Shown here one piece after another: positions 1-64,000 of a stretch of DNA of 64,000 nt. This stretch comes from Halobacteriales archaeon YIM A00010 (GTDB lineage Archaea > Halobacteriota > Halobacteria > Halobacteriales > Haloarculaceae): positions 2,745,526-2,809,525 of the forward strand of contig JAKCFJ010000001.1 of assembly GCA_025041175.1 (NCBI GenBank). The letters run 5' to 3'. The position numbers and the translations under genes were made by a program. The stretch's first letter is position 1; each line of letters opens with the position of its first letter. Under the pieces are notes generated by a model. It did not search any database, had not been told where the DNA came from, and saw only the letters and a list, made by a program, of their open reading frames with translations.

Positions 1-1
1 C

Positions 2-205
2 TACGGACAGAAGCTTCAGGACGAACGCGAGGCACTGTCAGTGACGCTGCCTCCATCGCGCGAGTACGAAGCTCTCGAGACAGCGACGTGGCTCATCGAA
101 CGGGAGTTCGACGCACCCGTCAGCGTGGTGCAGGCTGAGGAAGCCAACGACGCGCTCGCACACAAAGCCGAGCCGGATCGCCCTGCGATCAACATCGTGG
201 AGTGA
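2..205 (+). CDS. C-terminal end of a probable leucyl-tRNA synthetase (5' truncated by window)
   Basis: An open frame runs in from the left edge and stops with TGA after 67 codons. It is acidic, with a tail reading APVSVVQAEEANDALAHKAE followed by PDRPAI. A terminal alpha/beta segment that ends in a K-x-x-P-x-x-PAI-type tail resembles the C-terminal extension of haloarchaeal leucyl-tRNA synthetases. That is recognition from memory of the family, not an alignment. The catalytic part is outside the window, so the assignment is tentative; another class I synthetase is the main alternative. Confidence 0.5.
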   Translation, partial: YGQKLQDEREALSVTLPPSREYEALETATWLIEREFDAPVSVVQAEEANDALAHKAEPDRPAINIVE

Positions 206-324
206 ACCGATATTATTGTTTTCACTGAATGTCGGCAGGGGTTTCCCGACATTCGTTAGACGTACCAACCCTTAGTGCGTCGATGATATTCCCGACAGAA
301 GCGAGCGGAGTCGGGCGGGGCAAG

Positions 325-1596
325 TTACTTCCAGAACTTCGGCACCGTCGCGTCGACCTGGTAGCCGTCGTCCTGGTTACTATCAGACACGAATGTTTGA
401 AGATCGCCATCCATCGACAGCGGTCCCATGATGTTCGTGAGCAAGGTCTCTCGGGTTTCGGTGCGGTAGAGTTCGTACCACTCGTTCCCGTCGACGCTTG
501 CGAGCACGACTGAATCGCTCGCTGTCTCGTGCATGGGCGAGTAGCCAAACGGCATGAGACAGAGTTCGCGTCCATCGTCTTCACGGATGTGCCAGCGGCG
601 ACGGGCGTACATCTCCATCGTATCGTCGTCTGGATCGGTCTCGATCTGAACGTGTGGATAGTCGAGATCGCTCACCCCATCCGGTTCGTCATCAGGACCC
701 TCACGCTCCCAGCGAATGATCCCCTCCGGAGCGCCATCGGTGCCGAACGCGACACAGTCCTCGAAAGCAGCGACCTGCGTTATCATGGTGACAGCGCCTT
801 GCTCGGCGATCGTCTCCCACGAGCTGCCGAGATCGTCGCTCCAATAGATCTGTGCGTTGCCATGATCACCAACAGCAACCCAGATCCGTTCGGCGTACGG
901 ATCGTACTCGACATCGTGGATATGGAGGTTCGCAGCGTCTCTGCTATTGAGGGGAGCTTCGAGAACACGATCGAACGACTCGCCGCCGTCGGTCGAGAGG
1001 ATCACCTCGTTAGCGTGTCTGCCCGCCTCGAAATCCGATCGTTTGTACGACGAGATGACGATGATGTCGTCGTGGACGACATGGCCCAGGCTGTTCGAAA
1101 CGCGGCCGTAATCGAACTGGTACAGGGTTTCCGCTCCGTTGCGATCGTCATGGAGGCGGTAGATTGTTCCCCCTGCGTCGCTCCGGCCACCAACCGCAAC
1201 GATGATGTTTCCACCGTCTGGAACGATGACCGCTTGGACGTACCTGTCATCTTCGTCTTCAAAGGAGTACAGCATCTCGGTCGTTTCCCACCTGTCGTCG
1301 CTGACCATCACTTCAGTCGCGTAGCGCCCGTACATACGTCCGTCCTGATCGATCCAGAGAGGGTACCCGTTCTCGCGCTCCTCGTGGACGTCAAGCTGGT
1401 ACTCTGTACTTGGCCGGCCATCATGCTCCTCGGCCGTATCTTGGTCTGTCTCGGTGGCTGTCTGGTCTTGTTCTTGGGTCGCCGTCGCTGTATCCGTCTC
1501 CTCACCATCGGTGTCACTCGATTCCTCGCTTCCACACCCCGAGAGTGTGGCCGTTGCACTCGCTCCTATCATTGATAGAATATGTCTCCGCTTCAC
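325..1596 (-). CDS. Lipoprotein with BNR/sialidase-like beta-propeller
   Basis: This is a secreted lipoprotein. From a GTG start at 1596 the N-terminus is a compact signal, KRRHILSMIGASATATLSGC, ending in a lipobox Cys; the frame stays open to an ATG at 1641, but that start would put 15 extra residues before the signal. An acidic Asp/Glu/Thr linker of about 60 residues follows, typical of haloarchaeal surface lipoproteins. The remainder has Asp-box-like turns (STDGGESFDRV, SDDLGSSWETI) and repeated strand patterns, so a BNR-type beta-propeller is likely. Substrate and role are unknown. It is convergent with nothing obvious and stands alone. Confidence 0.7.
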   Translation of the reverse strand: MKRRHILSMIGASATATLSGCGSEESSDTDGEETDTATATQEQDQTATETDQDTAEEHDGRPSTEYQLDVHEERENGYPLWIDQDGRMYGRYATEVMVSDDRWETTEMLYSFEDEDDRYVQAVIVPDGGNIIVAVGGRSDAGGTIYRLHDDRNGAETLYQFDYGRVSNSLGHVVHDDIIVISSYKRSDFEAGRHANEVILSTDGGESFDRVLEAPLNSRDAANLHIHDVEYDPYAERIWVAVGDHGNAQIYWSDDLGSSWETIAEQGAVTMITQVAAFEDCVAFGTDGAPEGIIRWEREGPDDEPDGVSDLDYPHVQIETDPDDDTMEMYARRRWHIREDDGRELCLMPFGYSPMHETASDSVVLASVDGNEWYELYRTETRETLLTNIMGPLSMDGDLQTFVSDSNQDDGYQVDATVPKFWK

Positions 1597-1681
1597 TATC
1601 AATTGAAATTCCAGTCGTGATAATAAGTCTTCTGAGCTCATCTTGGCGAATTGCTTTCATCGCAAAACGATCGGTCGAAAC

Positions 1682-2515
1682 TCAGTCAGTGATGACTTCT
1701 TGGACGAGCGACATCGGGGTTGCGTCGTAGGCGGGATTATCGATGATGAAGCCCTCGGCGGGTTCGAGCATCACCTCGCTTCCCGACCGGTACTCGTTTT
1801 CGAAGACGAACCCGTTCTCGATGATCTTCGCGCCGGAGCCGACGACCCAGACGGGCACGTCCTGTTGGGCAGCTGTCGCGGCGATCGGGAACGATCCGAC
1901 GCGGTTGTACAGCGTGTCTTCGACGATGCAGTCCATGCCGAAGACGACGCGATCGACGTCGGACAGAACGGTGCCACACGCGCTATCCACGATCAGATGC
2001 GGCTCGATGCGATCGATGGCGGCGAGCACGCGTGCGGTCTTCCGGCCGAGATAGCGCGGACGAGCCTCGGTGACGTACACCTCTAGGTGGGTGCCCTCGC
2101 TGGCCGCGCGCTCGATGGCTTCGAGCACCGTCGAGGAGTAATCGTGGGTGAGTATCGTCATTCCGTCTTCGAGCCGGTCCGCGCCGTTCTCCGCGGCCCC
2201 TCGCTTTGCGGTTTCGACCCGGTCGATAACCGATTCGACCGTGTCGGTCGTGTGCTGTTTGGCCTCCTCGACAGTGTCGGGATCGCTCTCGATGACGGCG
2301 TCGAGGATCGTGCGCTGGGTGGTGTGCAACGACGCGTGGGAGGGGTTCGCGCGCCTGAGCGCGCTGCTGTTGCGTTCGAGATCGCGGATGAACTCCTCGA
2401 CCGTCGCAGCCTCGCGCTCGGTGAGCGTTTCGAGCGCCCGCGCGGCCTTGATGGCGACGACGGACGAACTGTGGGTCTGCATCTCGCGGATCTCCTCGAC
2501 CGTCTCGTCTATCAT
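1682..2515 (-). CDS. eIF2B-like / ribose-1,5-bisphosphate isomerase superfamily protein
   Basis: The 277-residue protein from the ATG at 2515 matches the eIF2B-alpha/R15P isomerase fold: a helical N-terminal half, then the Rossmann-like half with VTEARPRYLGRKTA, VFGMDCIVEDTLYNRVGS and VWVVGSGAKI. The Asp of GMD, used by isomerase members, is present. The motif that carries the catalytic Cys in R15P isomerase and methylthioribose-1-phosphate isomerase (THC-type) reads THDYSSTV here, so Cys is absent. That favours an aIF2B-type regulatory protein over an active isomerase. The longer frame reaching 2659 adds non-conserved residues and was not used. It diverges from the acetyltransferase at 2634. 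Confidence 0.8.
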   Translation of the reverse strand: MIDETVEEIREMQTHSSSVVAIKAARALETLTEREAATVEEFIRDLERNSSALRRANPSHASLHTTQRTILDAVIESDPDTVEEAKQHTTDTVESVIDRVETAKRGAAENGADRLEDGMTILTHDYSSTVLEAIERAASEGTHLEVYVTEARPRYLGRKTARVLAAIDRIEPHLIVDSACGTVLSDVDRVVFGMDCIVEDTLYNRVGSFPIAATAAQQDVPVWVVGSGAKIIENGFVFENEYRSGSEVMLEPAEGFIIDNPAYDATPMSLVQEVITD

Positions 2516-2633
2516 ACTGCATAGCTCCGCAGTTTGTGCCAAAGAACTTCTGGCTCCTTGTCGATCATACGTATCGGTATCATGAAAAGATGCCCCGGTG
2601 GAGTTATATTTGTTCCAGCGGTAACGAGAGGCA

Positions 2634-3122
2634 GTGAGCGTTAACGTCGAGCGTCGCATCGTCCGCCCCGGTCAAGACGCGTACGGCGAGGCCGCGTGGG
2701 AACTCAAAGAGCAGATTCGGCAGGCGGAGGGCGTCCTCCAGCAACGACGCGGATTTTTCACCGATGCGTATCGTCGGTCGACCGTGTACTGCTACGTTAC
2801 CGAGGGTGAATCGGAGTCCGAGACGCTCATCGGTTTTGCTGCCGTCCGGCGCGACGGGTATATCCTGTTTCTGGCTGTCGCATCAGGGTTCCGTGGCGAC
2901 GGCTTCGGCCGGCGGTTGGTCGGGACGGTCGCGGAGAACTACAGCGGGGTGAGCTGTCACGCCCGAACGACCAACGAGAGCGCCCTCCAGTTCTACGAGC
3001 ATCTCGGCTTCGAGATCGAGCGGCGCGTGAGCAGCTACTACGAGGACGGCGGCGACGCCTACTACCTCCGGCTCGGGGAGGACGGGTTGGCGGACAAGAT
3101 CTCTCGGTTCGTCGGGCTCTGA
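2634..3122 (+). CDS. GNAT family N-acetyltransferase
   Basis: This 162-residue single-domain acetyltransferase transfers an acetyl group from acetyl-CoA. The acetyl-CoA loop is visible as FRGDGFGRRLVGTV (R/Q-x-x-G-x-G/A type), followed by the C-terminal NESALQFYEHLGFEIERR block that is usual in RimI-like GNATs. It starts at GTG 2634, which leaves a short intergenic region shared with the divergent eIF2B-like gene. The gene for DNA primase PriS follows after 84 bp on the same strand. The substrate cannot be read from sequence; RimI-like N-terminal or small-molecule acetylation are both possible. Confidence 0.85.
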   Translation: MSVNVERRIVRPGQDAYGEAAWELKEQIRQAEGVLQQRRGFFTDAYRRSTVYCYVTEGESESETLIGFAAVRRDGYILFLAVASGFRGDGFGRRLVGTVAENYSGVSCHARTTNESALQFYEHLGFEIERRVSSYYEDGGDAYYLRLGEDGLADKISRFVGL

Positions 3123-3206
3123 TCCGCGCCTGCTCACGGTTCGTTCGAAAACAGGGCGAGTGGCGAATGCGTGAGCTTCTTGGCCGGGACCATCGATGTC
3201 TGGGTC

Positions 3207-4394
3207 ATGAACGAGCGCACGCGTGAGTATCTTCGGGGGCGGTTCGGGGACCACTACCGGCGGTCGGACGTTGCGTTGCCGCCCGCGGCGAGCGCACGCG
3301 AGTGGGGGTTCATCCCGTTTACGGCTGGACCGGGAACCACCATGGTCCGGCACAAGGCGCTTGTCGATCTCGGTGATCTCTCGACGTTTCTCGTCGATAC
3401 GTGTCCGCGCCACGTCTACTTCTCTGGGGGGCAGTACGACGATCCAGGCACGCGTTCGATGGAGGAAAAGGGGTGGCGCGGATCGGATCTCGTGTTCGAT
3501 CTCGACGGCGATCACCTCCCAGGCGTCGATCCCGACGCCGACACGTACGCCGAGATGCTGGAGGCGTGTAAGGACGCCTTGTTGGGGCTGCTCGATTTTC
3601 TCCACGGTGATTTCGGGTTCGACGCCGAACAGACATCAGTCGTTTTCTCCGGTGGCCGGGGCTACCACGTTCACGTCCGCGATGGGAGCGTTCGAACGCT
3701 CGGCCGGGACGCACGCCGGGAGATCGTCGAGTACGTCCTCGGTGCCGAGATCGACGATTTCGACCGGCTCACGCGTGTCGAGACGGTGGCAGGGATCGGA
3801 ACGAAAAATCCAGTACAAAAACAGACGCTCAAAACCGGCGGTGGCTGGGGACAGCGCGTTCACGACCGGCTCCTAACGCTGACCGAGACCGTGCAGGCGG
3901 CCGACAAAGCCGACGCCCTCGATCAGTTGGGAACGTTCGACGGCATCGGTGAGAAGGGCGCGAGCAAGCTGTACGAGGCGATGACCGAGCGGGGTGAGGA
4001 GATCGCCGCCGGCAACCTCGAAGCGGCGGGGGAGTTCACTCCCCGGCTCGCCCGGCGGCTGTTCGAGCGGGCGGTCGAGGAGGAGTCGGTTCCCATCGAC
4101 GAGCCGGTGACGACCGACATCAACCGTCTGATCCGCCTTCCTGGCAGCCTCCACGGTGGGAGCGGTCTCCTCGTTACCCCGTTGGACCACGAGGAGGTCG
4201 AGGCGTTCGACCCGCTCGTGGACGCGGTTCCGACCACGTTCGAAGGAACGGAGATCAGAATCGAATCGGAGACCGAACAGGAGGTTGAGCTGGGTGGGGA
4301 AACACATAAGATCCAAGCAGGCAATAATACTGTGCGGGAGTCAGTCGGCGTGTTCCTCATGTCCCGCGGACGCGCTGAGAAGGCACCAGAATGA
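3207..4394 (+). CDS. priS: DNA primase small (catalytic) subunit PriS
   Basis: This is the catalytic subunit of the archaeal/eukaryotic-type primase, which makes primers for replication together with PriL. The ATG at 3207 gives MNERTREYLRGRFGDHYRR, the expected N-terminus; a GTG at 3171 would add 12 unconserved residues. The metal-binding aspartates are in DLVFDLDGDHLPG (about residues 94-102), and the nucleotide-binding motif SGGRGYHVH follows about 55 residues later. A third acidic site lies in the C-terminal part. The stop overlaps the start of the GINS gene by 4 bp, a known archaeal pairing that links priming to the replicative helicase complex. Confidence 0.96.
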   Translation: MNERTREYLRGRFGDHYRRSDVALPPAASAREWGFIPFTAGPGTTMVRHKALVDLGDLSTFLVDTCPRHVYFSGGQYDDPGTRSMEEKGWRGSDLVFDLDGDHLPGVDPDADTYAEMLEACKDALLGLLDFLHGDFGFDAEQTSVVFSGGRGYHVHVRDGSVRTLGRDARREIVEYVLGAEIDDFDRLTRVETVAGIGTKNPVQKQTLKTGGGWGQRVHDRLLTLTETVQAADKADALDQLGTFDGIGEKGASKLYEAMTERGEEIAAGNLEAAGEFTPRLARRLFERAVEEESVPIDEPVTTDINRLIRLPGSLHGGSGLLVTPLDHEEVEAFDPLVDAVPTTFEGTEIRIESETEQEVELGGETHKIQAGNNTVRESVGVFLMSRGRAEKAPE

Positions 4395-5290
4395 ACCTCG
4401 ACGAGCTACAATCCGTTCAAAGCCGCGAGCGACAGATAGACAGCCTCCAGCAACTGCACGACACGTTTTACGAGGACGCTGGGCGGTTCGTTCGCCAGCT
4501 GCGCGAGGAGCGCGAGCAGGTCGCTGCGGACGCAGACGACCCGTTCGATTCGGCCGACGTCCAGCGACTCACCGACGAGATCAACACCGCAGAGCAGACC
4601 GTCGAGGCGATCTACGAACGGCGCATCGGAAAGATCGTCAAACAAGCCAGCCTCGAAGCCGCCGGGATGGCCGCAGACGTAGAGGGCCTCACACAGGAGG
4701 AACGAGCCGCCTTCGACCGCCTCGTTTCCACCATCGAAGCGAACAGAACCCGAGTGCTCGATGGGGTGTTGGCGAACGCTCCCGGTGAACGCGGCGCCAC
4801 CGAGTCGACGAGCGAGGCGTCCGCGAGCGAGCCACCCCACGACGCCGAACGCTCCAGCGACGACCCGCCGACGCCACCGGAACGCGAGTCCGATTCCTCG
4901 TCCACCGCGTCGGAATCCGAGACGGTTTCCGTCGACGAACCGGATGCGGACGGCGCTGACGCGACGGACAGCGATGCATCGGGTGCTTCAGGACCGGACC
5001 ATCAGGCCCCGCCCGAGATGACGAGAGAGGACGCCGGGGACGTTCCCGTTCACGCACGACCCGAACAGGACGCTGGCTCTCAGACCAGCGAGGGGGACGA
5101 GAGCGACCCATCGCCCGATCACCGAGACGTAAACCGGATCACCGTCCGAATCACGAGCGACGTGGGCGAAATCCTCTGTGTCGACGACCGGGCGTACGAA
5201 CTATCGACTGACGACGTTGTCACACTTCCGGAGACGAACGCAGATCCGCTCATCGACCACGACGCGGCGGTCAGGCTCGATAAGGAGTAG
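4391..5290 (+). CDS. gins51: GINS complex subunit Gins51 (Sld5/Psf1-type)
   Basis: This is a GINS subunit, the factor that activates MCM helicase in the archaeal CMG complex. The N-terminal half (residues 1-130) is the helical A domain (MNLDELQSVQSRERQIDSLQ onward). A long acidic, disordered linker of about 100 residues, rich in Ser, Asp and Glu, follows, then the small C-terminal B domain (RITVRITSDVGEILCVDDRA). The linker is unusually long compared with non-halophilic homologues, in keeping with haloarchaeal expansion. ATG overlaps the priS stop (ATGA), so translational coupling is likely. Confidence 0.92.
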   Translation: MNLDELQSVQSRERQIDSLQQLHDTFYEDAGRFVRQLREEREQVAADADDPFDSADVQRLTDEINTAEQTVEAIYERRIGKIVKQASLEAAGMAADVEGLTQEERAAFDRLVSTIEANRTRVLDGVLANAPGERGATESTSEASASEPPHDAERSSDDPPTPPERESDSSSTASESETVSVDEPDADGADATDSDASGASGPDHQAPPEMTREDAGDVPVHARPEQDAGSQTSEGDESDPSPDHRDVNRITVRITSDVGEILCVDDRAYELSTDDVVTLPETNADPLIDHDAAVRLDKE

Positions 5291-5302
5291 GTCCGCTTCG
5301 AT

Positions 5303-5527
5303 TCACTCGTTCAGTTGTGGCTGTGTTATGACGGTCGTCCAGCACACTGGACAGTCGTACACGAGCTGTCGGCCGTCCGCGTCGGTGGTCTCCGTGACGC
5401 GCCAGTCCCCACCGACGCCGGGCGGGCTTTCGTGCCCGCAAGTCGGACAGATGAGAACCGATTTGTGTCCGGTGGGGCGCTGTGTCCCGTCCCGTCGCGT
5501 CCGTCGTTGGAGCGTAGTAGTCATCAC
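5303..5527 (-). CDS. Small CPxCG-type zinc-finger protein
   Basis: This 74-residue haloarchaeal small protein carries two Cys pairs, CPTCGHE (about residue 27) and CPVCWT (about 58), enough for one zinc ribbon. The basic N-terminal segment RRTRRDGTQRPTGHKS precedes the first pair. It belongs to the abundant group of haloarchaeal zinc-finger micro-proteins whose roles are mostly unknown. It is convergent with gins51, with only 12 bp between stops. The start may be either of two adjacent ATG codons (5527 or 5524). Confidence 0.8.
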   Translation of the reverse strand: MMTTTLQRRTRRDGTQRPTGHKSVLICPTCGHESPPGVGGDWRVTETTDADGRQLVYDCPVCWTTVITQPQLNE

Positions 5528-5695
5528 CCATTGCTATGCCAACCACGACTATAGGCTTGGTGGCCTGGAAGGGAAATATCCGGGCTGTTCGGCTGGACAG
5601 GCCCTGAAACGCGCTTTCGGTGGTAGAGATGACCACTCAAACACGACCACTCACGCAGTAGCTGGAGTTATGTCGCTGGCCGGAAAGCCATCAGT

Positions 5696-6880
5696 ATGCC
5701 CGACTACCGACCGATCCCGGAAACGGCCTACGAAGAGTACTCCCGTCTCCTCCACTACGCGTTTTCACCGACGGAGACGTACGAGCCGATCGAATCCAGG
5801 GACGACGCCCCCGAGTGGTCGACGATCGCTGAGGAGCGCGGACTGTACGCAAACGAGGAGTTGGTGAGCACGGTCGCTCACTACTGGCACACGCTCCGGC
5901 TCCGCGGCGAGTATCACGACGTTGCCGGGGTCGCGGAGGTATCGACGCCTCCAAAACACCGCCGGAACGGGTACGTCCGGCAACTGTTGTCGGAATCACT
6001 CCAAGAGTACCGCGACCGGGGGGTCGATTTCGCCGTGTTGTGGCCGTTCAGCCACTCCTTTTACGAGAAGCTCGGGTGGGGGCGGTGTTCGGATCGGATA
6101 TCGGTCGCGTGTGCGCCCGACGCGCTCGGGTTCGTGGATCGCATCGACCCTCCGCCAGACAGCGGATTCGTGGAATCCGACGCCGACCGCTGGGCGGAAC
6201 TGGATCGGGTGTACGAGCAGTGTAACGACCACGGGCTCGCCATGGACCGGACCGAGGAATGGTGGCGAAAGCGGGTGTTCGGTTGGCGGACCGATCCCTA
6301 CGTCGCGGGCTGGGAGTGCGAGGGAGAGCTTCGGGGCTACATGGTGTACACCATCGAGGACGAAGAAAAACAAACGATGGCGGTCGACGAACTCGGCTAC
6401 CTCGACACCGAGGCGTACACCGAGCTGCTGCGCTTCTGTCGGTACCACGACTCACAGGTCGAACGGATCACCATCGACACGAACGACGCGATGGTGTCCG
6501 ATCTCGTGGACGATCCGTACGCCGTCGATATCGAGGTTCATCCCGGCGCAATGTTTCGAGCCGTGGATGTCGAGCGCGCGCTCTCCTCGCTTTCCCACCC
6601 TGCTGACGGGTCGGTCGTGCTGGAAGTGATCGACGGTCTCGCGGAGTGGAACGACCGCCGGTTCCGGCTCACCGTCGAGGACGGCGCTCCGACGTGTGCG
6701 GTGACGGGAGACAACCCCGACGCAACGGTCGACGTGGCCACGCTCTCACAGATCGTAGTGGGCTACCGCGGCGTCGAACGGGCAGCCAAGACCGGTGGTC
6801 TCCGCGCATCAGAGAGAGGGGTCGAAACGCTCACAGCGTTGTTCCCCGAAGCGGAGCCGCACCTCCGGGAGTGGTTTTGA
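5696..6880 (+). CDS. Eis-like GNAT acetyltransferase with C-terminal SCP2-type domain
   Basis: The 394-residue protein follows the three-part plan of the Eis family: an N-terminal GNAT domain with acetyl-CoA loop STPPKHRRNGYVRQLL (about residues 82-97) and AVLWPFSHSFYEKLGWGR, a second GNAT-like domain in the middle, and a C-terminal sterol-carrier-like domain (about 300-394, FRLTVEDGAPTC...). Bacterial Eis acetylates aminoglycosides and proteins; the archaeal substrate is unknown. It is transcribed toward the acyl-CoA dehydrogenase, the two stops lying 3 bp apart. Confidence 0.85.
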   Translation: MPDYRPIPETAYEEYSRLLHYAFSPTETYEPIESRDDAPEWSTIAEERGLYANEELVSTVAHYWHTLRLRGEYHDVAGVAEVSTPPKHRRNGYVRQLLSESLQEYRDRGVDFAVLWPFSHSFYEKLGWGRCSDRISVACAPDALGFVDRIDPPPDSGFVESDADRWAELDRVYEQCNDHGLAMDRTEEWWRKRVFGWRTDPYVAGWECEGELRGYMVYTIEDEEKQTMAVDELGYLDTEAYTELLRFCRYHDSQVERITIDTNDAMVSDLVDDPYAVDIEVHPGAMFRAVDVERALSSLSHPADGSVVLEVIDGLAEWNDRRFRLTVEDGAPTCAVTGDNPDATVDVATLSQIVVGYRGVERAAKTGGLRASERGVETLTALFPEAEPHLREWF

Positions 6881-6883
6881 TCG

Positions 6884-8038
6884 TCACGTGGACGATTGGC
6901 TGTAAATGAGATTGCGCTGGACTTCGTTTGCGCCTTCGTAAATGACGGGCACACGCGCGTCCCGGTAGACGCGCGCGATCCGCCGGTCGGTGAGGATCGA
7001 GCGCCCGCCGTGCAGTTGCATCCCCTGCTCGGCGCACATCGTGGCCGTCTCGGTGGATTTGGTTTTGGCCATCGCGGCCCAAAAGCCCGACCGTTCCTTG
7101 TTCGTGACCTTCCGCGCGGCGCGCCAGTTGAGCGCCCGCGCGGCCTCGAACTCTGTGCGCATCTCCGCGAGTTTGTGCTGGACGGCTTGGAACTCGCTGA
7201 TGTCCCGGCCAAACGCCTCGCGGTCGTGAACGAATTCCCACGCCTCCTCGATCGCCGCCGCCGCCAGTCCGAGCCCGTGCCCGCCGACGACGATACGGCC
7301 GTGGTTGAAAAACTCCGCGAGGATGTAAAAGCCGCTGCCCTCCGGTCCGATGCGGTTCTCGACAGGGATCCGACACCCATCCAGCGTGATGTGTGCCTGT
7401 TTCGAGGCCCGCATCGCCATCTTCTCGGGGATGTGCTCGGCGTCGTAGCCTGCCATGTCTGTCGGGACGATGAACAACGAGTAGTTGCCGTACCTGTTTT
7501 GCTCGTCGTCGCCCGTTTTGGCGTACAGCGTCACCCAATCGGCCTCGACGCCGTTGCCGATCCAGTATTTCTCACCGTCCAGCACGTACTCCTCGTCCTC
7601 TTTTCTGGCTCGCGTTGTCATCCCCGCGAGATCGCTTCCCCGATCCGGCTCGGACACCGCAAGCCCAGTGATCTGTTCGTTCTCCGCGACCGGTCTGAGA
7701 TACTCCTCTTTTTGGGCCTCGGTTCCGTGGTCTTCGAGGATCTCGGCGCCAAACGAGGCGAGCATCAGCGTGAGACCGATCCCGGCGTCGGCGCGGTAGA
7801 GTTCCTCGGAAATCCCGAGTAGTTGCTGTAAATCGAACCCCTCTCCGCCGTACTCCTCACCGACGTCCTGTGCGACCAACCCGGCGTCCATCCCCGCCTC
7901 CAGAACGTCCCACGGATACTCACCACTGCGGTAATACTCCTCGGCGACGGGCGCGATCTGCTCGGCCGCGAACTCGCGCGCCCGCTGTTTCACTGGCCGT
8001 GCGTGCTCCGGAACCACGCTGTCGTCTAATAACTCCAT
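6884..8038 (-). CDS. Acyl-CoA dehydrogenase
   Basis: This flavoenzyme oxidises acyl-CoA to trans-2-enoyl-CoA with FAD. It starts at ATG 8038 (MELLDDSVVPEHARPVKQRA). The signatures LAVSEPDRGSDLAGM and the C-terminal YEGANEVQRNLIY, whose Glu is at the catalytic base position of the family, are both present. The 384-residue length is normal. The next gene upstream on the same strand is an acyl-CoA ligase, so activation plus first oxidation of a fatty, branched-chain or aromatic acyl acid is the likely joint task. The exact chain specificity cannot be read. Confidence 0.9.
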   Translation of the reverse strand: MELLDDSVVPEHARPVKQRAREFAAEQIAPVAEEYYRSGEYPWDVLEAGMDAGLVAQDVGEEYGGEGFDLQQLLGISEELYRADAGIGLTLMLASFGAEILEDHGTEAQKEEYLRPVAENEQITGLAVSEPDRGSDLAGMTTRARKEDEEYVLDGEKYWIGNGVEADWVTLYAKTGDDEQNRYGNYSLFIVPTDMAGYDAEHIPEKMAMRASKQAHITLDGCRIPVENRIGPEGSGFYILAEFFNHGRIVVGGHGLGLAAAAIEEAWEFVHDREAFGRDISEFQAVQHKLAEMRTEFEAARALNWRAARKVTNKERSGFWAAMAKTKSTETATMCAEQGMQLHGGRSILTDRRIARVYRDARVPVIYEGANEVQRNLIYSQSST

Positions 8039-8134
8039 CGCTGTGTGGTTCCTTCTCACGCCCCGGTAAAGTAGCTCGTGGAACGCACGGGGAACCGGAG
8101 TCGATTCAACGCCAATCTCGCGTTTCCTGTTTTC

Positions 8135-9784
8135 TCACTCCGAATCTGGTGCGGCCTCCTCTGGCGGTTCGCCGTCGAACACGGACGCGTCGGTGTACTG
8201 TTCCCTGAGCACTCGTTTGGCGAACTTGCCGGTCGCGGTTTTGGGCACTTCCTCGATGAACACCACGTCGTCGGGGAGCCACCATTTCGGGAACTGCTCG
8301 TCCAACACCGCCAGCACCTCCGATTCGATCGTCCCTTCGTCGTCTCCTGTAACGACGAACGCGATCGGTCGCTCCTGCCATCGGTCGTGTTCGACGCCGA
8401 TGACGGTCGCTTCCTCGACAGCGTCGTGGCCCATGATCACGTTCTCCAGTTCGACCGAGGAGATCCACTCGCCGCCGCTTTTGATCACGTCCTTGGTGCG
8501 ATCGACGATCTCGACGTAGCCATCGGGATCGACGGTGACGACGTCGCCGGTTTTGAGCCAGCCGTCCGCGAACTCCTCCTCGGTGGCGTCGGGTCTGGCG
8601 AAGTACTCCGTCGTCACCCACGGGCCACGGACCAACAGTTCCCCGAACGCCTCGCCGTCCCACGGCACCTGTTCGCCCGCGTCGTCGATCACACGAAACT
8701 CCAGTCCGGGGACCAGCAACCCCTGCTTGCTTCGTTTGTCGATCCTCGTCTCCTTGCTTTCGTCCTCGAGATCGTGTTTGAGGTGTGAGACGGTGCCGAT
8801 CGGTGTCATCTCGGTCATTCCCCACGCGTGTAACACCTCTACGCCGTGTCCACCGAACCACTCGATCATCGATTCAGGCGCGGCCGAGCCACCGACGACG
8901 ACCCGATCCAGCGAGGAGAGATCCACCTCGTGTTCGCGCACGTACTCCTGGAGTCCGAGCCAGACAGTGGGAACGCCTGCGGAGAGCGTGACGTTCTCCT
9001 CTTCGATGAGCTGCGCGATGTCTTCCGGATCGGGCGACGGACCGGGATACACGTGCTTTGCGCCCCCTGCGGTGGCAGAAAACGGAATTCCCCACGCGTT
9101 GACGTGGAACATCGGCACGATCGGCATCACCACGTCGTCGTCAGCGATGGGAATTCCCTGTGGCGATTGCGTGGCCATCGTGTGCGTCCAGAGCATCTGT
9201 TGGGTGTATTCGACGCCCTTCGGCTTGCCCGTCGTTCCGGAGGTGTAACACAGTCCGGCTGGCTGGTCCTCGCTCACGGCCGGCCAGTCGAACGCGGGAT
9301 CGTGGCTGCCGATGAACGACTCGTAATCAGTCACGGGATCCAGCTCCGTCTCGGGAGCGGTCTCGCCCATCACCACGAACTGCTCGACAGGGTTACTAGC
9401 AAGAGATTCTACTGCCGGCTCGAGCGCCTCGAGCAGGGAGGGATCGACTAGCACCACGCGGTCGTCCGCCTCGTTTATGATGTGGCGGACGTGATCCACG
9501 GGGAGCAGCGGGTTGATGGTGTGCAGCTGTGCCCCCATCGTGACGGCGGCGAAATACACCTCGAAGTGGCGGTGGTGGTTCCAGCAGAACGTCGCCACGC
9601 GATCGCCCGCCGTGATGCCCGCTGCATCGAGCGCGCTTGCGAGCCGCCGAACCCGGTCCGCGTACTCGCTGTAGGTGTAGCGCGCGATCCCATCCGCGGT
9701 GCGGGAAACGATCTCGGTGTCCGGATAAAACCGCTCGGAACGCCATAGGAACGGTCGAAGGGTCTGGTCGGTGCCGCCTGGCAT
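8135..9784 (-). CDS. Long/medium-chain fatty-acid-CoA ligase (AMP-forming)
   Basis: The 549-residue adenylate-forming enzyme activates a carboxylic acid to its CoA thioester. The ATP loop YTSGTTGKPKGVEYTQ, the adenylate motif HAWGMTEMTPIG, the hinge DRTKDVIKSGGEWISSVELE and the C-terminal lysine motif KTATGKFAKRVLRE are all visible. The overall pattern is that of the AlkK/medium-to-long-chain group common in haloarchaea. It lies 96 bp upstream of the acyl-CoA dehydrogenase on the same strand and probably supplies it with substrate. The C-terminus ends in an acidic halophilic tail. Confidence 0.9.
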   Translation of the reverse strand: MPGGTDQTLRPFLWRSERFYPDTEIVSRTADGIARYTYSEYADRVRRLASALDAAGITAGDRVATFCWNHHRHFEVYFAAVTMGAQLHTINPLLPVDHVRHIINEADDRVVLVDPSLLEALEPAVESLASNPVEQFVVMGETAPETELDPVTDYESFIGSHDPAFDWPAVSEDQPAGLCYTSGTTGKPKGVEYTQQMLWTHTMATQSPQGIPIADDDVVMPIVPMFHVNAWGIPFSATAGGAKHVYPGPSPDPEDIAQLIEEENVTLSAGVPTVWLGLQEYVREHEVDLSSLDRVVVGGSAAPESMIEWFGGHGVEVLHAWGMTEMTPIGTVSHLKHDLEDESKETRIDKRSKQGLLVPGLEFRVIDDAGEQVPWDGEAFGELLVRGPWVTTEYFARPDATEEEFADGWLKTGDVVTVDPDGYVEIVDRTKDVIKSGGEWISSVELENVIMGHDAVEEATVIGVEHDRWQERPIAFVVTGDDEGTIESEVLAVLDEQFPKWWLPDDVVFIEEVPKTATGKFAKRVLREQYTDASVFDGEPPEEAAPDSE

Positions 9785-9868
9785 ACCACCACGTAGGACT
9801 GATGGATACTAACTCTTGTCACGGTCGTGGAGAGACAGGCACGGAGACGTGTAGCGACCGACCGTTGG

Positions 9869-10549
9869 CTATCGCTTGTGACTCACTGCAAGCCCCTCTC
9901 CGAGCGGGAGCAGCGCCGTTTCGAAGGCGTCGTCGTCGTCGACCACCCGCAGATACTCCGCGATCCCCCGTGTGCTCTCGTTCGCGTCGATTTCCGTCCC
10001 GTGGCTACCGTCCTCTGCGTCGATTAGCTCAGCGAGCGCGTCGAATTCGATGGAACCGGAGGTCACGGCGTTGTCCGCGACGATCAGCCCACCGGATGGG
10101 ACCTTTTCACGGATCGCCTCGAACGCCTCGCGGTAGCGGTGTTTCTCGTTGTCGATGAGAACGATGTCGAACGGTCCCTCGTACCGTGTCACGGTCTCGA
10201 TCGCGTCGCCTTCCTCGAAGGTCGCCCGGTCGAGATACTCCCCACGGTCCAGATACTCGCGGGCCTGCTCTAGGTTCTCCGGATTGAGGTCAGTGAGAAC
10301 GACCTCGCCGTCGCTCGGGAGTTCCCGCGCGAACCAGTACGCCGAGTAGCCAAAGCCCGATCCGAACTCGAACACTGACTCCGCACCGGTCATTCGTGCA
10401 AGCAGCGACAGCCACCCGCCGACGGCCGGACCGACGATCGGAAAACCCCGCTCGTCGGCGTACGCGTCAATCTCCCTGATCACGTCGTCAGACTCCGGTC
10501 CAACGGCGGTAGCGAACCGAGCCACCCGGTCAGAAACGGTCGGGTCCAT
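9869..10549 (-). CDS. O-methyltransferase family 3 (CCoAOMT/COMT-like) SAM methyltransferase
   Basis: From ATG 10549 the protein has 226 residues with a class I SAM-methyltransferase core: motif I FEFGSGFGYSAYW, acidic loop VVLTDLNPENLEQA and motif IV DIVLIDNEKHRY. The last matches the metal-dependent O-methyltransferase family 3, in which Asp and Asn residues bind the divalent cation. The substrate is unknown. A longer frame begins at 10573 but the residues before MDPTVSDRVARF look unconserved. The gene is monocistronic as far as spacing shows. Confidence 0.88.
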   Translation of the reverse strand: MDPTVSDRVARFATAVGPESDDVIREIDAYADERGFPIVGPAVGGWLSLLARMTGAESVFEFGSGFGYSAYWFARELPSDGEVVLTDLNPENLEQAREYLDRGEYLDRATFEEGDAIETVTRYEGPFDIVLIDNEKHRYREAFEAIREKVPSGGLIVADNAVTSGSIEFDALAELIDAEDGSHGTEIDANESTRGIAEYLRVVDDDDAFETALLPLGEGLAVSHKR

Positions 10550-10648
10550 GAACGAGGATCGGACGGTGTACACAAAAACCCACGGACGACGCGCTCACGG
10601 GAGGTGTCGAACACAGGAGTCGATTTCGTGAGAACTCCTGTCGGTCGA

Positions 10649-11425
10649 TCACTCTTCGGATGATTCGGACGGCGTGATCGATCGGATAACCGGTATCGGC
10701 CCGGGATCGTCGGCTGTGGACCGCGCCCAGCTTTCCGAGCCGGGATCGTCGGTCCGTTCGATATCGCGTCCGTCGTCCGACCAGCCGTCGTTTTCGCTGT
10801 CGCTCTCCGTCGCGCCGGTCTCTTCTTCGTGTTCGTCCACAGCATCGGTTTCGGGTTCGAACTGGGAAACCGTCGCTTCGGGCGTATCGGTTTCGTCCGA
10901 TTCGTTCTCGGATCCGGATTCGGCAGACGGTGCTGCGAATCCGGATTCGGGAACGGATGACTGTCCGTTCGTATCGGTGCCGTTGGTTCGCAGTCGTTCG
11001 GAGGCCACGAAGACGTTTTCGTCGTCGAGGATCTCCTCGACGGCCGCTCGTGCGGCTGCTTCACGGCTTTTGATGACGATGCTGAACTGCGTTCCAACCG
11101 CAAAAAACATCGCCCCCACGCCAGCGGCCGCCAGCGCCATCGACTGAACCGCTCTGCCGGCAGCCGCCGCCGCTGTGGCCCCGAGGAGCGCACCGACGAG
11201 CGCGAGCCAAACCATCGCGCGAACCCGGTTTCGGTCCCCAGCGGTGAATCGCCGGTGGACGAGTACGAGAAGTCCGATCACCCCGACCACTCCCAACGCC
11301 ACCAGCGGCGTCGCGTTCACGCCGTATCGCATCGTCGGCTCGAACACGACGCCGGCAAACGCGGCGAGTAGGCCTGCTAGCAACAGCAGTTCGAGATGAA
11401 TTCGGTCGAGTTCTATCCGTATCAT
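10649..11425 (-). CDS. Haloarchaeal membrane protein with acidic cytoplasmic tail
   Basis: The 258-residue protein has four hydrophobic segments in the first 125 residues (LELLLLAGLLAAFAGVVF, PLVALGVVGVIGLLVLV, AMVWLALVGALLGATAA and SMALAAAGVGAMFFAVG). About 130 mostly Ser, Asp, Glu and Thr residues follow and look disordered. I do not recognise the family beyond haloarchaea-type membrane proteins. Its ATG overlaps the TGA of a possible 45-codon ORF upstream (11422-11559), which suggests coupled translation if that ORF is real. Confidence 0.65.
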   Translation of the reverse strand: MIRIELDRIHLELLLLAGLLAAFAGVVFEPTMRYGVNATPLVALGVVGVIGLLVLVHRRFTAGDRNRVRAMVWLALVGALLGATAAAAAGRAVQSMALAAAGVGAMFFAVGTQFSIVIKSREAAARAAVEEILDDENVFVASERLRTNGTDTNGQSSVPESGFAAPSAESGSENESDETDTPEATVSQFEPETDAVDEHEEETGATESDSENDGWSDDGRDIERTDDPGSESWARSTADDPGPIPVIRSITPSESSEE

Positions 11426-11559
11426 GGGTTGTCGACTCCGCGATCGTGGGCAGCCATCGTGTCGTACCGCGCTCCGATCGTCTCACACCGAGCGATGCCG
11501 GTGTGTCTCCAGCCTCGGTGGCTGGCCGGGTGCTCACGATCGCTAGTGACGAGTTGCAT
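11422..11559 (-). CDS. Possible small coupled ORF upstream of the membrane protein
   Basis: A 45-codon frame starts at ATG 11559 (MQLVTSDREHPASHRGW...) and ends in TGA at 11422-11424, sharing ATGA with the start of the membrane-protein gene. About 70% of its codons end in G or C, like real genes here. It has one Cys and no recognised motif. The exact overlap is the main support. It could also be an untranslated leader in which the overlap is chance. Confidence 0.35.
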   Translation of the reverse strand: MQLVTSDREHPASHRGWRHTGIARCETIGARYDTMAAHDRGVDNP

Positions 11560-11714
11560 AACGGCAGGGGGGTACTTTATCTGTTTGATAGTGACCGGCG
11601 AGAGAACAACTCTGGCTGATTATTTGAGCTGGGGAAACGCGTCCACGGTCCTGTTCCATGTTCCAGACCGTTCCTGTAGTGTGGACATGCGGGAGCAACA
11701 CGCCGTTGTCATCC

Positions 11715-12659
11715 TTACCCCCACTGCATTTTGTTGGAAATCCGGTCTGAGATGTTAGTTAGGTAGCCCGAGTGTTCGTCCCCGACGGGGCCGGTCACAT
11801 CGATATCCGTGTAGTTCTCCGGAGGTGTCTTGCCGCTCTCGACACCGTCCTCCCCGAGCGCTTGATCATACTCTACCCCCCAGTAGTACCTGCTCAAGAC
11901 ATCGTCTTCTGTGCTGTGGAAGTTGAACGTCCGGCCTGTTTCGCCCCGTATTGCGCTGTCGTACGGAGCAACTGCAGGGGTCTCGTTATCCACTGCCGCA
12001 CCGAACAGATGAACGGAGTGTAGTTTATACCAGTCCAACCAGTCATCCCGTCCATTGAGGACGTTCAACGCGCTCAAAACCACCCTCGCACCGAGAGAGT
12101 GACCGAGCAGGTGGAGGCGACTGTTCATACAGGCATTCCGGAGATCGACCAGAAACTGTGCGAGGTGCGTTCCGTTTCTGTTGGCAACCTCCCGAGGCCC
12201 ATCCCACTCCCAAGATTTACCGATATCGGCGTCCCACGAGTAGCCGACGTACCGTCCAGAATACGTTTGCTGTGACAGTTCCTGAACGGCCGTAGCAAAC
12301 TTTTCATTCGCCTTTTTCTCGTCGTTTTGCCATCCATGGACGATGATCGCTACTTCATCACACGGCGCGTCGAGACCGGGAATATCGTGGATGGTGTCAT
12401 AATCTGTCTCCGTGTATCCATCTGCCAGCGTGATGGTTCGGGGAGCACCAGGGCCTGGGTATCTCTTCTCATAGTAATCCCGTGTCGAAACTGTTGGAGG
12501 AGGGAGTGCATCCGCCCTGGCGTGATCGGCAAATCCGCTAAACATTCCCAGCCCGACCGCAGCCGTGGTAGTCCGTCTGAGGAAAGCGCGTCGTGACTGT
12601 TGGGACAGGTCGGTGTTTGTCGTCGATTCGTTCGGTCGGGAGCTATCGTCGTTTTGCAT
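11715..12659 (-). CDS. Tat-exported alpha/beta-hydrolase (lipase/esterase-like)
   Basis: The start at ATG 12659 places a twin-arginine motif SRRAFLRR at residues 22-29, followed by a hydrophobic stretch ending near ADA, a typical Tat signal. The mature part has an alpha/beta-hydrolase pattern: EVAIIVHGWQND (oxyanion region), the nucleophile elbow LLGHSLGARVVLS, and late Asp and His candidates (FNFHSTEDD, DEHSGYL). The enzyme is therefore probably an extracellular or wall-associated esterase or lipase. It stands alone downstream of the dephospho-CoA kinase, where other archaeal genomes often continue with ribosomal protein genes. Confidence 0.82.
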   Translation of the reverse strand: MQNDDSSRPNESTTNTDLSQQSRRAFLRRTTTAAVGLGMFSGFADHARADALPPPTVSTRDYYEKRYPGPGAPRTITLADGYTETDYDTIHDIPGLDAPCDEVAIIVHGWQNDEKKANEKFATAVQELSQQTYSGRYVGYSWDADIGKSWEWDGPREVANRNGTHLAQFLVDLRNACMNSRLHLLGHSLGARVVLSALNVLNGRDDWLDWYKLHSVHLFGAAVDNETPAVAPYDSAIRGETGRTFNFHSTEDDVLSRYYWGVEYDQALGEDGVESGKTPPENYTDIDVTGPVGDEHSGYLTNISDRISNKMQWG

Positions 12660-12915
12660 CTGATTCCACCGTGATACACGAGACACTATTGGTAGATGAA
12701 CAATCACATTACTGACTGACCAATCGTTCTCCGGATGACTGGCTGTATAAATGAATTTACACCGCGGCAATTGTTCGACGTGGCTGGCGAACACGTACCG
12801 CTACTGTGGAGCAATTCAGGCTATCGGAAACGTTGCGGTCTCTATTCTCGTTCTCCCAGTGCTGATCGTCCCTGCTCCGACAGCACCCAGTCGCCACCCG
12901 CTCGTGGCGAGGATC

Positions 12916-13446
12916 TCACTCCTGTTCGGAGGTGCCGAGCAACTCCAACGCGGCTTCGGGGTCGCCGTCCATTCGCGCGAGCAGCTCGCGGACGTGCGAT
13001 CGCGTCGATTCGTCGACGGTCGTCAGGACCATTCCCTCCTCGGGCTGGCCGTAGACGACGCTGCCACCGGGTGGTGTGAGGAGAGTCGCGGGCAGCGTGG
13101 CGAGATCCTCCTCGCCATCCACGACGATCGCAATCGTCTCGTCGGTGTCGACGGCTCCTGTGAGCGCTTCCAGCAGCTCCCGCGAGATCGTTGCGGCCGG
13201 ATTCTCGACCGCGAGCCGTCGATCGAACGAGGAGAGATCGACCGGCGACTCCAGCGGTGTCCGTTTCGTCCGGCCGTCGACGAGCGCCACGGAGGGGGTC
13301 GTCACCGAGAGGAGATGATCGGTGACCACGTCCCCGACGGCGACGATCGGCGTGCCGGCGGCGTCGACCAACGCCCGTGGATCGGTGTACACCGGACCGA
13401 GCGGCTCTTTCAGCTCGGATCGGAGCGAGCGTGGAAGATCGAGCAC
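12916..13446 (-). CDS. GTP-dependent dephospho-CoA kinase (DUF359 family)
   Basis: The 176-residue protein matches the archaeal DUF359 family, shown in Thermococcus to phosphorylate dephospho-CoA with GTP, the last step of CoA synthesis. Family marks seen are an Asp-rich N-terminal block VAVGDVVTDHLL, VALVDGRTKR, NPAATIS and DGEEDLATLPA, followed by PPGGSVVYGQPEEGMV. It directly follows spt4 (1-2 bp gap), in the conserved archaeal order aIF2-gamma, PIN, rpo7, spt4, DPCK, so it is probably co-transcribed with them. Confidence 0.92.
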   Translation of the reverse strand: MLDLPRSLRSELKEPLGPVYTDPRALVDAAGTPIVAVGDVVTDHLLSVTTPSVALVDGRTKRTPLESPVDLSSFDRRLAVENPAATISRELLEALTGAVDTDETIAIVVDGEEDLATLPATLLTPPGGSVVYGQPEEGMVLTTVDESTRSHVRELLARMDGDPEAALELLGTSEQE

Positions 13447-13447
13447 G

Positions 13448-13645
13448 TTAACGGACCTTCAGCGCGTACGCTCCGGGCCGCGTGACGTTCATCTCTTCGG
13501 CTACCTCGCTCCGCTCGGGGTGAGCGATCACCACGTAGCCCGCCCAGTCCTCGGTGAGACTGCTCGATCCACAGGCGGTGCACGTCTGTGCGTCCGGATC
13601 GTTCACGAAATGACACTCACGACACGCCAGTCGTTTGTTTGCCAC
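13448..13645 (-). CDS. spt4: Transcription elongation factor Spt4 (RpoE2)
   Basis: This 65-residue zinc protein partners Spt5 to keep RNA polymerase processive. Four Cys ligands are visible: Cys8 and Cys11 (CREC), then Cys22 and Cys25 (CTAC). The characteristic W-x-G-Y-V core, EDWAGYVVIAHPERSEVAE, follows. Size and motif order are exactly those of archaeal Spt4. It is packed between rpo7 and the dephospho-CoA kinase gene with almost no spacing. Confidence 0.95.
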   Translation of the reverse strand: MANKRLACRECHFVNDPDAQTCTACGSSSLTEDWAGYVVIAHPERSEVAEEMNVTRPGAYALKVR

Positions 13646-13648
13646 GGT

Positions 13649-14218
13649 TCATTCACCCGCCGCTGTCGGCTCGTTTTCCCTCTGTTCCCGGAGCCACCCG
13701 AGCTTGCCCAATCCCGGCTGTTTGGCTGTCAAGCCGATCTTGCTGTCCCGTGGATTGCGCTCGTCGATGCTTTTGGTCACGATGCGGGCGCGGACCGAGT
13801 CCCCGACCCCGATCGTGCTGTTGGACTCCCGAGAGGCGAGCTGTTGGTTCTCCTCGTCGAAAGAGAGATATTCATCGGAGATCTGCGAGACGTGCAACAG
13901 CCCATCGACCGGCCCGATGCCGATGAACGTCCCGAAGTTGACGACCTCCACGACCTCCCCGTCGACCACTTCCTGCATCTGTGGATCGAACGTGACGGCG
14001 TCGAACTCCGCCTCGTAATAGACGCCCGGACGGTTCGGGAGCACGGTCCCTTCGCCAACTTCAACGACGTCTACGATGCTGACGACGCTCCCGACGTCCT
14101 CGTCCATCCGTCCTTCGAGTTTGTCCTGCAACAGTCGTTTGACCAACGTTTCTGACACGTCTGCGAGGTGTTTCGGCGGCACCTCGACCGTATCGCGTAG
14201 TCTGACCCGTTTGTACAT
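13649..14218 (-). CDS. rpo7: DNA-directed RNA polymerase subunit Rpo7 (E')
   Basis: This stalk subunit of RNA polymerase, homologous to eukaryotic Rpb7, pairs with Rpo4 and binds emerging RNA. The N-terminal RNP-like domain begins MYKRVRLRDTVEVPP. The S1 domain occupies about residues 80-165, with VVEVVNFGTFIGIGPVDGLL and HVSQISDEYL. The C-terminus has an added acidic tail. It lies between the PIN gene and spt4, in the standard archaeal arrangement. Confidence 0.95.
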   Translation of the reverse strand: MYKRVRLRDTVEVPPKHLADVSETLVKRLLQDKLEGRMDEDVGSVVSIVDVVEVGEGTVLPNRPGVYYEAEFDAVTFDPQMQEVVDGEVVEVVNFGTFIGIGPVDGLLHVSQISDEYLSFDEENQQLASRESNSTIGVGDSVRARIVTKSIDERNPRDSKIGLTAKQPGLGKLGWLREQRENEPTAAGE

Positions 14219-14220
14219 GC

Positions 14221-14586
14221 TTACTGGATAGCGAGTTCGTTCTGGCCCCTTAAACAGATTACTCCAACGGGGAGACGGTCACGGAGAGGCCCGTCGTTCG
14301 TGACCACGTACTCACACGCCCCGCGATCGGCGAGTTCCACGAGCGCGTCGTCGGCGTACGTGGCGTCGGTTTCGACCACGGCACACCGCCGTGCGAGATC
14401 TCGCCCGACCGCGGCCGCCGTCGCTTCCTTCCCGTGTCCCGACGCGAGCGAGTCGAGTTCGTCGACGACCGCTCGTGGCGTGATGCGTTCGTACTCCCCG
14501 AGCAATCGGTCGAGCTGCTCGAACACGCGAACGTCGCATTCGACCGGCATCATCAATGCGTTGGTGTCCATCGCAACTCGATCCAT
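14221..14586 (-). CDS. PIN-domain RNase, FCF1/Utp24-like
   Basis: The 121-residue protein is a single PIN domain. The acidic residues expected for metal-dependent RNA cleavage are in MDTNALM, VVDELDSLA, DATYADDALVELA and VTNDGPLRDRL. Its location between aIF2-gamma and rpo7 is conserved in archaea, and this family has been linked to rRNA processing by homology to Utp24/FCF1. That role is inferred. A second in-frame ATG five codons later (MDTNAL) may be the true start. It is unrelated in context to the other PIN gene at 60550. Confidence 0.85.
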   Translation of the reverse strand: MDRVAMDTNALMMPVECDVRVFEQLDRLLGEYERITPRAVVDELDSLASGHGKEATAAAVGRDLARRCAVVETDATYADDALVELADRGACEYVVTNDGPLRDRLPVGVICLRGQNELAIQ

Positions 14587-14638
14587 TGTTGTGCTGTTCT
14601 ATGCTGTGTTGCGTATTCCGCCCTGCGCTATCGACCGA

Positions 14639-15865
14639 TCATTCCACGAGTGTTCCGACGCCGATGAGCCGCCAGCGGGTTCCCACGCGCCGGTTGATAG
14701 CGATTTTCGCGCCCGGTTCGGCGCACACGGGCCGTTTGAGGTTCACTTCACACTCCTCATCCCGCGCGCTCGTCACCGCACCGACCGTCGTTGCCGTTCC
14801 GACGGTCAGCATCAGCGGCTCGCCGGTGTTGATCGGTTCGATCTCGTCTCCACCGACGAGTCGATCGAGCAGTTCGACCTCGATCGTGAAAGCGTCCCAC
14901 GTCGGCGGGAGGGTCCCCGGCGGTCCCGCGACCTGGCCGGCGAGCGCGTCGCCTTTCGTGAGCGACGGGTCGAGACCGGTTCCGACGCCGAGGAGTCCGC
15001 CGGGTCCCACCTCTTCGAGCAGATCGTTGCCCGCTTGCAGCGACCGGATCGTCGTCGTGACTGGCCGGTATTCGGACTGTCCTTCTTCCTCGAACTCTCG
15101 TCCGGGGCGGAGTTCGATCTCGTCGCCGGTGTCGAGCCGACCACGGACGAGGCTACCGCCCACAACGCCGCCCATCAGATCATCGAACGTCGTTCCCGGC
15201 CGGTTGATGTCGAAGCTCCGGGCGACCTGCAGCCGTGGATCGGTGTCCGGTGAGCGTTCGGGCGTCGGGATTTTCTCCTCGATCGCCTGCATCAACAGAT
15301 CCATGTTGACCTCCTGCTGGGCGGAGATCGGCACGACCGGCGCGTCTTCCGCGACGGTCCCCTCGACGAACTCCTTGATCTGCTCGTGGTTCTCGCGGGC
15401 GATCTCGTTGTCGACGAGGTCGATCTTGTTCTGTGCGATCACGATGTTCTCGATCCCGATGATGTCCAGCGCCATCAGGTGTTCTGCCGTCTGGGCCTGA
15501 GGGACTGGCTCGTTCGCCCCAACGACGAGCACCGCTCCGTCCATCATCGCCGCGCCCGAGAGCATCGTCGCCATCAGCGTCTCGTGCCCGGGCGCGTCGA
15601 CGAACGAGACCGTCCGGACGACTTCGCTTTCGGTCCCGTTCGGACACGTCTCCTCGACGGTGTACTGCTCCGGAGCGTCCATGTCGGGGCACCGACGGAA
15701 CGTGGCGTCGGCGTAGCCGAGCCGGATCGATATTCCGCGTTTCATCTCTTCTGAGTGCTGGTCGGTCCACTCGCCGCTGAGCGCCTGCACCAGCGTCGTT
15801 TTGCCGTGATCGACGTGGCCCACGAGACCGATGTTCACCTCCGGTTGTCGGTGTTCCCTTGTCAT
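14639..15865 (-). CDS. eif2g: Translation initiation factor aIF2 subunit gamma
   Basis: This GTPase subunit of aIF2 delivers initiator tRNA to the ribosome. From ATG 15865, the G1 loop GHVDHGKT is at residues 16-23, DAPGHE (G3) at 90-95 and NKID (G4) at 146-149. Two Cys (59 and 74) remain of the zinc knuckle seen in many homologues. EF-Tu-like domains 2 and 3 follow, and the protein ends in WRLIGVGTL. The longer frame to 15904 adds 13 unconserved residues. It heads the cluster that continues with PIN, rpo7, spt4 and DPCK. Confidence 0.96.
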
Positions 15866-15990
15866 CTCGATAGTAATACGGTCATCTACCCCCGTCGCGA
15901 GCATAAACCTGCTGTTCTTCGGACCGGCTTCTGTCTCTGTGCTGTATACTCCCGAACGCGAAGAATACGCACGAGTGGAACTGTGTGCCT

Positions 15991-16248
15991 CTATTCGATG
16001 TCGCTAGCCACGTGCTGTACCACGTGGTCACAGAGCACACAGTCGTTCACTTCCACGCGTCGGTCGTCCGTGGCCGTTTCCGATCCGAGCGCGGATTCGC
16101 AGTTACACACCAGACACACGTCCGTCCTCATCCGATAGTGGCGGAGGATCGTCCGATCGATCTCGGCTTCGTGGCGGCGGTACAAGCCCTCGACCCGATC
16201 GGAACGCAGGAAGTTGCAGACCACGCTGGCTGTGTGCGGGAGCGGCAC
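15991..16248 (-). CDS. Small Cys-rich (zinc-finger-like) haloarchaeal protein
   Basis: The frame encodes about 85 residues from GTG 16248 ([18 protein letters not shown]...). It has a charged middle ([18 protein letters not shown]) and a C-terminal pair of Cys motifs, CLVCNC and DCVLC, that could hold one zinc ion. Codons through the charged part end mostly in G or C, so the gene probably extends upstream of the ATG at 16131. An in-frame TTG at 16284 is also possible. Function is unknown. The gene is upstream of, and on the same strand as, aIF2-gamma. Confidence 0.5.
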
Positions 16249-16398
16249 AGCCCCCACTGAACGAGTTGGAACGACAGGGCGCAATCAGCAAACGGAACAT
16301 CGCGTTCTGTGACGGTTGGTACACCGAGTAATCGCCGAACACTGGCACCGGCAGGCGTTAATCGAAAATCACAATAAGGTTACAGATGTTGCACAGAC

Positions 16399-16839
16399 AT
16401 GGGAACGACGGCCCGCGTCGCCGAATATACGCTCGCGCTCTGGCTTGCGCTGAACAACGTGATCGAAATCTTTCTCCAGCGGCTAGTAGGAATGGCGGCG
16501 TGGGCAGCGGTCCCGTATTGGGTGGGTCCGACGGCGTTCGATCTGTACGTCCCCGTTCTCGCTGCGAACCTCGTCGTGCTCCGGTATCCCTCCGTCTCTC
16601 GGTGGCGTTTCTGGGTGTTCTGTCTCACGACAAAGCTCGTTTCCGGGTTCTTTATCATACTGCTCTCCATCGCGTTTCAGCCCACAGGCCCCATGGAGAT
16701 CTACCCGCGCCAGAGCCCGTTGAAAGCAATTACCTTTCTGGGAACGTGGATCGTCGCAGCGGCGCTTTCGCACGTGTTCGTGATCAACGACGGCTATCAA
16801 CGGGTATTCCAGCGGTTAGAAGCCGGATTCCGGGTGTGA
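16399..16839 (+). CDS. Four-helix integral membrane protein of unknown function
   Basis: The 146-residue protein starts MGTTARVAEYTLALWLALNN and has four hydrophobic segments (about residues 8-30, 45-62, 72-92 and 108-127). The last is followed by a short basic cytoplasmic tail. No catalytic motif is seen. An AT-containing region at 16360-16380 (AAAATCACAATAAGG) precedes it and may hold the promoter. It is convergent with the PH-like membrane protein at 16891. Confidence 0.6.
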   Translation: MGTTARVAEYTLALWLALNNVIEIFLQRLVGMAAWAAVPYWVGPTAFDLYVPVLAANLVVLRYPSVSRWRFWVFCLTTKLVSGFFIILLSIAFQPTGPMEIYPRQSPLKAITFLGTWIVAAALSHVFVINDGYQRVFQRLEAGFRV

Positions 16840-16890
16840 ATCGATCGGTCGGGCTGACCGTTTACCTCTCGGAGCCGCCGTGTTAGTCGT

Positions 16891-17358
16891 TCAGCCACCC
16901 CACCCGTCACGGTCGGATCGCTGTAGCGCCGCGATCAGTTCCTCTGGACGCTGTGTTCCCACGAACACGTCCCGGCCGGCCCGTCGAATCCTGATCCCTT
17001 CGGTGCCAGCGGCCGTGTACGTCCACCCGTTGCGCGTCCAACCCACGCCGTAGCTGCTCGCTGAGAGCTGGACCCGTTCGATCGACTCGATCTCCGAGAA
17101 CGGAACGTGACGCGCCCGGCGGTGAAACGGGAAAAACCTGATCGAGAGCCCATCATCGGTCACGTCCGTCGTGAGCCGCGCGGGAACGAACACCGCGAGC
17201 GGAGCCAGAACCAGCACAATCCCGAGCAACACTCCCCGAACGCCCATCACGGCCCCCAGAACGACCGGAGCAGGAACGCCGGTCACGACCACCAGCGCGG
17301 AAATCCACGGCTCGAACCGCTGTTCCTCGGTGTACACGGGGGCCGAAGGGCCTGCCAT
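16891..17358 (-). CDS. Two-helix membrane protein with PH-like C-terminal domain
   Basis: The 155-residue protein has an N-terminal pair of hydrophobic segments (WISALVVVTGVPAPVVLGAV and VLLGIVLVLAPLAVFV). A strand-rich soluble part (DVTDDGLSIRFFPFH..., VPFSEIESIERV..., GIRIRRAGRDVFVGTQRPEE) follows. The motif order FSEI-x-x-I followed by VFVGTQRPEELI resembles bacterial and archaeal PH-like (bPH/DUF6141-type) membrane proteins. Role unknown. Confidence 0.65.
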   Translation of the reverse strand: MAGPSAPVYTEEQRFEPWISALVVVTGVPAPVVLGAVMGVRGVLLGIVLVLAPLAVFVPARLTTDVTDDGLSIRFFPFHRRARHVPFSEIESIERVQLSASSYGVGWTRNGWTYTAAGTEGIRIRRAGRDVFVGTQRPEELIAALQRSDRDGWGG

Positions 17359-17445
17359 GACACGATCTCACCACCGGTGAATCAAATCACTTGTGTCGAC
17401 GTGGAATTGTTATTTACCTCTAGAATAATGATATATTATAGTATT

Positions 17446-18378
17446 TCAATAATTAGAGTGAATGTACGAGGCGTACCCGCCGTGATCTCCGTAGCCGCTG
17501 TTATCGAAGTCGTAGGCGTTTCTGTTAGAGGAACAATCTGAATTGTTATCAAAAATATCGACTATTTCGAATTCTGCGGCGTTGTACGAGGTCACCTCGT
17601 GGGGAAACGCATCGTCCTCGTGGGCTGTCCCGGTGAAATATTGATCACCAGTTTTCCAGAATTTCACGTGTCTGCGGCCCAAGAAGCCTGCTGAATGAGT
17701 TGCAGCAGACGCGTGTTGCATCTCGAACTGTGTGTGCTGGGGCACCCACGCCCATCGGTTGTACTGTACAACGATATCCGTCCACCGGTCAGCGAAAAGA
17801 ACGCGTACCAATCTGTCCACAGTCCCTGAGTTGCACTCTCCCACGAGATTCATCGGCCCTTTCAGTTCGAATCCGCCCTCGACGTTGTCGTAGTACCACT
17901 TCGGACAGTCAGCAGGCTTATCTTGCGCCCACGAACCCATCTCGGACGCTGCTTTATCCCGCTCTGTGAGATATTCGGTCCATTCGTCCTCTTTCGCGTA
18001 GTACGTTTCCCACGACCGACGATCTTTCCGGAGATCCCGCTCTGGAAGCCCGTCATCGTGATCGTTGGGACGGGGATACGTTTCTGTCGTTACCAACGAT
18101 GCTCGTCCGTATCGCTCTTTGAGATCCGGGCTGACGAGCTGCCGTTTCACACGCAGTTCGGTAGGAGTGATGTGTGTCGTTATTGTTTCTTTCCCGCGGA
18201 TTTGAAAAGATTCTAAAGCGTCGGGGAGGGCTGTCGCAGATACCCCCTGTGTGGCTCCACCGATCCCGACTACCGCGCCCGTAGCAACGCCGATCGAACG
18301 AAGCACCCCGCGCCGTGTCCGCTGATCGCTGCTACTCTCGTTTCCCATATTCTGATGATCTCCTACCATTTTCCTCAT
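17446..18378 (-). CDS. Tat-exported protein of unknown function in an AT-rich island
   Basis: The 310-residue protein has a Tat signal: TRRGVLRS, then GVATGAVVGIGGATQGVSATA. The mature part is rich in charged and aromatic residues (WYYDN, YNRWAWVPQHTQFEM), with a C-terminal Asn, Tyr, Gly and Ser-rich tail (NSDCSSNRNAYDFDNSGYGD). Only two Cys remain in the conserved-looking part plus one in the tail, so a disulfide is possible. No domain is recognised; a halocin or other secreted effector cannot be excluded, but it does not resemble halocin C8. Codons are AT-richer than those of neighbours. A TATA-like ATTTAATA lies on the minus strand at about 18409-18416, fitting the first ATG. Confidence 0.65.
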   Translation of the reverse strand: MRKMVGDHQNMGNESSSDQRTRRGVLRSIGVATGAVVGIGGATQGVSATALPDALESFQIRGKETITTHITPTELRVKRQLVSPDLKERYGRASLVTTETYPRPNDHDDGLPERDLRKDRRSWETYYAKEDEWTEYLTERDKAASEMGSWAQDKPADCPKWYYDNVEGGFELKGPMNLVGECNSGTVDRLVRVLFADRWTDIVVQYNRWAWVPQHTQFEMQHASAATHSAGFLGRRHVKFWKTGDQYFTGTAHEDDAFPHEVTSYNAAEFEIVDIFDNNSDCSSNRNAYDFDNSGYGDHGGYASYIHSNY

Positions 18379-18642
18379 GTAATTAATGCAATTTCTACTC
18401 CATATACTATTAAATCTTACTAATTATAGTATAGTATTATAAATATATGCCGGATATGCAATGGATGTTTTAATATTGATATATTTATTTAAGTTATAAT
18501 GTAGTATATTGTCCCCTCGAAATCGATCCGACGATCGTCTCAGAACGCCACCCCTCCGATCGGCATCGCCACACGCCCATCACCGAACCAAAATCGGCTC
18601 GGCTGGCGAGCCGCTTTTATTCTCCTCGTCCGAACCTTGTCC
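18379..18642. other. AT-rich intergenic region
   Basis: This is one of the most AT-rich stretches of the window, with runs such as TATAGTATAGTATTATAAAT and TTTAATATTGATATATTTAT. It separates the divergent genes at 17446 and 18643 and must contain both promoters. No ORF or structured RNA was recognised. Confidence 0.6.
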
Positions 18643-19620
18643 GTGGACGAGTTTGCGTTTGAGCTGTTACTGTGTGCGGCCCTCGAAGGGGGCGCACCGT
18701 CGCGGATCATCAGCCGTCAGCTCGGGGCGAGCACGCGCGGCCGCCGGATTGTTGACATCCTCACCGTCACCCCTGGCCCGGAGTTCGACGCTCGGACGGC
18801 GGTCACGCCACACACCATCCCCACTGAAGCGATCGCTGCGGACGTTGGTCCCGGTCGATTTCGCTACTGGAAGGACTGTTTCGACTGTCATCCCGAACGC
18901 GCCCGCACGGCCATGGAGCGCGCCGTCGGGATCGGCTTTTTCGAGCGCGAACGACGGAGCGGGCGCACGTACGTCCGCCAGACCGTGCGGTATCCCGACT
19001 GGTTTGGAACGCTGCGGGCCATCGAGAACAAACCCGATCTCGACCGGCCGGGCGACCTGTCTCGTCAGCTCCGAACGGACGTCAGCCTCGGTGTCTGCGA
19101 TGAGGTGATCCTCGCAACCCGATCCCACGTCACCGGCGCGCACCTGAATCGCATCCCTGAGGAAGTGGGCGTCTGGCAGTTCGATCCCGAAACCGGTGCT
19201 CGTGAAGTGATCCGCACGCCACAGCGGCTTTCAACCGGTTCCGGAATTGAACCCCTCGAACGACGTTCCTCCCACACGGATATCGACGTGGTGAGCGCCG
19301 AAGAGATCGCTCGCCTCCGGCGACGGCTCGCAGAACGCGCCTACGGGAAGGGGTGGCGGGTCGAGTTTCCATCGTGTCCCCACGTCGAAAACCGCGAGGC
19401 ACAACGCGCCTCCAGTGACAAGATTTCGGGCGTCGACGGCATCCCCTACTGTACTCGCCAGCAACGGATCGTCCGCCCGGCCGACGCCTGTGACTGCTCG
19501 TCGTCCCCGGCTGCCGTCGATCTCGCGGCGATCCGTGACCGACACTCGCCGTGGGTCAGAAACCCGCCGGGCACCGCCACCACGCAGTCCCGTCTCGATC
19601 GCTTTCGGAAGGGGCGATGA
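18643..19620 (+). CDS. DUF5787-type protein with PD-(D/E)XK-like nuclease signature
   Basis: GTG at 18643 gives MDEFAFELLLCAALE, which fits the usual N-terminus of this haloarchaeal family better than the TTG at 18637. The central region PDWFGTLRAIENKPDL followed 20-40 residues later by DEVILATRS has the D...E-x-K layout of the PD-(D/E)XK fold, so a nuclease-like role is possible. Conserved Cys occur at CFDCHPERAR, PSCPHV and CDCSS. The function has not been established as far as I know. It precedes the orphan ABC ATPase. Confidence 0.7.
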   Translation: MDEFAFELLLCAALEGGAPSRIISRQLGASTRGRRIVDILTVTPGPEFDARTAVTPHTIPTEAIAADVGPGRFRYWKDCFDCHPERARTAMERAVGIGFFERERRSGRTYVRQTVRYPDWFGTLRAIENKPDLDRPGDLSRQLRTDVSLGVCDEVILATRSHVTGAHLNRIPEEVGVWQFDPETGAREVIRTPQRLSTGSGIEPLERRSSHTDIDVVSAEEIARLRRRLAERAYGKGWRVEFPSCPHVENREAQRASSDKISGVDGIPYCTRQQRIVRPADACDCSSSPAAVDLAAIRDRHSPWVRNPPGTATTQSRLDRFRKGR

Positions 19621-19683
19621 CTGGTTTCCACCCTGGTGTGTCTGTTTCGCTTTCGTACACGTTCCGAAAGCTCTTTGAGGTAG

Positions 19684-19699
19684 TTTAGGCTATCCAAAA
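19684..19699 (+). promoter_or_regulatory. Possible DtxR/SirR-type iron box
   Basis: TTTAGGCTATCCAAAA is an imperfect inverted repeat close to the TTAGG-x-x-x-CCTAA half-sites used by DtxR-family iron regulators. It lies 150 bp upstream of a siderophore-type ABC ATPase. The right arm is degenerate (CCAAAA instead of CCTAAA), so this may be a decayed or weak site. Confidence 0.35.
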
Positions 19700-19849
19700 A
19701 CAGTGAGCGTACGGTGATCGGAACGGCTGTGCCAATCGAAAGCGTGACACGGTACGACGGGACGGACGCCGACGGCGTTGGGGACGCGGCCCACGAACCA
19801 CGGGAGGCCGGAAGCCGATGCGCAAAACGGGACTGTCCACGGTGATCGC

Positions 19850-20725
19850 ATGTCGGACACAGAACACGCAGGGGAGATCACGGGAACGGACGACGAGATG
19901 ATACGTATGGACCCGCCGAGCGGCGATAGCGGGACCGAAAGCGCGCTCCACGGGGAGGAACTTTCGATCTCGTATCCGACGAGCGACGGGCCTGTCGTGG
20001 AGTGCGACCGGATAGACGTTCCCGAGGATGCGATCACGGCGCTGGTCGGTCCCAACGGGAGCGGCAAGAGCACGTTGTTGAAAGCGCTGTCGGATCATCT
20101 CACGCCCGATAGCGGCTCAGTCGTGTTGAACGGGCGCGAGATCCAGCAGTACGGAAGCAAGGAGTTGGCGCGCGCGCTCGGCCACCTCTCCCAGGAAAAC
20201 GACTCGCCCGAGAGCCTGACGGTGGAGGATCTCGTCTCCCACGGTCGGTACCCACACCGTGGCTTTTTCGACGCTGTCACCGAGGGCGACCGCGAGGCGA
20301 TCAATCGAGCGATCGATCTTGCTGGCGTCGAACACCTCCGTGAGACGGAGATCGGAAACCTGAGCGGCGGCCAGAAACAGCTCGCGTGGATCGCGATGGT
20401 GCTCGCACAGGAGACCGACACGCTGTTGCTCGACGAGCCGACCACGTTTCTGGATCTCCACCACCAGCTCCGCGTGATGGAGACGATCCGCCGGCTCAAC
20501 GAGACTGAAGGGGTCACTGTGGCGGTCGTCCTCCACGACGTGGCGCAGGCGGCCCGATTTGCGGATTATCTCATCGCGCTCGCGGACGGCGCGGTCTACG
20601 ACTGGGGACCACCACGGGAGGTCGTGACCGAGGAGTTGCTCGCGGACGTGTTTCGGATCGACGCCGCTGTCACCTACTCGCCCGATCCCCAGATCCTCCC
20701 GAAGCGATCCATCACTGATGAGTAG
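19850..20725 (+). CDS. ABC transporter ATP-binding protein, iron-siderophore/cobalamin type (FepC/BtuD-like)
   Basis: This ATPase has Walker A GPNGSGKST, the Q-loop region LGHLSQENDSPESLTVEDLV, signature NLSGGQKQLAWIAMVLAQ, Walker B TLLLDEP and the H-loop VVLHDVAQAARFADY, which is the pattern of FecE/FepC ATPases. The start is uncertain: ATG 19850 is chosen; TTG 19778 or ATG 19898 are alternatives. No permease or binding protein is next to it. The flavoprotein gene follows 68 bp later on the same strand and may belong to the same unit. Confidence 0.88.
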   Translation: MSDTEHAGEITGTDDEMIRMDPPSGDSGTESALHGEELSISYPTSDGPVVECDRIDVPEDAITALVGPNGSGKSTLLKALSDHLTPDSGSVVLNGREIQQYGSKELARALGHLSQENDSPESLTVEDLVSHGRYPHRGFFDAVTEGDREAINRAIDLAGVEHLRETEIGNLSGGQKQLAWIAMVLAQETDTLLLDEPTTFLDLHHQLRVMETIRRLNETEGVTVAVVLHDVAQAARFADYLIALADGAVYDWGPPREVVTEELLADVFRIDAAVTYSPDPQILPKRSITDE

Positions 20726-20793
20726 TATGTATCGGATACACCGACCCTTTGCGTTGATTTCGGCGCGTTGTCGACGATAGTAGTCACACCACA

Positions 20794-21687
20794 ATGAGCA
20801 CACAACCCACTGGCCAGAAATCGGACGAACCGAGCGCGGACGAGTACGACGTGGCGATCGTCGGCGGCGGCGCTTCGGGGTTGTCAGCGGCCGTGTTCAC
20901 CGCTCGGTACGGGTTCAGCACGGTCGTGTTCGATCGGGGACCGTCCGCGATCCAGCGCTGTTACAGCATCGGGAACTACCTCGGCTTTCCTGCCATCGAT
21001 CCGGAGTCGTTTCTGGAACTCGGGCGCGCACACGCCCAGTACGAAGGGAGCGAGATCGTCGACGACCTCGTCGTTTCGGTCGAACAGCCCGACGCAGCCG
21101 AACAGGGCGCATCGCGGTTCCGGATTCGCACCCAGAACGGGTGTGAACTCACCGCATCACACGTGATCGCCGCCTCGGCGTACAACGCGGATTATCTGAG
21201 CGATCTCGATGATGGGGGGTTCCACGAGCCGGGCACCCACCCCGTCGACTGCGAGCAAGCGACCGGCCGTACGGAGATCGACGGGTTGTACGTTGCCGGC
21301 TGGCTGTCGGGCAGCCCACACCAGGTGCTCATCAGCGCGGGCCACGGCGCGCGTGTCGCCAAATCACTCATCGAAGATCGTCGCCTGGCCAACGGCTTCT
21401 GGGAGGAGGTCGCCCAGTACTGGGACTGGCAGGTCGAAGGCGGCACGTACGGGAGCGACTCGTGGGAACAGCACATCGACGACTGGATCGAGGAGACGAT
21501 CCCCGAGGACGAAGCCGTCTCCGAGGAGCGACGCGAGCGCGTCGCAGAGGCGGTCACCGAGGAACGACTGGATTTCCAGCTCTCGGAAGCCGAACGCGAA
21601 CAGCGGATGGAAGCGTGTAACGCGCTGCTCCGAGAGCACCTGCTCGATGAGGTGCCAGAGAGCGAGCACGAACGACTCCAGGCGTGA
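20794..21687 (+). CDS. FAD-dependent oxidoreductase, thioredoxin-reductase-like fold
   Basis: The N-terminus binds FAD (VAIVGGGASGLSAAVFTARYG, residues 21-41). A GLYVAGWLSGSPHQVLISAG block near residue 165 is the second FAD-contact region of this fold. There is no CxxC pair, so it cannot act as a classical thioredoxin reductase. The C-terminal third is acidic and helical. It follows the siderophore-type ATPase, so reductive release of iron or siderophore processing is a reasonable but unproven idea. Confidence 0.78.
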   Translation: MSTQPTGQKSDEPSADEYDVAIVGGGASGLSAAVFTARYGFSTVVFDRGPSAIQRCYSIGNYLGFPAIDPESFLELGRAHAQYEGSEIVDDLVVSVEQPDAAEQGASRFRIRTQNGCELTASHVIAASAYNADYLSDLDDGGFHEPGTHPVDCEQATGRTEIDGLYVAGWLSGSPHQVLISAGHGARVAKSLIEDRRLANGFWEEVAQYWDWQVEGGTYGSDSWEQHIDDWIEETIPEDEAVSEERRERVAEAVTEERLDFQLSEAEREQRMEACNALLREHLLDEVPESEHERLQA

Positions 21688-21704
21688 TGTGCCGGGACCG
21701 ACGA

Positions 21705-21836
21705 TCAGTTGATAACCGGACTGACTGCCCCTGCAGTGAACAGATCCGCGAAAAAGAGCAGTACGGCGAAGCCTCCATCGAACTCGTGACCATCCGTCGT
21801 GATCGACGCGTACACGTAGGCGGCTAAGCTGAGCAT
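21705..21836 (-). CDS. Candidate 43-residue small membrane protein
   Basis: A short frame starts at ATG 21836 (MLSLAAYVYASITTDG...). It contains a hydrophobic segment FAVLLFFADLFTAGAV and ends VINSTOP at 21705. A clean TATA-like TTTATAAT on the minus strand (21865-21872) lies about 30 bp upstream, the expected archaeal distance for a leaderless or near-leaderless transcript. Function is unknown. A chance frame cannot be excluded. Confidence 0.42.
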   Translation of the reverse strand: MLSLAAYVYASITTDGHEFDGGFAVLLFFADLFTAGAVSPVIN

Positions 21837-21950
21837 TATCTATCCGCATTTATCTATCTCATTGATTATAAATCCACGGAGCACTCAGTCCGAACCGACC
21901 GCCGTTTGTGCTGGCGGCGTCCGTATTCGTATGACGGATCCGGCGACAGC

Positions 21951-22090
21951 ACCAGATGTCTCCGACATCTGGTTAGCAGCCAGAACCGTATGGTTCTGGC
22001 GACAGAGAGGCGCTACGCGCCTCAAGCAGTCGGACTCCGTCCGACGACGGCGAGGCACTCCGTGCCTCAGGCAACCGGACGTAGTCCGGT
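21951..22090. repeat. Array of six different short perfect palindromes (hairpins)
   Basis: Six adjacent perfect inverted repeats are visible: 21951-21973 (9-bp arms, loop CTCCG), 21980-21999 (8 bp, GTAT), 22007-22023 (7 bp, TAC), 22029-22045 (6 bp, CTCCG), 22052-22068 (6 bp, CTCCG) and 22074-22090 (7 bp, GTA). Arm sequences differ but loops and short spacers (AAGCA, GACAGA, GGCAA) recur. The array follows an ATG whose next bases, GACGGATCCGGCGACAG, nearly match the start of the radical SAM gene at 23250, which has two such hairpins. Confidence 0.85.
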
Positions 22091-22109
22091 GACGAAGCCC
22101 GACGAGCCT

Positions 22110-22664
22110 TCAGTCGTCGGTGTCTCCAACGCCGGCTCCACCGACGACGTGCGCCAGTTCGGGGTGGCGCTGCCGTAGCCCAGCGAGATCGCCGCGCTGT
22201 CGATACTGGCAGTAGGTCACCAGCGTGTCGACCAGGCAGGCCGGAGCGCTCTCTGCATCCGGTTTCTCGGTCATTTCGGCCGGCTCTCGCGAGTCGTCGG
22301 GGGTAAACACGGATTGGACCACGTCGCCATCGCGCTGTTCGTGAAAGCGCACGCATGCGCCGTTATCGAACCAGCATTCGACGATCGTCTCACCAGTGGC
22401 ACAGTAGCGCGTGAATCGCGCGATACCCGGCAGCTCGTCGTAGCCGCCCGCTCGGGGCGCTCCGAGGCCAGCGGTTGCGAGTATCTGCTCGATTTGAGTG
22501 GCGTGGGCGCACCCGGTGGACTGGCAGGGTCTACACCACAACCCTTCCCCGACATCGATGCTGTGGTACAGTTCGGCCTTCGACACTACCTCCCGATCCT
22601 CGATTGCCGAAAGGTTCACGACTTCACCCTGTCCATCCCGAAACTGGAACAACGGCAACGTCAT
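22110..22664 (-). CDS. Cys-containing haloarchaeal protein of unknown function
   Basis: From ATG 22664 (MTLPLFQFRDGQGEVVNL) the protein has 184 residues. Cys pairs occur at LWCRPCQSTGCAH (about 44-52) and singly at RYCATGE, VECWF, GACVRF and TYCQYRQ. The N-terminal half looks strand-rich and may bind metal. No family is recognised. Its ATG overlaps the TGA of the 48-codon zinc-finger gene upstream, so the two are probably translated together. The palindrome array lies just after its stop. Confidence 0.6.
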   Translation of the reverse strand: MTLPLFQFRDGQGEVVNLSAIEDREVVSKAELYHSIDVGEGLWCRPCQSTGCAHATQIEQILATAGLGAPRAGGYDELPGIARFTRYCATGETIVECWFDNGACVRFHEQRDGDVVQSVFTPDDSREPAEMTEKPDAESAPACLVDTLVTYCQYRQRGDLAGLRQRHPELAHVVGGAGVGDTDD

Positions 22665-22807
22665 CGCCACCACCGCCCCTGCGGGCAGCCCATCCGGTGG
22701 TCGAGCCGCGTGCGAACCGGTCGGCCGCACACCGGGCAGCGCGTTCTCTGGTTGTCATTCTGATACGATGCGACACCGTTACATGTCTCTGATTCATTCC
22801 CCATCAT
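22661..22807 (-). CDS. 48-residue CPxCG zinc-finger protein
   Basis: This small frame begins with two ATG codons (22807, 22804) and encodes NQRTRCPVCGRPVRTRLDH, then RMGCPQGRWWR. Cys24, Cys27 and Cys41, with His37, could coordinate zinc. It is one of the haloarchaeal CPxCG micro-protein type. Its stop overlaps the start of the downstream gene (ATGA). Longer in-frame extension to 23008 has no coding look. Confidence 0.6.
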   Translation of the reverse strand: MMGNESETCNGVASYQNDNQRTRCPVCGRPVRTRLDHRMGCPQGRWWR

Positions 22808-23249
22808 GGGTTTTCGTCTGACGGGAACCCCAGCGTCGGGTCCTCTACACCCGGCGCGTTTCAACGAACGCGCGCCACCTCGCGTGGGCTGGCGTCCCCA
22901 TGTATCCTTCGCTGCTCCATCACTCATAAAGGTACTGATGGAACGGGTGTCGTTATGATACAGTAACACGTTCTTCGACGCGCAGGGAAGCACCACACAT
23001 CGACACACCAGGTCCCAGATCCACGACGATATCTACCACTCACCGAGAGCTGTCCGGAGAACAGCAAACGAAGCGATCAGACAGAACGAGCCATACACCC
23101 GGACACGAATAGCGCAACACGCAGGTGACCGCATCCCGGACAACAGGATTGGTCCCGGCCAATCAGGCGACATATCGGTACATGAATCGGGTCCGGGTGT
23201 ACAGCCCCAACGGAACACCGTTTTACGCCCTGACGGCGTTCGTACGTCT
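22808..23249. other. Intergenic region without recognised gene
   Basis: About 440 bp between the divergent zinc-finger and radical SAM genes. It contains a small inverted repeat, GATTGG-TCCCGG-CCAATC, near 23149-23166. No convincing ORF or RNA gene was seen; short frames here lack coding character. Confidence 0.5.
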
Positions 23250-25010
23250 ATGACCGATCCGGCAACAGAGCGGAGCGAAGCTCCGCAAGCAGTCGGACGT
23301 AGTCCGACGACACTCGACGTGACGATCGTGGACGGCTACGTCGACGAGCCGGCGCATTTCGGCGTTCCGCCGTACATCTCCACGTACCCGCGCTACACCG
23401 CTGGCGCGCTCGTCGACGCCGGCGTTCCCGAGGAACGGATCACCTACCACACCATCGACGCGCTCCGTGAGGAGCCGTCCCGCCGGGAAGACATCGAAAC
23501 CGCTGACCTGTTCGTCTACGTCGGCGGGATGACCGTTCCCGGGAGCTACGTGGGCGGGACACCGGCAGAACCCGAGGAGGCGCGCCGGATGGCGTGGACC
23601 GCGACCGGAACGACGCTCGTCGGCGGCCCGGTCCGGTTCGGCGTCGGAACCCAAAACGAGGGCGCAACCGACACCGAGCGCGACGATCTCGACTACGACT
23701 TCGTTGCGAAAGGCGACATCGAGGCCGCCGCCTACGATCTCGTGACCAACGGGCTAGAGGGCTTTGGCAACCGCATCCGCGACACCGAGGAAGTCACCCG
23801 CTGGGCCAGCAAGGGTGCGTTCGTGGTCGAAAACCACCCCAACCACCCCGACTACCTGATCGCGGAGCTCGAAACCGGACGCGGCTGTCCGTACCGGTGT
23901 TCGTTCTGTACGGAACCGCTGTACGGAGACCCATCGTTCCGACCGCCCGAGACGGTCGTGAGCGAGGTCGAGGCGCTCGTCGCCAACGGGGTGCGTCACT
24001 TCCGGCTGGGGCGACAGGCCGACATCCTCGCGTACGGCGGTGACGGCGAACGCCCGAACCCCGACGCGCTTCGGACGCTGTACGGCGGAATCCGTGAGAC
24101 CATCCCCGACGCCGACGCCAGCACGATCCACCTCGACAACATGAACCCGATCACGATCGTGAACTGGCCCGAGCGTGCCCGGGAGGGGATCCGGATCATC
24201 GCCGAGCACAACACGCCGGGGGATACGGCCGCGTTCGGACTCGAAAGCGCCGATCCAGTCGTTCAGGAGGAGAACAACCTCAACGTGAGCGCAGAGGAGT
24301 GTTTCCGGGCGGTAAAGATCGTGAACGAGGCGGGTGGGTGGCGGCCCGGCGAATCCCCCGGAGATGGGCCGACACACGGGCCACACTCCAAGCGTTTGCC
24401 GAAACTGCTCCCCGGAATCAACCTGCTTCACGGGCTGCAAGGCGAGCGCGAGGAGACGTACGAGCAGAATCTGGACTTTCTTCACCGGGTGTACGACGCG
24501 GGGTTGATGGTCAGGCGCGTGAACATCCGGCAGGTGATGGCCTTCGATGGAACCGACATGAGCGACACGGGCGCACAGATCGCCCACGATCACAAGGCCC
24601 AGTTCAAGCGGTACAAACAGACGGTGCGCGAGGAGATCGACAACCCGATGCTCAAGCGTGTCGCGCCGCCGGGGACCCGCCTCCCCGACGTTCACTTGGA
24701 GTACCACCAGGACGGAAAGACATTCGGGCGCCAGCTCGGAACGTACCCGCTGCTCGTCGCAGTGCCGGGCGAACGCCCGCTGGGACGCACGATCGACGTG
24801 GCCGTCACGGACCACGGCTATCGATCGGTCACCGGCGTTCCCTACCCACTCGATCTCAACAGCGCGTCGATGAACGAGCTGACCGCAGTGCCAGGCGTCG
24901 GCCAGCGACGAGCGGGATCGATCGTCGTGAACCGACCCTACTCCTCGACCGCCGACGCTACCGAGGAGCTCGATGTCGACATCCACGACTTCACGACGGT
25001 CCGAACGTGA
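23250..25010 (+). CDS. Radical SAM protein with C-terminal helix-hairpin-helix (COG1031 type)
   Basis: This iron-sulfur enzyme of unknown substrate has the SAM-cluster motif CPYRCSFC (Cys213, 217, 220), preceded by a B12-binding-like N-terminal domain (VTIVDGYVDEPAHFGVPPYI; VYVGGMTVPGSYVGG). The C-terminal helix-hairpin-helix LNSASMNELTAVPGVGQRRA may bind nucleic acid. The family's conserved sequence begins at about residue 22 (LDVTIVDGY). The first 21 residues (MTDPATERSEAPQAVGRSPT) are encoded by two palindromic hairpins, 23270-23286 and 23292-23308, relatives of the array at 21951-22090, and look like an inserted repeat tolerated at the N-terminus. Confidence 0.88.
   Translation: MTDPATERSEAPQAVGRSPTTLDVTIVDGYVDEPAHFGVPPYISTYPRYTAGALVDAGVPEERITYHTIDALREEPSRREDIETADLFVYVGGMTVPGSYVGGTPAEPEEARRMAWTATGTTLVGGPVRFGVGTQNEGATDTERDDLDYDFVAKGDIEAAAYDLVTNGLEGFGNRIRDTEEVTRWASKGAFVVENHPNHPDYLIAELETGRGCPYRCSFCTEPLYGDPSFRPPETVVSEVEALVANGVRHFRLGRQADILAYGGDGERPNPDALRTLYGGIRETIPDADASTIHLDNMNPITIVNWPERAREGIRIIAEHNTPGDTAAFGLESADPVVQEENNLNVSAEECFRAVKIVNEAGGWRPGESPGDGPTHGPHSKRLPKLLPGINLLHGLQGEREETYEQNLDFLHRVYDAGLMVRRVNIRQVMAFDGTDMSDTGAQIAHDHKAQFKRYKQTVREEIDNPMLKRVAPPGTRLPDVHLEYHQDGKTFGRQLGTYPLLVAVPGERPLGRTIDVAVTDHGYRSVTGVPYPLDLNSASMNELTAVPGVGQRRAGSIVVNRPYSSTADATEELDVDIHDFTTVRT
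23270..23308. repeat. Two palindromic hairpins inside the radical SAM coding start
   Basis: GCGGAG-CGAAG-CTCCGC (23270-23286) and GTCGGAC-GTA-GTCCGAC (23292-23308) are perfect inverted repeats separated by AAGCA. The second is nearly the same as the fourth hairpin of the array at 22029-22045, including flanks (CAAGCA before, GAC after). They are in frame and leave the reading frame open. Confidence 0.85.
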
Positions 25011-25090
25011 TGGCCGATCGTGTCTTGTGAATGGCCCCTTTGGATACCAATGCGGAACGCTCTTTAGGACGTGCGTTGCACCACACAGCA

Positions 25091-26884
25091 ATGAGTGTCG
25101 AGGTGAGCGTCGTCCTCCCCGCGTACAACGAGGAGACGACAATCGAGCAGACGGTGGGGACGACGCTCGAGACGCTCGCCTCGTTCCTTCCGGAGGGAAG
25201 CTACGAGGTGATCGTCGCGGAGGACGGCTGTGACGACGCCACGCCGGAAATCGCCGCGAACATCGCGGACGAGACGGACGCCGTCCGGCACGTGCACAGC
25301 GACACGCGCCTCGGTCGGGGACGAGCGCTCGAATACGCGTTCCGGCGCTCGGACGGCGACACGCTCGTCTATTTCGACACCGATCTCGCAACGGATATGT
25401 CCCACCTCGAAGAGCTGGTCGAGAGCGTTCGCTCCGAGGGGTACGACGTTGCGACCGGCTCCCGGTGGATGCCGGGGGCGATCGCCGACCGTCCCCTCAA
25501 ACGCAGTCTTCCGAGCCGGGGGTTCAACTGGCTCGTCAGGCTGTTGCTCGGCTCCGAACTGCGCGATCACCAGTGTGGATTCAAGGCCTTCGATCGGACA
25601 GCGCTGTTCTCCTTGCTCGACGCTGTCGAGGACGAACACTGGTTCTGGGACACCGAGGTGTTGGTGTACGCCCAAAACCAGGGCTACCGCGTGAAGGAGT
25701 TCGCCGTCGACTGGGAACCCGTCGGTGATACGAAAGTCGATTTCGTTCGGGACGTGTTCGGGATGGGGAGCCAGATCCTCCGGTGTTGGTGGACGTTCAC
25801 CGTTCAGCCCCGCATCACCCGCGGCGTGACGATCGCGGGCGGCGCGCTGCTCGTTGTGGCCGCCATCGCGATCATGTCCATCTACATCGACCCGTTCACG
25901 GTCGTCGACGAGATCCGGGGAGCCGACCCGTTGTATCTCGCCGGAGGAGCGCTTGTCTACCTCCTCTCGTGGCCGTTGCGCGGGATACGATACCGCGACA
26001 TCCTTAGCGAACAGGGGTACACCACAGACACGTGGTTTCTCACTGGAGCGGTGTTCATCAGTCAGACCGGCAACCTCGTCATCCCGGCGCGGATCGGGGA
26101 TGCCGTCCGCGCGTACGTGGTGAAAATGCGCCGCAACATTCCCTATGCCTCCGGGTTCGCTTCGCTTGCCGTCGAGCGGGTGTTCGATCTGCTCACGATC
26201 ACCGCCCTCTCTTCGGCCGTGTTCCTCGGACTGGCAGCCTCGAATCCCAACGTCTGGCAGCTCGGATCGGTCCTACGAACGGGATCGGAAAGCGGTCGAA
26301 CCGCGCTCGTCGTCGCGGTTGGCGTCGGCGTGGCGGCGATCCTCGCCACCGTCGGCATCGTCTTGAGCGCGCGGTCCGACAGCAATCACATCCGGTCTGC
26401 GGTCACGGCAATCAGCTCCGATACCTACGCCGACTACGTAGCAAACACGCTCGAGCAGTTCGCCGGCGATGTCCAAACCGTCACCAGCTCACCGTATGCG
26501 TTCGTCCGAGTCGGGGCGGGCAGCGTCGCCATCTGGACGCTCGACGTCGTGACGGCGCTGCTCGTGTTCGCCGCGTTCGACATCTCGCTCCCGGTGGCGA
26601 CGTTCGTCTCCGTCGGCTTTTTCGCCGTCAGCGTCGGCAACCTCGCAAAGGTCCTCCCGCTCTCTCCGAACGGCGTCGGCCTGTACGAAGGGGCGTTTTC
26701 GCTCATCGTCGTCGTGTTCACGCCGGTCGCCGGACCGACCGCGCTGGCAGCAGCCACGGTCGACCACGCCATCAAGAACGTCCTGACCGTGATCGGCGGC
26801 GTCGTCTCGACGCTCGTCTTGAACGTCTCGCTCACCACCGCCGTCAAGGAAAGCCGGGAGATCCAACCGAGCGAAACGGACTAA
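25091..26884 (+). CDS. aglD: Glycosyltransferase AglD (GT2 domain fused to UPF0104 membrane domain)
   Basis: The N-terminal GT2 domain (VVLPAYNEETTIEQ; nucleotide-sugar/metal motif YFDTDLATD; HQCGFKAF) uses a nucleotide-activated hexose, and the C-terminal half has 6-8 membrane helices of the flippase-like UPF0104 family (RIGDAVRAYVVKMRR; SPNGVGLYEGAF). This layout is that of Haloferax AglD, which charges dolichol phosphate with the final mannose of the S-layer N-glycan. The start is ATG 25091 rather than 25031 because MSVEVSVVLPAYNEE is the conserved N-terminus. Other agl genes are not in this window. Confidence 0.88.
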   Translation: MSVEVSVVLPAYNEETTIEQTVGTTLETLASFLPEGSYEVIVAEDGCDDATPEIAANIADETDAVRHVHSDTRLGRGRALEYAFRRSDGDTLVYFDTDLATDMSHLEELVESVRSEGYDVATGSRWMPGAIADRPLKRSLPSRGFNWLVRLLLGSELRDHQCGFKAFDRTALFSLLDAVEDEHWFWDTEVLVYAQNQGYRVKEFAVDWEPVGDTKVDFVRDVFGMGSQILRCWWTFTVQPRITRGVTIAGGALLVVAAIAIMSIYIDPFTVVDEIRGADPLYLAGGALVYLLSWPLRGIRYRDILSEQGYTTDTWFLTGAVFISQTGNLVIPARIGDAVRAYVVKMRRNIPYASGFASLAVERVFDLLTITALSSAVFLGLAASNPNVWQLGSVLRTGSESGRTALVVAVGVGVAAILATVGIVLSARSDSNHIRSAVTAISSDTYADYVANTLEQFAGDVQTVTSSPYAFVRVGAGSVAIWTLDVVTALLVFAAFDISLPVATFVSVGFFAVSVGNLAKVLPLSPNGVGLYEGAFSLIVVVFTPVAGPTALAAATVDHAIKNVLTVIGGVVSTLVLNVSLTTAVKESREIQPSETD

Positions 26885-27026
26885 TCTACTCTCCGACAGG
26901 GTGACGATTCCCGGGTTCGGTCCGTACGACCGGACCGAACGGAAAACGAATGAACTCTTATTCCGTCGTCATTCGTGTACAACCCGTACAGTAGATACCG
27001 GAACGGTTAAGAAGCTTTCGACCGAA

Positions 27027-27033
27027 TATAAAA
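27027..27033 (+). promoter_or_regulatory. TATA box of the tfb gene
   Basis: TATAAAA, preceded by a purine-rich BRE-like CGAA, lies 63 bp before the TFB start codon. Transcription would begin near 27055, giving a leader of about 40 nt. Confidence 0.6.
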
Positions 27034-27095
27034 GTACTGAGCGGACATCCGGGGGTTTCGGGGAGTCGCTTGCCCGGATAGCACCCGCCCTCATC

Positions 27096-28058
27096 ATGAG
27101 CGATTCGAACACACGAATCCGAGAACGTACAGAGGAACAGGAGACGGAGGACACGGGAGAGACGGTGAACTGTCCGGAGTGTGGTGGCAAACTCGCTACG
27201 GACAGTGAACACGGTGAGACGGTCTGTATAGAGTGTGGTCTCGTCGTGGAGACCGACGAGATCGACCGCGGTCCGGAGTGGCGGGCGTTCGATGCCACCG
27301 AGAAGGACAAAAAATCCCGTGTCGGTGCCCCGACGACCAACATGATGCACGACAAGGGGCTGTCGACGAACATCGACTGGCGCGATAAGGACGCCTACGG
27401 CAACTCGCTGGGGTCGCGTCAGCGCGCGAAGATGCAGCGCCTGCGCAAGTGGAACGAGCGCTTTCGGACCCGTGACTCCAAGGAGCGCAACCTGAAACAG
27501 GCGCTCGGCGAGATCGACCGGATGAGTTCGGCGCTCGGTCTGCCCGAAACCGTCCGCGAGACCGCGAGCGTCATCTACCGGCGCGCGCTCGATGAGAACC
27601 TCCTGCCGGGGCGTTCGATCGAGGGTGTCGCCACCTCGGCCGTGTACGCGGCCGCGCGACAGGCCGGCGTCCCGCGCAGTCTCGACGAGATCTCGGACGT
27701 GTCCCGCGTCGAGAAAAGCGAGATCGCGCGCACCTACCGGTACGTCGTTCGGGAACTCGGTCTCGAAGTCAAACCCGCCGATCCCGAAAGCTACGTCCCA
27801 CGCTTTGCGTCCTCGCTCGGTCTCTCCGACGAGGCCGAAAACCGAGCGCGCCAACTCCTTCGTAGCGCCAAAGAACAAGGCGTCCATTCGGGGAAAAGTC
27901 CGGTCGGGCTGGCTGCCGCTGCGGTGTACGCTGCCGCGCTCCTCACGAACGAGAAAACGACGCAAGCAGCCGTCAGCGAAGTCGCCGACATCTCGGAAGT
28001 CACGATCAGAAACCGGTATCACGAACTACTCGAAGCCGAGCAGGATCTGCCCGCCTGA
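27096..28058 (+). CDS. tfb: Transcription initiation factor TFB
   Basis: This TFIIB homologue bridges TBP-bound promoters and RNA polymerase. From ATG 27096 it has 320 residues: a zinc ribbon with Cys26, Cys29, Cys44 and Cys47 (CPECG...CIECG), the B-reader/linker region GPEWRAFDATEKDKKSRVGAPT, and two cyclin-like repeats (about 130-215 and 225-315, including RSIEGVATSAVYAAARQAGV and KSPVGLAAAAVYAAALL). A longer frame to 26901 runs through the promoter. Haloarchaea usually have several TFBs; which paralogue this is cannot be told here. Confidence 0.95.
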   Translation: MSDSNTRIRERTEEQETEDTGETVNCPECGGKLATDSEHGETVCIECGLVVETDEIDRGPEWRAFDATEKDKKSRVGAPTTNMMHDKGLSTNIDWRDKDAYGNSLGSRQRAKMQRLRKWNERFRTRDSKERNLKQALGEIDRMSSALGLPETVRETASVIYRRALDENLLPGRSIEGVATSAVYAAARQAGVPRSLDEISDVSRVEKSEIARTYRYVVRELGLEVKPADPESYVPRFASSLGLSDEAENRARQLLRSAKEQGVHSGKSPVGLAAAAVYAAALLTNEKTTQAAVSEVADISEVTIRNRYHELLEAEQDLPA

Positions 28059-28487
28059 ATCGATCACCCACCGTAGCCGTCGTTTCCGTCCTCGATCGTT
28101 GACCTGATAGTCCCCATTATCCGGAACGACCTATATGTTCTCCTGAATCTACGGTTGTCTTGTATGAATTAGCTGTCTCAACGCCTGCAACGAGAGATAA
28201 AAAACGATAACGTATCGCACACTACTGATACATTCTCGTCATAATTGCCTGGAAACGGCATTTGCTATATGTATAATTTTATATTTAATGATAGAATTGA
28301 AGAATAAAGGAGCGCTATATCGGAGATAGAAGGGCTCACACTGTCCATACCGCCTGTATCCATTTTTGATACCATTTTCATATAACTGTATAGCTTGGTA
28401 AAATAATCTACCGGTATAATACATCACAACAAAAAGGATTTTTACCGTATCGAATGTCCATACTAGCGGGTGAAACCGCTCACAACG
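28059..28487. other. AT-rich intergenic region without recognised gene
   Basis: About 430 bp downstream of tfb, much of it AT-rich (for example TATATGTATAATTTTATATT). It probably holds the tfb terminator and the promoter of the exported protein at 28488. A minus-strand frame at 28239-28505 has atypical codons and no motif. Nothing else is supported. Confidence 0.5.
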
Positions 28488-29072
28488 ATGGTTAAAAACG
28501 AACAATCGAATGACAATACACGACGAACGTTCTTACAATTACTCGGCGTAACAGGTGCTGCAACCGCCGGGCTCGGCTCGCTTAGCACCAATGCGGCTGC
28601 GGAAACCTCGTCCACGACTGCGATGAATACGACCGATCTGAACGCTGACGACCTCGTACCGGCAAACAAGTTCCTCTCGCTTTCGTTCCCCGAGGTCGCC
28701 ACCGACGAGATCGAGACGCTGGACGTGTTGGTCGATGAGGTTTCGGTCTCGAAGGCACAGATGTACCAGACCGACGACGGGGGTTCCAGTGCAGTCGTCA
28801 GCGTGTTCGATATGGTAACGAACCACGATCTAGAGCCGGGACAGACCCTTCCCGTCGAAGTCGAGGGGAAAACGGTATCCGGAGAGTCGTTCACCGCGAG
28901 CGACAGCATCACCGTCATCGATCCGACCGACGTTCTCGGTAACCGACAGAATGGGGACGATGGTACAGGTTCCGACGTCGACGACGCGGCAACCGAGGTG
29001 ACGGACACCGTCGATTCGAGTGGCATTCTCGGCAAGCCCTCGAGTCAGACGCGTCGACAGCAGATGTACTAA
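28488..29072 (+). CDS. Small Tat-exported protein of unknown function
   Basis: From ATG 28488 the protein has 194 residues. The Tat signal is NTRRTFLQLLGVTGAATAGLG followed by an AAA-type cleavage region. The mature part (about 40-150) is acidic and strand-rich (ANKFLSLSFPEVATDEIETL; GQTLPVEVEGKTVSGESF), which suggests an Ig-like or beta-sandwich fold. The tail is Asp/Gly/Ser-rich and ends in QTRRQQMY. No homologue is recognised. It is flanked on both sides by AT-rich or repeat DNA. Confidence 0.6.
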   Translation: MVKNEQSNDNTRRTFLQLLGVTGAATAGLGSLSTNAAAETSSTTAMNTTDLNADDLVPANKFLSLSFPEVATDEIETLDVLVDEVSVSKAQMYQTDDGGSSAVVSVFDMVTNHDLEPGQTLPVEVEGKTVSGESFTASDSITVIDPTDVLGNRQNGDDGTGSDVDDAATEVTDTVDSSGILGKPSSQTRRQQMY

Positions 29073-29210
29073 CGGGTGTGTTTGAAACGCCAATCGACGG
29101 AGACTGTTCTCCTTCCGGACGACGGTGATTTATTTGATGGGATCGCAACCGAAAGCTGGTGCTATCGGTATCGTCGGTGTGAACAGTGTCAATGATTACA
29201 AAAGACGAGC

Positions 29211-29340
29211 ACTGAGGCGTCGGCTGTGTTTAGTTTGTAAATCGCTACAACCGCTGAGGCGGTCGATTTCTGCCATGAACCAGCTGAAATTCAGATCGCC
29301 TCACTTTTCACGCTTAGCTAAACACTGCCGAGGCGTCGCT
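29211..29340. repeat. MITE-like element or IS remnant with 20-bp imperfect terminal inverted repeats
   Basis: GAGGCGTCGGCTGTGTTTAG (29214-29233) is repeated in inverse, with three mismatches, at 29318-29337 (CTAAACACTGCCGAGGCGTC). The interior carries a short open frame reading TTAEAVDFCHEPAEIQIAS and ending at TAA just at the right repeat. This may be a relic of a transposase or a non-autonomous element. It ends 1-2 bp from the stop codon of the L15e gene. Confidence 0.6.
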
Positions 29341-29929
29341 AGTTGCCTTTTCCGTCGTTGCTCCGGATGCTCGGACGGGTGTGTTCGGCACCTTTCCCGC
29401 GCTGGTCGAGACCACGCCCGCGCTGGCCCGCGCTGGTCGTGCCGTGGAACGCGCGGCCTTTCTGGGTGTCGTCACAGATCCAGCTGAGATCGTCGTCCGC
29501 CTGGATCGCGCCGTGCTCGGGATCGATCAGGATCACCTCGAACCACTTCTGTGAGCCGTCCTCCCCGACCCAGTAGGAGTTGAGCGTCCGCAAGTTCCGG
29601 TATTTGCGCTGTGCGCGCTCCTCCGAGATGCGCTGGAGGTTCTTCCGCCGCGTGATCGGGTTGACACCCTGTCGTTTCGATCGACGGCCGGCGGTAAACC
29701 GTTGTTTGCGAGCGCCACCTTTGCGGACGCTCACGCGCACGACGACAACGCCCTGTTTCGCCTTGTAGCCGAGCGAGCGCGCCTTATCCAGACGGGTCGG
29801 GCGCTCGATGCGCTCGATCGCGCCCTGGTCGCGCCACTCCTGTTGGCGTTGCCACTGCAGCTCGGCCAGTTTCCCCTCTTCGGGGGACTGCCATGCCTCA
29901 CGGATGTGTGAGTAGAAACTCCGTGCCAT
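29339..29929 (-). CDS. rpl15e: 50S ribosomal protein L15e
   Basis: This 196-residue ribosomal protein of the large subunit begins at ATG 29929 with MARSFYSHIREAWQSP. Conserved family blocks seen are RLDKARSLGYKAKQGVVVVR, RRSKRQGVNPITRRKNLQ, NSYWVGEDGSQKWFEVILID and the C-terminal GRAFHGTTSAGQRGRGL. The tail after that (GKGAEHTRPSIRSNDGKGN) is also typical. It stands alone, not in a ribosomal operon, as is common for this gene in haloarchaea. Confidence 0.96.
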   Translation of the reverse strand: MARSFYSHIREAWQSPEEGKLAELQWQRQQEWRDQGAIERIERPTRLDKARSLGYKAKQGVVVVRVSVRKGGARKQRFTAGRRSKRQGVNPITRRKNLQRISEERAQRKYRNLRTLNSYWVGEDGSQKWFEVILIDPEHGAIQADDDLSWICDDTQKGRAFHGTTSAGQRGRGLDQRGKGAEHTRPSIRSNDGKGN

Positions 29930-30144
29930 TTCGATCACCGACGGGCGTCGTGTGGTTCAACCGTTGTGGTCACATCCCGGCCTGTGTGAACAGGTGCCCG
30001 CTGGTGCCCGTCACGACCAGCGAGATACCCGTGGTTCGGGGGCGTTCGTACTTACCACCTTCGAAGCACCGCCGTTCTGCAATCCTGATTACAAAAATTT
30101 GCTTGAGAGAACACTTTAGCAGGTAGAACGGTAATAATGGTATC

Positions 30145-31020
30145 ATGAGCAGAGCAGACATTCAGGTGAGTGAGGACCGGCTCTCACCGGCGGAGGCGTT
30201 CTCGATCGTGGGCAACGAGACGCGGCTTTCGATCCTCGAGGCGCTGTGGGGAGCCGATGACAGGCCGGTACGGTTTTCCCGGCTTCGCAAGCGGGTCGGA
30301 ATGCGCGACAGCGCGCAGTTCAACTACCATCTCGACAAACTCACAGGCCAGTTCGTCGTTCGGACCGAGCGGGGGTACGATCTCCGGAACGCGGGCGAGC
30401 GCGTCGTTCAGGCGGTGCTTGCGGGATCGTTCAACGAGCATCCCCATGTGGAGCCGTTCACCCTCGATTCGCCGTGCACCCGGTGTGGTGGGCCGCTGCG
30501 CGCCCGGTACGAGGACGAACAGCTGTCGATCGCGTGCCCGGAGTGTGGACGTGGCCACGGCACCTATCCGTTCCCACCTGGCGGTCTCAACGACCGTTCG
30601 CGCGAGGAGTTGCTCACCGCCTTCGACCAGCGCGTCCGGCACATCTACTGTCTCGCCGCTGATGGCGTCTGTCCGGCGTGTGGCGGCCGGATGGAGACGA
30701 CCATCGTTCGGGAGGGGACGTGCTGTTTGGGCGTCGGGCTGCGCGCCGAGCACGTCTGTGAGCAGTGTAACCACGACCTCTGTTCTGCGATCGGGCTGAG
30801 TCTGCTCGACCAGTCGGACGTCGTCGCGTTTCACAACGATCACGGCATCGATCTCTCCAGCACTCCATACTGGCGGTTCGAGTGGTGTGTCAGCGACGAC
30901 CAGACGACCGTGCTCACAGAAGACCCGTGGCGGCTGCGCGTCACAATCGGTCTCGAGGAAGAGACGCTCTCGATCGATCTCGACGCGGATCTGACGGTCC
31001 GTCGCGTCGATCGGTCCTGA
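30145..31020 (+). CDS. ArsR-like winged-helix regulator with zinc-ribbon domain
   Basis: The N-terminal winged helix (about residues 12-90) is seen in AFSIVGNETRLSILEALW and SRLRKRVGMRDSAQFNYHLDKL. A Cys-rich central part follows with three pairs (CTRCGG, CPECGRG, CPACGG) plus CEQCNHDLC, enough for two zinc ribbons. The C-terminal strand-rich part may sense a ligand. The layout fits the haloarchaeal ArsR/DUF7351-type regulators. It is convergent with the histidine kinase at 31031, stops being 10 bp apart. Confidence 0.82.
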   Translation: MSRADIQVSEDRLSPAEAFSIVGNETRLSILEALWGADDRPVRFSRLRKRVGMRDSAQFNYHLDKLTGQFVVRTERGYDLRNAGERVVQAVLAGSFNEHPHVEPFTLDSPCTRCGGPLRARYEDEQLSIACPECGRGHGTYPFPPGGLNDRSREELLTAFDQRVRHIYCLAADGVCPACGGRMETTIVREGTCCLGVGLRAEHVCEQCNHDLCSAIGLSLLDQSDVVAFHNDHGIDLSSTPYWRFEWCVSDDQTTVLTEDPWRLRVTIGLEEETLSIDLDADLTVRRVDRS

Positions 31021-31030
31021 GCTGGACGGC

Positions 31031-33244
31031 TCAGTCGAACGGTGACGGTTCTTTGATTTCGAAGCGCGCGCCGCCGGTCGTTCCGTCGGTGACGTCGATC
31101 TCCCAGCCGTGGGCTTCGACGATCGTTTGGACGATGACGAGACCGAGTCCAGTGCCGTTCTCGGCGGTCGAATACCCCCGGTCGAACACGTGGTCTCTCT
31201 TCTCGGGAGGGATGCCGGGCCCGTCGTCCTCGACGTAGAACCCGTTGGAGCCGAGCATCCCGACAGTGACAGTGACGCCCGGGTGACAGTGCTCGATGGC
31301 GTTCCGGAACAGGTTCTCGAACAGCTCCTGTAAGCGCTGGCTGTCGGCGTCGATCTCCGCGAGCGGTCCCTCGACGACGAGATCACCGCTCTCGCTGCCG
31401 GCGATCTCCCACGCCTTTTGTACGATGCTCGAAAGCGATGTCGGTGTCGGCGTGCTGACGATCTTCCCCTGCCGTGCGAGGGTCAACACGTTCTCGATGA
31501 GCGATTCCATCCGCTGTAGCGCGTCGTCGATGTCGCCCAAATGGCGCGAATCGTGCTGTTCCCGAGCGATGCTGAGCTTCCCCGACGCGATGCCCAGCGG
31601 CTGTCGGAGATCGTGCGACACCACGCTGGCGAACTCCTCGAGCTGCTTGTTCTGCCGCTCGAGTTCGTCTTGGCGGCGTTTTCGTTCCGTCATGTCCCGG
31701 TAGATCGCGTACCCCCGGATCGGATCGGTGTCGACGGAAATCTGGGCGGTCGAGAGCCGGAACGTTCGCAGGCCGTCTTTCGTCTGGCGAGTCACTTCGA
31801 CCTCGATCTGCCCGCCCCGGGTGATGTGCTCGTTCAGCGCGTTCGCTTTGGCGTCCTGGCCGCTCGGGAGAATGACGGCATCGAGCGATCGGCCGAGGAT
31901 CTCCTCTTGGGGGTAGCCGAACACCTCCTCGAACGCCGTGTTAACCGCCTCGACGCGGGGAGAACCGTCTTTCATGATGTACTGAACGGTCGGATCAGTG
32001 ATGTTCTCGAACAGCGCGGCGAACTGATCCCGTTCGTCCCGAATCTCCGCTTCTAGCTCCTGTTGCTTGGAGATGTCCCGAACGACGCCGACTGTCCCGT
32101 TGAACTCTCTGTTGTGTGTGAGGAGCGTGATGTTCGCTTCACACGGTATTGTCGTTCCGTCGGCAGTGGTGAGCGCGATCTCGTAGGATTTGCTCATTTG
32201 TGTTTTGGCGTCGCTGTCGAGCAGCTCTTGGATGTGCGCCTTGCCGTCGTCGATCGCTTGCTCGTCGAGCACCAACGAGACGTGCTGGCCGATGATCTCT
32301 TCCCGGGGGTAGCCCGTCAGGTGGAGTCCCATGTCGTTGACGAACGTGAACCGTCCGTCGGCGTCGAGCGCGTACACGATGTCGCCGGCAGTGTTCACGA
32401 GCGAGCGGTAGCGACTCAGCTCCTTTTCCCGGCGTTTCCGGGGGGTAACGTCCGTGAGGAGGCCGAGTACTGCGGGAGTTCCGGTGGCGTCGATCCGGTC
32501 GCTGCGAACCTCGACGTGGATGAGCGTTCCGTCCTTGCGAACCCCGCGAAACGTGTGGAGCGAATCGTCGATGAGGTTCCACTCCCGTCGTTGGAGGTGC
32601 TCAATGAGGTGAGGACGGTCAGCTTCGTACACGATGTCCGGAACGGACAGCTCGTTCAGCAGCTCTGTCCTCGAATAGCCGAGTATCTCCGCCAGCTCTT
32701 CGTTGACGTATTCGAACCCGAGGTTCTGTACGAGAAACACGCCGATCAGATTCGATTCGGCGAGCCGGCGGAGGTCGATGTCGTCCATCGGGGAGAGCTT
32801 CCCGGTCGTCGGCGAGGGAACCTTCCGCGTCTGTCGCTGCGCTCGGGGTGCGGGGCGGTCCACTGCTAGCGCCCGAATCCGATCGGCAAGCTCCCTGTAA
32901 CAGTCTTGCTCTGGCGTGCGTTTCACGTACTCCGAGACGCCGGCAGTGATCGCCCGGCTGAGCAGCTCGGTCGACTCGGCCGCAGTGAACAGCACGAACG
33001 GGAGCTCCGGACGACCGTAGTCGCGTCGAACCCGCTCGAGGATCCCGAGACCATCGATGCCCGGCCGGTCGTGAGCACAGACGAGACAGTCGATCTCCTC
33101 CCCGGAGAGCACGTCCGAGAACCCCTCGGACGCCACAGCTGTGACTGCACTGATCGATCCGTCGATGCGTTCGAGCGAGCGCGCTGTCGCGGTCGCGTCC
33201 GTGGGATCACCGTCAACAACGAGAACTCCTATTGACTCACCCAT
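31031..33244 (-). CDS. Multi-PAS sensor histidine kinase with pseudo-receiver domain
   Basis: Domain order: receiver-like domain (1-125), three PAS domains (about 155-270, 275-395, 400-520), HisKA dimerisation domain (VVSHDLRQPLGIASG) and HATPase (NAIEHC N-box; DDGPGIPPEK; GTGLGL). The receiver keeps the acidic pair Asp11/Asp13 and Lys108, but the phospho-acceptor position reads CLVCAHDRPGIDG, with Ala57 where Asp is expected. It therefore probably cannot be phosphorylated normally. No membrane segment is present, so it senses a cytoplasmic signal. No partner response regulator is adjacent. Confidence 0.9.
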   Translation of the reverse strand: MGESIGVLVVDGDPTDATATARSLERIDGSISAVTAVASEGFSDVLSGEEIDCLVCAHDRPGIDGLGILERVRRDYGRPELPFVLFTAAESTELLSRAITAGVSEYVKRTPEQDCYRELADRIRALAVDRPAPRAQRQTRKVPSPTTGKLSPMDDIDLRRLAESNLIGVFLVQNLGFEYVNEELAEILGYSRTELLNELSVPDIVYEADRPHLIEHLQRREWNLIDDSLHTFRGVRKDGTLIHVEVRSDRIDATGTPAVLGLLTDVTPRKRREKELSRYRSLVNTAGDIVYALDADGRFTFVNDMGLHLTGYPREEIIGQHVSLVLDEQAIDDGKAHIQELLDSDAKTQMSKSYEIALTTADGTTIPCEANITLLTHNREFNGTVGVVRDISKQQELEAEIRDERDQFAALFENITDPTVQYIMKDGSPRVEAVNTAFEEVFGYPQEEILGRSLDAVILPSGQDAKANALNEHITRGGQIEVEVTRQTKDGLRTFRLSTAQISVDTDPIRGYAIYRDMTERKRRQDELERQNKQLEEFASVVSHDLRQPLGIASGKLSIAREQHDSRHLGDIDDALQRMESLIENVLTLARQGKIVSTPTPTSLSSIVQKAWEIAGSESGDLVVEGPLAEIDADSQRLQELFENLFRNAIEHCHPGVTVTVGMLGSNGFYVEDDGPGIPPEKRDHVFDRGYSTAENGTGLGLVIVQTIVEAHGWEIDVTDGTTGGARFEIKEPSPFD

Positions 33245-33587
33245 TGGTACTGTGTCACCGTGTGCGCTGCTTCGGGAGGGAAATCGACGATTCGGCCGCT
33301 GGGATCGGAGGGTGAGTACTGCTCACACGACGTTCCGATTCCCAGCCGGACGTAAAATGACTTACGGCATTACGGACGAAATGTCATCCAATATTCATTC
33401 ATTTTCATTGGGGTGTGGTGAGGTGACTCGCTATACGGTCGGACGTGACTCGTGCAACAGTGATTCGTTCAGCCAACTGGTGTTCGCCTATCTCTGCCTC
33501 CGAGCGGCCGGTGTATCGTGATAAAATCACGCCCGGCCGTATATCGTTCGGAATTTGTACGGCCGTTGGGTGCGTGGCTCCACTCGT
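33245..33587. other. Intergenic region with a strong hairpin
   Basis: No gene is firmly supported. A nested inverted repeat at 33505-33539 has outer arms CGGCCGG/CCGGCCG and an inner hairpin CGTGAT-AAA-ATCACG. It lies about 50 bp before the beta-propeller gene, overlapping the likely promoter area (TATATCG at 33540-33546). A 54-codon frame at 33360-33524 has no recognisable feature. Confidence 0.5.
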
Positions 33588-34379
33588 ATGAGTAGCATCG
33601 AGGAAAAGCGCGTGTACGACGCGTCGGCCGGGAAGACCGACGTGTTCGTCGGTACGGGCGTCGGTATCGCGCGCGTGGAGTGTTCGGGCGGGCTCGTCGG
33701 CGGGTTCGAGCTGGTCCACCGTTGTACCGCAACCGACGTCGCCGCCACAGACGGACGGCTGGCGGTTGGGACCGAAGACAGCGTGCTCGTTCGGCGCGAT
33801 GGGGAGTTCGTGTCGAGCGGATTCGGACCAGCACTAGCGGTCGGCTTCCACGACGGGCTGGTTGCTGCCGGATCCGACCGGATCGCGCGGTCCACCGGAG
33901 AGACGTGGCACGACCTCCGCGTGCCCGAGCCGCTCGCGGTCGCGGCGATCGATGGTTCGTTGGTGGCGACCGAGACGGGGGTGTATCGCACGACGAACGC
34001 GGAACTCTCGCCGGTCGGACTGGAGGGCGTCCGCGACGTCTCTGCGGTTCCGGTTCCGCTCGCTGGGACGGAATCCGGGCTGTACCGGCTCAAAAACGGG
34101 TGGGAGACCGTTCTCGATGGCACAGTCCACTGCGTCGAAAGCGACGGCAAGCGGGTGCACGCCGTGACGGACGACGGGCTGTACGTCCACAGAGAGAGAA
34201 ACAGCGCCGGGGAGTGGGAGCGGACGGCGCTTCCGATCTCCGAACGGATCGCGGGCGTTGCATACGGAGAATCGACGTACGCGGTGACTGTCGAGGGGAC
34301 GTTTCTCGTCGGAACCGACGGGGAGTGGCGCGCGCGCTCGATCGGGCTGCCGGACGTGTGTGGCATTGTGGTTCCCTGA
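33588..34379 (+). CDS. HVO_0234-type beta-propeller protein
   Basis: The 263-residue protein (ATG 33588, MSSIEEKRVYDASAGKTDVF) is made of short repeated strand units with W/G/D turns (DVFVGTGVGIARVE, RLAVGTEDSVLVRRDGE, SLVATETGVYRTT, TESGLYRLKNGWETVL), each about 40 residues, as in a six- or seven-bladed propeller. There is no signal peptide, so it is cytoplasmic. The family sits next to prs in haloarchaea, as here (39 bp upstream), which hints at a link with PRPP metabolism; the role is unknown. Confidence 0.8.
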   Translation: MSSIEEKRVYDASAGKTDVFVGTGVGIARVECSGGLVGGFELVHRCTATDVAATDGRLAVGTEDSVLVRRDGEFVSSGFGPALAVGFHDGLVAAGSDRIARSTGETWHDLRVPEPLAVAAIDGSLVATETGVYRTTNAELSPVGLEGVRDVSAVPVPLAGTESGLYRLKNGWETVLDGTVHCVESDGKRVHAVTDDGLYVHRERNSAGEWERTALPISERIAGVAYGESTYAVTVEGTFLVGTDGEWRARSIGLPDVCGIVVP

Positions 34380-34418
34380 ACGGAAACCGGTTTAACCGCC
34401 GATCTGCACTCCACGAAC

Positions 34419-35264
34419 ATGATAGTTCCCGGGTCGACGGCACAGTCGCTTGCAGCCGCGCTCGCAGCCGAGACGAACGACTCGCTCGCTGTTCCCGAAA
34501 CGACTCGCTTTGCCGACGGCGAGTTCAAGGTTCGCGTCGATTCCGAGGACGACGTGGCCGTCGTCGTCTGCTCGACCGTCAGTAGCGAGTCCCACATCGA
34601 ACTCCTCCAGCTGCAGGAGATCGCCAGCCGGTTCGCAGAGGAAGTCGTCACCGTGCTTCCCTACATGGGGTACGCCCGGCAGGACGAGGCGTTCGCCGAG
34701 GGAGAACCCGTCTCCGCGCGGGCCGTCGCCCAAGCCATCTCGACGGGAACCGATCGGGTGCTCACCGTTACGTCCCACGAAACCTACGTTCGGGACTTTT
34801 TCGACGTGCCGTGTGAGGTCGTCGACGGCGCGCCGCTGCTGGCCGATCCGCTCCCCGAGGATCTCACGGAGCCGCTGTTTCTCGCTCCCGACGAGGGAGC
34901 AACTGATCTCGCTGGCACCGTTCGGGACGCCTACGGCACCGGCGAGACCGACTACTTCCAGAAGAGCCGCGATCGCACCACCGGAGCGGTCGAGCTCCAC
35001 CCGAGTGAAACCGACGCGTCCGATCGGGACGTGGTCGTCACTGACGACATCATCGCCACCGGCTCCACGATGAGCAAAGCCGTCGAACACCTGGGAGCAG
35101 ACGGCGTCGGCCGCGTGTTCGCCGTCTGTGTCCATCCGATGCTCGCTGACTCGGCCCGGACGAAACTCGCCGCTTCGGGCGTCGAATCCGTCTTCGGCAC
35201 CGACACCATCGAACGGAGCGTCACCACGGTCAGCGTCGCGCCCGCGATCGCCGCCGCGCTGTGA
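34419..35264 (+). CDS. prs: Ribose-phosphate diphosphokinase (PRPP synthetase)
   Basis: This enzyme makes PRPP from ribose-5-phosphate and ATP for nucleotide, His and Trp synthesis. The motifs are present: RFADGEFKVRV (ribose-phosphate/ATP region), PYMGYARQDEAF (flexible loop), and the PRPP-binding VVVTDDIIATGSTMSKAVEH. Its 281-residue length is that of the short archaeal class. ATG 34419 follows the propeller gene by 39 bp and the two are likely co-transcribed. Confidence 0.95.
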   Translation: MIVPGSTAQSLAAALAAETNDSLAVPETTRFADGEFKVRVDSEDDVAVVVCSTVSSESHIELLQLQEIASRFAEEVVTVLPYMGYARQDEAFAEGEPVSARAVAQAISTGTDRVLTVTSHETYVRDFFDVPCEVVDGAPLLADPLPEDLTEPLFLAPDEGATDLAGTVRDAYGTGETDYFQKSRDRTTGAVELHPSETDASDRDVVVTDDIIATGSTMSKAVEHLGADGVGRVFAVCVHPMLADSARTKLAASGVESVFGTDTIERSVTTVSVAPAIAAAL

Positions 35265-35341
35265 AACGACTCCCGTTCGCCGACGCGCCGCGAAAAAAGA
35301 GGACTGGGCCGAAAGAGCACCGTGCTACCTCGAAGAGCTGC

Positions 35342-35449
35342 CTAACACTGCGGACACGAACACCCCTGGTGGTACTCGCTGCCGTGTGCTGAACAACTGG
35401 ATTTCGTCTCCTGAATCGTTCCGCCACACGCATCACATCTTGCTGCCAT
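35342..35449 (-). CDS. 35-residue Cys-rich zinc-finger micro-protein
   Basis: A very short frame from ATG 35449 to TAG 35342 encodes MAARCDACGGTIQETKSSC followed by SAHGSEYHQGCSCPQC. Six Cys (5, 8, 19, 30, 32, 35) and two His are present in 35 residues. The spacing is regular enough for a zinc finger, and the frame has G/C-ending codons. Upstream, on the minus strand, AT-rich DNA (AATATTAAATCATATTG) offers a promoter. It is convergent with prs. Confidence 0.62.
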   Translation of the reverse strand: MAARCDACGGTIQETKSSCSAHGSEYHQGCSCPQC

Positions 35450-35556
35450 GCAATTTCATACTATACACAATATGATTTAATATTTTCTATTAGTAACAAA
35501 ATTATATGAAATGGAGTAATGACGTTCGCGGTGTCGGGCGTCGAGCCGGGTGGTTC

Positions 35557-35656
35557 GTACTGTCGGACGGGGGTGATCGCGTATCGACTGCTGGTGAACC
35601 ACTAGACAGCAGCTGGCTAGTCCGTCGCACTCCGTCCGCAGGTCCGACAGTATCAG
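35557..35656 (+). repeat. Type A element, copy 1 (MITE-like)
   Basis: A roughly 98-bp unit with inverted ends (TACTGTCGGAC ... GTCCGACAGTA). The interior is shared with copy 2 at 38558 (GCTGGTGAACC; CAGCAGCTGGCTAGTCCGTC; CACTCCGTCCGCAGGTCCGA), and about 85% of positions match by eye. No ORF. Confidence 0.85.
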
Positions 35657-35872
35657 AGGGACTGTTGTGATTCCGTCCCGCTGTGGCGACACAGAACGGT
35701 TCGTGACACCGCAGAGCAGTCGTCATACTGTCGGTCATCCTTCCGTACACCGGCAGTGGACGCTTCGGGATCGTGGAGCACGCTGCTGGCTGAACCGGCG
35801 ACCGAGTGGTCACAGACTGATGACCGACAGTATCAGTCTACGACCGTGCCGAACATACTCACAACAGTCCCT
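35657..35872. repeat. Outer element bounded by 14-bp perfect inverted repeats, interrupted by a type B element
   Basis: AGGGACTGTTGTGA (35657-35670) is repeated exactly in inverse at 35859-35872 (TCACAACAGTCCCT). A complete type B element lies between them, suggesting that B inserted into an older small element, or that both form one composite. The right end is 1 bp from the arginase stop codon. Confidence 0.7.
35725..35834 (+). repeat. Type B element, copy 1 (MITE-like)
   Basis: About 110 bp, with ends ATACTGTCGGTCAT and ATGACCGACAGTAT. The interior shares CAGTGG, GTGGAGCA and CGAGTGGTCAC with copy 3 at 42783. No ORF. Confidence 0.82.
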
Positions 35873-35873
35873 A

Positions 35874-36773
35874 TCAAAGGATCGTTTTTCCGAGCGCGCT
35901 GGCGGTGAGTTCGACGGCGAGTTCGGCGGTTTGGTTGTGGCTGTCGAGGATGGGGTTCACTTCGACGAGTTCGAGCGAACGGAGGTTCGCGTCGTCGACG
36001 ATTTCCATCGCGGCGTGTGCTTCGCGGTAGGTGACGCCGCCGCGGACGGGCGTTCCGACGCCGGGGGCTTCCTGGGGGTCGAGCCAGTCCAGATCGAGGC
36101 TGACGTGGATGCCGTCGGGAGCGTCGGCGATCGAGAGCGCCGATTCGGTGACGGCCGTCGCGCCGCGTTCGTCGATGTCGCTCATGGTGAACACCGTTAC
36201 CCCGCTGTCGCGCAAGGCGTCGCGTTCGTCGCCGTCGAGGCTTCTGGTCCCGACGAGCGCGACGTTTTCGGGATCGACGGACGCCGAGGCCCAGTCGACG
36301 GCCGAGAACCCGCCGTGACCCAACACGGCGGCCAGTGGCATGCCGTGAACGTTGCCGCTCGGCGTCGTTGCCGGGGTGTTGAAATCGCCGTGGGCGTCGA
36401 ACCACACCACGCCCGTGTCACCGTTGTGCGCGCTTCCGCGGACCGAGCCGATGGCGATCGAGTGATCCCCGCCGAGCACGAGCGGTATCGCACCGTCCGC
36501 GATCGTTTCGGCCACCGTGTCTTCGAGGCGGGCACACAACTCGCGCACCTCAGCGAGATACTTCGCCCGGCCGGTCGACGGCTTGATGCTGTCGGGATCG
36601 CCCTGCTCGGGGTGGGTCACGTCGAGATCACCGACGTCGGTGTAGGAGTGATCGAGATCGGTGAGCGCGTCGGCCAGTCCGGCGTACCGGATCGCCGAGG
36701 GTCCCATGTCGACGCCCCGACGGTCCGCTCCGAGATCCATCGGAACGCCGATGGTACGAATCGGTCGTGGCAT
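35874..36773 (-). CDS. rocF: Arginase (ureohydrolase family)
   Basis: This binuclear-manganese hydrolase converts arginine to ornithine and urea. The N-terminal IGVPMDLGADRRGVDMGPSAIR is characteristic of arginase rather than agmatinase. Metal ligands are seen in GGDHS (101-105), DAHGDFN (126-132) and SLDLDWLDP (about 224-232); the last differs from the common SFDVDALDP but keeps both Asp ligands. The 299-residue length is normal. The stop sits against the repeat element at 35657-35872. Confidence 0.9.
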   Translation of the reverse strand: MPRPIRTIGVPMDLGADRRGVDMGPSAIRYAGLADALTDLDHSYTDVGDLDVTHPEQGDPDSIKPSTGRAKYLAEVRELCARLEDTVAETIADGAIPLVLGGDHSIAIGSVRGSAHNGDTGVVWFDAHGDFNTPATTPSGNVHGMPLAAVLGHGGFSAVDWASASVDPENVALVGTRSLDGDERDALRDSGVTVFTMSDIDERGATAVTESALSIADAPDGIHVSLDLDWLDPQEAPGVGTPVRGGVTYREAHAAMEIVDDANLRSLELVEVNPILDSHNQTAELAVELTASALGKTIL

Positions 36774-36827
36774 ATATTGGGATATCCGTGGCAGTGATAA
36801 AGGGATCCCGATTCGGGCGGAGAACGC

Positions 36828-37736
36828 TCACGTGTACGGTTCACAGACGCGTTCGACGCCGTTCTCGAAGCTGATCCGTGGCTCCCAGCCGGTCGCCTCG
36901 GTCATTTTCGTGGCGTCGGCGAGCGTGTCGTGGACGTAATCGTCGAACGGCGTTTCGACGTAGACGGGATCGATGTCGGTTCCGAGTTCCTCGTTGAGCA
37001 ACTCGACCACGGTGTTGAAGTCGTAGCTCTCGCCGGTGCCGAGGTTGTAGACGCCGTCGAGCCGGTGGTCGGCGGCGAGTTCGATCCCCCGAACAACATC
37101 CTCGACGTGAGTGAAATCCCGGGTTTGTGAGCCGTCGCCGTACAGCTCGGGCGCACGTCCGTGCGCGAGATCGTCGGCGAACTGCGCGACGGTGTTGGCG
37201 TATTCGCCTTTGTGTTCTTCTGCGCCGCCGTATCCCTGGTAGACCGAGAAGAACCGAAGCCCCGCCATCGTCATCGCATACTGGTTCGAGTAGTATTCGG
37301 CGTATCGCTCGCGGGCGAGCTTGGACGCTTCGTAGCCGGTTTGGGCCTCGACAGCCATCTCCTCCCCTGATGGTTCGGTTTGACTCCCGTAAATCGACGA
37401 CGTGGAGGCGTACACGACCGTGTCACACTCACCGCGGACCTGCTCGACCGCGTTCACGAACCCCTCGACGTTGACGCGGACGCCGCGTTGGGGGTGGTCT
37501 TCGTGCATGTTTCGCGAGGAGAGCGCCGCAAGATGGAACAACACGTCGATGTCGGCGGGGAGATCGTCGTCGAGCACACTCGCGTCGTGGAACTCGACCG
37601 ACGGAGACAGGTTCTCGGCCGTTCCGAGATACAGATCGTCCACCGCGACGACGTCGTTCGAGCCGGCGAGATGATTGGCGAGGTTCGAGCCGATGAACCC
37701 TGCACCACCCGTGATGAGAACGCGGCATCCTTCCAT
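36828..37736 (-). CDS. NAD-dependent sugar-nucleotide epimerase/dehydratase (GalE-like, extended SDR)
   Basis: The NAD loop GGAGFIG is at residues 10-16. The catalytic triad region is STSSIYG followed by Tyr-x-x-x-Lys (GYEASKLARERY), and substrate-binding DGSQTRDFTHVEDVV comes later. The 302-residue length and motifs fit the UDP-glucose 4-epimerase group; dTDP- or GDP-sugar dehydratase activity cannot be excluded. No glycan cluster is next to it; aglD lies 10 kb away. It is 54 bp upstream of the arginase gene on the same strand. Confidence 0.88.
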   Translation of the reverse strand: MEGCRVLITGGAGFIGSNLANHLAGSNDVVAVDDLYLGTAENLSPSVEFHDASVLDDDLPADIDVLFHLAALSSRNMHEDHPQRGVRVNVEGFVNAVEQVRGECDTVVYASTSSIYGSQTEPSGEEMAVEAQTGYEASKLARERYAEYYSNQYAMTMAGLRFFSVYQGYGGAEEHKGEYANTVAQFADDLAHGRAPELYGDGSQTRDFTHVEDVVRGIELAADHRLDGVYNLGTGESYDFNTVVELLNEELGTDIDPVYVETPFDDYVHDTLADATKMTEATGWEPRISFENGVERVCEPYT

Positions 37737-37918
37737 GGTTCAATGCTGTCGCCTCGTCCCAAAGGCGCATCGGTATGCTTTCGATCATGATATCTGTGAT
37801 GATAATGGAGAGTAGGAGCCGCCGGATCGGTGAGAGGGGTGTGCCAGTGGAGCAGTGCGCAGAACGAGGGAGCTAGCCCACCGCGAGACTTATCAAAGGG
37901 GGTATCAAATTGTCCAGC

Positions 37919-38452
37919 ATGTCGTCAATCGAGCTCACGACCAGCCAAAAAGACATCCTTCGGGAGCTGATCAACCTGTACGGACAGAGCGAGCGCGCCG
38001 TCAAAGGCGAGGACATCGCTGACGGCGTCAATCGGAACCCTGGAACCATTCGCAATCAGATGCAGAGCCTCAAGGCGCTCCAGCTCGTCGAAGGGGTTCC
38101 AGGGCCGAAGGGAGGGTACAAGCCGACCGCCAACGCCTACGAAGCACTCGGGGTACAGAACCTCGACGAGCCGGCGAACGTACCACTGTTTCACAACGGC
38201 GAGCACGTTTCCGACGCGAACGTTCAAGAGATCGACCTGACGAGCGTTCACCACCCGGACCTCTGTCGAGCGGAGATCCGGCTCCACGGCTCCATCAAGG
38301 AGTTCCACGACGGAGACGACGTGATTATCGGGCCAACTCCTCGCTCGAAGCTCCGGATCGAAGGCACGGTCGACGGCAAGGACGAGACCGACAACGTTCT
38401 GATCGTTTCGACCTCGATGATGGAGGCCCCAGCCAGCGAACCCGAGCACTAG
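37919..38452 (+). CDS. Winged-helix transcriptional regulator (Rrf2-like haloarchaeal family)
   Basis: From ATG 37919 the protein has 177 residues. The N-terminal winged helix reads QKDILRELINLYGQSERAVKG, then NRNPGTIRNQMQSLKALQLVE with wing GPKGGYKPT. The C-terminal domain (about 85-170) is strand-rich (AEIRLHGSIKEFHDGDDVIIGPTPRSK) and may bind a ligand or another protein. No Cys cluster is present, unlike true iron-sulfur Rrf2 regulators. A TTG start at 37910 would add three residues. Confidence 0.8.
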   Translation: MSSIELTTSQKDILRELINLYGQSERAVKGEDIADGVNRNPGTIRNQMQSLKALQLVEGVPGPKGGYKPTANAYEALGVQNLDEPANVPLFHNGEHVSDANVQEIDLTSVHHPDLCRAEIRLHGSIKEFHDGDDVIIGPTPRSKLRIEGTVDGKDETDNVLIVSTSMMEAPASEPEH

Positions 38453-38495
38453 GTTCCTCGCGCTGGTCACCAACGCCGTACACGCGCGTCAGCTC

Positions 38496-38557
38496 ACACT
38501 GTCGGTCATAATTACGTGAACCTACAGTGGCGTTTCGGTGGCATGGAGCAGTTGCCT
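38496..38557 (+). repeat. Truncated type B element, copy 2
   Basis: Starts ACACTGTCGGTCATAATTACGTG and runs through CATGGAGCAGTTGCCTGA, as in copy 3 at 42783. It then stops and is joined directly to a complete type A element, so the right half of B is missing. Confidence 0.8.
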
Positions 38558-38657
38558 GATACTGTCGGACAGAGGTGATCGAATATCAGATGCTGGTGAA
38601 CCGCCAGGCAGCAGCTGGCTAGTCCGTCTCACTCCGTCCGCAGGTCCGACAGTATCA
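38558..38657 (+). repeat. Type A element, copy 2 (MITE-like)
   Basis: Ends TACTGTCGGACAG and GTCCGACAGTATCA. The interior is close to copy 1 at 35557 (TGCTGGTGAACC; AGGCAGCAGCTGGCTAGTCC). It is in the same orientation as copy 1 and is fused to the truncated B element before it. It lies 80 bp before the NDH-2 start codon. Confidence 0.85.
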
Positions 38658-38737
38658 GCTCTTGAGGTGTGATCCACGGGTCGGATCCCGAAACGCGTTT
38701 CAAAGCCTTTGTATCACAGGAAATCGGACTTGGTCAC

Positions 38738-39901
38738 ATGACGGAAGACGTTGTCGTCCTCGGCTCTGGGTATGCCGGTGCGGGTGCGATTAAGAGTTTA
38801 GAGCAGGAGGTTGGTAACCGGGCGGACATCACGTGGATCTCGGACGTCGATCACCACCTCGTCCTCCACGAAGTACACCGTTGTATCCGAAACCCGGACG
38901 TCCAACGGAAAGTCTCGATCCCGATCAACGAGATCAAGGACACTAGCACGGAGTTCGTGCAGGGGACGGTAACGTCGCTCGATCCCGACGAGCGAACGGT
39001 CCAGCTCGACGACGGATCTACGGTCGATTACGACTACTGTGTGGTCGGTATCGGGTCTCGAACCGCGTTTTTCGGCATCGATGGGTTGGAACGCCACTCC
39101 TACACGCTGAAAAATCTCCGCGACGCGCTGTCGATTCACGACGCCATCAAATCCGCCGCCAAGGAGGCTTCCCGAACCGATTCCGCGTCGGTCGTCGTGG
39201 GAGGCGCCGGACTCTCGGGCATCCAGAGCGCGGGTGAGATCGCAATGTTCCGCGATCAGTACCGCGCGCCGATCGATATCCACCTCGTCGAGGGGTTGGA
39301 CAGCGTCTATCCGCCGGGCGATCCCGAGGTGCAGGGCAAGCTCACGAAGATGCTCTCCGATCGGGGGATCGACATCATGACCGGCGAGTTCATCACGGAA
39401 GTCGACGAGGACACGGTGTACATCGGCGAGGAGACGGAACTCGACTACGACGTGTTGCTCTGGACCGGCGGCATCACGGGACAGGACTGCACCGAATCGA
39501 TCGATCTCAATAAGGACGACCGCAGCCACCGCTTCCACGCTTCCTCGACGTTCCAGACGAGCGATGACCGCGTGTTCGCCATCGGCGACACGGCGCTCGT
39601 CGATCAGGTCGACGGCGACCCGGCTCCCCCGACCGCACAGGCGGCGTGGCAGGCCGCGGAGGTCGTCGGGGAAAACGTCCGGCGAACGATGCACGACCAA
39701 CCGCTTACCGCCTGGAGCTACGACGACAAAGGAACCGTCATCTCCGTCGGCGACGAGGCCGTTGCCCACGACGTTATGGGCGTTCCCATGGACACGTTCA
39801 GCGGGATTGGCGCGGAAACGCTGAAGAAGGGGATCGCCACGCGCTGGATCAACAAGATCACTGGCGTCAAACGCGCCGCGAAAGCGTGGGTCGACATGTA
39901 A
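38738..39901 (+). CDS. ndh: Type II NADH dehydrogenase-like FAD oxidoreductase (NDH-2)
   Basis: From ATG 38738 the protein has 387 residues and two dinucleotide folds: FAD-binding VVVLGSGYAGAGAIKSL (residues 5-21) and NAD-binding VVVGGAGLSGIQSAGE in the middle. VFAIGDTALVD near residue 285 completes the FAD site. The C-terminus (INKITGVKRAAKAWVDM) is amphipathic and could attach the enzyme to the membrane, as in single-subunit NADH:quinone oxidoreductases. A sulfide:quinone reductase is excluded by the absence of its active Cys pattern, but another pyridine-nucleotide reductase remains possible. Confidence 0.85.
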   Translation: MTEDVVVLGSGYAGAGAIKSLEQEVGNRADITWISDVDHHLVLHEVHRCIRNPDVQRKVSIPINEIKDTSTEFVQGTVTSLDPDERTVQLDDGSTVDYDYCVVGIGSRTAFFGIDGLERHSYTLKNLRDALSIHDAIKSAAKEASRTDSASVVVGGAGLSGIQSAGEIAMFRDQYRAPIDIHLVEGLDSVYPPGDPEVQGKLTKMLSDRGIDIMTGEFITEVDEDTVYIGEETELDYDVLLWTGGITGQDCTESIDLNKDDRSHRFHASSTFQTSDDRVFAIGDTALVDQVDGDPAPPTAQAAWQAAEVVGENVRRTMHDQPLTAWSYDDKGTVISVGDEAVAHDVMGVPMDTFSGIGAETLKKGIATRWINKITGVKRAAKAWVDM

Positions 39902-40031
39902 ATAGTCCTTCCGGATGAATACTCCCACGAACTGACGCCGACCCGAACCGCTGGGCCGTCTCCGTTCTTGCGCTCCTCGCTGCTGTATTCACAACGTATT
40001 TCGCGGTGCGATCCGTACACCGTGCCAACAC

Positions 40032-40640
40032 GTGCCACCCGATCCGGAGGGATCCAACGGAGAGAAGACGCTTACTGAGCGGATACTGTACCGGGCGTTC
40101 GGGCTGCCGACCGGTCCGTTGGGACGGATCGGCGGCTGGATACTGGCCGGCGGAAAAGACGAGATGATCGAGTGGATGATAGAGCTGCTATCGGTGCAGC
40201 CGACCGACCGGGTGGTCGAAGTCGGTTTCGGGCCGGGCGACGGTGTGCGACTCGCAGCAGAGACGGCGTCGGACGGCTTCGTTGCGGGCGTCGATTACTC
40301 CGAGCTGATGGTCCGGAAGGCTCGTGAGCGGAACGCCGCCGCCATCGAAGCGGGCACCGTCGACCTCCGGTACGGCCGCGCGTCCGAGCTGCCGTTCGAA
40401 GCCGACAGCTTCGACAAGGCGTTTTCGATCAATTCGATGCAGCTGTGGCCCGACGCGCAGGCCGGACTCGAGGAGCTACAACGCGTTCTCACCCCCGATG
40501 GAACGGCTGCTTTCGGGGCTACCCCCCACGCAAAACACTCACCGGAGGACCTGACGCGGATCCTCTCCTCGGCCGGATTCGAAGCGGTTCAGATCCACGA
40601 GCGCGACCGGGAGATCTGTGCGATCGTAGAAAACGGCTGA
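40032..40640 (+). CDS. Class I SAM-dependent methyltransferase
   Basis: The 202-residue protein starts at GTG 40032. SAM motif I is VVEVGFGPGDGVRLA, followed by the acidic VAGVDYSELMV and the post-motif LPFEADSFDKAFSINSMQLW. The pattern belongs to the UbiE/Coq5-like (Methyltransf_11) group; the substrate is unknown. A second methyltransferase gene follows after 94 bp on the same strand, but the two proteins are not close copies. Confidence 0.85.
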   Translation: MPPDPEGSNGEKTLTERILYRAFGLPTGPLGRIGGWILAGGKDEMIEWMIELLSVQPTDRVVEVGFGPGDGVRLAAETASDGFVAGVDYSELMVRKARERNAAAIEAGTVDLRYGRASELPFEADSFDKAFSINSMQLWPDAQAGLEELQRVLTPDGTAAFGATPHAKHSPEDLTRILSSAGFEAVQIHERDREICAIVENG

Positions 40641-40734
40641 GCCGATCGACGGGGTGACCGAGGTCGGTTTCTGGTCGAACAGGTGTCGGTGTCCGACCAC
40701 CAACGTACACCCCGTTCGGGGACGGATTGGGGGT

Positions 40735-41487
40735 ATGGATAAGCCGGTGTGGCACGAGAGCGAGGCGTTTTGGGACGCGTTCCAAGAGTACGTGTTCGCC
40801 CCCGAAACGGTCGAGAAGGCCCCCGAGCAGATCGAACAGACGCTTTCGCTGCTCGATCTGCCAAGCGATGGGGTGGTCGGGGACGTTCCCTGTGGCGTCG
40901 GACGACACGCTGTCGAACTCGCGGCTCGGGGGTTTCGCGTCACGGGCGTGGACGCGACCGCCGCCTACCTGGAGCGAGCGAAAGAACGAGCGCGGGAACG
41001 GGGCGTGTCGGAGAGAACCGAGTTCGTCCACGAGGACATGCGGGCGTTTTCCCGGCCTGAAGAGTTCGACGCAATCCTCAATCTGTACACATCGTTTGGT
41101 TACTTCGAGGATCGGGCGGACGACGAGCGCACTGCCCGGAACTTCCACGACTCGCTCCGGCCGGGCGGGACGCTGCTCATGAGCCTGACGAGCAAGGAAA
41201 CGCTCGCGGGAAAGTTCGAGCAACGAACGTGGGGTGAACGAGACGGGACGTACTTCCTCGAGGAACACCAGATCACCGACGACTGGAGCTGGATGGAAAA
41301 TCGGTGGATCGTCGTTACCGAGGACGAGACGCGGGAGTTCACCGTCTCCCACCGGCTGTACTCGGCGTTCGAGCTGACCGCCCTGCTTGAGCGGGTGGGG
41401 TTCGACGACGCGTCGGTGTACGGGAATTTGGATGGGGATCCCTACGACGAGGGCGCGAGCCACCTCGTGGTCGTCGCCACCAGATAG
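40735..41487 (+). CDS. Class I SAM-dependent methyltransferase
   Basis: From ATG 40735 (MDKPVWHESEAFWDAFQEYV) the protein has 250 residues. Motif I is DVPCGVGRHAVELAARG, then VTGVDATAAYLERA and the DAILNLYTSFGYFED block, a typical Methyltransf_25/bacterial YdaC-like arrangement. The C-terminal half is strand-rich and may select the substrate. An upstream GTG at 40654 would add unconserved residues. It converges with the nucleoside phosphorylase, stops being 3 bp apart. Confidence 0.85.
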   Translation: MDKPVWHESEAFWDAFQEYVFAPETVEKAPEQIEQTLSLLDLPSDGVVGDVPCGVGRHAVELAARGFRVTGVDATAAYLERAKERARERGVSERTEFVHEDMRAFSRPEEFDAILNLYTSFGYFEDRADDERTARNFHDSLRPGGTLLMSLTSKETLAGKFEQRTWGERDGTYFLEEHQITDDWSWMENRWIVVTEDETREFTVSHRLYSAFELTALLERVGFDDASVYGNLDGDPYDEGASHLVVVATR

Positions 41488-41490
41488 CGA

Positions 41491-42294
41491 TCAGTCGAGG
41501 CTGAGACCGGCGTGCCACCGGTCGGCTCCGGCGGCTCGTTTTTTCGCGTCCATCTGGGCCAAGAGCGTGGTTGCGAGCGAGGCGGTTTCGGCGGCGCGTG
41601 ATTGGCCCTCGACGCGGAACTCGTCTGTCGTCCGGTCTGCGTAGACGGTACACACCGCTCCCGCACGAAGCCCGTAGATGGACGCGAGCGTGCAGATGGC
41701 GCTGGCCTCCATCTCGAAGTTCAGCACGTTCGCGTCGCGCAGCTCCTCGTACAGCGCTCGGCCCTCGGGCGATTGGAATCCTTCGAACCCCTCGCGTCCC
41801 TGACCCGCGTAGAAGCTGTCGGTGCTCGCGGTCACGCCGACGTGGTAGTCGTGGCCGAGACGTTCGGCGGCGGCGACGAGGGCAGTAACGACCTCGTGGT
41901 CGGCCGCCGCGGGGTAGGTCTCCCGGACGTATTCGGTGCTGGTTCCCTCCCGTCGCACGGCGCCGCTCGTGATGACGAGATCGCCGATCTCCACGTCGGG
42001 CTGGATCGTTCCACAGGAACCCACCCGGACGAACGTTTCGACGCCGACGGCGGCGAGTTCCTCCACGGCGATGGCCGCGGAGGGACTCCCGATCCCCGTG
42101 GAGGTGACGGAGATGGGCGTTCCGTCGTGCGTTCCGGTGACAGTGCGGTACTCGCGGTGGTTCGCCACCTCCTCGGCGTCGTCCCACCCGGCGGTGATAC
42201 GGTCGACGCGCTCGGTGTCGCCCGGCAGGAGAACGGTCTCGGCAACGTCGTTCGCTCCGACTTCGAGGTGGTATTGGGTTGTATCGTCTGCCAT
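41491..42294 (-). CDS. udp: Nucleoside (uridine) phosphorylase
   Basis: This enzyme splits nucleosides with phosphate to base and ribose-1-phosphate. The 267-residue protein has the NP-I family marks: LLPGDTERVDRI, STGIGSPSAAIAVEEL, VRVGSCGTIQP and the base/ribose-site NFEMEASAICTLASIYG. The Glu-Met-Glu motif and overall order fit the uridine phosphorylase branch. It follows cdd with a 24-bp gap, at the end of the nucleoside uptake cluster, so salvage of imported pyrimidine nucleosides is the likely task. Confidence 0.92.
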   Translation of the reverse strand: MADDTTQYHLEVGANDVAETVLLPGDTERVDRITAGWDDAEEVANHREYRTVTGTHDGTPISVTSTGIGSPSAAIAVEELAAVGVETFVRVGSCGTIQPDVEIGDLVITSGAVRREGTSTEYVRETYPAAADHEVVTALVAAAERLGHDYHVGVTASTDSFYAGQGREGFEGFQSPEGRALYEELRDANVLNFEMEASAICTLASIYGLRAGAVCTVYADRTTDEFRVEGQSRAAETASLATTLLAQMDAKKRAAGADRWHAGLSLD

Positions 42295-42318
42295 ACTGTC
42301 CGTGGGGGCCGGTTCCTG

Positions 42319-42744
42319 TCAATCCTTCCGGTCGCCTGCTGCCCCGTCGTTCGCGTCTTCGAGCGTGTCCCGCGAGATCGCTGCCGGGAGGAGCGCACCC
42401 AGTGTGTACTCCTCCGTGTCGTCGTCGTCACACAGAATCCGTAGCTCCTCCCCACAGAACTCCGCCAACGTCTGGCGGCACATCCCACACGGCGTCACGC
42501 CGTCGCGCGCGCTCGAGGTGACCGCGAGGCGCGTGAACTCCCGGTGGCCCGCAGAAACAGCCTTGGCGACGGCGGTTTCCTCGGCGTGCAGCGAGTTCGA
42601 GTAGTTGGCGGTCTCTATATTACACCCCGTGAAAACGGTTCCATCGCTCGTTTCGATCGCCGCCCCGACCCGGTAGTCGGAGTAGGGCACGTACGCGGAG
42701 TCGAGCGCCCCGCGGGCCTGCTCGAGGAGATCCTGATCGTCCAT
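42319..42744 (-). CDS. cdd: Cytidine deaminase
   Basis: This zinc enzyme converts cytidine and deoxycytidine to uridine forms. The zinc ligands and catalytic Glu are in HAE (His53, Glu55) and PCGMCRQ (Cys86, Cys89); the substrate loop TGCNIETANY precedes them. The 141-residue length is that of the tetrameric small class, with an acidic tail of about 15 residues. It lies between the permease genes (separated by a type B repeat) and the uridine phosphorylase gene. Confidence 0.95.
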   Translation of the reverse strand: MDDQDLLEQARGALDSAYVPYSDYRVGAAIETSDGTVFTGCNIETANYSNSLHAEETAVAKAVSAGHREFTRLAVTSSARDGVTPCGMCRQTLAEFCGEELRILCDDDDTEEYTLGALLPAAISRDTLEDANDGAAGDRKD

Positions 42745-42782
42745 ACGACGTGAAAGCGCCCGAGCAAGGAAGTGGTTGTCTC

Positions 42783-42893
42783 ATACTGTCTGTCATATTT
42801 ACGTGGCGTGACAGTGGCGTTGTCGGGCGCATGGAGCAGTTGCCTGACTGAGCAGGCCAGCGAGTGGTCACCGAGCCATGACCGACAGTATCA
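42783..42893 (+). repeat. Type B element, copy 3, supplying the stop codon of the permease gene
   Basis: About 110 bp with ends ATACTGTCTGTCAT and ATGACCGACAGTATCA, the latter being, on the minus strand, TGATACTGTCGG. Its first three bases are the TGA stop of the gene at 42891-43922. The element sits within the nucleoside cluster, between the second permease and cdd. Confidence 0.85.
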
Positions 42894-43922
42894 CTCCTCT
42901 CCGGATTCGTAGTGGTCGCCCGCAGCGTCGGGCGTGCGCGTTCTGCCGACCAGCGCGAGCACGACGATCACAGTGAGATACGGGATCGTTTGGACCAGCG
43001 AGCTCGGGAGGAATCCCGACTGGAGCTGGATCTGGAGCGTTTGTAGCCCCGCGAACAGCGTGGTCGAAAAGAACGCGCCGATCGGGTTGTAGTTGCCGAG
43101 CAGATACGCGACGATGGCGATGAATCCCCGGCCTTCGATCATCGTTTGGCCGTTGCCGCTGAACTGTGAGAGATCGATGGCGAAGCTCGCGCCGCCGATC
43201 CCGGCCAGCACGCCCGAGAGGAGCACGCTCGCGTAGCGAACCCTTCTGACGCTCACACCCGCGGTGTCGAGCGCCTGGGGGTTCTCACCGCTCGCCTGTA
43301 CCCACCGTCCGAACGCGGTGCGGTTGAGAACGTACCACGAACCCCCGACGGCGAGGAACAGCAGGTACACCGGCGGCGAGGCGTCGAACAGCGCACCCAA
43401 CACGGGGATCTCCGACAACACCGGGATCGTGATCCGCTCGAAGCTCATGCTGCTGGAGGCGTTCACGCTCCCGTAGATCACGGTCGACAGAAACGGCGCG
43501 AGACCGAGCGCGACGAGCCACACGGCAAGCCCGGCGATGATCTGATCGGCCCGAAACTCCAGACAGACGACCGCAAACACCCCAGCGAGCAGCGTGCTCG
43601 CGAGCACGCCGGCCACGAACCCGATCCAGACGCTCCCGGTCGTGTTCACCGCGTAGATCGCCACGAACGCGGAAATGATGAGGTGGCCCTCCAAACCGAT
43701 GTTGATGACGCCGCTTTTTTCGGCGAAGATTCCGCCGAGCGCGGCGAACGCGATCGGCACCGACAGCCGGAGCGTCGAACTCAGCGCCCCTTTGCTCACG
43801 ATCCCCGACAGCGGGCCGCCCATCACCGAACGCAGCACCACACCGACCGCGACCGCGAGCACCACCGCGCCCACGATCGAACCGCGACGCCGCCCGATCG
43901 ACGGCAGCTCACGCATCCCCAT
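42891..43922 (-). CDS. Nucleoside ABC transporter permease 2 (BmpC/NupQ-like)
   Basis: A membrane permease of the BPD_transp_2 family with about eight hydrophobic segments and the family motifs FAALGGIFAEKSGVINIGLEG, GRWVQASGENPQALDTAGV and GIGGASFAIDLSQFSGN. It pairs with the permease encoded just before it to form the channel. The start is ATG 43922 (MGMRELPS) or 43916; both overlap the end of the upstream gene or lie within a few bases of it. The TGA stop is part of the adjacent type B repeat. Confidence 0.9.
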   Translation of the reverse strand: MGMRELPSIGRRRGSIVGAVVLAVAVGVVLRSVMGGPLSGIVSKGALSSTLRLSVPIAFAALGGIFAEKSGVINIGLEGHLIISAFVAIYAVNTTGSVWIGFVAGVLASTLLAGVFAVVCLEFRADQIIAGLAVWLVALGLAPFLSTVIYGSVNASSSMSFERITIPVLSEIPVLGALFDASPPVYLLFLAVGGSWYVLNRTAFGRWVQASGENPQALDTAGVSVRRVRYASVLLSGVLAGIGGASFAIDLSQFSGNGQTMIEGRGFIAIVAYLLGNYNPIGAFFSTTLFAGLQTLQIQLQSGFLPSSLVQTIPYLTVIVVLALVGRTRTPDAAGDHYESGEE

Positions 43923-45183
43923 CACCCCCCGGTGTTTGCGATTCTTCCGGGAGCACACGGTGGCCGATCTGCCGGAAGAACTCCGGCATCGCCACGAACA
44001 GCACGATCAGCCCGCGAAGCACGTCAACGAGCTGAGGCGGAACCGACGTGGTGGTGTCGATGACGATCGACCCGCTTTTGATGATGCCGAACAACGGTGC
44101 TGCGAACACGACGCCCAGCGGGTTGTTGCCGGCGAGGATGGCGACCGTGATGCCGTCGAACCCGTAGGCCGGCACGCCGATCTGGAAGTTTCCGAGGATC
44201 ATCATGACGTACATCGCGCCGCCGAGACCGCCGAGCGCGCCCGAGAGCGTCAGGCTCGCAACGATGGTTCGTTTCGTGGCGACGCCGCCGTACTCGGCTC
44301 CAGCGGGCTGTAGCCCGCTCGTCCGGAGATCGTACCCCAGCGCGGTGTGTCCCAACAGGTAGTAGATCGCGCCCGCAAACCCGAGCGCAACGGCGAGCGC
44401 GATCAGCGAGACGTTCGTGCGGGGATCGAACACGACCGGCGGTATCGTCGCGGCGTCGGGGAGCGGTACCGTCTCGACGACCTGGCTGTTGGGCCGCTTG
44501 AAGTAGTTCGAGACGAGATACAGCGCTATCTGGGCGGCAACGAAGTTGAGCATGATCGTGGTGATCACCTCGTTGGCGTCGGCGTACGCTTTGAGCACGC
44601 CGGGAACCGCCCCGTACAGACCGCCGACCAACGCACCGATGAACAGCCCGGCGGGAACGAGCACGAGCGATCCCACAAGCCCCCCAGGGACGACCGGGGC
44701 CAACGAAAGCAGTCCGAGCGCGCTCGCGAGCCCGCCGGCAATGAGCTGGCCCTGGGTCCCGATGTTGAACACGCCCGCCCGGAACGCGAGCGCCACCGAC
44801 AGCCCGGTGAACACGAGCACGGTCGTCTCGCGGAGCGTGACCCCCATCGCCGTGTTGAACGGACTCCAGCCGGCCCGGAACGGCGGCGCGAATTCGCCTT
44901 CGAGCGGTCGGAACAGCGGGTTCATCGGATCGCCGAGCGCTCCGAAGAACAGCCGATCGAACACTGTGACTGGATCGTAACAGAAGCCGACGCCGAAATA
45001 CGTCGCTGCTGCGGTCGAACACGTGGTCATCCGCCCCGAAACGAGGACGAGTACCGTCCCGACCAGCACCGCGAGGACCAGCGCCGCTGCGCTGATCAGG
45101 ATCCGCTCGAACGCCGACGCACGAACCAACCGTTCGAGGACGGTTCGAACGCCTTCCTTCACGCGTTTCGGAGCGCCACTCAT
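43909..45183 (-). CDS. Nucleoside ABC transporter permease 1 (BmpB/NupP-like)
   Basis: The 424-residue permease has an N-terminal hydrophobic anchor, a roughly 60-residue external loop with two Cys (TTCST...GFCYDP), then about eight more membrane segments. Family marks are LRETTVLVFTGLSVALAFRA, GVFNIGTQGQ and TSGLQPAGAEYGGV. Start and end overlap the ATPase and second permease genes, so all three are translated from one message. The substrate is inferred to be nucleosides from the BMP partner and the salvage genes downstream. Confidence 0.9.
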   Translation of the reverse strand: MSGAPKRVKEGVRTVLERLVRASAFERILISAAALVLAVLVGTVLVLVSGRMTTCSTAAATYFGVGFCYDPVTVFDRLFFGALGDPMNPLFRPLEGEFAPPFRAGWSPFNTAMGVTLRETTVLVFTGLSVALAFRAGVFNIGTQGQLIAGGLASALGLLSLAPVVPGGLVGSLVLVPAGLFIGALVGGLYGAVPGVLKAYADANEVITTIMLNFVAAQIALYLVSNYFKRPNSQVVETVPLPDAATIPPVVFDPRTNVSLIALAVALGFAGAIYYLLGHTALGYDLRTSGLQPAGAEYGGVATKRTIVASLTLSGALGGLGGAMYVMMILGNFQIGVPAYGFDGITVAILAGNNPLGVVFAAPLFGIIKSGSIVIDTTTSVPPQLVDVLRGLIVLFVAMPEFFRQIGHRVLPEESQTPGGDGDA

Positions 45184-46712
45184 CGGTGTTCATCCCCCTG
45201 TGCCGGCCGTTCGCCGGCCATCAACAGCCCCAGCTCCTCTTCGGTGACGGTTTCGGGATCGACGGTGTCCACGAACTCCCCCTCGTACATCACCGCCAGC
45301 CGATCGGACAGCCCCCGAACCTCCTCCAGCTTCGAGGAGACGAGCAACACCGCAACGCCGGCGTTGCGCAGCTCCAACAGCTGTTCGTGGATGAACTCCG
45401 TCGAACCGATGTCGACGCCGCGGGTGGGGTGGGTGGCGACCACGAGATTGGGTTCGCGGGCGAACTCCCGGCCGACGATGAACTTCTGCTGGTTGCCCCC
45501 CGACAACGACGCTGCCTCGGCGTCCGGATTCGGCGGCTGCACGTCGTACTCCTCGATGATCGCTTCCGTGTGCTCGCGGGCGCGTGCCCAGTCGATCCGG
45601 CCGTTTCCCGCGAACGGCTCGGCGTGTTGGCTCCCGAGCAGACCGTTCTCGACGAGATCGAACTCCATCACCACTCCGCGTTCGTGTCTGTCTTCCGGAA
45701 TGTACGCCATCCCGTGCTCGATGCGGTCGCGCCGGGAGTTGTCGGTGATCTCCCGGTCGTCGAGTTCGATCGCGCCGTGTGGGCGGCGGAGCCCGGTGAT
45801 CGCCTCGATCAGTTCGCTCTGGCCGTTGCCGTCCACGCCAGCGATCCCGAACACCTCACCGCCACGGACCGAAAACGAAACGTCGGAGACCGCGTCGACT
45901 CCTCGATCGTCAGCGACCGTGAGATCGTCGACCGATAGCACCACGCTGCCTGGATCGGCCGGGGACGATTCGATCTCCAACAACACCTCACGGCCCACCA
46001 TCATCTCGGCCAGCTCCTCGCGGGTGATTTCCCCGGCGTCGACGGTGCCGACGGTTTGGCCATCGCGCAGAACGGTGATCTCGTCGGCGGCTCTCATCGC
46101 CTCGCCGAGCTTGTGGGTGATGAAAATGATCGTTTTCTCTTGGTCGGTCAGCATCTCGAACACCGAGAGCAGTTCCTCGACTTCCTGTGGCGTCAACACC
46201 GCCGTCGGTTCGTCCAGAATGAGGATCTCGGTCCCGCGATACAGTGCCTTCAGGATCTCGGTGCGCTGTTGGACACCGACGCTCAGCTCCGCGACCGGGG
46301 CACCGGGATCAACGTCCAGCCCGAACCGATCACAGAGGCGCTCGACGTCCCGGTGGGCCTGGTCCCGGTCGATCGCCAACCCACCCCATTTTCGCGGCTC
46401 GGTCCCGAGCGTCACGTTCTCCGCCACGGTCATCGGGTCGACGAGCATGAAATGCTGGTGGATCATCCCGATCCCCGCGTCGATGGCGTCCTGGGGGGCG
46501 TCGAACGAGCGCTCGGTTCCATCCACGACGATCTGCCCTGCGGTCGGCTCGTACAGCCCGTATAGGACGTTCATCAGCGTCGTCTTCCCCGCACCGTTCT
46601 CCCCGAGCAGCGCGTGTACCGTCCCCCGCTCGACGGTGAGATCGACGTCGTCGTTGGCAACGACGCCCGGAAAGCGCTTCGTGATCCCATCGAGGTGAAC
46701 GGCCGAGGTCAT
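45180..46712 (-). CDS. Nucleoside ABC transporter ATPase with two fused nucleotide-binding domains
   Basis: From ATG 46712 (MTSAVHLDGITKRFPGVVAND) the 510-residue protein carries two ABC domains. The first is complete: Walker A GENGAGKTT, signature ELSVGVQQRTEILKALYRG and Walker B ILILDEPTAVL. The second has a degenerate Walker A (GVDGNGQSE) and signature LSGGNQQKFIVGRE, as usual for RbsA/YufO-type ATPases. Its stop overlaps the permease start (ATGA). The longer frame to 46802 runs back to the BMP gene and is not needed. Confidence 0.92.
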   Translation of the reverse strand: MTSAVHLDGITKRFPGVVANDDVDLTVERGTVHALLGENGAGKTTLMNVLYGLYEPTAGQIVVDGTERSFDAPQDAIDAGIGMIHQHFMLVDPMTVAENVTLGTEPRKWGGLAIDRDQAHRDVERLCDRFGLDVDPGAPVAELSVGVQQRTEILKALYRGTEILILDEPTAVLTPQEVEELLSVFEMLTDQEKTIIFITHKLGEAMRAADEITVLRDGQTVGTVDAGEITREELAEMMVGREVLLEIESSPADPGSVVLSVDDLTVADDRGVDAVSDVSFSVRGGEVFGIAGVDGNGQSELIEAITGLRRPHGAIELDDREITDNSRRDRIEHGMAYIPEDRHERGVVMEFDLVENGLLGSQHAEPFAGNGRIDWARAREHTEAIIEEYDVQPPNPDAEAASLSGGNQQKFIVGREFAREPNLVVATHPTRGVDIGSTEFIHEQLLELRNAGVAVLLVSSKLEEVRGLSDRLAVMYEGEFVDTVDPETVTEEELGLLMAGERPAQGDEHR

Positions 46713-46764
46713 CTGTTCGTCCGGTGGTGCACCGCTCCGATAGGAATACGAATCATCATTTGCG

Positions 46765-47844
46765 TCATACGCTGGATGGATCCGTCGGAACGGAGATCTC
46801 ACCCGACGCGACCTTCTCTTTCGATGTCTCGAGGTTCGATTTGATATCCTCCGGGATCTCCGGCCCGAGCGTCTCGCCGTACACCGTCTTCACCCCGTCC
46901 TGATCCAGGCCGAGATCGGTCGACGTTCCTCCCTCGAAGGAGTCCTCTACCACGCCGTTGATGGCGTCGAACATGGCAACGTCGACGTGTTTGACCATGC
47001 TGGCGAGGATGTGATCGGCGTAGTTCGATTTCGTTTTGGACTGGTCGCTGTCGACGCCGATTGCGTACCGGCCCGCCTGCTGTGCGGCCTGGAAAACGCC
47101 GGTGCCGGTGTTGCCCGAGGCGTGATAGATGATGTCGACGCCGTCGTTGTACTGCGTCAGCGCTGTTTCCTTCCCGCGGGCGACGTCGTTGAACGAACCC
47201 ACGTAGTTGCTCGTGACGCCGATGGACGCGTCGACGTGCTTGATCCCCGCTTTGAAGCCCGCCTCGAACTTCTTGATGAGCGGGAGTTCCTCCCCGCCGA
47301 CGAATCCCACCTTCGTCTCCTCGGTAGTCGATGCCGCGCCCGTCGACAGCCCGCCGGTTGTGAGCAGTCCGGCGAGATGACCCACTTGGAACGAGCCTTC
47401 CTCCTCGCGGAACTGGTAGCTCTCGACGTTGTCTTCGTCGACCTTCGCGTCGACGATCATGAACTGCTGGTCTGGGAACTGGGGTGCGGTGTCCGACAGC
47501 GGATCCTTCTGAAGCGCACCGATACAGGAGATCAGGTCGTACGTGGGCGACGTGGATTGGGCGTACTGGCTCTGGAACTGGGGAAAATCGGACGGATCGG
47601 ACGGCTGTGAGTGCTCGGTCTGGAGCGAAAGCTCCTCTTCGGCGCGCTGGAGACCGGCCTGTGCCTGGTCGTTGAACGAGCCATCGCCCAGTCCGCCGGT
47701 CGCGTACACCACTGCGACGGCGGTCGACTCCCCGTCGGAGGCGTTATCCGTGCTCTCACCGTTTTCCGTCGGACCTCCGGTACAGCCCGCGATTCCTGCG
47801 ACGCTCGTTGCTCCGACCGCTTTCAGAAAAGTACGTCTGTCCAT
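46765..47844 (-). CDS. BMP-family substrate-binding lipoprotein (nucleoside)
   Basis: The 359-residue lipoprotein has a Tat-type signal with lipobox: DRRTFLKAVGATSVAGIAGC (Cys21 becomes the lipid anchor), then a Ser/Glu linker. The mature part fits the BMP/Med family: GLGDGSFNDQAQAGL, PDQQFMIVDAKVD, KVGFVGGEELPLIKKFEAGF and IIYHASGNTGTGVFQAA. It would capture nucleosides outside the membrane for the ATPase-permease set encoded 52 bp downstream. It heads the cluster. Confidence 0.92.
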   Translation of the reverse strand: MDRRTFLKAVGATSVAGIAGCTGGPTENGESTDNASDGESTAVAVVYATGGLGDGSFNDQAQAGLQRAEEELSLQTEHSQPSDPSDFPQFQSQYAQSTSPTYDLISCIGALQKDPLSDTAPQFPDQQFMIVDAKVDEDNVESYQFREEEGSFQVGHLAGLLTTGGLSTGAASTTEETKVGFVGGEELPLIKKFEAGFKAGIKHVDASIGVTSNYVGSFNDVARGKETALTQYNDGVDIIYHASGNTGTGVFQAAQQAGRYAIGVDSDQSKTKSNYADHILASMVKHVDVAMFDAINGVVEDSFEGGTSTDLGLDQDGVKTVYGETLGPEIPEDIKSNLETSKEKVASGEISVPTDPSSV

Positions 47845-47883
47845 GGCTATGGAACACTACAGATCATTCACAACTTTAGGAGG

Positions 47884-47890
47884 TTAAAAA
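47884..47890 (-). promoter_or_regulatory. TATA box for the nucleoside uptake operon
   Basis: On the minus strand TTTTTAA (47884-47890) lies about 40 bp before the BMP start codon. A transcript would start near 47862. A type A element begins 27 bp further upstream. Confidence 0.5.
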
Positions 47891-47916
47891 CGTCGCTTCC
47901 CCTCCCCGTTGCTCAT

Positions 47917-48017
47917 ATACTGTCGGACAGGGCCGCAGACGGATTGCGACGGACTATTCAGCTGCTGTCTGGCGGGTCACCACCAGCCGAGACGCGATCA
48001 CCGCTGTCCGACAGTAT
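47917..48017 (-). repeat. Type A element, copy 3, inverted relative to copies 1 and 2
   Basis: Ends ATACTGTCGGACAG and CTGTCCGACAGTAT. Read on the minus strand, the interior GGTGATCGCGTCTCGGCTGG and GACAGCAGCTGAATAGTCCG match copies 1 and 2. It shares the dinucleotide AT at 48016-48017 with the following B element. Confidence 0.85.
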
Positions 48018-48124
48018 ACTGTCGATCGGGGATCGTCGAACACTCGATGCCTGTTCAGTCAGGCAATTCTCCATGCTCCCGAAAACGCCGCCGGAGAGTC
48101 ACGTACATACGACCGACAGTATCA
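48016..48124 (-). repeat. Type B element, copy 4, inverted, supplying the glmM stop codon
   Basis: Read on the minus strand it starts TGATACTGTCGGTCGTATGT and continues through GGAGCATGGAGAATTGCCTG, as in copies 2 and 3. Its first three bases are the TGA stop of glmM at 48122-48124. The B-A order here is the same as at 38496-38657, but on the opposite strand. Confidence 0.85.
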
Positions 48125-49552
48125 GTCGCCAGCGTCGCTCACGGCTCGTTCGACGGCATCAGTGACTGTATCGACCAGCTCGTCGACAGTCTTGCTTTCT
48201 GCGTACACCCGGATGTACGGCTCCGTGCCGCTCGGTCTGACGAGCGTCCACGCTCCGTCGTCGAACGCGAGGCGAACGCCGTGTTCCTCGTTCATCGTGG
48301 CCGAGGGAAATCGTTGTGAGAGCCGCTGGGGCACCCGTTCCATTGCTTGGCTCTTGTGCTCGTCGGGACAGGCGACGTTTTCCTTCCGGTAGGGGCGTTC
48401 GGTGATGGGTTCCCTGAGCACTGCCAGTCCGTTTCGTCCGCCGTCGACCTGGGGATCGTCCGGATCGTCGGCCGCGGTAGCGACGAGCACGGACAGCACG
48501 GCGGCACTCGCCACGCCGTCGATCCACGGGCCGAATCCGGGATGAATGTGTTTCCACGGCTCGCCGGCAAAGACCACGGACCCCTCCTCGACAGCGGCGA
48601 TCCCGTCGTGGAGGTAGCCGAGCCGGACCCGATCGGTCCGTCCACCGACCGCTTCGACGCGCTCGTCGATCCGCTCGGAAGCGTTGGGCGTCGTCACGAC
48701 CACCGGATCGCTGGCGTCGCTCGCGCGGACGTAGTGCTCGGCGAGGATCGCAAGCACCGTGTCCTCGTGGACGACCTCGCCCTCCCCATCGACGATGACG
48801 ATCCGGTCGGCGTCGCCGTCGTGACCGATTCCGACGACCGGATCGTCCTGATCCGCGACGAACGCGCGGAGATCGGACAGCGTGACCGGCGTGGGTTTGC
48901 TCGGTCGACCGGGGAAATGCCCGTCAACGTTCGCGTTCAGTGCCACGACGTGGGCACCCAGCTCGCGGAGCACCTGGGGCGTCCCGAGCGATGCCATCCC
49001 GTTGGCACAGTCGATCACGACCGTTAGCCCGCTCGGGTCGACACTGTCGTCCGCTCCCGCGTTCGCGTACGACAGGGCGTCGGCTCCAACGGCCCGCGCG
49101 TACTCGACGACAGCTTGCCGGTACGCCGACAGTGGCTCCACGCGTTTGGTCGTTCCCCACTCGTCCCACTGAACCGGCTCTCCTCGGTCGTCGATCCGGT
49201 CCTCGATTCGTGCTTCCTCCTCGGCGTCGAACTCCTCTCCGTCGACGAAGAGTTTGATCCCGTTGTCGGGCGGCGGATTGTGGCTCGCCGTGAGCATCAC
49301 CCCGTGCCGGTCCCGGGAGGCGTACGCCAGCGCGGGCGTCGGTAGCTGGCCGGCCCGCAACACCCGCGCGCCGCCGCTCGTTGCTCCTGATTCGACTGCC
49401 GCCGCCAGTGCGGTCCCGGTCTCACGACCGTCCCGGGCGATGACGACCTCCTCTGCTTCCCGCCCGACAGCTCGCCCGACCGCAAGCGCCAGCGACGGAG
49501 TAACGCTCGCTCGGGCGTCGCCGCGGATTCCAGCGGTTCCGAACAGATCCAT
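48122..49552 (-). CDS. glmM: Phosphoglucosamine/phosphomanno-mutase (GlmM-like)
   Basis: The protein from ATG 49552 (MDLFGTAGIRGDARASVTPS) has 476 residues and the four alpha-D-phosphohexomutase domains. The phosphoserine loop TASHNPPPDNGIK has Ser90, the metal loop is GIGHDGDADRIVI, and the phosphate-binding C-terminal motif is RPSGTEPYIRVY. It interconverts hexose-6- and hexose-1-phosphate (glucosamine, mannose or glucose) for surface glycan precursors. Substrate choice cannot be read from the sequence. A frame extension to 49573 is unconserved. Confidence 0.92.
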   Translation of the reverse strand: MDLFGTAGIRGDARASVTPSLALAVGRAVGREAEEVVIARDGRETGTALAAAVESGATSGGARVLRAGQLPTPALAYASRDRHGVMLTASHNPPPDNGIKLFVDGEEFDAEEEARIEDRIDDRGEPVQWDEWGTTKRVEPLSAYRQAVVEYARAVGADALSYANAGADDSVDPSGLTVVIDCANGMASLGTPQVLRELGAHVVALNANVDGHFPGRPSKPTPVTLSDLRAFVADQDDPVVGIGHDGDADRIVIVDGEGEVVHEDTVLAILAEHYVRASDASDPVVVTTPNASERIDERVEAVGGRTDRVRLGYLHDGIAAVEEGSVVFAGEPWKHIHPGFGPWIDGVASAAVLSVLVATAADDPDDPQVDGGRNGLAVLREPITERPYRKENVACPDEHKSQAMERVPQRLSQRFPSATMNEEHGVRLAFDDGAWTLVRPSGTEPYIRVYAESKTVDELVDTVTDAVERAVSDAGD

Positions 49553-49697
49553 ACTAGCTCTCGGAATGGCCAATACTTACGAATGGCGTCTGCACACCGG
49601 CTACAGCATCGATGATCGACAAATAGGAAACGGCTCTCGGATCCACCCGTCCGAGCGTCCGGTTGCTGGTCGGTTCGCCAGTGCTCGATGATTCAGT

Positions 49698-50150
49698 TCA
49701 TAGCTCGACACCGCTGGGGATGAGACTGTGTTGACGGAGGAGTTCGCCCTCGGTGCTGTAAACGAGAAAGAGGTCCCGGTCACAGGCAATCGCGTCGTGG
49801 CCGTTGACAGTGAGCGTGAACTGGTACTGTCCGTCTGACGTCGAATCGTCGTGCTCCCGTGCGGCGGTAACGAGGCGGTCGATCGTCCCTGCGTCGGCGT
49901 TGCACTCCAGGATGAAATCCCCCGTGACGCGATCGGTCACAGCGAGCACTCCCGATGTCCCTGGGGCCATCGAATCATCGTGCATTCGGTATGAAACGTC
50001 GAGCCGGTCGGACTCGAGTGCTGTGTCCGTCCCATTCTCACCTCCCAGCTGCTCCACGAACTGCTCGGATGGACCATCGAAGCTGACTGTGATCTGGGGC
50101 TTCGTTCCGTCCCCGGTGGTGACATCGAGAGTGAAATAATCTCGCATCAT
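49698..50150 (-). CDS. Haloarchaeal DUF5793-type protein
   Basis: The 150-residue protein starts MMRDYFTLDVTT; ATG 50150 or 50147 are both possible, and a TTG lies further up. The first half has a strand pattern PQITVSFDGPSEQFVEQL followed by LDVSYRMHDD; the second includes TGDFILECNADAGTI and YQFTLTVNGHDAIACDRDLFLVY. This matches my memory of the haloarchaeal DUF5793 family, of unknown function. It has no signal peptide. It lies between glmM and gyrA on the same strand but with wide gaps. Confidence 0.65.
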   Translation of the reverse strand: MMRDYFTLDVTTGDGTKPQITVSFDGPSEQFVEQLGGENGTDTALESDRLDVSYRMHDDSMAPGTSGVLAVTDRVTGDFILECNADAGTIDRLVTAAREHDDSTSDGQYQFTLTVNGHDAIACDRDLFLVYSTEGELLRQHSLIPSGVEL

Positions 50151-50384
50151 CCGTATCAAGCTATGACATCAGGTACCATGAACGTAACGCCCATAACAGA
50201 TCATTGATGATTGCAGCTGTAACTACTGGCCCCATATCTACTTTCTCCATAATGTGTGTTTAATATTTCGATTCCATAATTATTTTTTCTTATGTGGACA
50301 TTGGGATATATGAATAAAGGACAGTCAGCAAAGATCGAGCGGTCCATACGGCTGTTGTACCAGTTAGTTGGTGTTTCGATCCGT

Positions 50385-52820
50385 TTACAGAGAGACGACG
50401 TCGACGGTTGCGACCCGGTCTTGGTCGCCGGGACACATCACTTGGACGCCCATCGTGTTTCGTCCTTGCAGGGATACTTCGTCCGCAGGAGTTCGCATGA
50501 TCTGTCCGTTGGCGCTCATGAGGATGAGATCGTCGGTATCACCGACGGCTTCGAGCGCGACGACAGTTCCGTTCCGGTCGGTGGTTTTGATGTCGACGAG
50601 TCCTTTCCCGTACCGCGACTGCGTTCCGTACTCCTCGATCGGCGTGCGTTTTCCGTAGCCGTGTTCCGTGACCGTCAACAGCGCCGTGTCCCCATCGTCG
50701 ATGGCCACGAGCCCCGCCACCCGATCGTCGTCGACGAGTTCGATTCCGTTGACGCCTCGCGCGGATCGGCCCATCGGTCGGACGTCCTCCTCGCTGAACC
50801 GGATCGACAGGCCGTTCTCGGTGCCGATGAGCACGTCTGCCGTGCCGTTCGTGACGACGACATCGACGAGTTCGTCGTCCGGTTCCAGGGAGACAGCACG
50901 GATCCCCGTCGAGAGGATGTTGTCGAACTCGGTCGTGGGGGTGCGCTTGATGTAGCCGTTTTTGGTGACCATCGTGAGCGATCGGTCGCCGTTGAACTCC
51001 TCGGTGTTAACGATGGCCGTTACGTCTTCCTCCGAATCGAGATCTAGCACGTTCACGGCCGACTTTCCGCGGGCAGTCCGGCCCATCTTGGGAATGTCGT
51101 ACGTTTTCAGCTGGAACACCTGTCCCTCGGTGGTGAAACACAGCAGGTAATCGTGGGTGTTGGCATGGAACACCGCACTCACGCTGTCCCCGTCTTTCAG
51201 CTTCGTTCCGATAATCCCCTTCCCGCCTCGGTGTTGGGCCTCGAACGTCGACAGCGCCATCCGTTTCACGTAGTTCGATTCGGTCAGCACCACGATGGAT
51301 TCTTCCTCTGGGATCAGATCCTCGTGGCTGACGGTGCCGGCGTCCTCAACGATGGCGGTGCGTCGATCGTCGTCGTACTGTGCTTTGAGGCCCCGAAGCT
51401 CGGATTTGATGACCGAAAGCAGCTCGCTCTCGTCGGCGAGGATCGTTTCGAGGCGTTCGATCGTTTCGGTGAGCGACTCGTACTCCGATTCGATCTCCTC
51501 TGTTTCCATGGAGGTGAGGCTTCCGAGCTGCATCCGAACGATGTGATCGGCCTGGCGTTCGGTGAAGTCGAAGGCCTCCTGTAGCGCCGCTTTCGCTCCC
51601 GTTCGGTCTGCTGCGTTGCGGACCAACTCGACGACTTCGTCGGCGTTGTCGAGCGCCAACAGCCGGCCTTCGAGCACGTGCGCGCGTTCGTTCGCGTTGT
51701 CCAACTCGTGTCGACACCGGCGGCGAACGACCGAGCGGCGGTGCTCCAGAAACTCATCGAGTAGCTCTTTCAGATCCAAAATCCGCGGCTGGCCGTCGAC
51801 CAGCGCGAGCATGATGATGCTGAACGTCCGTTCGAGGTGGTGTTTCACCAGCTGGTTTCTGACCACGTCCGGGTTCGCCCCCCGCTTGAGTTCGATGACG
51901 ATGCGAATTCCGTCCCGGTCGGATTCGTCGCGGATGTCCCTGATGCCCTCGATCGCTCCGTCGTTCACGTCGTCGGCGATGCGCTTGATGCGCCGGGCCT
52001 TGTTCTCCTGGTAGGGCAACTCCGTCACGACGATCCGACCCTGTTCCTCGTCGATCTCCATTTCGGCGCGTACACGGAGCTTCCCGCGACCCGTCGTGTA
52101 GGCGTCGTAGATCCCCGAGCGGCCGACGATGTTCGCGCCCGTTGGGAAGTCGGGACCGCTGACGTGCTCCATGAGGTCGGCGATGGTGCACTCTGGGTTG
52201 TCGATGCGGTGGATGAGCCCGTCGACGACCTCCCCGAGATTGTGCGGCGGGATGTTCGTGCTCATTCCGACGGCGATACCCGACGAGCCGTTCAACAACA
52301 GGTTCGGGAGCGCGGAGGGGAGCACGACCGGCTCTTCGAGCCGATCGTCGTAGTTGGACTGGAAATCGACGGTGTCGGAGTCGATATCGTCGAGCATCTC
52401 CTCGCCGAGGGGACTCATCCGGGCTTCGGTGTACCGCATCGCGGCCGGTGGATCGCCGTCGACCGAGCCGAAGTTCCCCTGTCCGTCGATCAGCGGATAG
52501 CGCAACGAAAACTCCTGGGCCATCCGGGCCAGCGCGTCGTAGATCGAACTGTCCCCGTGGGGGTGGTATTTCCCCATCGTGTCCCCGACGATGTTCGAAC
52601 ATTTGCGGTGGCCGGCGTTCGACGTGATCCCACCCTCTTCCATCGCGTACAGGATGCGCTTTTGGACGGGTTTGAGCCCGTCGCGCACGTCCGGCAGCGC
52701 ACGACCAGCGATGACGCTCATCGCGTAGTCGATGTAGCTCTGTTCCATCTCCTCCTCGATTCGGACCGTCTGGAACTGGTCGGGGTCGCCGGCCGGCTCG
52801 TTGGGTAGATCGGAACTCAT
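50385..52820 (-). CDS. gyrA: DNA gyrase subunit A
   Basis: This is the breakage-reunion subunit of gyrase, which introduces negative supercoils. The catalytic Tyr is Tyr130 in [12 protein letters not shown]. The quinolone-region [17 protein letters not shown] and the GyrA core [10 protein letters not shown] are intact. The C-terminal part (about 500-811) has the six-bladed pinwheel repeats that wrap DNA (for example [11 protein letters not shown], the GyrA-box, and later [20 protein letters not shown]). It follows gyrB on the same strand with a 105-bp gap. Confidence 0.97.
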
Positions 52821-52925
52821 GGCTCACACTCCGTTCGAATTTTGCGTAATCGGCTGTCGATGCGATGTCGTGTGTTCGAGTCGTTCGTCATTGTGTAACT
52901 CTCCGGATCAAACGATCGGATCGGC

Positions 52926-54845
<1,920 letters not shown>

Positions 54846-54873
54846 CTACTTGGCTCAGCTAGCACCGTTTGAC

Positions 54874-54881
54874 TCATAAAA
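54874..54881 (-). promoter_or_regulatory. TATA-like box of gyrB
   Basis: On the minus strand TTTTATGA lies 33-40 bp before the gyrB ATG, which fits a short leader of about 10 nt. Confidence 0.5.
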
Positions 54882-55077
54882 CCCTCGCACGCGCGCGGAG
54901 ATTAACGGGGACATAACATAAGAAACCAGGTGTATCGAAATCCTCGTTTGCTTTTCGATCGGTTTGTGCCGCTCGCGCGAACCGTTCTTTTTCGCCCTCC
55001 CCGTCTCCTGTGGTGCGTGACCGTTTGGCAGGATACTTGTTTCCGCCATTTTCACTTTCACTCTGGTGTCGCGGCTG

Positions 55078-55083
55078 TTTTAA
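55078..55083 (+). promoter_or_regulatory. TATA-like box of top6B
   Basis: TTTTAA is centred 29 bp upstream of the ATG at 55110, consistent with a leaderless transcript and supporting that ATG over the longer frame from 54930. Confidence 0.5.
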
Positions 55084-55109
55084 CCCCGGATGCAGTACGC
55101 CCGCCTAGC

Positions 55110-57482
55110 ATGACTTCGTATCAATCAGAGCTCGGAGGGGGCACGAACGTCGCCGAGGAGTTAGCGGAAAGCCAGCGCTCCATCTCCATCGCCGAGTTCT
55201 TCGAGAAAAACAAGCATATGCTCGGATTCGACAGCGGTGCCAGGGGATTGGTCACGGCTGTCAAGGAGGCAGTGGACAACGCGCTCGATGCGACCGAAGA
55301 AGCGGGTATTCTTCCGGACATCTACGTGGAGATCACTGAAGAGGGTGATTACTACCGGCTCGTCGTCGAGGACAACGGTCCGGGTATCACGAAAGAACAG
55401 CTTCCGAAAGTGTTCGGGAAGCTTCTGTACGGGTCGCGGTTCCACGTTCGGGAACAAAAGCGGGGACAGCAGGGGATCGGGATCTCCGCGGCGGTGTTGT
55501 ACTCCCAGCTCACGAGCGGGAAGCCGGCGATGATCACCTCCCGAACGGAGGGCGATTCGGCGGCCCAGTATTTCGAGCTGATCATCGACACGGACACGAA
55601 CGAGCCGGAGATCTCCGTCGACACGACGACCACGTGGGAGCGCCCCCATGGGACGCGGATCGAACTGGAGATGGAGGCGAACATGCGCGCGCGCCAGCAG
55701 CTCCACGATTACATCAAGCACACGGCCGTCGTGAACCCTCACGCCCGTATCGAGTTCGAGGAACCCCGCGGGCGGCTGAAGTTCGAGCGGGTGACCGATC
55801 AACTCCCCGCGGAAACCGAAGAGATCCGCCCCCATCCCCACGGCATCGAACTCGGTTCGCTCATCAAGCTGCTCGACGAGACAGATTCGTACTCCGTCTC
55901 CGGGTTCGTGCAAGAGGAGTTCACACGCGTGGGACAGAAGACTGCGGATTCGATCACCTCGGCGTTCCGGGACCGACATTTCGGCCGTGAGCTGTCGTGG
56001 CGGCCGCCCGAAAGGTCACAGATCGAGGCGGCTGTCACCGACGCGGTGGCAAACAAAAGCAAAGCGGCGACCGCCACGTTCGCCCAACGGGTTGGAACGA
56101 GTACCACGGAACGCGATCGCGTCGCCCACCACGAACTCGTCGACATCGTGGCGAACGCGGCCGAGCACGTCAAAGAAGAGTCCGGAGCGACGTTCGCGAC
56201 GACGGTCCGGAAAAAAACGGTTGCGGCGGTGTGGGAGGCGGTGGCGGCGGGCTGTGAATCGGATCTCGCCCGTCTCGTGGACGAGGCCACCACCAGCCGC
56301 AAGGGTGAGCCGACGGTCGGGGGCATGGCTCGGCGCATCGCAACGAAGCTGGAGGGAGTCGAACGCCACCGGCTCACGAGAGACACCGTGGCGACGCACG
56401 TCGATCGTGCGGCCGAGCAGACCGAAGAGCGCGACGACGAACCGTTCGGTGAGACCGCCCGCGAGAACGTGATCGATGCCGCCTGGTCGATCTCTCGGAC
56501 CGTGCCGGACGATCCGCCCTCGGTTCGGGAGACGGCCGCCGACCGCGACACTGCGAGCGAGCTGCTCGAAGCGATGCGGGAAACGGACATCCTCGCGCCA
56601 CCGACGGACTGTCTGGCTCCGATCACCAACGAGCTGGTCGAAGAGGGGCTACGAAAGGAGTTCGACGCCGATTTTTACGCCGCGACGACGCGGGACGCCG
56701 AGGTTCACGGCGGCGATCCGTTCATCGTCGAGGCGGGGATCGCCTACGGCGGCGACGTTGCCAGTGAGGGCCGGATCGACGTGCTTCGGTTTGCGAATCG
56801 GGTGCCGCTCGTCTACCAGCGGGGCGCGTGCGCCACCTCCGACGTGATTCAAGGGATCAACTGGCGCAACTACGGGCTAGACCAGCCCGGTGGGAGCGGG
56901 ATGCCCAACGGATCGGCCGTCGTGATGGTGCACGTCGCCTCGACGAACGTGCCGTTTACGAGCGAGTCGAAAGACGCCATCGCAAACGTTCCCGAGATCG
57001 AAGACGAGATCGAGCTGGCGCTGCGGTCGGCGGCCCGCGATCTCAAGGGGTATCTCAAAAAGCGCCGGACGCTCGAACAGCGCCAGCGCAAACGGAACGT
57101 CATCGCCGACATCCTGCCGACGATGGCCGACAAGCTCGCTGACATGACCGAGCGCGAATCCCTCGCCATCGAGGATTCGCTCGCACGCATCATGAACAAC
57201 GTCCTCGTCGAGCGGACGGTCGAAAACGACGGCGTTCGGCTCGTGGTCACGAACCACACCGATCGCGTCGCCGAGTTGGCGTTGACCGATATCGTGAGCG
57301 TCGATCCCGGCGAGATCGAGGACGCGACCGTCGTCGAGATGGACGGCGAGTGGTTCGTCAAATGGGACCCCAGCGTCCAAAGCGGTGAACGCGCCGCCAT
57401 CGAATACGACGTGAACGGGAACGCGTCGTTCGACATCACTGTCGACGGAATCGAACCGGAAAAACTCTCTATCAACGCCTAA
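55110..57482 (+). CDS. top6B: DNA topoisomerase VI subunit B
   Basis: This is the ATP-gated subunit of topoisomerase VI, a type IIB enzyme. From ATG 55110 it has 790 residues. The Bergerat ATPase fold is clear: [23 protein letters not shown] and [16 protein letters not shown]. The region from about residue 290 to 480, where shorter homologues have the compact H2TH domain, is expanded by roughly 190 mostly acidic residues. The transducer domain resumes at about [18 protein letters not shown] and [11 protein letters not shown]. The stop precedes the top6A start by 4 bp, so they are co-translated. Confidence 0.95.
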
Positions 57483-57486
57483 GACA

Positions 57487-58599
57487 ATGAGCACCAACAC
57501 CGAACCTGATACTGACGCTGACGACAGCGACGCCCGCGAACGACTGCTCGATCTCGCGGCGGACTTTTACGACCAGTTCGCCGGCGGCGAGGTCCCGTCG
57601 ATGCGGATCCCAACCCGGACGAAATCGAACATCGAGTACGACGAGGACACGGAGGTGTGGGTGTACGGCGATCGTCACTCCACCCGCTCGGCCACCACCG
57701 TCACCGGCGCGAAAAAGCTCCTCAAAGCGATTTACGTCATTGATTTCCTCGCCCAACAGCTGGACGAAGACCGGTCGTCGACCCTGCGGGAGCTGTACTA
57801 CCTGAGCGAGTCGTGGGACCACGAGACGGCCCAGTTTTCCAACCAAGACGAGTCGAACCAGCTCATCGAGGATCTGGAGATCGTCTCGGACGTCACTCGT
57901 GAGGATTTCCACATGCGGCCGGAAGAATCGGGTGCGACGCTGATGGGACCGCTCCACCTCCGCGAGCAGACCCGTCGGGGCGAGCGCGCGATTCACTGCC
58001 AGGAAGACGTTGGAGAGGGCGGGTATCAGATCCCGAACAATCCGGACACGATCGAGTTTCTCGATCACGACGCGGATTTCATCCTCTGTGTCGAGACCGG
58101 TGGGATGCGCGATCGGCTCGTGGAAAACGGGTTCGACGAGGAGCACAACACCATCGTTGTCCATCTCAAGGGCCAGCCAGCCCGCGCGACGCGACGGATC
58201 ACCCGCCGTCTGCACGACGAGCTGGGGCTTCCGGTGGTGGTGTTCACAGACGGCGACCCGTGGTCGTACCGGATTTTCGCCTCGGTCGCGTATGGAAGCA
58301 TCAAAAGCGCCCACCTCTCGGAGCATCTGGCCACGCCGGACGCGCGGTTCATCGGGATTCAACCGACCGACATCGTCGAGTACGATCTCCCGACCGATCC
58401 GCTGTCGGATTCGGACGTGAACGCGCTGGAAAACGAGCTGGAGGATCCACGCTTCCAGTCGTCGTACTGGACCGAGCAGATCGAGCGCCAGCTCGACATC
58501 AATAAGAAGGCCGAGCAGCAGGCGCTCGCCTCTCGTGGGCTGGATTTCGTCACGGACACCTACCTCCCGACGCGACTCGAAGCGATGGACGTGTTGTAA
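57487..58599 (+). CDS. top6A: DNA topoisomerase VI subunit A (Spo11-like)
   Basis: This is the DNA-cleaving subunit of topoisomerase VI, related to eukaryotic Spo11. The winged-helix domain holds the catalytic motif RELYY (101-105), Tyr105 being the nucleophile position. The TOPRIM fold shows the Glu of [11 protein letters not shown] and the metal Asp cluster [13 protein letters not shown]. The 370-residue length is normal, with an acidic N-terminal extension of about 20 residues. It forms an operon with top6B and converges with the metallo-hydrolase gene. Confidence 0.96.
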
Positions 58600-58602
58600 C
58601 CG

Positions 58603-59409
58603 TTACTCCCGCTCATCTAGCACTACGGGGATCCCTCTCCGTGCGACATCGGCGGCGAACGCGCTCGAATCGGCTTTGAGTGCGGCGAACGTGTTGTAGT
58701 GGATCGGAAGCACGAGATCCGGATCGAGCTGGGCCGCCAGCTCGGCGGCCTCTCGGCGATCCATCGTGAGACTCCTCCCGATCGGGGGAACGAACACCGA
58801 GAGGTTCGCCGAGGAGCCGGATGGAGGCAGTTCGAGCCGTTCGTGTGCGTCTATCACGTCCGTGTCTCCCGACCAGAACACCGACGCGCCGTCTATAGTC
58901 AGATGGTAGCCACACCCGAACCCGCGTGGATGCACCGGCGTCCCATCGGCGCGCGTGTTGGGGCCGTCGGGATCGTTGTACGCCGGAATCGAACGAACCA
59001 CTCCCGTGTCGAGCGCCAGTCTGTCACCGGTTTCGATCCGCCGCACCTCGTATGGAAGGGCGGAAACGGGGCGCACGTCCCGATCGATGCCCGCCGTGTC
59101 GACGCCTTCATAAACGACGACTGTCGCGTGGGGGTGGGCAACGCGTTCGATCCCGTCGGAATCGTAGTGGTGGTTGTGCGTTACACAGACGAGATCGCCA
59201 TCACGAGCGTCGTACTCGGTTCCGGTGGGATGGGCAGTCGTGTGATCTGGGTTCTGAGGCGTCTCTGACTGTGTATCGGGTGTCCACTCCCCGGTGAGAA
59301 CGCCGTAGCGTCCGGGATCGAGGTAGGCGACGAACCCATCGGGCGTTTCGATTCGTAGCGTAGCGTATCCAAACCAATCGAACGTATATCCGGAGTGGGT
59401 GACCGTCAT
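58603..59409 (-). CDS. MBL-fold metallo-hydrolase (UlaG-like)
   Basis: From ATG 59409 (MTVTHSGYTFDWFGYATLRIE) the protein has 268 residues with the metallo-beta-lactamase fold. The metal motif is VTHNHHYDSDG, with later ligands in WSGDTDVI and LPIHYNTF. The start FDWFGYATLRIETPDG and the DPG turn are typical of the UlaG/YtnP-like branch that acts on lactones or phosphodiesters. The substrate is not known. It stands alone between top6A and the AIR-synthase-like gene. Confidence 0.85.
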   Translation of the reverse strand: MTVTHSGYTFDWFGYATLRIETPDGFVAYLDPGRYGVLTGEWTPDTQSETPQNPDHTTAHPTGTEYDARDGDLVCVTHNHHYDSDGIERVAHPHATVVVYEGVDTAGIDRDVRPVSALPYEVRRIETGDRLALDTGVVRSIPAYNDPDGPNTRADGTPVHPRGFGCGYHLTIDGASVFWSGDTDVIDAHERLELPPSGSSANLSVFVPPIGRSLTMDRREAAELAAQLDPDLVLPIHYNTFAALKADSSAFAADVARRGIPVVLDERE

Positions 59410-59448
59410 GTACGATAGGGGAGCAGCAACAGTAAAAAAGTCCCTCAA

Positions 59449-60450
59449 TCACTCCCAGAGTTCGTACAGATCGTCCTCGACGGGTCCAGCGACCGGCTCG
59501 CCGTCGAGCGTGACGCCCGGCTCAGCTCCCTCATCGGCTGCCCTGACGCGGCCGATGACGGCACCCGTGATATCGTTCTCTTCGAGATTCCCGAGGGCGG
59601 TCTCTCGTTCGGAGTCTGGAACCGTTGCCAGCAGCGCCCCCGATCCGAAGATCCGAAGCGGATCGACGCCCAGGGCGTCACAGAGTGTTTCGGTCTCCGG
59701 ACGGACGGGGATCTTCGCTCGCTCGACCGAGAACGTGGCCGACGAGGAGGCGGCCATCTCGGTGAGGCCGGCGAGCACGCCGCCCTCGGTCGGGTCGTGC
59801 ATCGCCGTCGCATAGGGCGCGAGCGCCGACGCGCCCCCGAGAACGGACAAATCCTCGTAGTACGTCCTCGCCGCCCCGAGCACGTCGTCCGTGACCCGGC
59901 CAGCGAGTTCGTCGGAGAAATCCGAGCCGAGGATCGCAGTGCCCTCGGTGCCGGCGCTCCCGGCGATGAGGATCGCCTCCCCGGCGCTGGCTCCCGAGGA
60001 TGGGACGTACCGCTCCGTCGTTCCGAGGCACGTCATCGACAACAACGGCCGGGAGAGATCCGCTGAGTACTCCGCGTGGCCACCGACCACCCGCACGCCC
60101 AACTCCGAGGCGGCGTCGTCGATCTGTCGGGTGATCCGATCGAGATCCCGGTCGCCGTTCTCCGGGAGGATGCAGACGTTCGTCAGCCACCGCGGGGTTC
60201 CGCCGGAGGCAGCGACGTCGTTGCACGCGACTGTCACGCCCAGCGTCCCCACGCGATCGGCGGCAAGGGAGATCGGATCGGAGTTGACGACCAGCAGCTC
60301 CTCGTCATTCCCGTCTGTCTCCGTCTCGTCCACACGGATCGCTGCGGTGTCCTCGCCGTACGCCGGCCCCTGCACCACCGCCGGATCGGCGCTGCCAAGC
60401 CGCGAGAACACCAGCTGTTCCAACGCATCGGGCGGAACTTTTCCAACCAT
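59449..60450 (-). CDS. AIR synthase-related (HypE/PurM-like) protein
   Basis: The 333-residue protein has the ATP-binding PurM fold: AYGEDTAAIRVD, NSDPISLAADRVG, GVTVACNDVAASGGTPRWLT, VVGGHAEYS and AMHDPTEGGVLAGLTEMA. This pattern is shared by HypE, ThiL and SelD; the N-terminal LEQLVFSRLG fits the HypE-like AIR-synthase family found in many archaea. No hydrogenase genes are nearby, so a hydrogenase-maturation role is unlikely and the true substrate is unknown. Confidence 0.85.
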   Translation of the reverse strand: MVGKVPPDALEQLVFSRLGSADPAVVQGPAYGEDTAAIRVDETETDGNDEELLVVNSDPISLAADRVGTLGVTVACNDVAASGGTPRWLTNVCILPENGDRDLDRITRQIDDAASELGVRVVGGHAEYSADLSRPLLSMTCLGTTERYVPSSGASAGEAILIAGSAGTEGTAILGSDFSDELAGRVTDDVLGAARTYYEDLSVLGGASALAPYATAMHDPTEGGVLAGLTEMAASSSATFSVERAKIPVRPETETLCDALGVDPLRIFGSGALLATVPDSERETALGNLEENDITGAVIGRVRAADEGAEPGVTLDGEPVAGPVEDDLYELWE

Positions 60451-60549
60451 GTCCTACCACTGGCGTGGCTGCGACCAAAACCTGTTGGCGAGGCGGCGGA
60501 TGGAATCCTCAATGAAAGCGGACCACGGCCGGGAGTCGTGTCTCGTCAA

Positions 60550-61089
60550 TCACTCGTGAAATCGGTATCGGCGTTGGACCGATTCGAACAGATCGAGTGC
60601 CGGTATCAGTTGGACCTGTTGCTCGTATCCATTCGAGGAAAGGGCTCGCTCTATCCCCCGAAATGCAGCCCGATCGTTCGTGTATACCGCAACGGAGGCT
60701 ACATTGCCTTCCGAAAGCAGTTGTGCTGTGATCCCCCCTTCAGCGTCAGCCTGTTCTATCTCGTGTTCTGGCCGGTCGTCTGCAACCGCGATATAGCGTC
60801 GGACCAGATCCATCGTGGATGAGACGACAGGATTACTGTAATCGATGTCCTCCAGAATCTGTACCCATCCAGCCTCGATGGCAGTGTCGATTGGTGGAAC
60901 ATCGTAGGGGATAGCTTCGGGCGTCAGCTCCGCATGGACACGAGGAGGATACAACAGGACGATATCGTATTCAGTAACAGCCCGTTCGAGTAGAGAAACG
61001 GCATCAGCACGTTCGAATTCGATGAAGAGATTGGTATCGATGACGTGAGCATCGACAGCAGGAAAGAGAATATCCGACACGGTGCTCAC
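60550..61089 (-). CDS. PIN-domain-like protein paired with a regulator
   Basis: The 179-residue protein has the PIN start VDAHVIDTNLFIEFERAD and a later acidic set (MDLVRRYIAVADD, EIEQADAEGGITAQLL, VYTNDRAAFRGIE), consistent with a metal-dependent RNase. It starts at GTG 61089, overlapping the TGA of the winged-helix gene (GTGA), so the two are coupled. The layout looks like a regulator-effector or toxin-antitoxin-like module, though PIN toxins usually pair with smaller antitoxins. Confidence 0.75.
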   Translation of the reverse strand: MSTVSDILFPAVDAHVIDTNLFIEFERADAVSLLERAVTEYDIVLLYPPRVHAELTPEAIPYDVPPIDTAIEAGWVQILEDIDYSNPVVSSTMDLVRRYIAVADDRPEHEIEQADAEGGITAQLLSEGNVASVAVYTNDRAAFRGIERALSSNGYEQQVQLIPALDLFESVQRRYRFHE

Positions 61090-61673
61090 TCCCTGCTCTC
61101 GGCATCGACCGCCGCATCCAGCGCATCGAGATCGATTTCCGTGTTGGTATCCGGTTCGATTCTCTGGAGGATATCGCGCAGCTCCTGAAGGATGGTTTCG
61201 GCTTCAAGGACTGTGATGTCTTGCTCACGGGCCATGATCCGGGCGGTCATACGACCACGCCGGTATGCCCGAGCATACTCTAGCGCGGTCGCAAGTCCGG
61301 AAACGCCGTGACGATCGACGTATAGTCCAAGCGTATCGTTTGTCTGGCTTTTCCCGAGCGCGACGATCACAGCAGGGGTAAGCTCGTAGTCATCCGTTTC
61401 GGTTTGAACAGTCATGCTGACGTGTGCCGCACGGTACTTGTGGGGCTGGGTCTCCGAGGCCTGTTCGATGAGACCGAGATCGGACAATCGATTCACGTCC
61501 TCGTAGACGGTCGTCCGCGAACTATCGAGTCCGGTAGCGATCTCATCGACTGTTGGTGTTCCTAGCTCGAAGATCCGTGTGTACACTCCGGCCAGTCGAC
61601 GATGGCCGATGAGATCCGAAAGGGCGAGCATCCGATCGAGCGGATGGGCTGTTGGCCTGATCGCTTTAGGCAT
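61086..61673 (-). CDS. Winged-helix transcriptional regulator of the PIN pair
   Basis: From ATG 61673 (MPKAIRPTAHPLDRMLALSDL) the protein has 195 residues; ATG 61682 is the alternative. The winged helix is seen in FELGTPTVDEIATGLDSSRTT, then VYEDVNRLSDLGLIEQ. A C-terminal helical part (about 110-195) ends in an acidic tail. A 28-bp near-palindrome covers the start region (61675-61702), a natural place for autorepression. The long frame reaching 61877 overlaps the NUDIX gene and is not used. Confidence 0.78.
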   Translation of the reverse strand: MPKAIRPTAHPLDRMLALSDLIGHRRLAGVYTRIFELGTPTVDEIATGLDSSRTTVYEDVNRLSDLGLIEQASETQPHKYRAAHVSMTVQTETDDYELTPAVIVALGKSQTNDTLGLYVDRHGVSGLATALEYARAYRRGRMTARIMAREQDITVLEAETILQELRDILQRIEPDTNTEIDLDALDAAVDAESRE

Positions 61674-61674
61674 A

Positions 61675-61702
61675 CTTTTCATAATCCGCGAATAATGAAA
61701 AG
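61675..61702. promoter_or_regulatory. 28-bp near-palindrome, candidate operator of the PIN/wHTH unit
   Basis: CTTTTCAT (61675-61682) and ATGAAAAG (61695-61702) are perfect arms. The centre AATCCGCGAATA is itself close to symmetrical, with only four mismatched positions in the whole 28 bp. It overlaps the 5' end of the regulator gene, where a bound protein would block transcription. Confidence 0.6.
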
Positions 61703-61732
61703 CATGTCGGTTAGGCTTCCATCGTGGAAAGA

Positions 61733-62335
61733 TCACCCCGTTCGTTGCCAGCGTTCGTAGGCTTCCCGAGCGGCTTCGGCGTGGTTTTTGTGCCACACAG
61801 GAACGTCCTTGATCGGGACGTACCGCACGTCCAGACCTTCGCCGGACAGTTCGATCGTGCCGCCCTGGACGGTACACAGATACACGTGCATCACCAGCGC
61901 GTGGGGACCGTACTCGCCGGGTTTACGGGTGTAGATGCCAGTGAGCTCGACCGGTTCGACGGAAAGCCCCGTCTCCTCCCGTGCCTCACGAACAGCTGTT
62001 TCACGCGGTGACTCGGTTGGCTCGGTGTATCCGCCGGGTAGACACCACGTTTCGTCGTCCGCGCGCTGTTGCAGCAGGATTCGGCCGTTTTCGTCGAACA
62101 CCGCGGCGTCCCCGCTCACCTTTGGCGTGACGTACCCCAGCTCCGCCGCAAACCGCTCTCGAACCTCCGTGTCCGGAAGATCGACCGCGCGACCGTACCA
62201 CTCGCTGACCAACTCCAGTATGCGTTCATAACGCTGTTCGTCGTATGGATCGTCCGCGTACCGAAGTCCAACGGTCGCTAGGATCCGAAGCTCATCGAGC
62301 AACACCAGCATCGAGTCGGTGTCTTCCCCACCCAT
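61733..62335 (-). CDS. NUDIX hydrolase
   Basis: From ATG 62335 (MGGEDTDSMLVLLDELRILA) the protein has 200 residues. An N-terminal helical region of about 60 residues precedes the NUDIX domain. The NUDIX box is G-x5-E-x7-REUxEExGU: GGYTEPTESPRETAVREARE followed by ETGL. The helical N-terminal extension is like that of ADP-ribose or nucleoside-diphosphate-linked hydrolases of this group; the substrate cannot be told. It lies between the regulator and HIT genes, all on the minus strand, without tight overlaps. Confidence 0.9.
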   Translation of the reverse strand: MGGEDTDSMLVLLDELRILATVGLRYADDPYDEQRYERILELVSEWYGRAVDLPDTEVRERFAAELGYVTPKVSGDAAVFDENGRILLQQRADDETWCLPGGYTEPTESPRETAVREAREETGLSVEPVELTGIYTRKPGEYGPHALVMHVYLCTVQGGTIELSGEGLDVRYVPIKDVPVWHKNHAEAAREAYERWQRTG

Positions 62336-62429
62336 GTATGTCGTATGTCTGATCAGTGCTGGCGGCAAAATAGGTTGCGAACAGAGTGGGGACAACAGCT
62401 ACAACTGGCCTGCGATGTCGTCTCGCCGG

Positions 62430-62855
62430 TCACGCCCGGCCTGCGATGTCTTCGGCGATCGAATCGAGTTCCTCGTCGCTCAGCTCCGGCCGGGAGCCGG
62501 TGATCGCGTGGATCGGGCCGCCGCCGTCTCCCTCGAAGCGGGGAATGATGTGGCCGTGGACGTGTGGCACCTCCTGGCCCGCGGCGGCCCCGTTGTTGAA
62601 CGCGACGGTCGTTCCGTCGGCCTCGATCGCCGTTTCGACGGGCGACACGAGCTGATACAGCGCATCGAGCACCGCCCCCGACAGCGCTTCGGGGAGATCG
62701 TTCAACCGTTCGTGGTGCGTTTTCGGAATGACGAGCACGTGCCCCGGAGCGAGCGGGTTCGCGTCGAGAAACGCGAGCGTCTCCTCGTCCTCGTACACGG
62801 TTCGGCTGGGGATCTCTCCGTCCACGATGGCACAAAAGATGCAGTCGTCGCTCAT
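62430..62855 (-). CDS. HIT-family nucleotide hydrolase/transferase
   Basis: This 141-residue histidine-triad protein has the signature VPHVHGHIIPR (His98, 100, 102), whose last region holds the catalytic His. CIFC at residues 5-8 with a further His could bind zinc, as in the HINT/YcfF branch. DANPLAPGHVLVIPK is the conserved strand-loop. Likely substrates are dinucleoside polyphosphates or AMP-lysine type phosphoramidates. The enzyme is cytoplasmic and stands 95 bp from the NUDIX gene. Confidence 0.93.
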   Translation of the reverse strand: MSDDCIFCAIVDGEIPSRTVYEDEETLAFLDANPLAPGHVLVIPKTHHERLNDLPEALSGAVLDALYQLVSPVETAIEADGTTVAFNNGAAAGQEVPHVHGHIIPRFEGDGGGPIHAITGSRPELSDEELDSIAEDIAGRA

Positions 62856-62913
62856 AGCCGATCATCTACCGCGGTTCCCAAGTATGTTTCCCGCGTCCGT
62901 CGCCGGACCGCAG

Positions 62914-62919
62914 TTTAAT
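62914..62919 (+). promoter_or_regulatory. TATA-like box of the Usp gene
   Basis: TTTAAT overlaps the first possible ATG (62918). An archaeal transcript driven from it would begin about 62942, just before GTG 62945, so the GTG is the better start. Confidence 0.5.
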
Positions 62920-62944
62920 GATCACGCGCTCCCGGGTAGTACGT

Positions 62945-63334
62945 GTGTACGAATACCTGCTCACGATCGACGGGAACGAAGAACGAGCGCAGGCACAGGC
63001 CGAAACCGTCGTCGACCAACCGGCGAACGCCTCGGAGATCCACGCAACGCTCCTCCACGTGTCCACGGAAACGGAGCCGACTCCGATCGAGGAGATGCCC
63101 GCGGTCACGCTGGTACAGGATGTCCTCGAGGACGCCGGAATCGCCACCGACCTCATCGGAATCGAGGGAGAGCCGACCACGGGGATTCTCGAAACCGCAG
63201 AGGAAATCGACGCGAAACGGATCTGTATCGCGGGCAGAAAACGAACGCCGACGGGAAAGGCGGTCTTCGGAAGCGTTACCCAAGGGGTAATCCTCAGCAC
63301 GACCCGACCGGTGCTGGTCTGTCACACGGACTGA
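62945..63334 (+). CDS. Universal stress protein (UspA family)
   Basis: With GTG 62945 the protein begins MYEYLLTIDGNEERAQAQAE and has 129 residues. The alpha/beta fold is seen in YLLTIDG, VVDQPANASEIHATLLHV, LIGIEGEPTTGILETAEEI and ICIAGRKRTPTGKAVFGS. VTQGVILSTTRPVLVCH follows, with the glycine-rich nucleotide-binding segment adapted as GRKRTPTGK. Such proteins bind ATP or act as stress-signalling dimers. ATG 62918 would give 9 extra residues but overlaps the TATA-like box. Confidence 0.85.
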   Translation: MYEYLLTIDGNEERAQAQAETVVDQPANASEIHATLLHVSTETEPTPIEEMPAVTLVQDVLEDAGIATDLIGIEGEPTTGILETAEEIDAKRICIAGRKRTPTGKAVFGSVTQGVILSTTRPVLVCHTD

Positions 63335-63391
63335 CAACGGTGAATCGTTCCTCACGCCACTCCGGCATCGCCCTGTGCTCGTTCTGTTCTT

Positions 63392-63772
63392 TCACCACGG
63401 AAACAGACAGGCGGTATCGACGCCGATCACGGTCAAAAACGCCGGGACGAAAAGCGGAACGACCGCTGCGACGAGGGAGTAGATCCCACCTCGTACCTGC
63501 CGGTTGAGCGCCCGGACCACTGCCTTCAGGAGGAAGTATCCCGAGATCGTGACCAACCCAACCACCACGAGCTGTGCGACGTTGAACCCGCCCGAACACA
63601 ACATCTGTTCTGCCTCTGAGCTCCCGATCTGTTGGGTTATCCGATCGAGCCACGGAACGAAACCAACCAGAAACGCCGACGTGGATGTCGTTTGAGTCCC
63701 GGCCCGGTAGATGAGTCGTCCCCACCGTCTTCCGGAACCGACTATGGCGGTTGGAATTCGAGATCGATCCAT
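63392..63772 (-). CDS. Haloarchaeal membrane protein of unknown function
   Basis: The 126-residue protein (ATG 63772, MDRSRIPTAIVGSGRRWGRL) has a basic N-terminus. The hydrophobic segments are TSTSAFLVGFVPWL, FNVAQLVVVGLVTISGYFLL and YSLVAAVVPLFVPAFLTV. A loop SEAEQMLCSGG between them carries one Cys; a second Cys is near the C-terminus. No motif points to a function. AT-rich DNA (63775-63850) precedes it. Confidence 0.6.
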   Translation of the reverse strand: MDRSRIPTAIVGSGRRWGRLIYRAGTQTTSTSAFLVGFVPWLDRITQQIGSSEAEQMLCSGGFNVAQLVVVGLVTISGYFLLKAVVRALNRQVRGGIYSLVAAVVPLFVPAFLTVIGVDTACLFPW

Positions 63773-63960
63773 GTGTTTGAATCATCCGAAACCGTTAAAA
63801 ATTCTTCTAATTGTAGTATGATATATAATGAGTACAACGATACAGTGTCGGGCGTAGCTGTTGAAAGATAGCACTCGTGGACGCGTGGGATCCGATCCAT
63901 CCCTGTCGAGTTCACACTGACGGGCCTGTCATAACGTCCGTCCGGCACTGTAGTAGCACG

Positions 63961-64000
63961 ATGTCCTCACCGACGATTTATTTCATCACACGCGAAATAC
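63961..64000 (+). CDS. Possible start of a gene cut by the window end
   Basis: ATG at 63961 opens a frame reading MSSPTIYFITREI to the right edge without a stop. It is too short to identify, but the N-terminus looks coding and follows an unusually AT-rich gap. Confidence 0.3.
   Translation, partial: MSSPTIYFITREI

Follow-up and report, generated by a model that had tools for sequence, protein, structure and literature searches.

A palindromic double-hairpin module dispersed across haloarchaea and inserted in frame into protein genes

Results

The densest hairpin cluster of the window, i.e. the whole 64-kb stretch of DNA that was analyzed, is located at 21951-22090, is intergenic (no obvious gene holds it) and consists of six adjacent perfect hairpins with arms of 10, 9, 7, 7, 7 and 7 bp and loops of 3-4 nt. 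These six hairpins had been recognized correctly in the initial annotation; the arm lengths of 6-9 bp given there have to be revised to 7-10 bp, and of the loop described as CTCCG only TCC is a true loop, the outer C and G being the closing C-G pair. According to the hairpin calls, which carry no strand, the array starts with ACCAGATGTC-TCC-GACATCTGGT (hairpin 1, 21951-21973, arm 10) and GCCAGAACC-GTAT-GGTTCTGGC (hairpin 2, 21979-22000, arm 9), followed by four hairpins with arms of 7 bp: GAGGCGC-TAC-GCGCCTC (hairpin 3, 22007-22023), which recurs identically at several other places of the genome, GTCGGAC-TCC-GTCCGAC (hairpin 4, 22029-22045), GAGGCAC-TCC-GTGCCTC (hairpin 5, 22052-22068) and ACCGGAC-GTA-GTCCGGT (hairpin 6, 22074-22090). 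The last two have altered counterparts in a homologous array at C1:1767830.

The stretches between the hairpins are 5-6 nt long and conserved, and the arms are variable. On the + strand the spacers alternate between a RAC type, namely GACAGC (21945-21950, an insertion target at other loci), GACAGA (22001-22006), GACGGC (22046-22051) and GAC (22091-22093), and an NNGCA type, namely TAGCA (21974-21978), AAGCA (22024-22028) and AGGCA (22069-22073), which is also seen as linker in the module alignment. The whole array (21945-22093, + strand), its outermost GACAGC and GAC included, is made up of three tandem modules with two hairpins each, as judged from the sequence and from family matches throughout the genome; its length of 146 bp is no multiple of three because hairpin 2 measures 22 nt. 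Folding was much more stable than that of shuffled sequences (z = -7.9 as DNA and -7.0 as RNA), and none of 200 shuffles was equally stable. As had been stated in the initial annotation, the array is unlike CRISPR, which has constant repeats and unrelated spacers of uniform length instead of conserved 5-6-nt stretches between variable arms, and unlike a simple intrinsic terminator, no T run being found behind any of the six hairpins. No curated covariance model of Rfam matched the window array even at E up to 1.

The left flank of the array (21886-21949, + strand) resembles, by sequence comparison, the upstream region and the first codons of the radical-SAM gene of the window (23250-25010, assigned by Pfam), and it is about 76% identical over 67 nt to the start of the radical-SAM gene in the related genome G051. 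This flank is probably a duplicated 5' gene end in which the array grew to three modules, and the array seems to be placed at the same CCGGC|RACAG point as the insert in the radical-SAM gene. The pattern GACCGATCCGGCRACAG, used for copies of the array flank, gave mostly chance matches and was abandoned. At the orthologous intergenic position of G051 the module is absent, and a different set of hairpins with T runs is found there. The radical-SAM gene itself carries, in frame at codon 5, a single module (23264-23308, + strand) composed of AACAGA, a hairpin at 23270-23286, AAGCA and a hairpin at 23292-23308. These two hairpins (23270-23308), the seventh and eighth of the family, had been absent from the initial annotation.

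Two other repeats were noticed in this part of the window. An ~850-bp repeat at 22107-22968, whose 3' end adjoins the hairpin array, has more than 30 copies on contig C1, most of them with 76-85% identity, and is also found in G051, G038 and others; a 206-aa minus-strand ORF within it had no Pfam or NCBIfam match. An ~115-bp repeat at 23093-23208 has about ten copies elsewhere in the genome (89-98% identity).

In a spread 400-kb sample of the same genome, the assembly of which is listed as 3.9% contaminated, 21 arrays of at least two adjacent perfect hairpins were counted (5.25 per 100 kb), compared to about 0.4 per 400 kb (0.1 per 100 kb) expected in third-order Markov sequence. In 80-kb samples of relatives the number of hairpin arrays was 0 for G051 and G024, 1 for G004 and G098 and 2 for G003; the genome of the window looks like the site of a local burst. 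Perfect-hairpin arrays of further families, distinguished by their spacers, occur in this genome (L066, L073, L074, L087, L089, L102 and L107), and some of these lie near T-rich, terminator-like stretches (gcgagcggctttttt). In the array L079 the loop of one hairpin (GCGGAG...CTCCGC) contains a further pair of hairpins, which looks like an insertion into the tip.

Each module measures 45-57 bp. A RAC(AG) spacer is followed by a palindrome that is short and perfect, then by an NNGCA linker, another palindrome and a final RAC. BLAST of the window array against its own genome gave 59 matching places, and a covariance model of the 48-nt module (R1), built from 26 spacer-anchored copies, gave 101 matches at E up to 0.1, with about 80 at E below 1e-5. 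The nearest genomic relative of the window array, at C1:1767830, is identical over the first 54 nt; its counterpart of hairpin 5 is GAGGAAC-GAA-GTTCCTC, i.e. a paired change and a new loop, and its counterpart of hairpin 6 is ACCGGCC-GTA-GGCCGGT, i.e. a single paired change. Homologous arrays differ through such paired arm changes and through loop changes, and tandem arrays of unequal length have modules in common.

A haloarchaea-wide search, as suggested in the initial annotation, unveiled the module in 119 of 145 genomes of a class-wide sample. In a phylum-wide sample all 27 genomes with matches belonged to the order of the window, and none of roughly 164 others had a match. Fourteen genomes of one genus (g25) carry at least 15-41 module matches each among the candidates scored, the counts for genomes other than that of the window being lower bounds. 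The best matches among plasmid records include Halocatena salina, and in public plasmid records of other haloarchaea module matches lie within annotated genes such as merA and one for an alkaline phosphatase family protein. Virus-borne transfer found no support in one exact-pattern scan of viral contigs, in which no module was detected (a weak negative).

Empty orthologous sites in genes of the same genus revealed eight exact insertions of 45-216 bp, and all eight are multiples of three with a continuous reading frame. With lengths taken as gaps in the alignments to orthologs and genes named by Pfam, the inserts comprise 45 bp in a racemase-like gene, in a P-type ATPase and in the radical-SAM gene of the window, 93 bp in a MaoC-like gene, 135 bp in a CofC-like gene, 153 bp in PEP carboxylase and 216 bp in a GH3 glycosidase; a further insert of 141 bp lies in an unnamed gene without Pfam family. 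The initial annotation had been right to consider a family of palindromic inserts. The inserts are flanked by short RAC(AG) direct repeats. For example, the empty GH3 site of relatives reads GGC|GACAG and the filled site GGC|GACAG...GGT|GACAG, and the boundary repeats are AACAG for CofC, GACGA for the ATPase and ACA for the radical-SAM gene. The module in the radical-SAM gene is absent in G024, G063 and G004 and present in G051 and G038, and at the CofC insertion point G038 is empty and G051 has a related but degenerate insert.

Translation of the in-gene inserts is predicted and would yield hydrophilic peptides, for instance DSEERSSSGSRTQSGD, or DSEEQRSSGNRTQSGD for the insert of the racemase-like enzyme. 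Among the clear sense-strand cases 19 of 24 use one frame and encode DSEERSSS-type peptides, with frames assigned from the longest ORF wherever a gene is not among the proven cases. This preference for one frame would agree with selection for a useful acidic/serine loop motif at the peptide level, the coding DNA being palindromic by accident. Such an origin is extremely improbable, as other frames are used as well (TERSEAPQAVGRSPT in the radical-SAM and CofC genes), intergenic arrays including that of the window exist, pairing is exact at all codon positions, and independent synonymous arm changes would be needed, whereas the paired positions are observed to change together.

In histidine-kinase-like genes of other haloarchaea (L307, L311, L314 and L318) tandem modules lie right at a motif that resembles an N-box (NLFRNSVEHGSTSSR...DDSVEHGS); it looks as though the array had arisen from the palindromic codons of this motif. 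Furthermore, in an IS605-type tnpA (L114; L103 16078-16494) a double hairpin that belongs to another spacer family occupies 45 bp in frame between FVW and KYR.

Within several genomes modules of the family are located in the loops of IS-like terminal hairpins. This location would fit a MITE-like or REPIN/BIME-like element that is moved in trans by an HUH (Y1) transposase of the IS200/IS605 or RAYT type. Such transposases read single-stranded hairpins and join at a short target that is kept at both ends, as ISDra2 does with TTGAT; the haloarchaeal hairpins are likewise paired with a short target kept at both ends, and the genome of the window has four Y1 genes, at least one of them beside a tnpB-like gene. 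However, three of ten copy-rich genomes are without any Y1 match, and ten of fourteen genomes without module match have Y1 in up to ten copies. Copy number does not track Y1, which leaves mobilization by Y1 or RAYT unsupported. The tnpA at C1:2536093 itself bears such an insert, so that insertion beside IS genes may be plain targeting. REPs, moreover, have conserved arms and are extragenic (PMC3116915), whereas here the arms vary and many copies lie in genes. Taken together, we regard transposition in trans by a Y1 enzyme as unlikely.

Pairing of the arms was analyzed cell by cell in module alignments. For 26 modules of the window's genome 98.4% of the cells were paired, ten pairs had changed on both sides in 67 cells, and wobble occurred in one cell; for 59 distinct modules from many genomes, in an alignment fitted to a covariance model, 99.5% of the cells were paired with 151 double-change cells. 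In neither case did any of 500 shuffles reach these values. Without model fitting the spacer-anchored modules were bimodal, either fully or almost fully paired or chance matches, with little in between. Arm changes between near-identical modules (at most 6 differences) comprised 94 paired Watson-Crick changes, 6 one-sided changes and 2 paired but broken ones, counts that do not represent probabilities, the modules being related and the sequence pairs no independent events. Evidently, the arms covary as the initial annotation had claimed, but the loops are not fixed as claimed there: across the family they are among the most variable positions. A rule by which all loops were GNA/TNC (extra-stable DNA triloops) was dropped as well, since AAA, AAC, ACA and others are common. 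Partial conservation (GAGG, CGG) is seen at the outer positions of the arms.

Covariation of this strength, together with a stable RNA fold, could in principle originate from a structured RNA under selection, e.g. a processed transcript or a regulatory 3' UTR, in which compensatory changes keep the fold. An RNA helix tolerates G-U and would favor G-T on its own strand. The corresponding cells showed no excess of G-T over A-C (0 and 3 in the genome of the window, 7 and 7 in other genomes, 7 to 10 overall). Since wobble intermediates are rare and G-T is no commoner than A-C, pairing is kept at the DNA level and not as RNA, which points to a structure-reading step during spread or to copying of one arm from the other. 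The lack of both a wobble excess and an Rfam match, the occurrence of copies in many unrelated genes and phases and the decay of hairpins in G051 and G038 make a selected RNA structure very unlikely.

This decay was found in the insert of the radical-SAM gene. This insert is common to the window's genome, G051 and G038, and it is therefore most likely older than their split; the flanks are about 90% identical. In the window's genome the two hairpins are paired in 7/7 and 7/7 positions, in G051 and G038 in 3/7 and 6/7. Either the hairpin has ceased to be repaired or selected in the lineages of G051 and G038, or the copy of the window's genome was rewritten. Arm drift in aligned relatives, which the initial annotation had named as evidence against its own interpretation, thus occurs at one shared site. 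The decayed pairing counts against site-by-site selection, and the earlier proposal that pairing persists under selection has to be narrowed: pairing is kept in spreading copies, not necessarily at each resting site.

Discussion

Open-access literature on haloarchaeal palindromes, in-frame palindromic elements, double hairpins, REP/RAYT and double-hairpin elements (DHE) contained no description of this family that we could find. DHE in the mitochondria of Allomyces and Schizosaccharomyces and the repetitive hairpin-forming elements (RHE) of sponges, the mechanism of which is unknown, likewise have two adjacent short hairpins per unit, are dispersed and occasionally lie in genes (PMC10085805, PMC2800124), and their copy number is sharply unequal between close relatives. 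The haloarchaeal module shares with DHE the two-hairpin unit with short linkers, as documented by the alignment and the pair counts, and a presence or absence between relatives that suggests mobility, as documented by the empty sites. In contrast to DHE and RHE, it is found in haloarchaeal genomes only, on the archaeal chromosome and megaplasmids instead of fungal or other mitochondrial genomes, is often tandem and lies frequently in frame in protein genes. Furthermore, RAC(AG) repeats flank its inserts, whereas the Allomyces elements were reported without flanking duplications (PMC2800124).

Rickettsia palindromic elements (RPE) are palindromic selfish DNA placed in frame in many unrelated protein genes (PMC10969869), a property that the eight proven inserts share. 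RPE are units of about 100-150 bp with a conserved peptide, whereas here modules of 45-57 bp with two hairpins are found, and arms and peptide vary. The haloarchaeal family works like DHE and, in genes, like RPE, yet it fails defining features of both. REP, BIME and REPIN sequences are also small palindromes in doublets and tandem arrays with non-autonomous spread (PMC3116915, PMC3733652), but their palindromic core is conserved, their arms are imperfect and they are linked to RAYT, whereas the arms of the haloarchaeal module are perfect and variable and its copy number does not require Y1. Coding palindromes in Nematomorpha mtDNA resemble the module in their perfect inverted repeats within coding genes and in the all-or-none identity of the arms, an observation used to argue for template-switch conversion (PMC6649704); they differ in being long inverted repeats (up to 284 bp) of mitochondrial genes, not short inserted modules of a dispersed family.

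In our preferred reading, to which we give somewhat better than even chances, the window array consists of three tandem modules of a selfish double-hairpin element, non-autonomous and compatible with coding sequence, that occurs across haloarchaea and is spread and repaired by template switching. A palindrome-generating process had already been considered in the initial annotation, and a process that makes or repairs palindromes is the best current reading, with template switching as the mechanism that we infer. Whether single or in tandem, modules enter RAC(AG)-like targets and come to lie between copies of this short direct repeat, as observed at the flanks. On a nascent single strand a hairpin would stall or snap back; entire modules would be copied to further RAC sites by a template switch at RAC(AG) microhomology, and a switch from arm to arm (quasipalindrome correction) would reset both arms together. 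The outcome would be perfect arms of changing sequence without a dedicated transposase.

Template switching is supported by the match between insert boundaries and target boundaries, by the modules that tandem arrays of unequal length have in common, by the lack of a reverse transcriptase match and by a copy number that does not follow Y1 transposases. On the other hand, template switching is not peculiar to haloarchaea and leaves the heavy load of only this lineage unexplained, and, judged by known quasipalindrome correction, the arms of 7-10 bp around 3-nt loops are short. The decay of the shared hairpin in G051 and G038 means that conversion is not universal. An RNA copy made by reverse transcriptase was rejected, as a search of the window's genome with PF00078 detected no reverse transcriptase.

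Pure copying would not need the partly conserved outer arm bases, but a DNA-binding protein would. These bases, the sequence-specific RAC(AG) boundaries and the insertion of whole modules would be compatible with a DNA element moved by another enzyme, such as a serine or tyrosine recombinase or a Cas1-like integrase, that reads the structure of the palindrome and not its sequence. No candidate gene was found in a search that covered Y1 and reverse transcriptase, and the module copies that were read bear no gene of their own; we consider such an enzyme improbable. The most far-reaching form of the template-switching reading, for which we see a possible but rather doubtful case, would be a haloarchaea-wide class of selfish DNA in no need of a transposase, which multiplies and mends its own palindromes through template switching driven by hairpins and so goes on adding disordered peptides to housekeeping enzymes.

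If true, these findings would describe a widespread, apparently undescribed mobile element of a whole archaeal class. PEP carboxylase, P-type ATPase, CofC and other enzymes would owe in-frame peptides to it, and annotated haloarchaeal proteins would include insert-derived peptides, as predicted from translation. For the interpretation of palindromic DNA, covariation alone is no proof of a functional RNA. The family would offer a clean natural test of palindrome evolution, and DNA-level pairing almost free of wobble makes selection for structure versus arm-to-arm copying directly testable by Haloferax and Haloarcula genetics.
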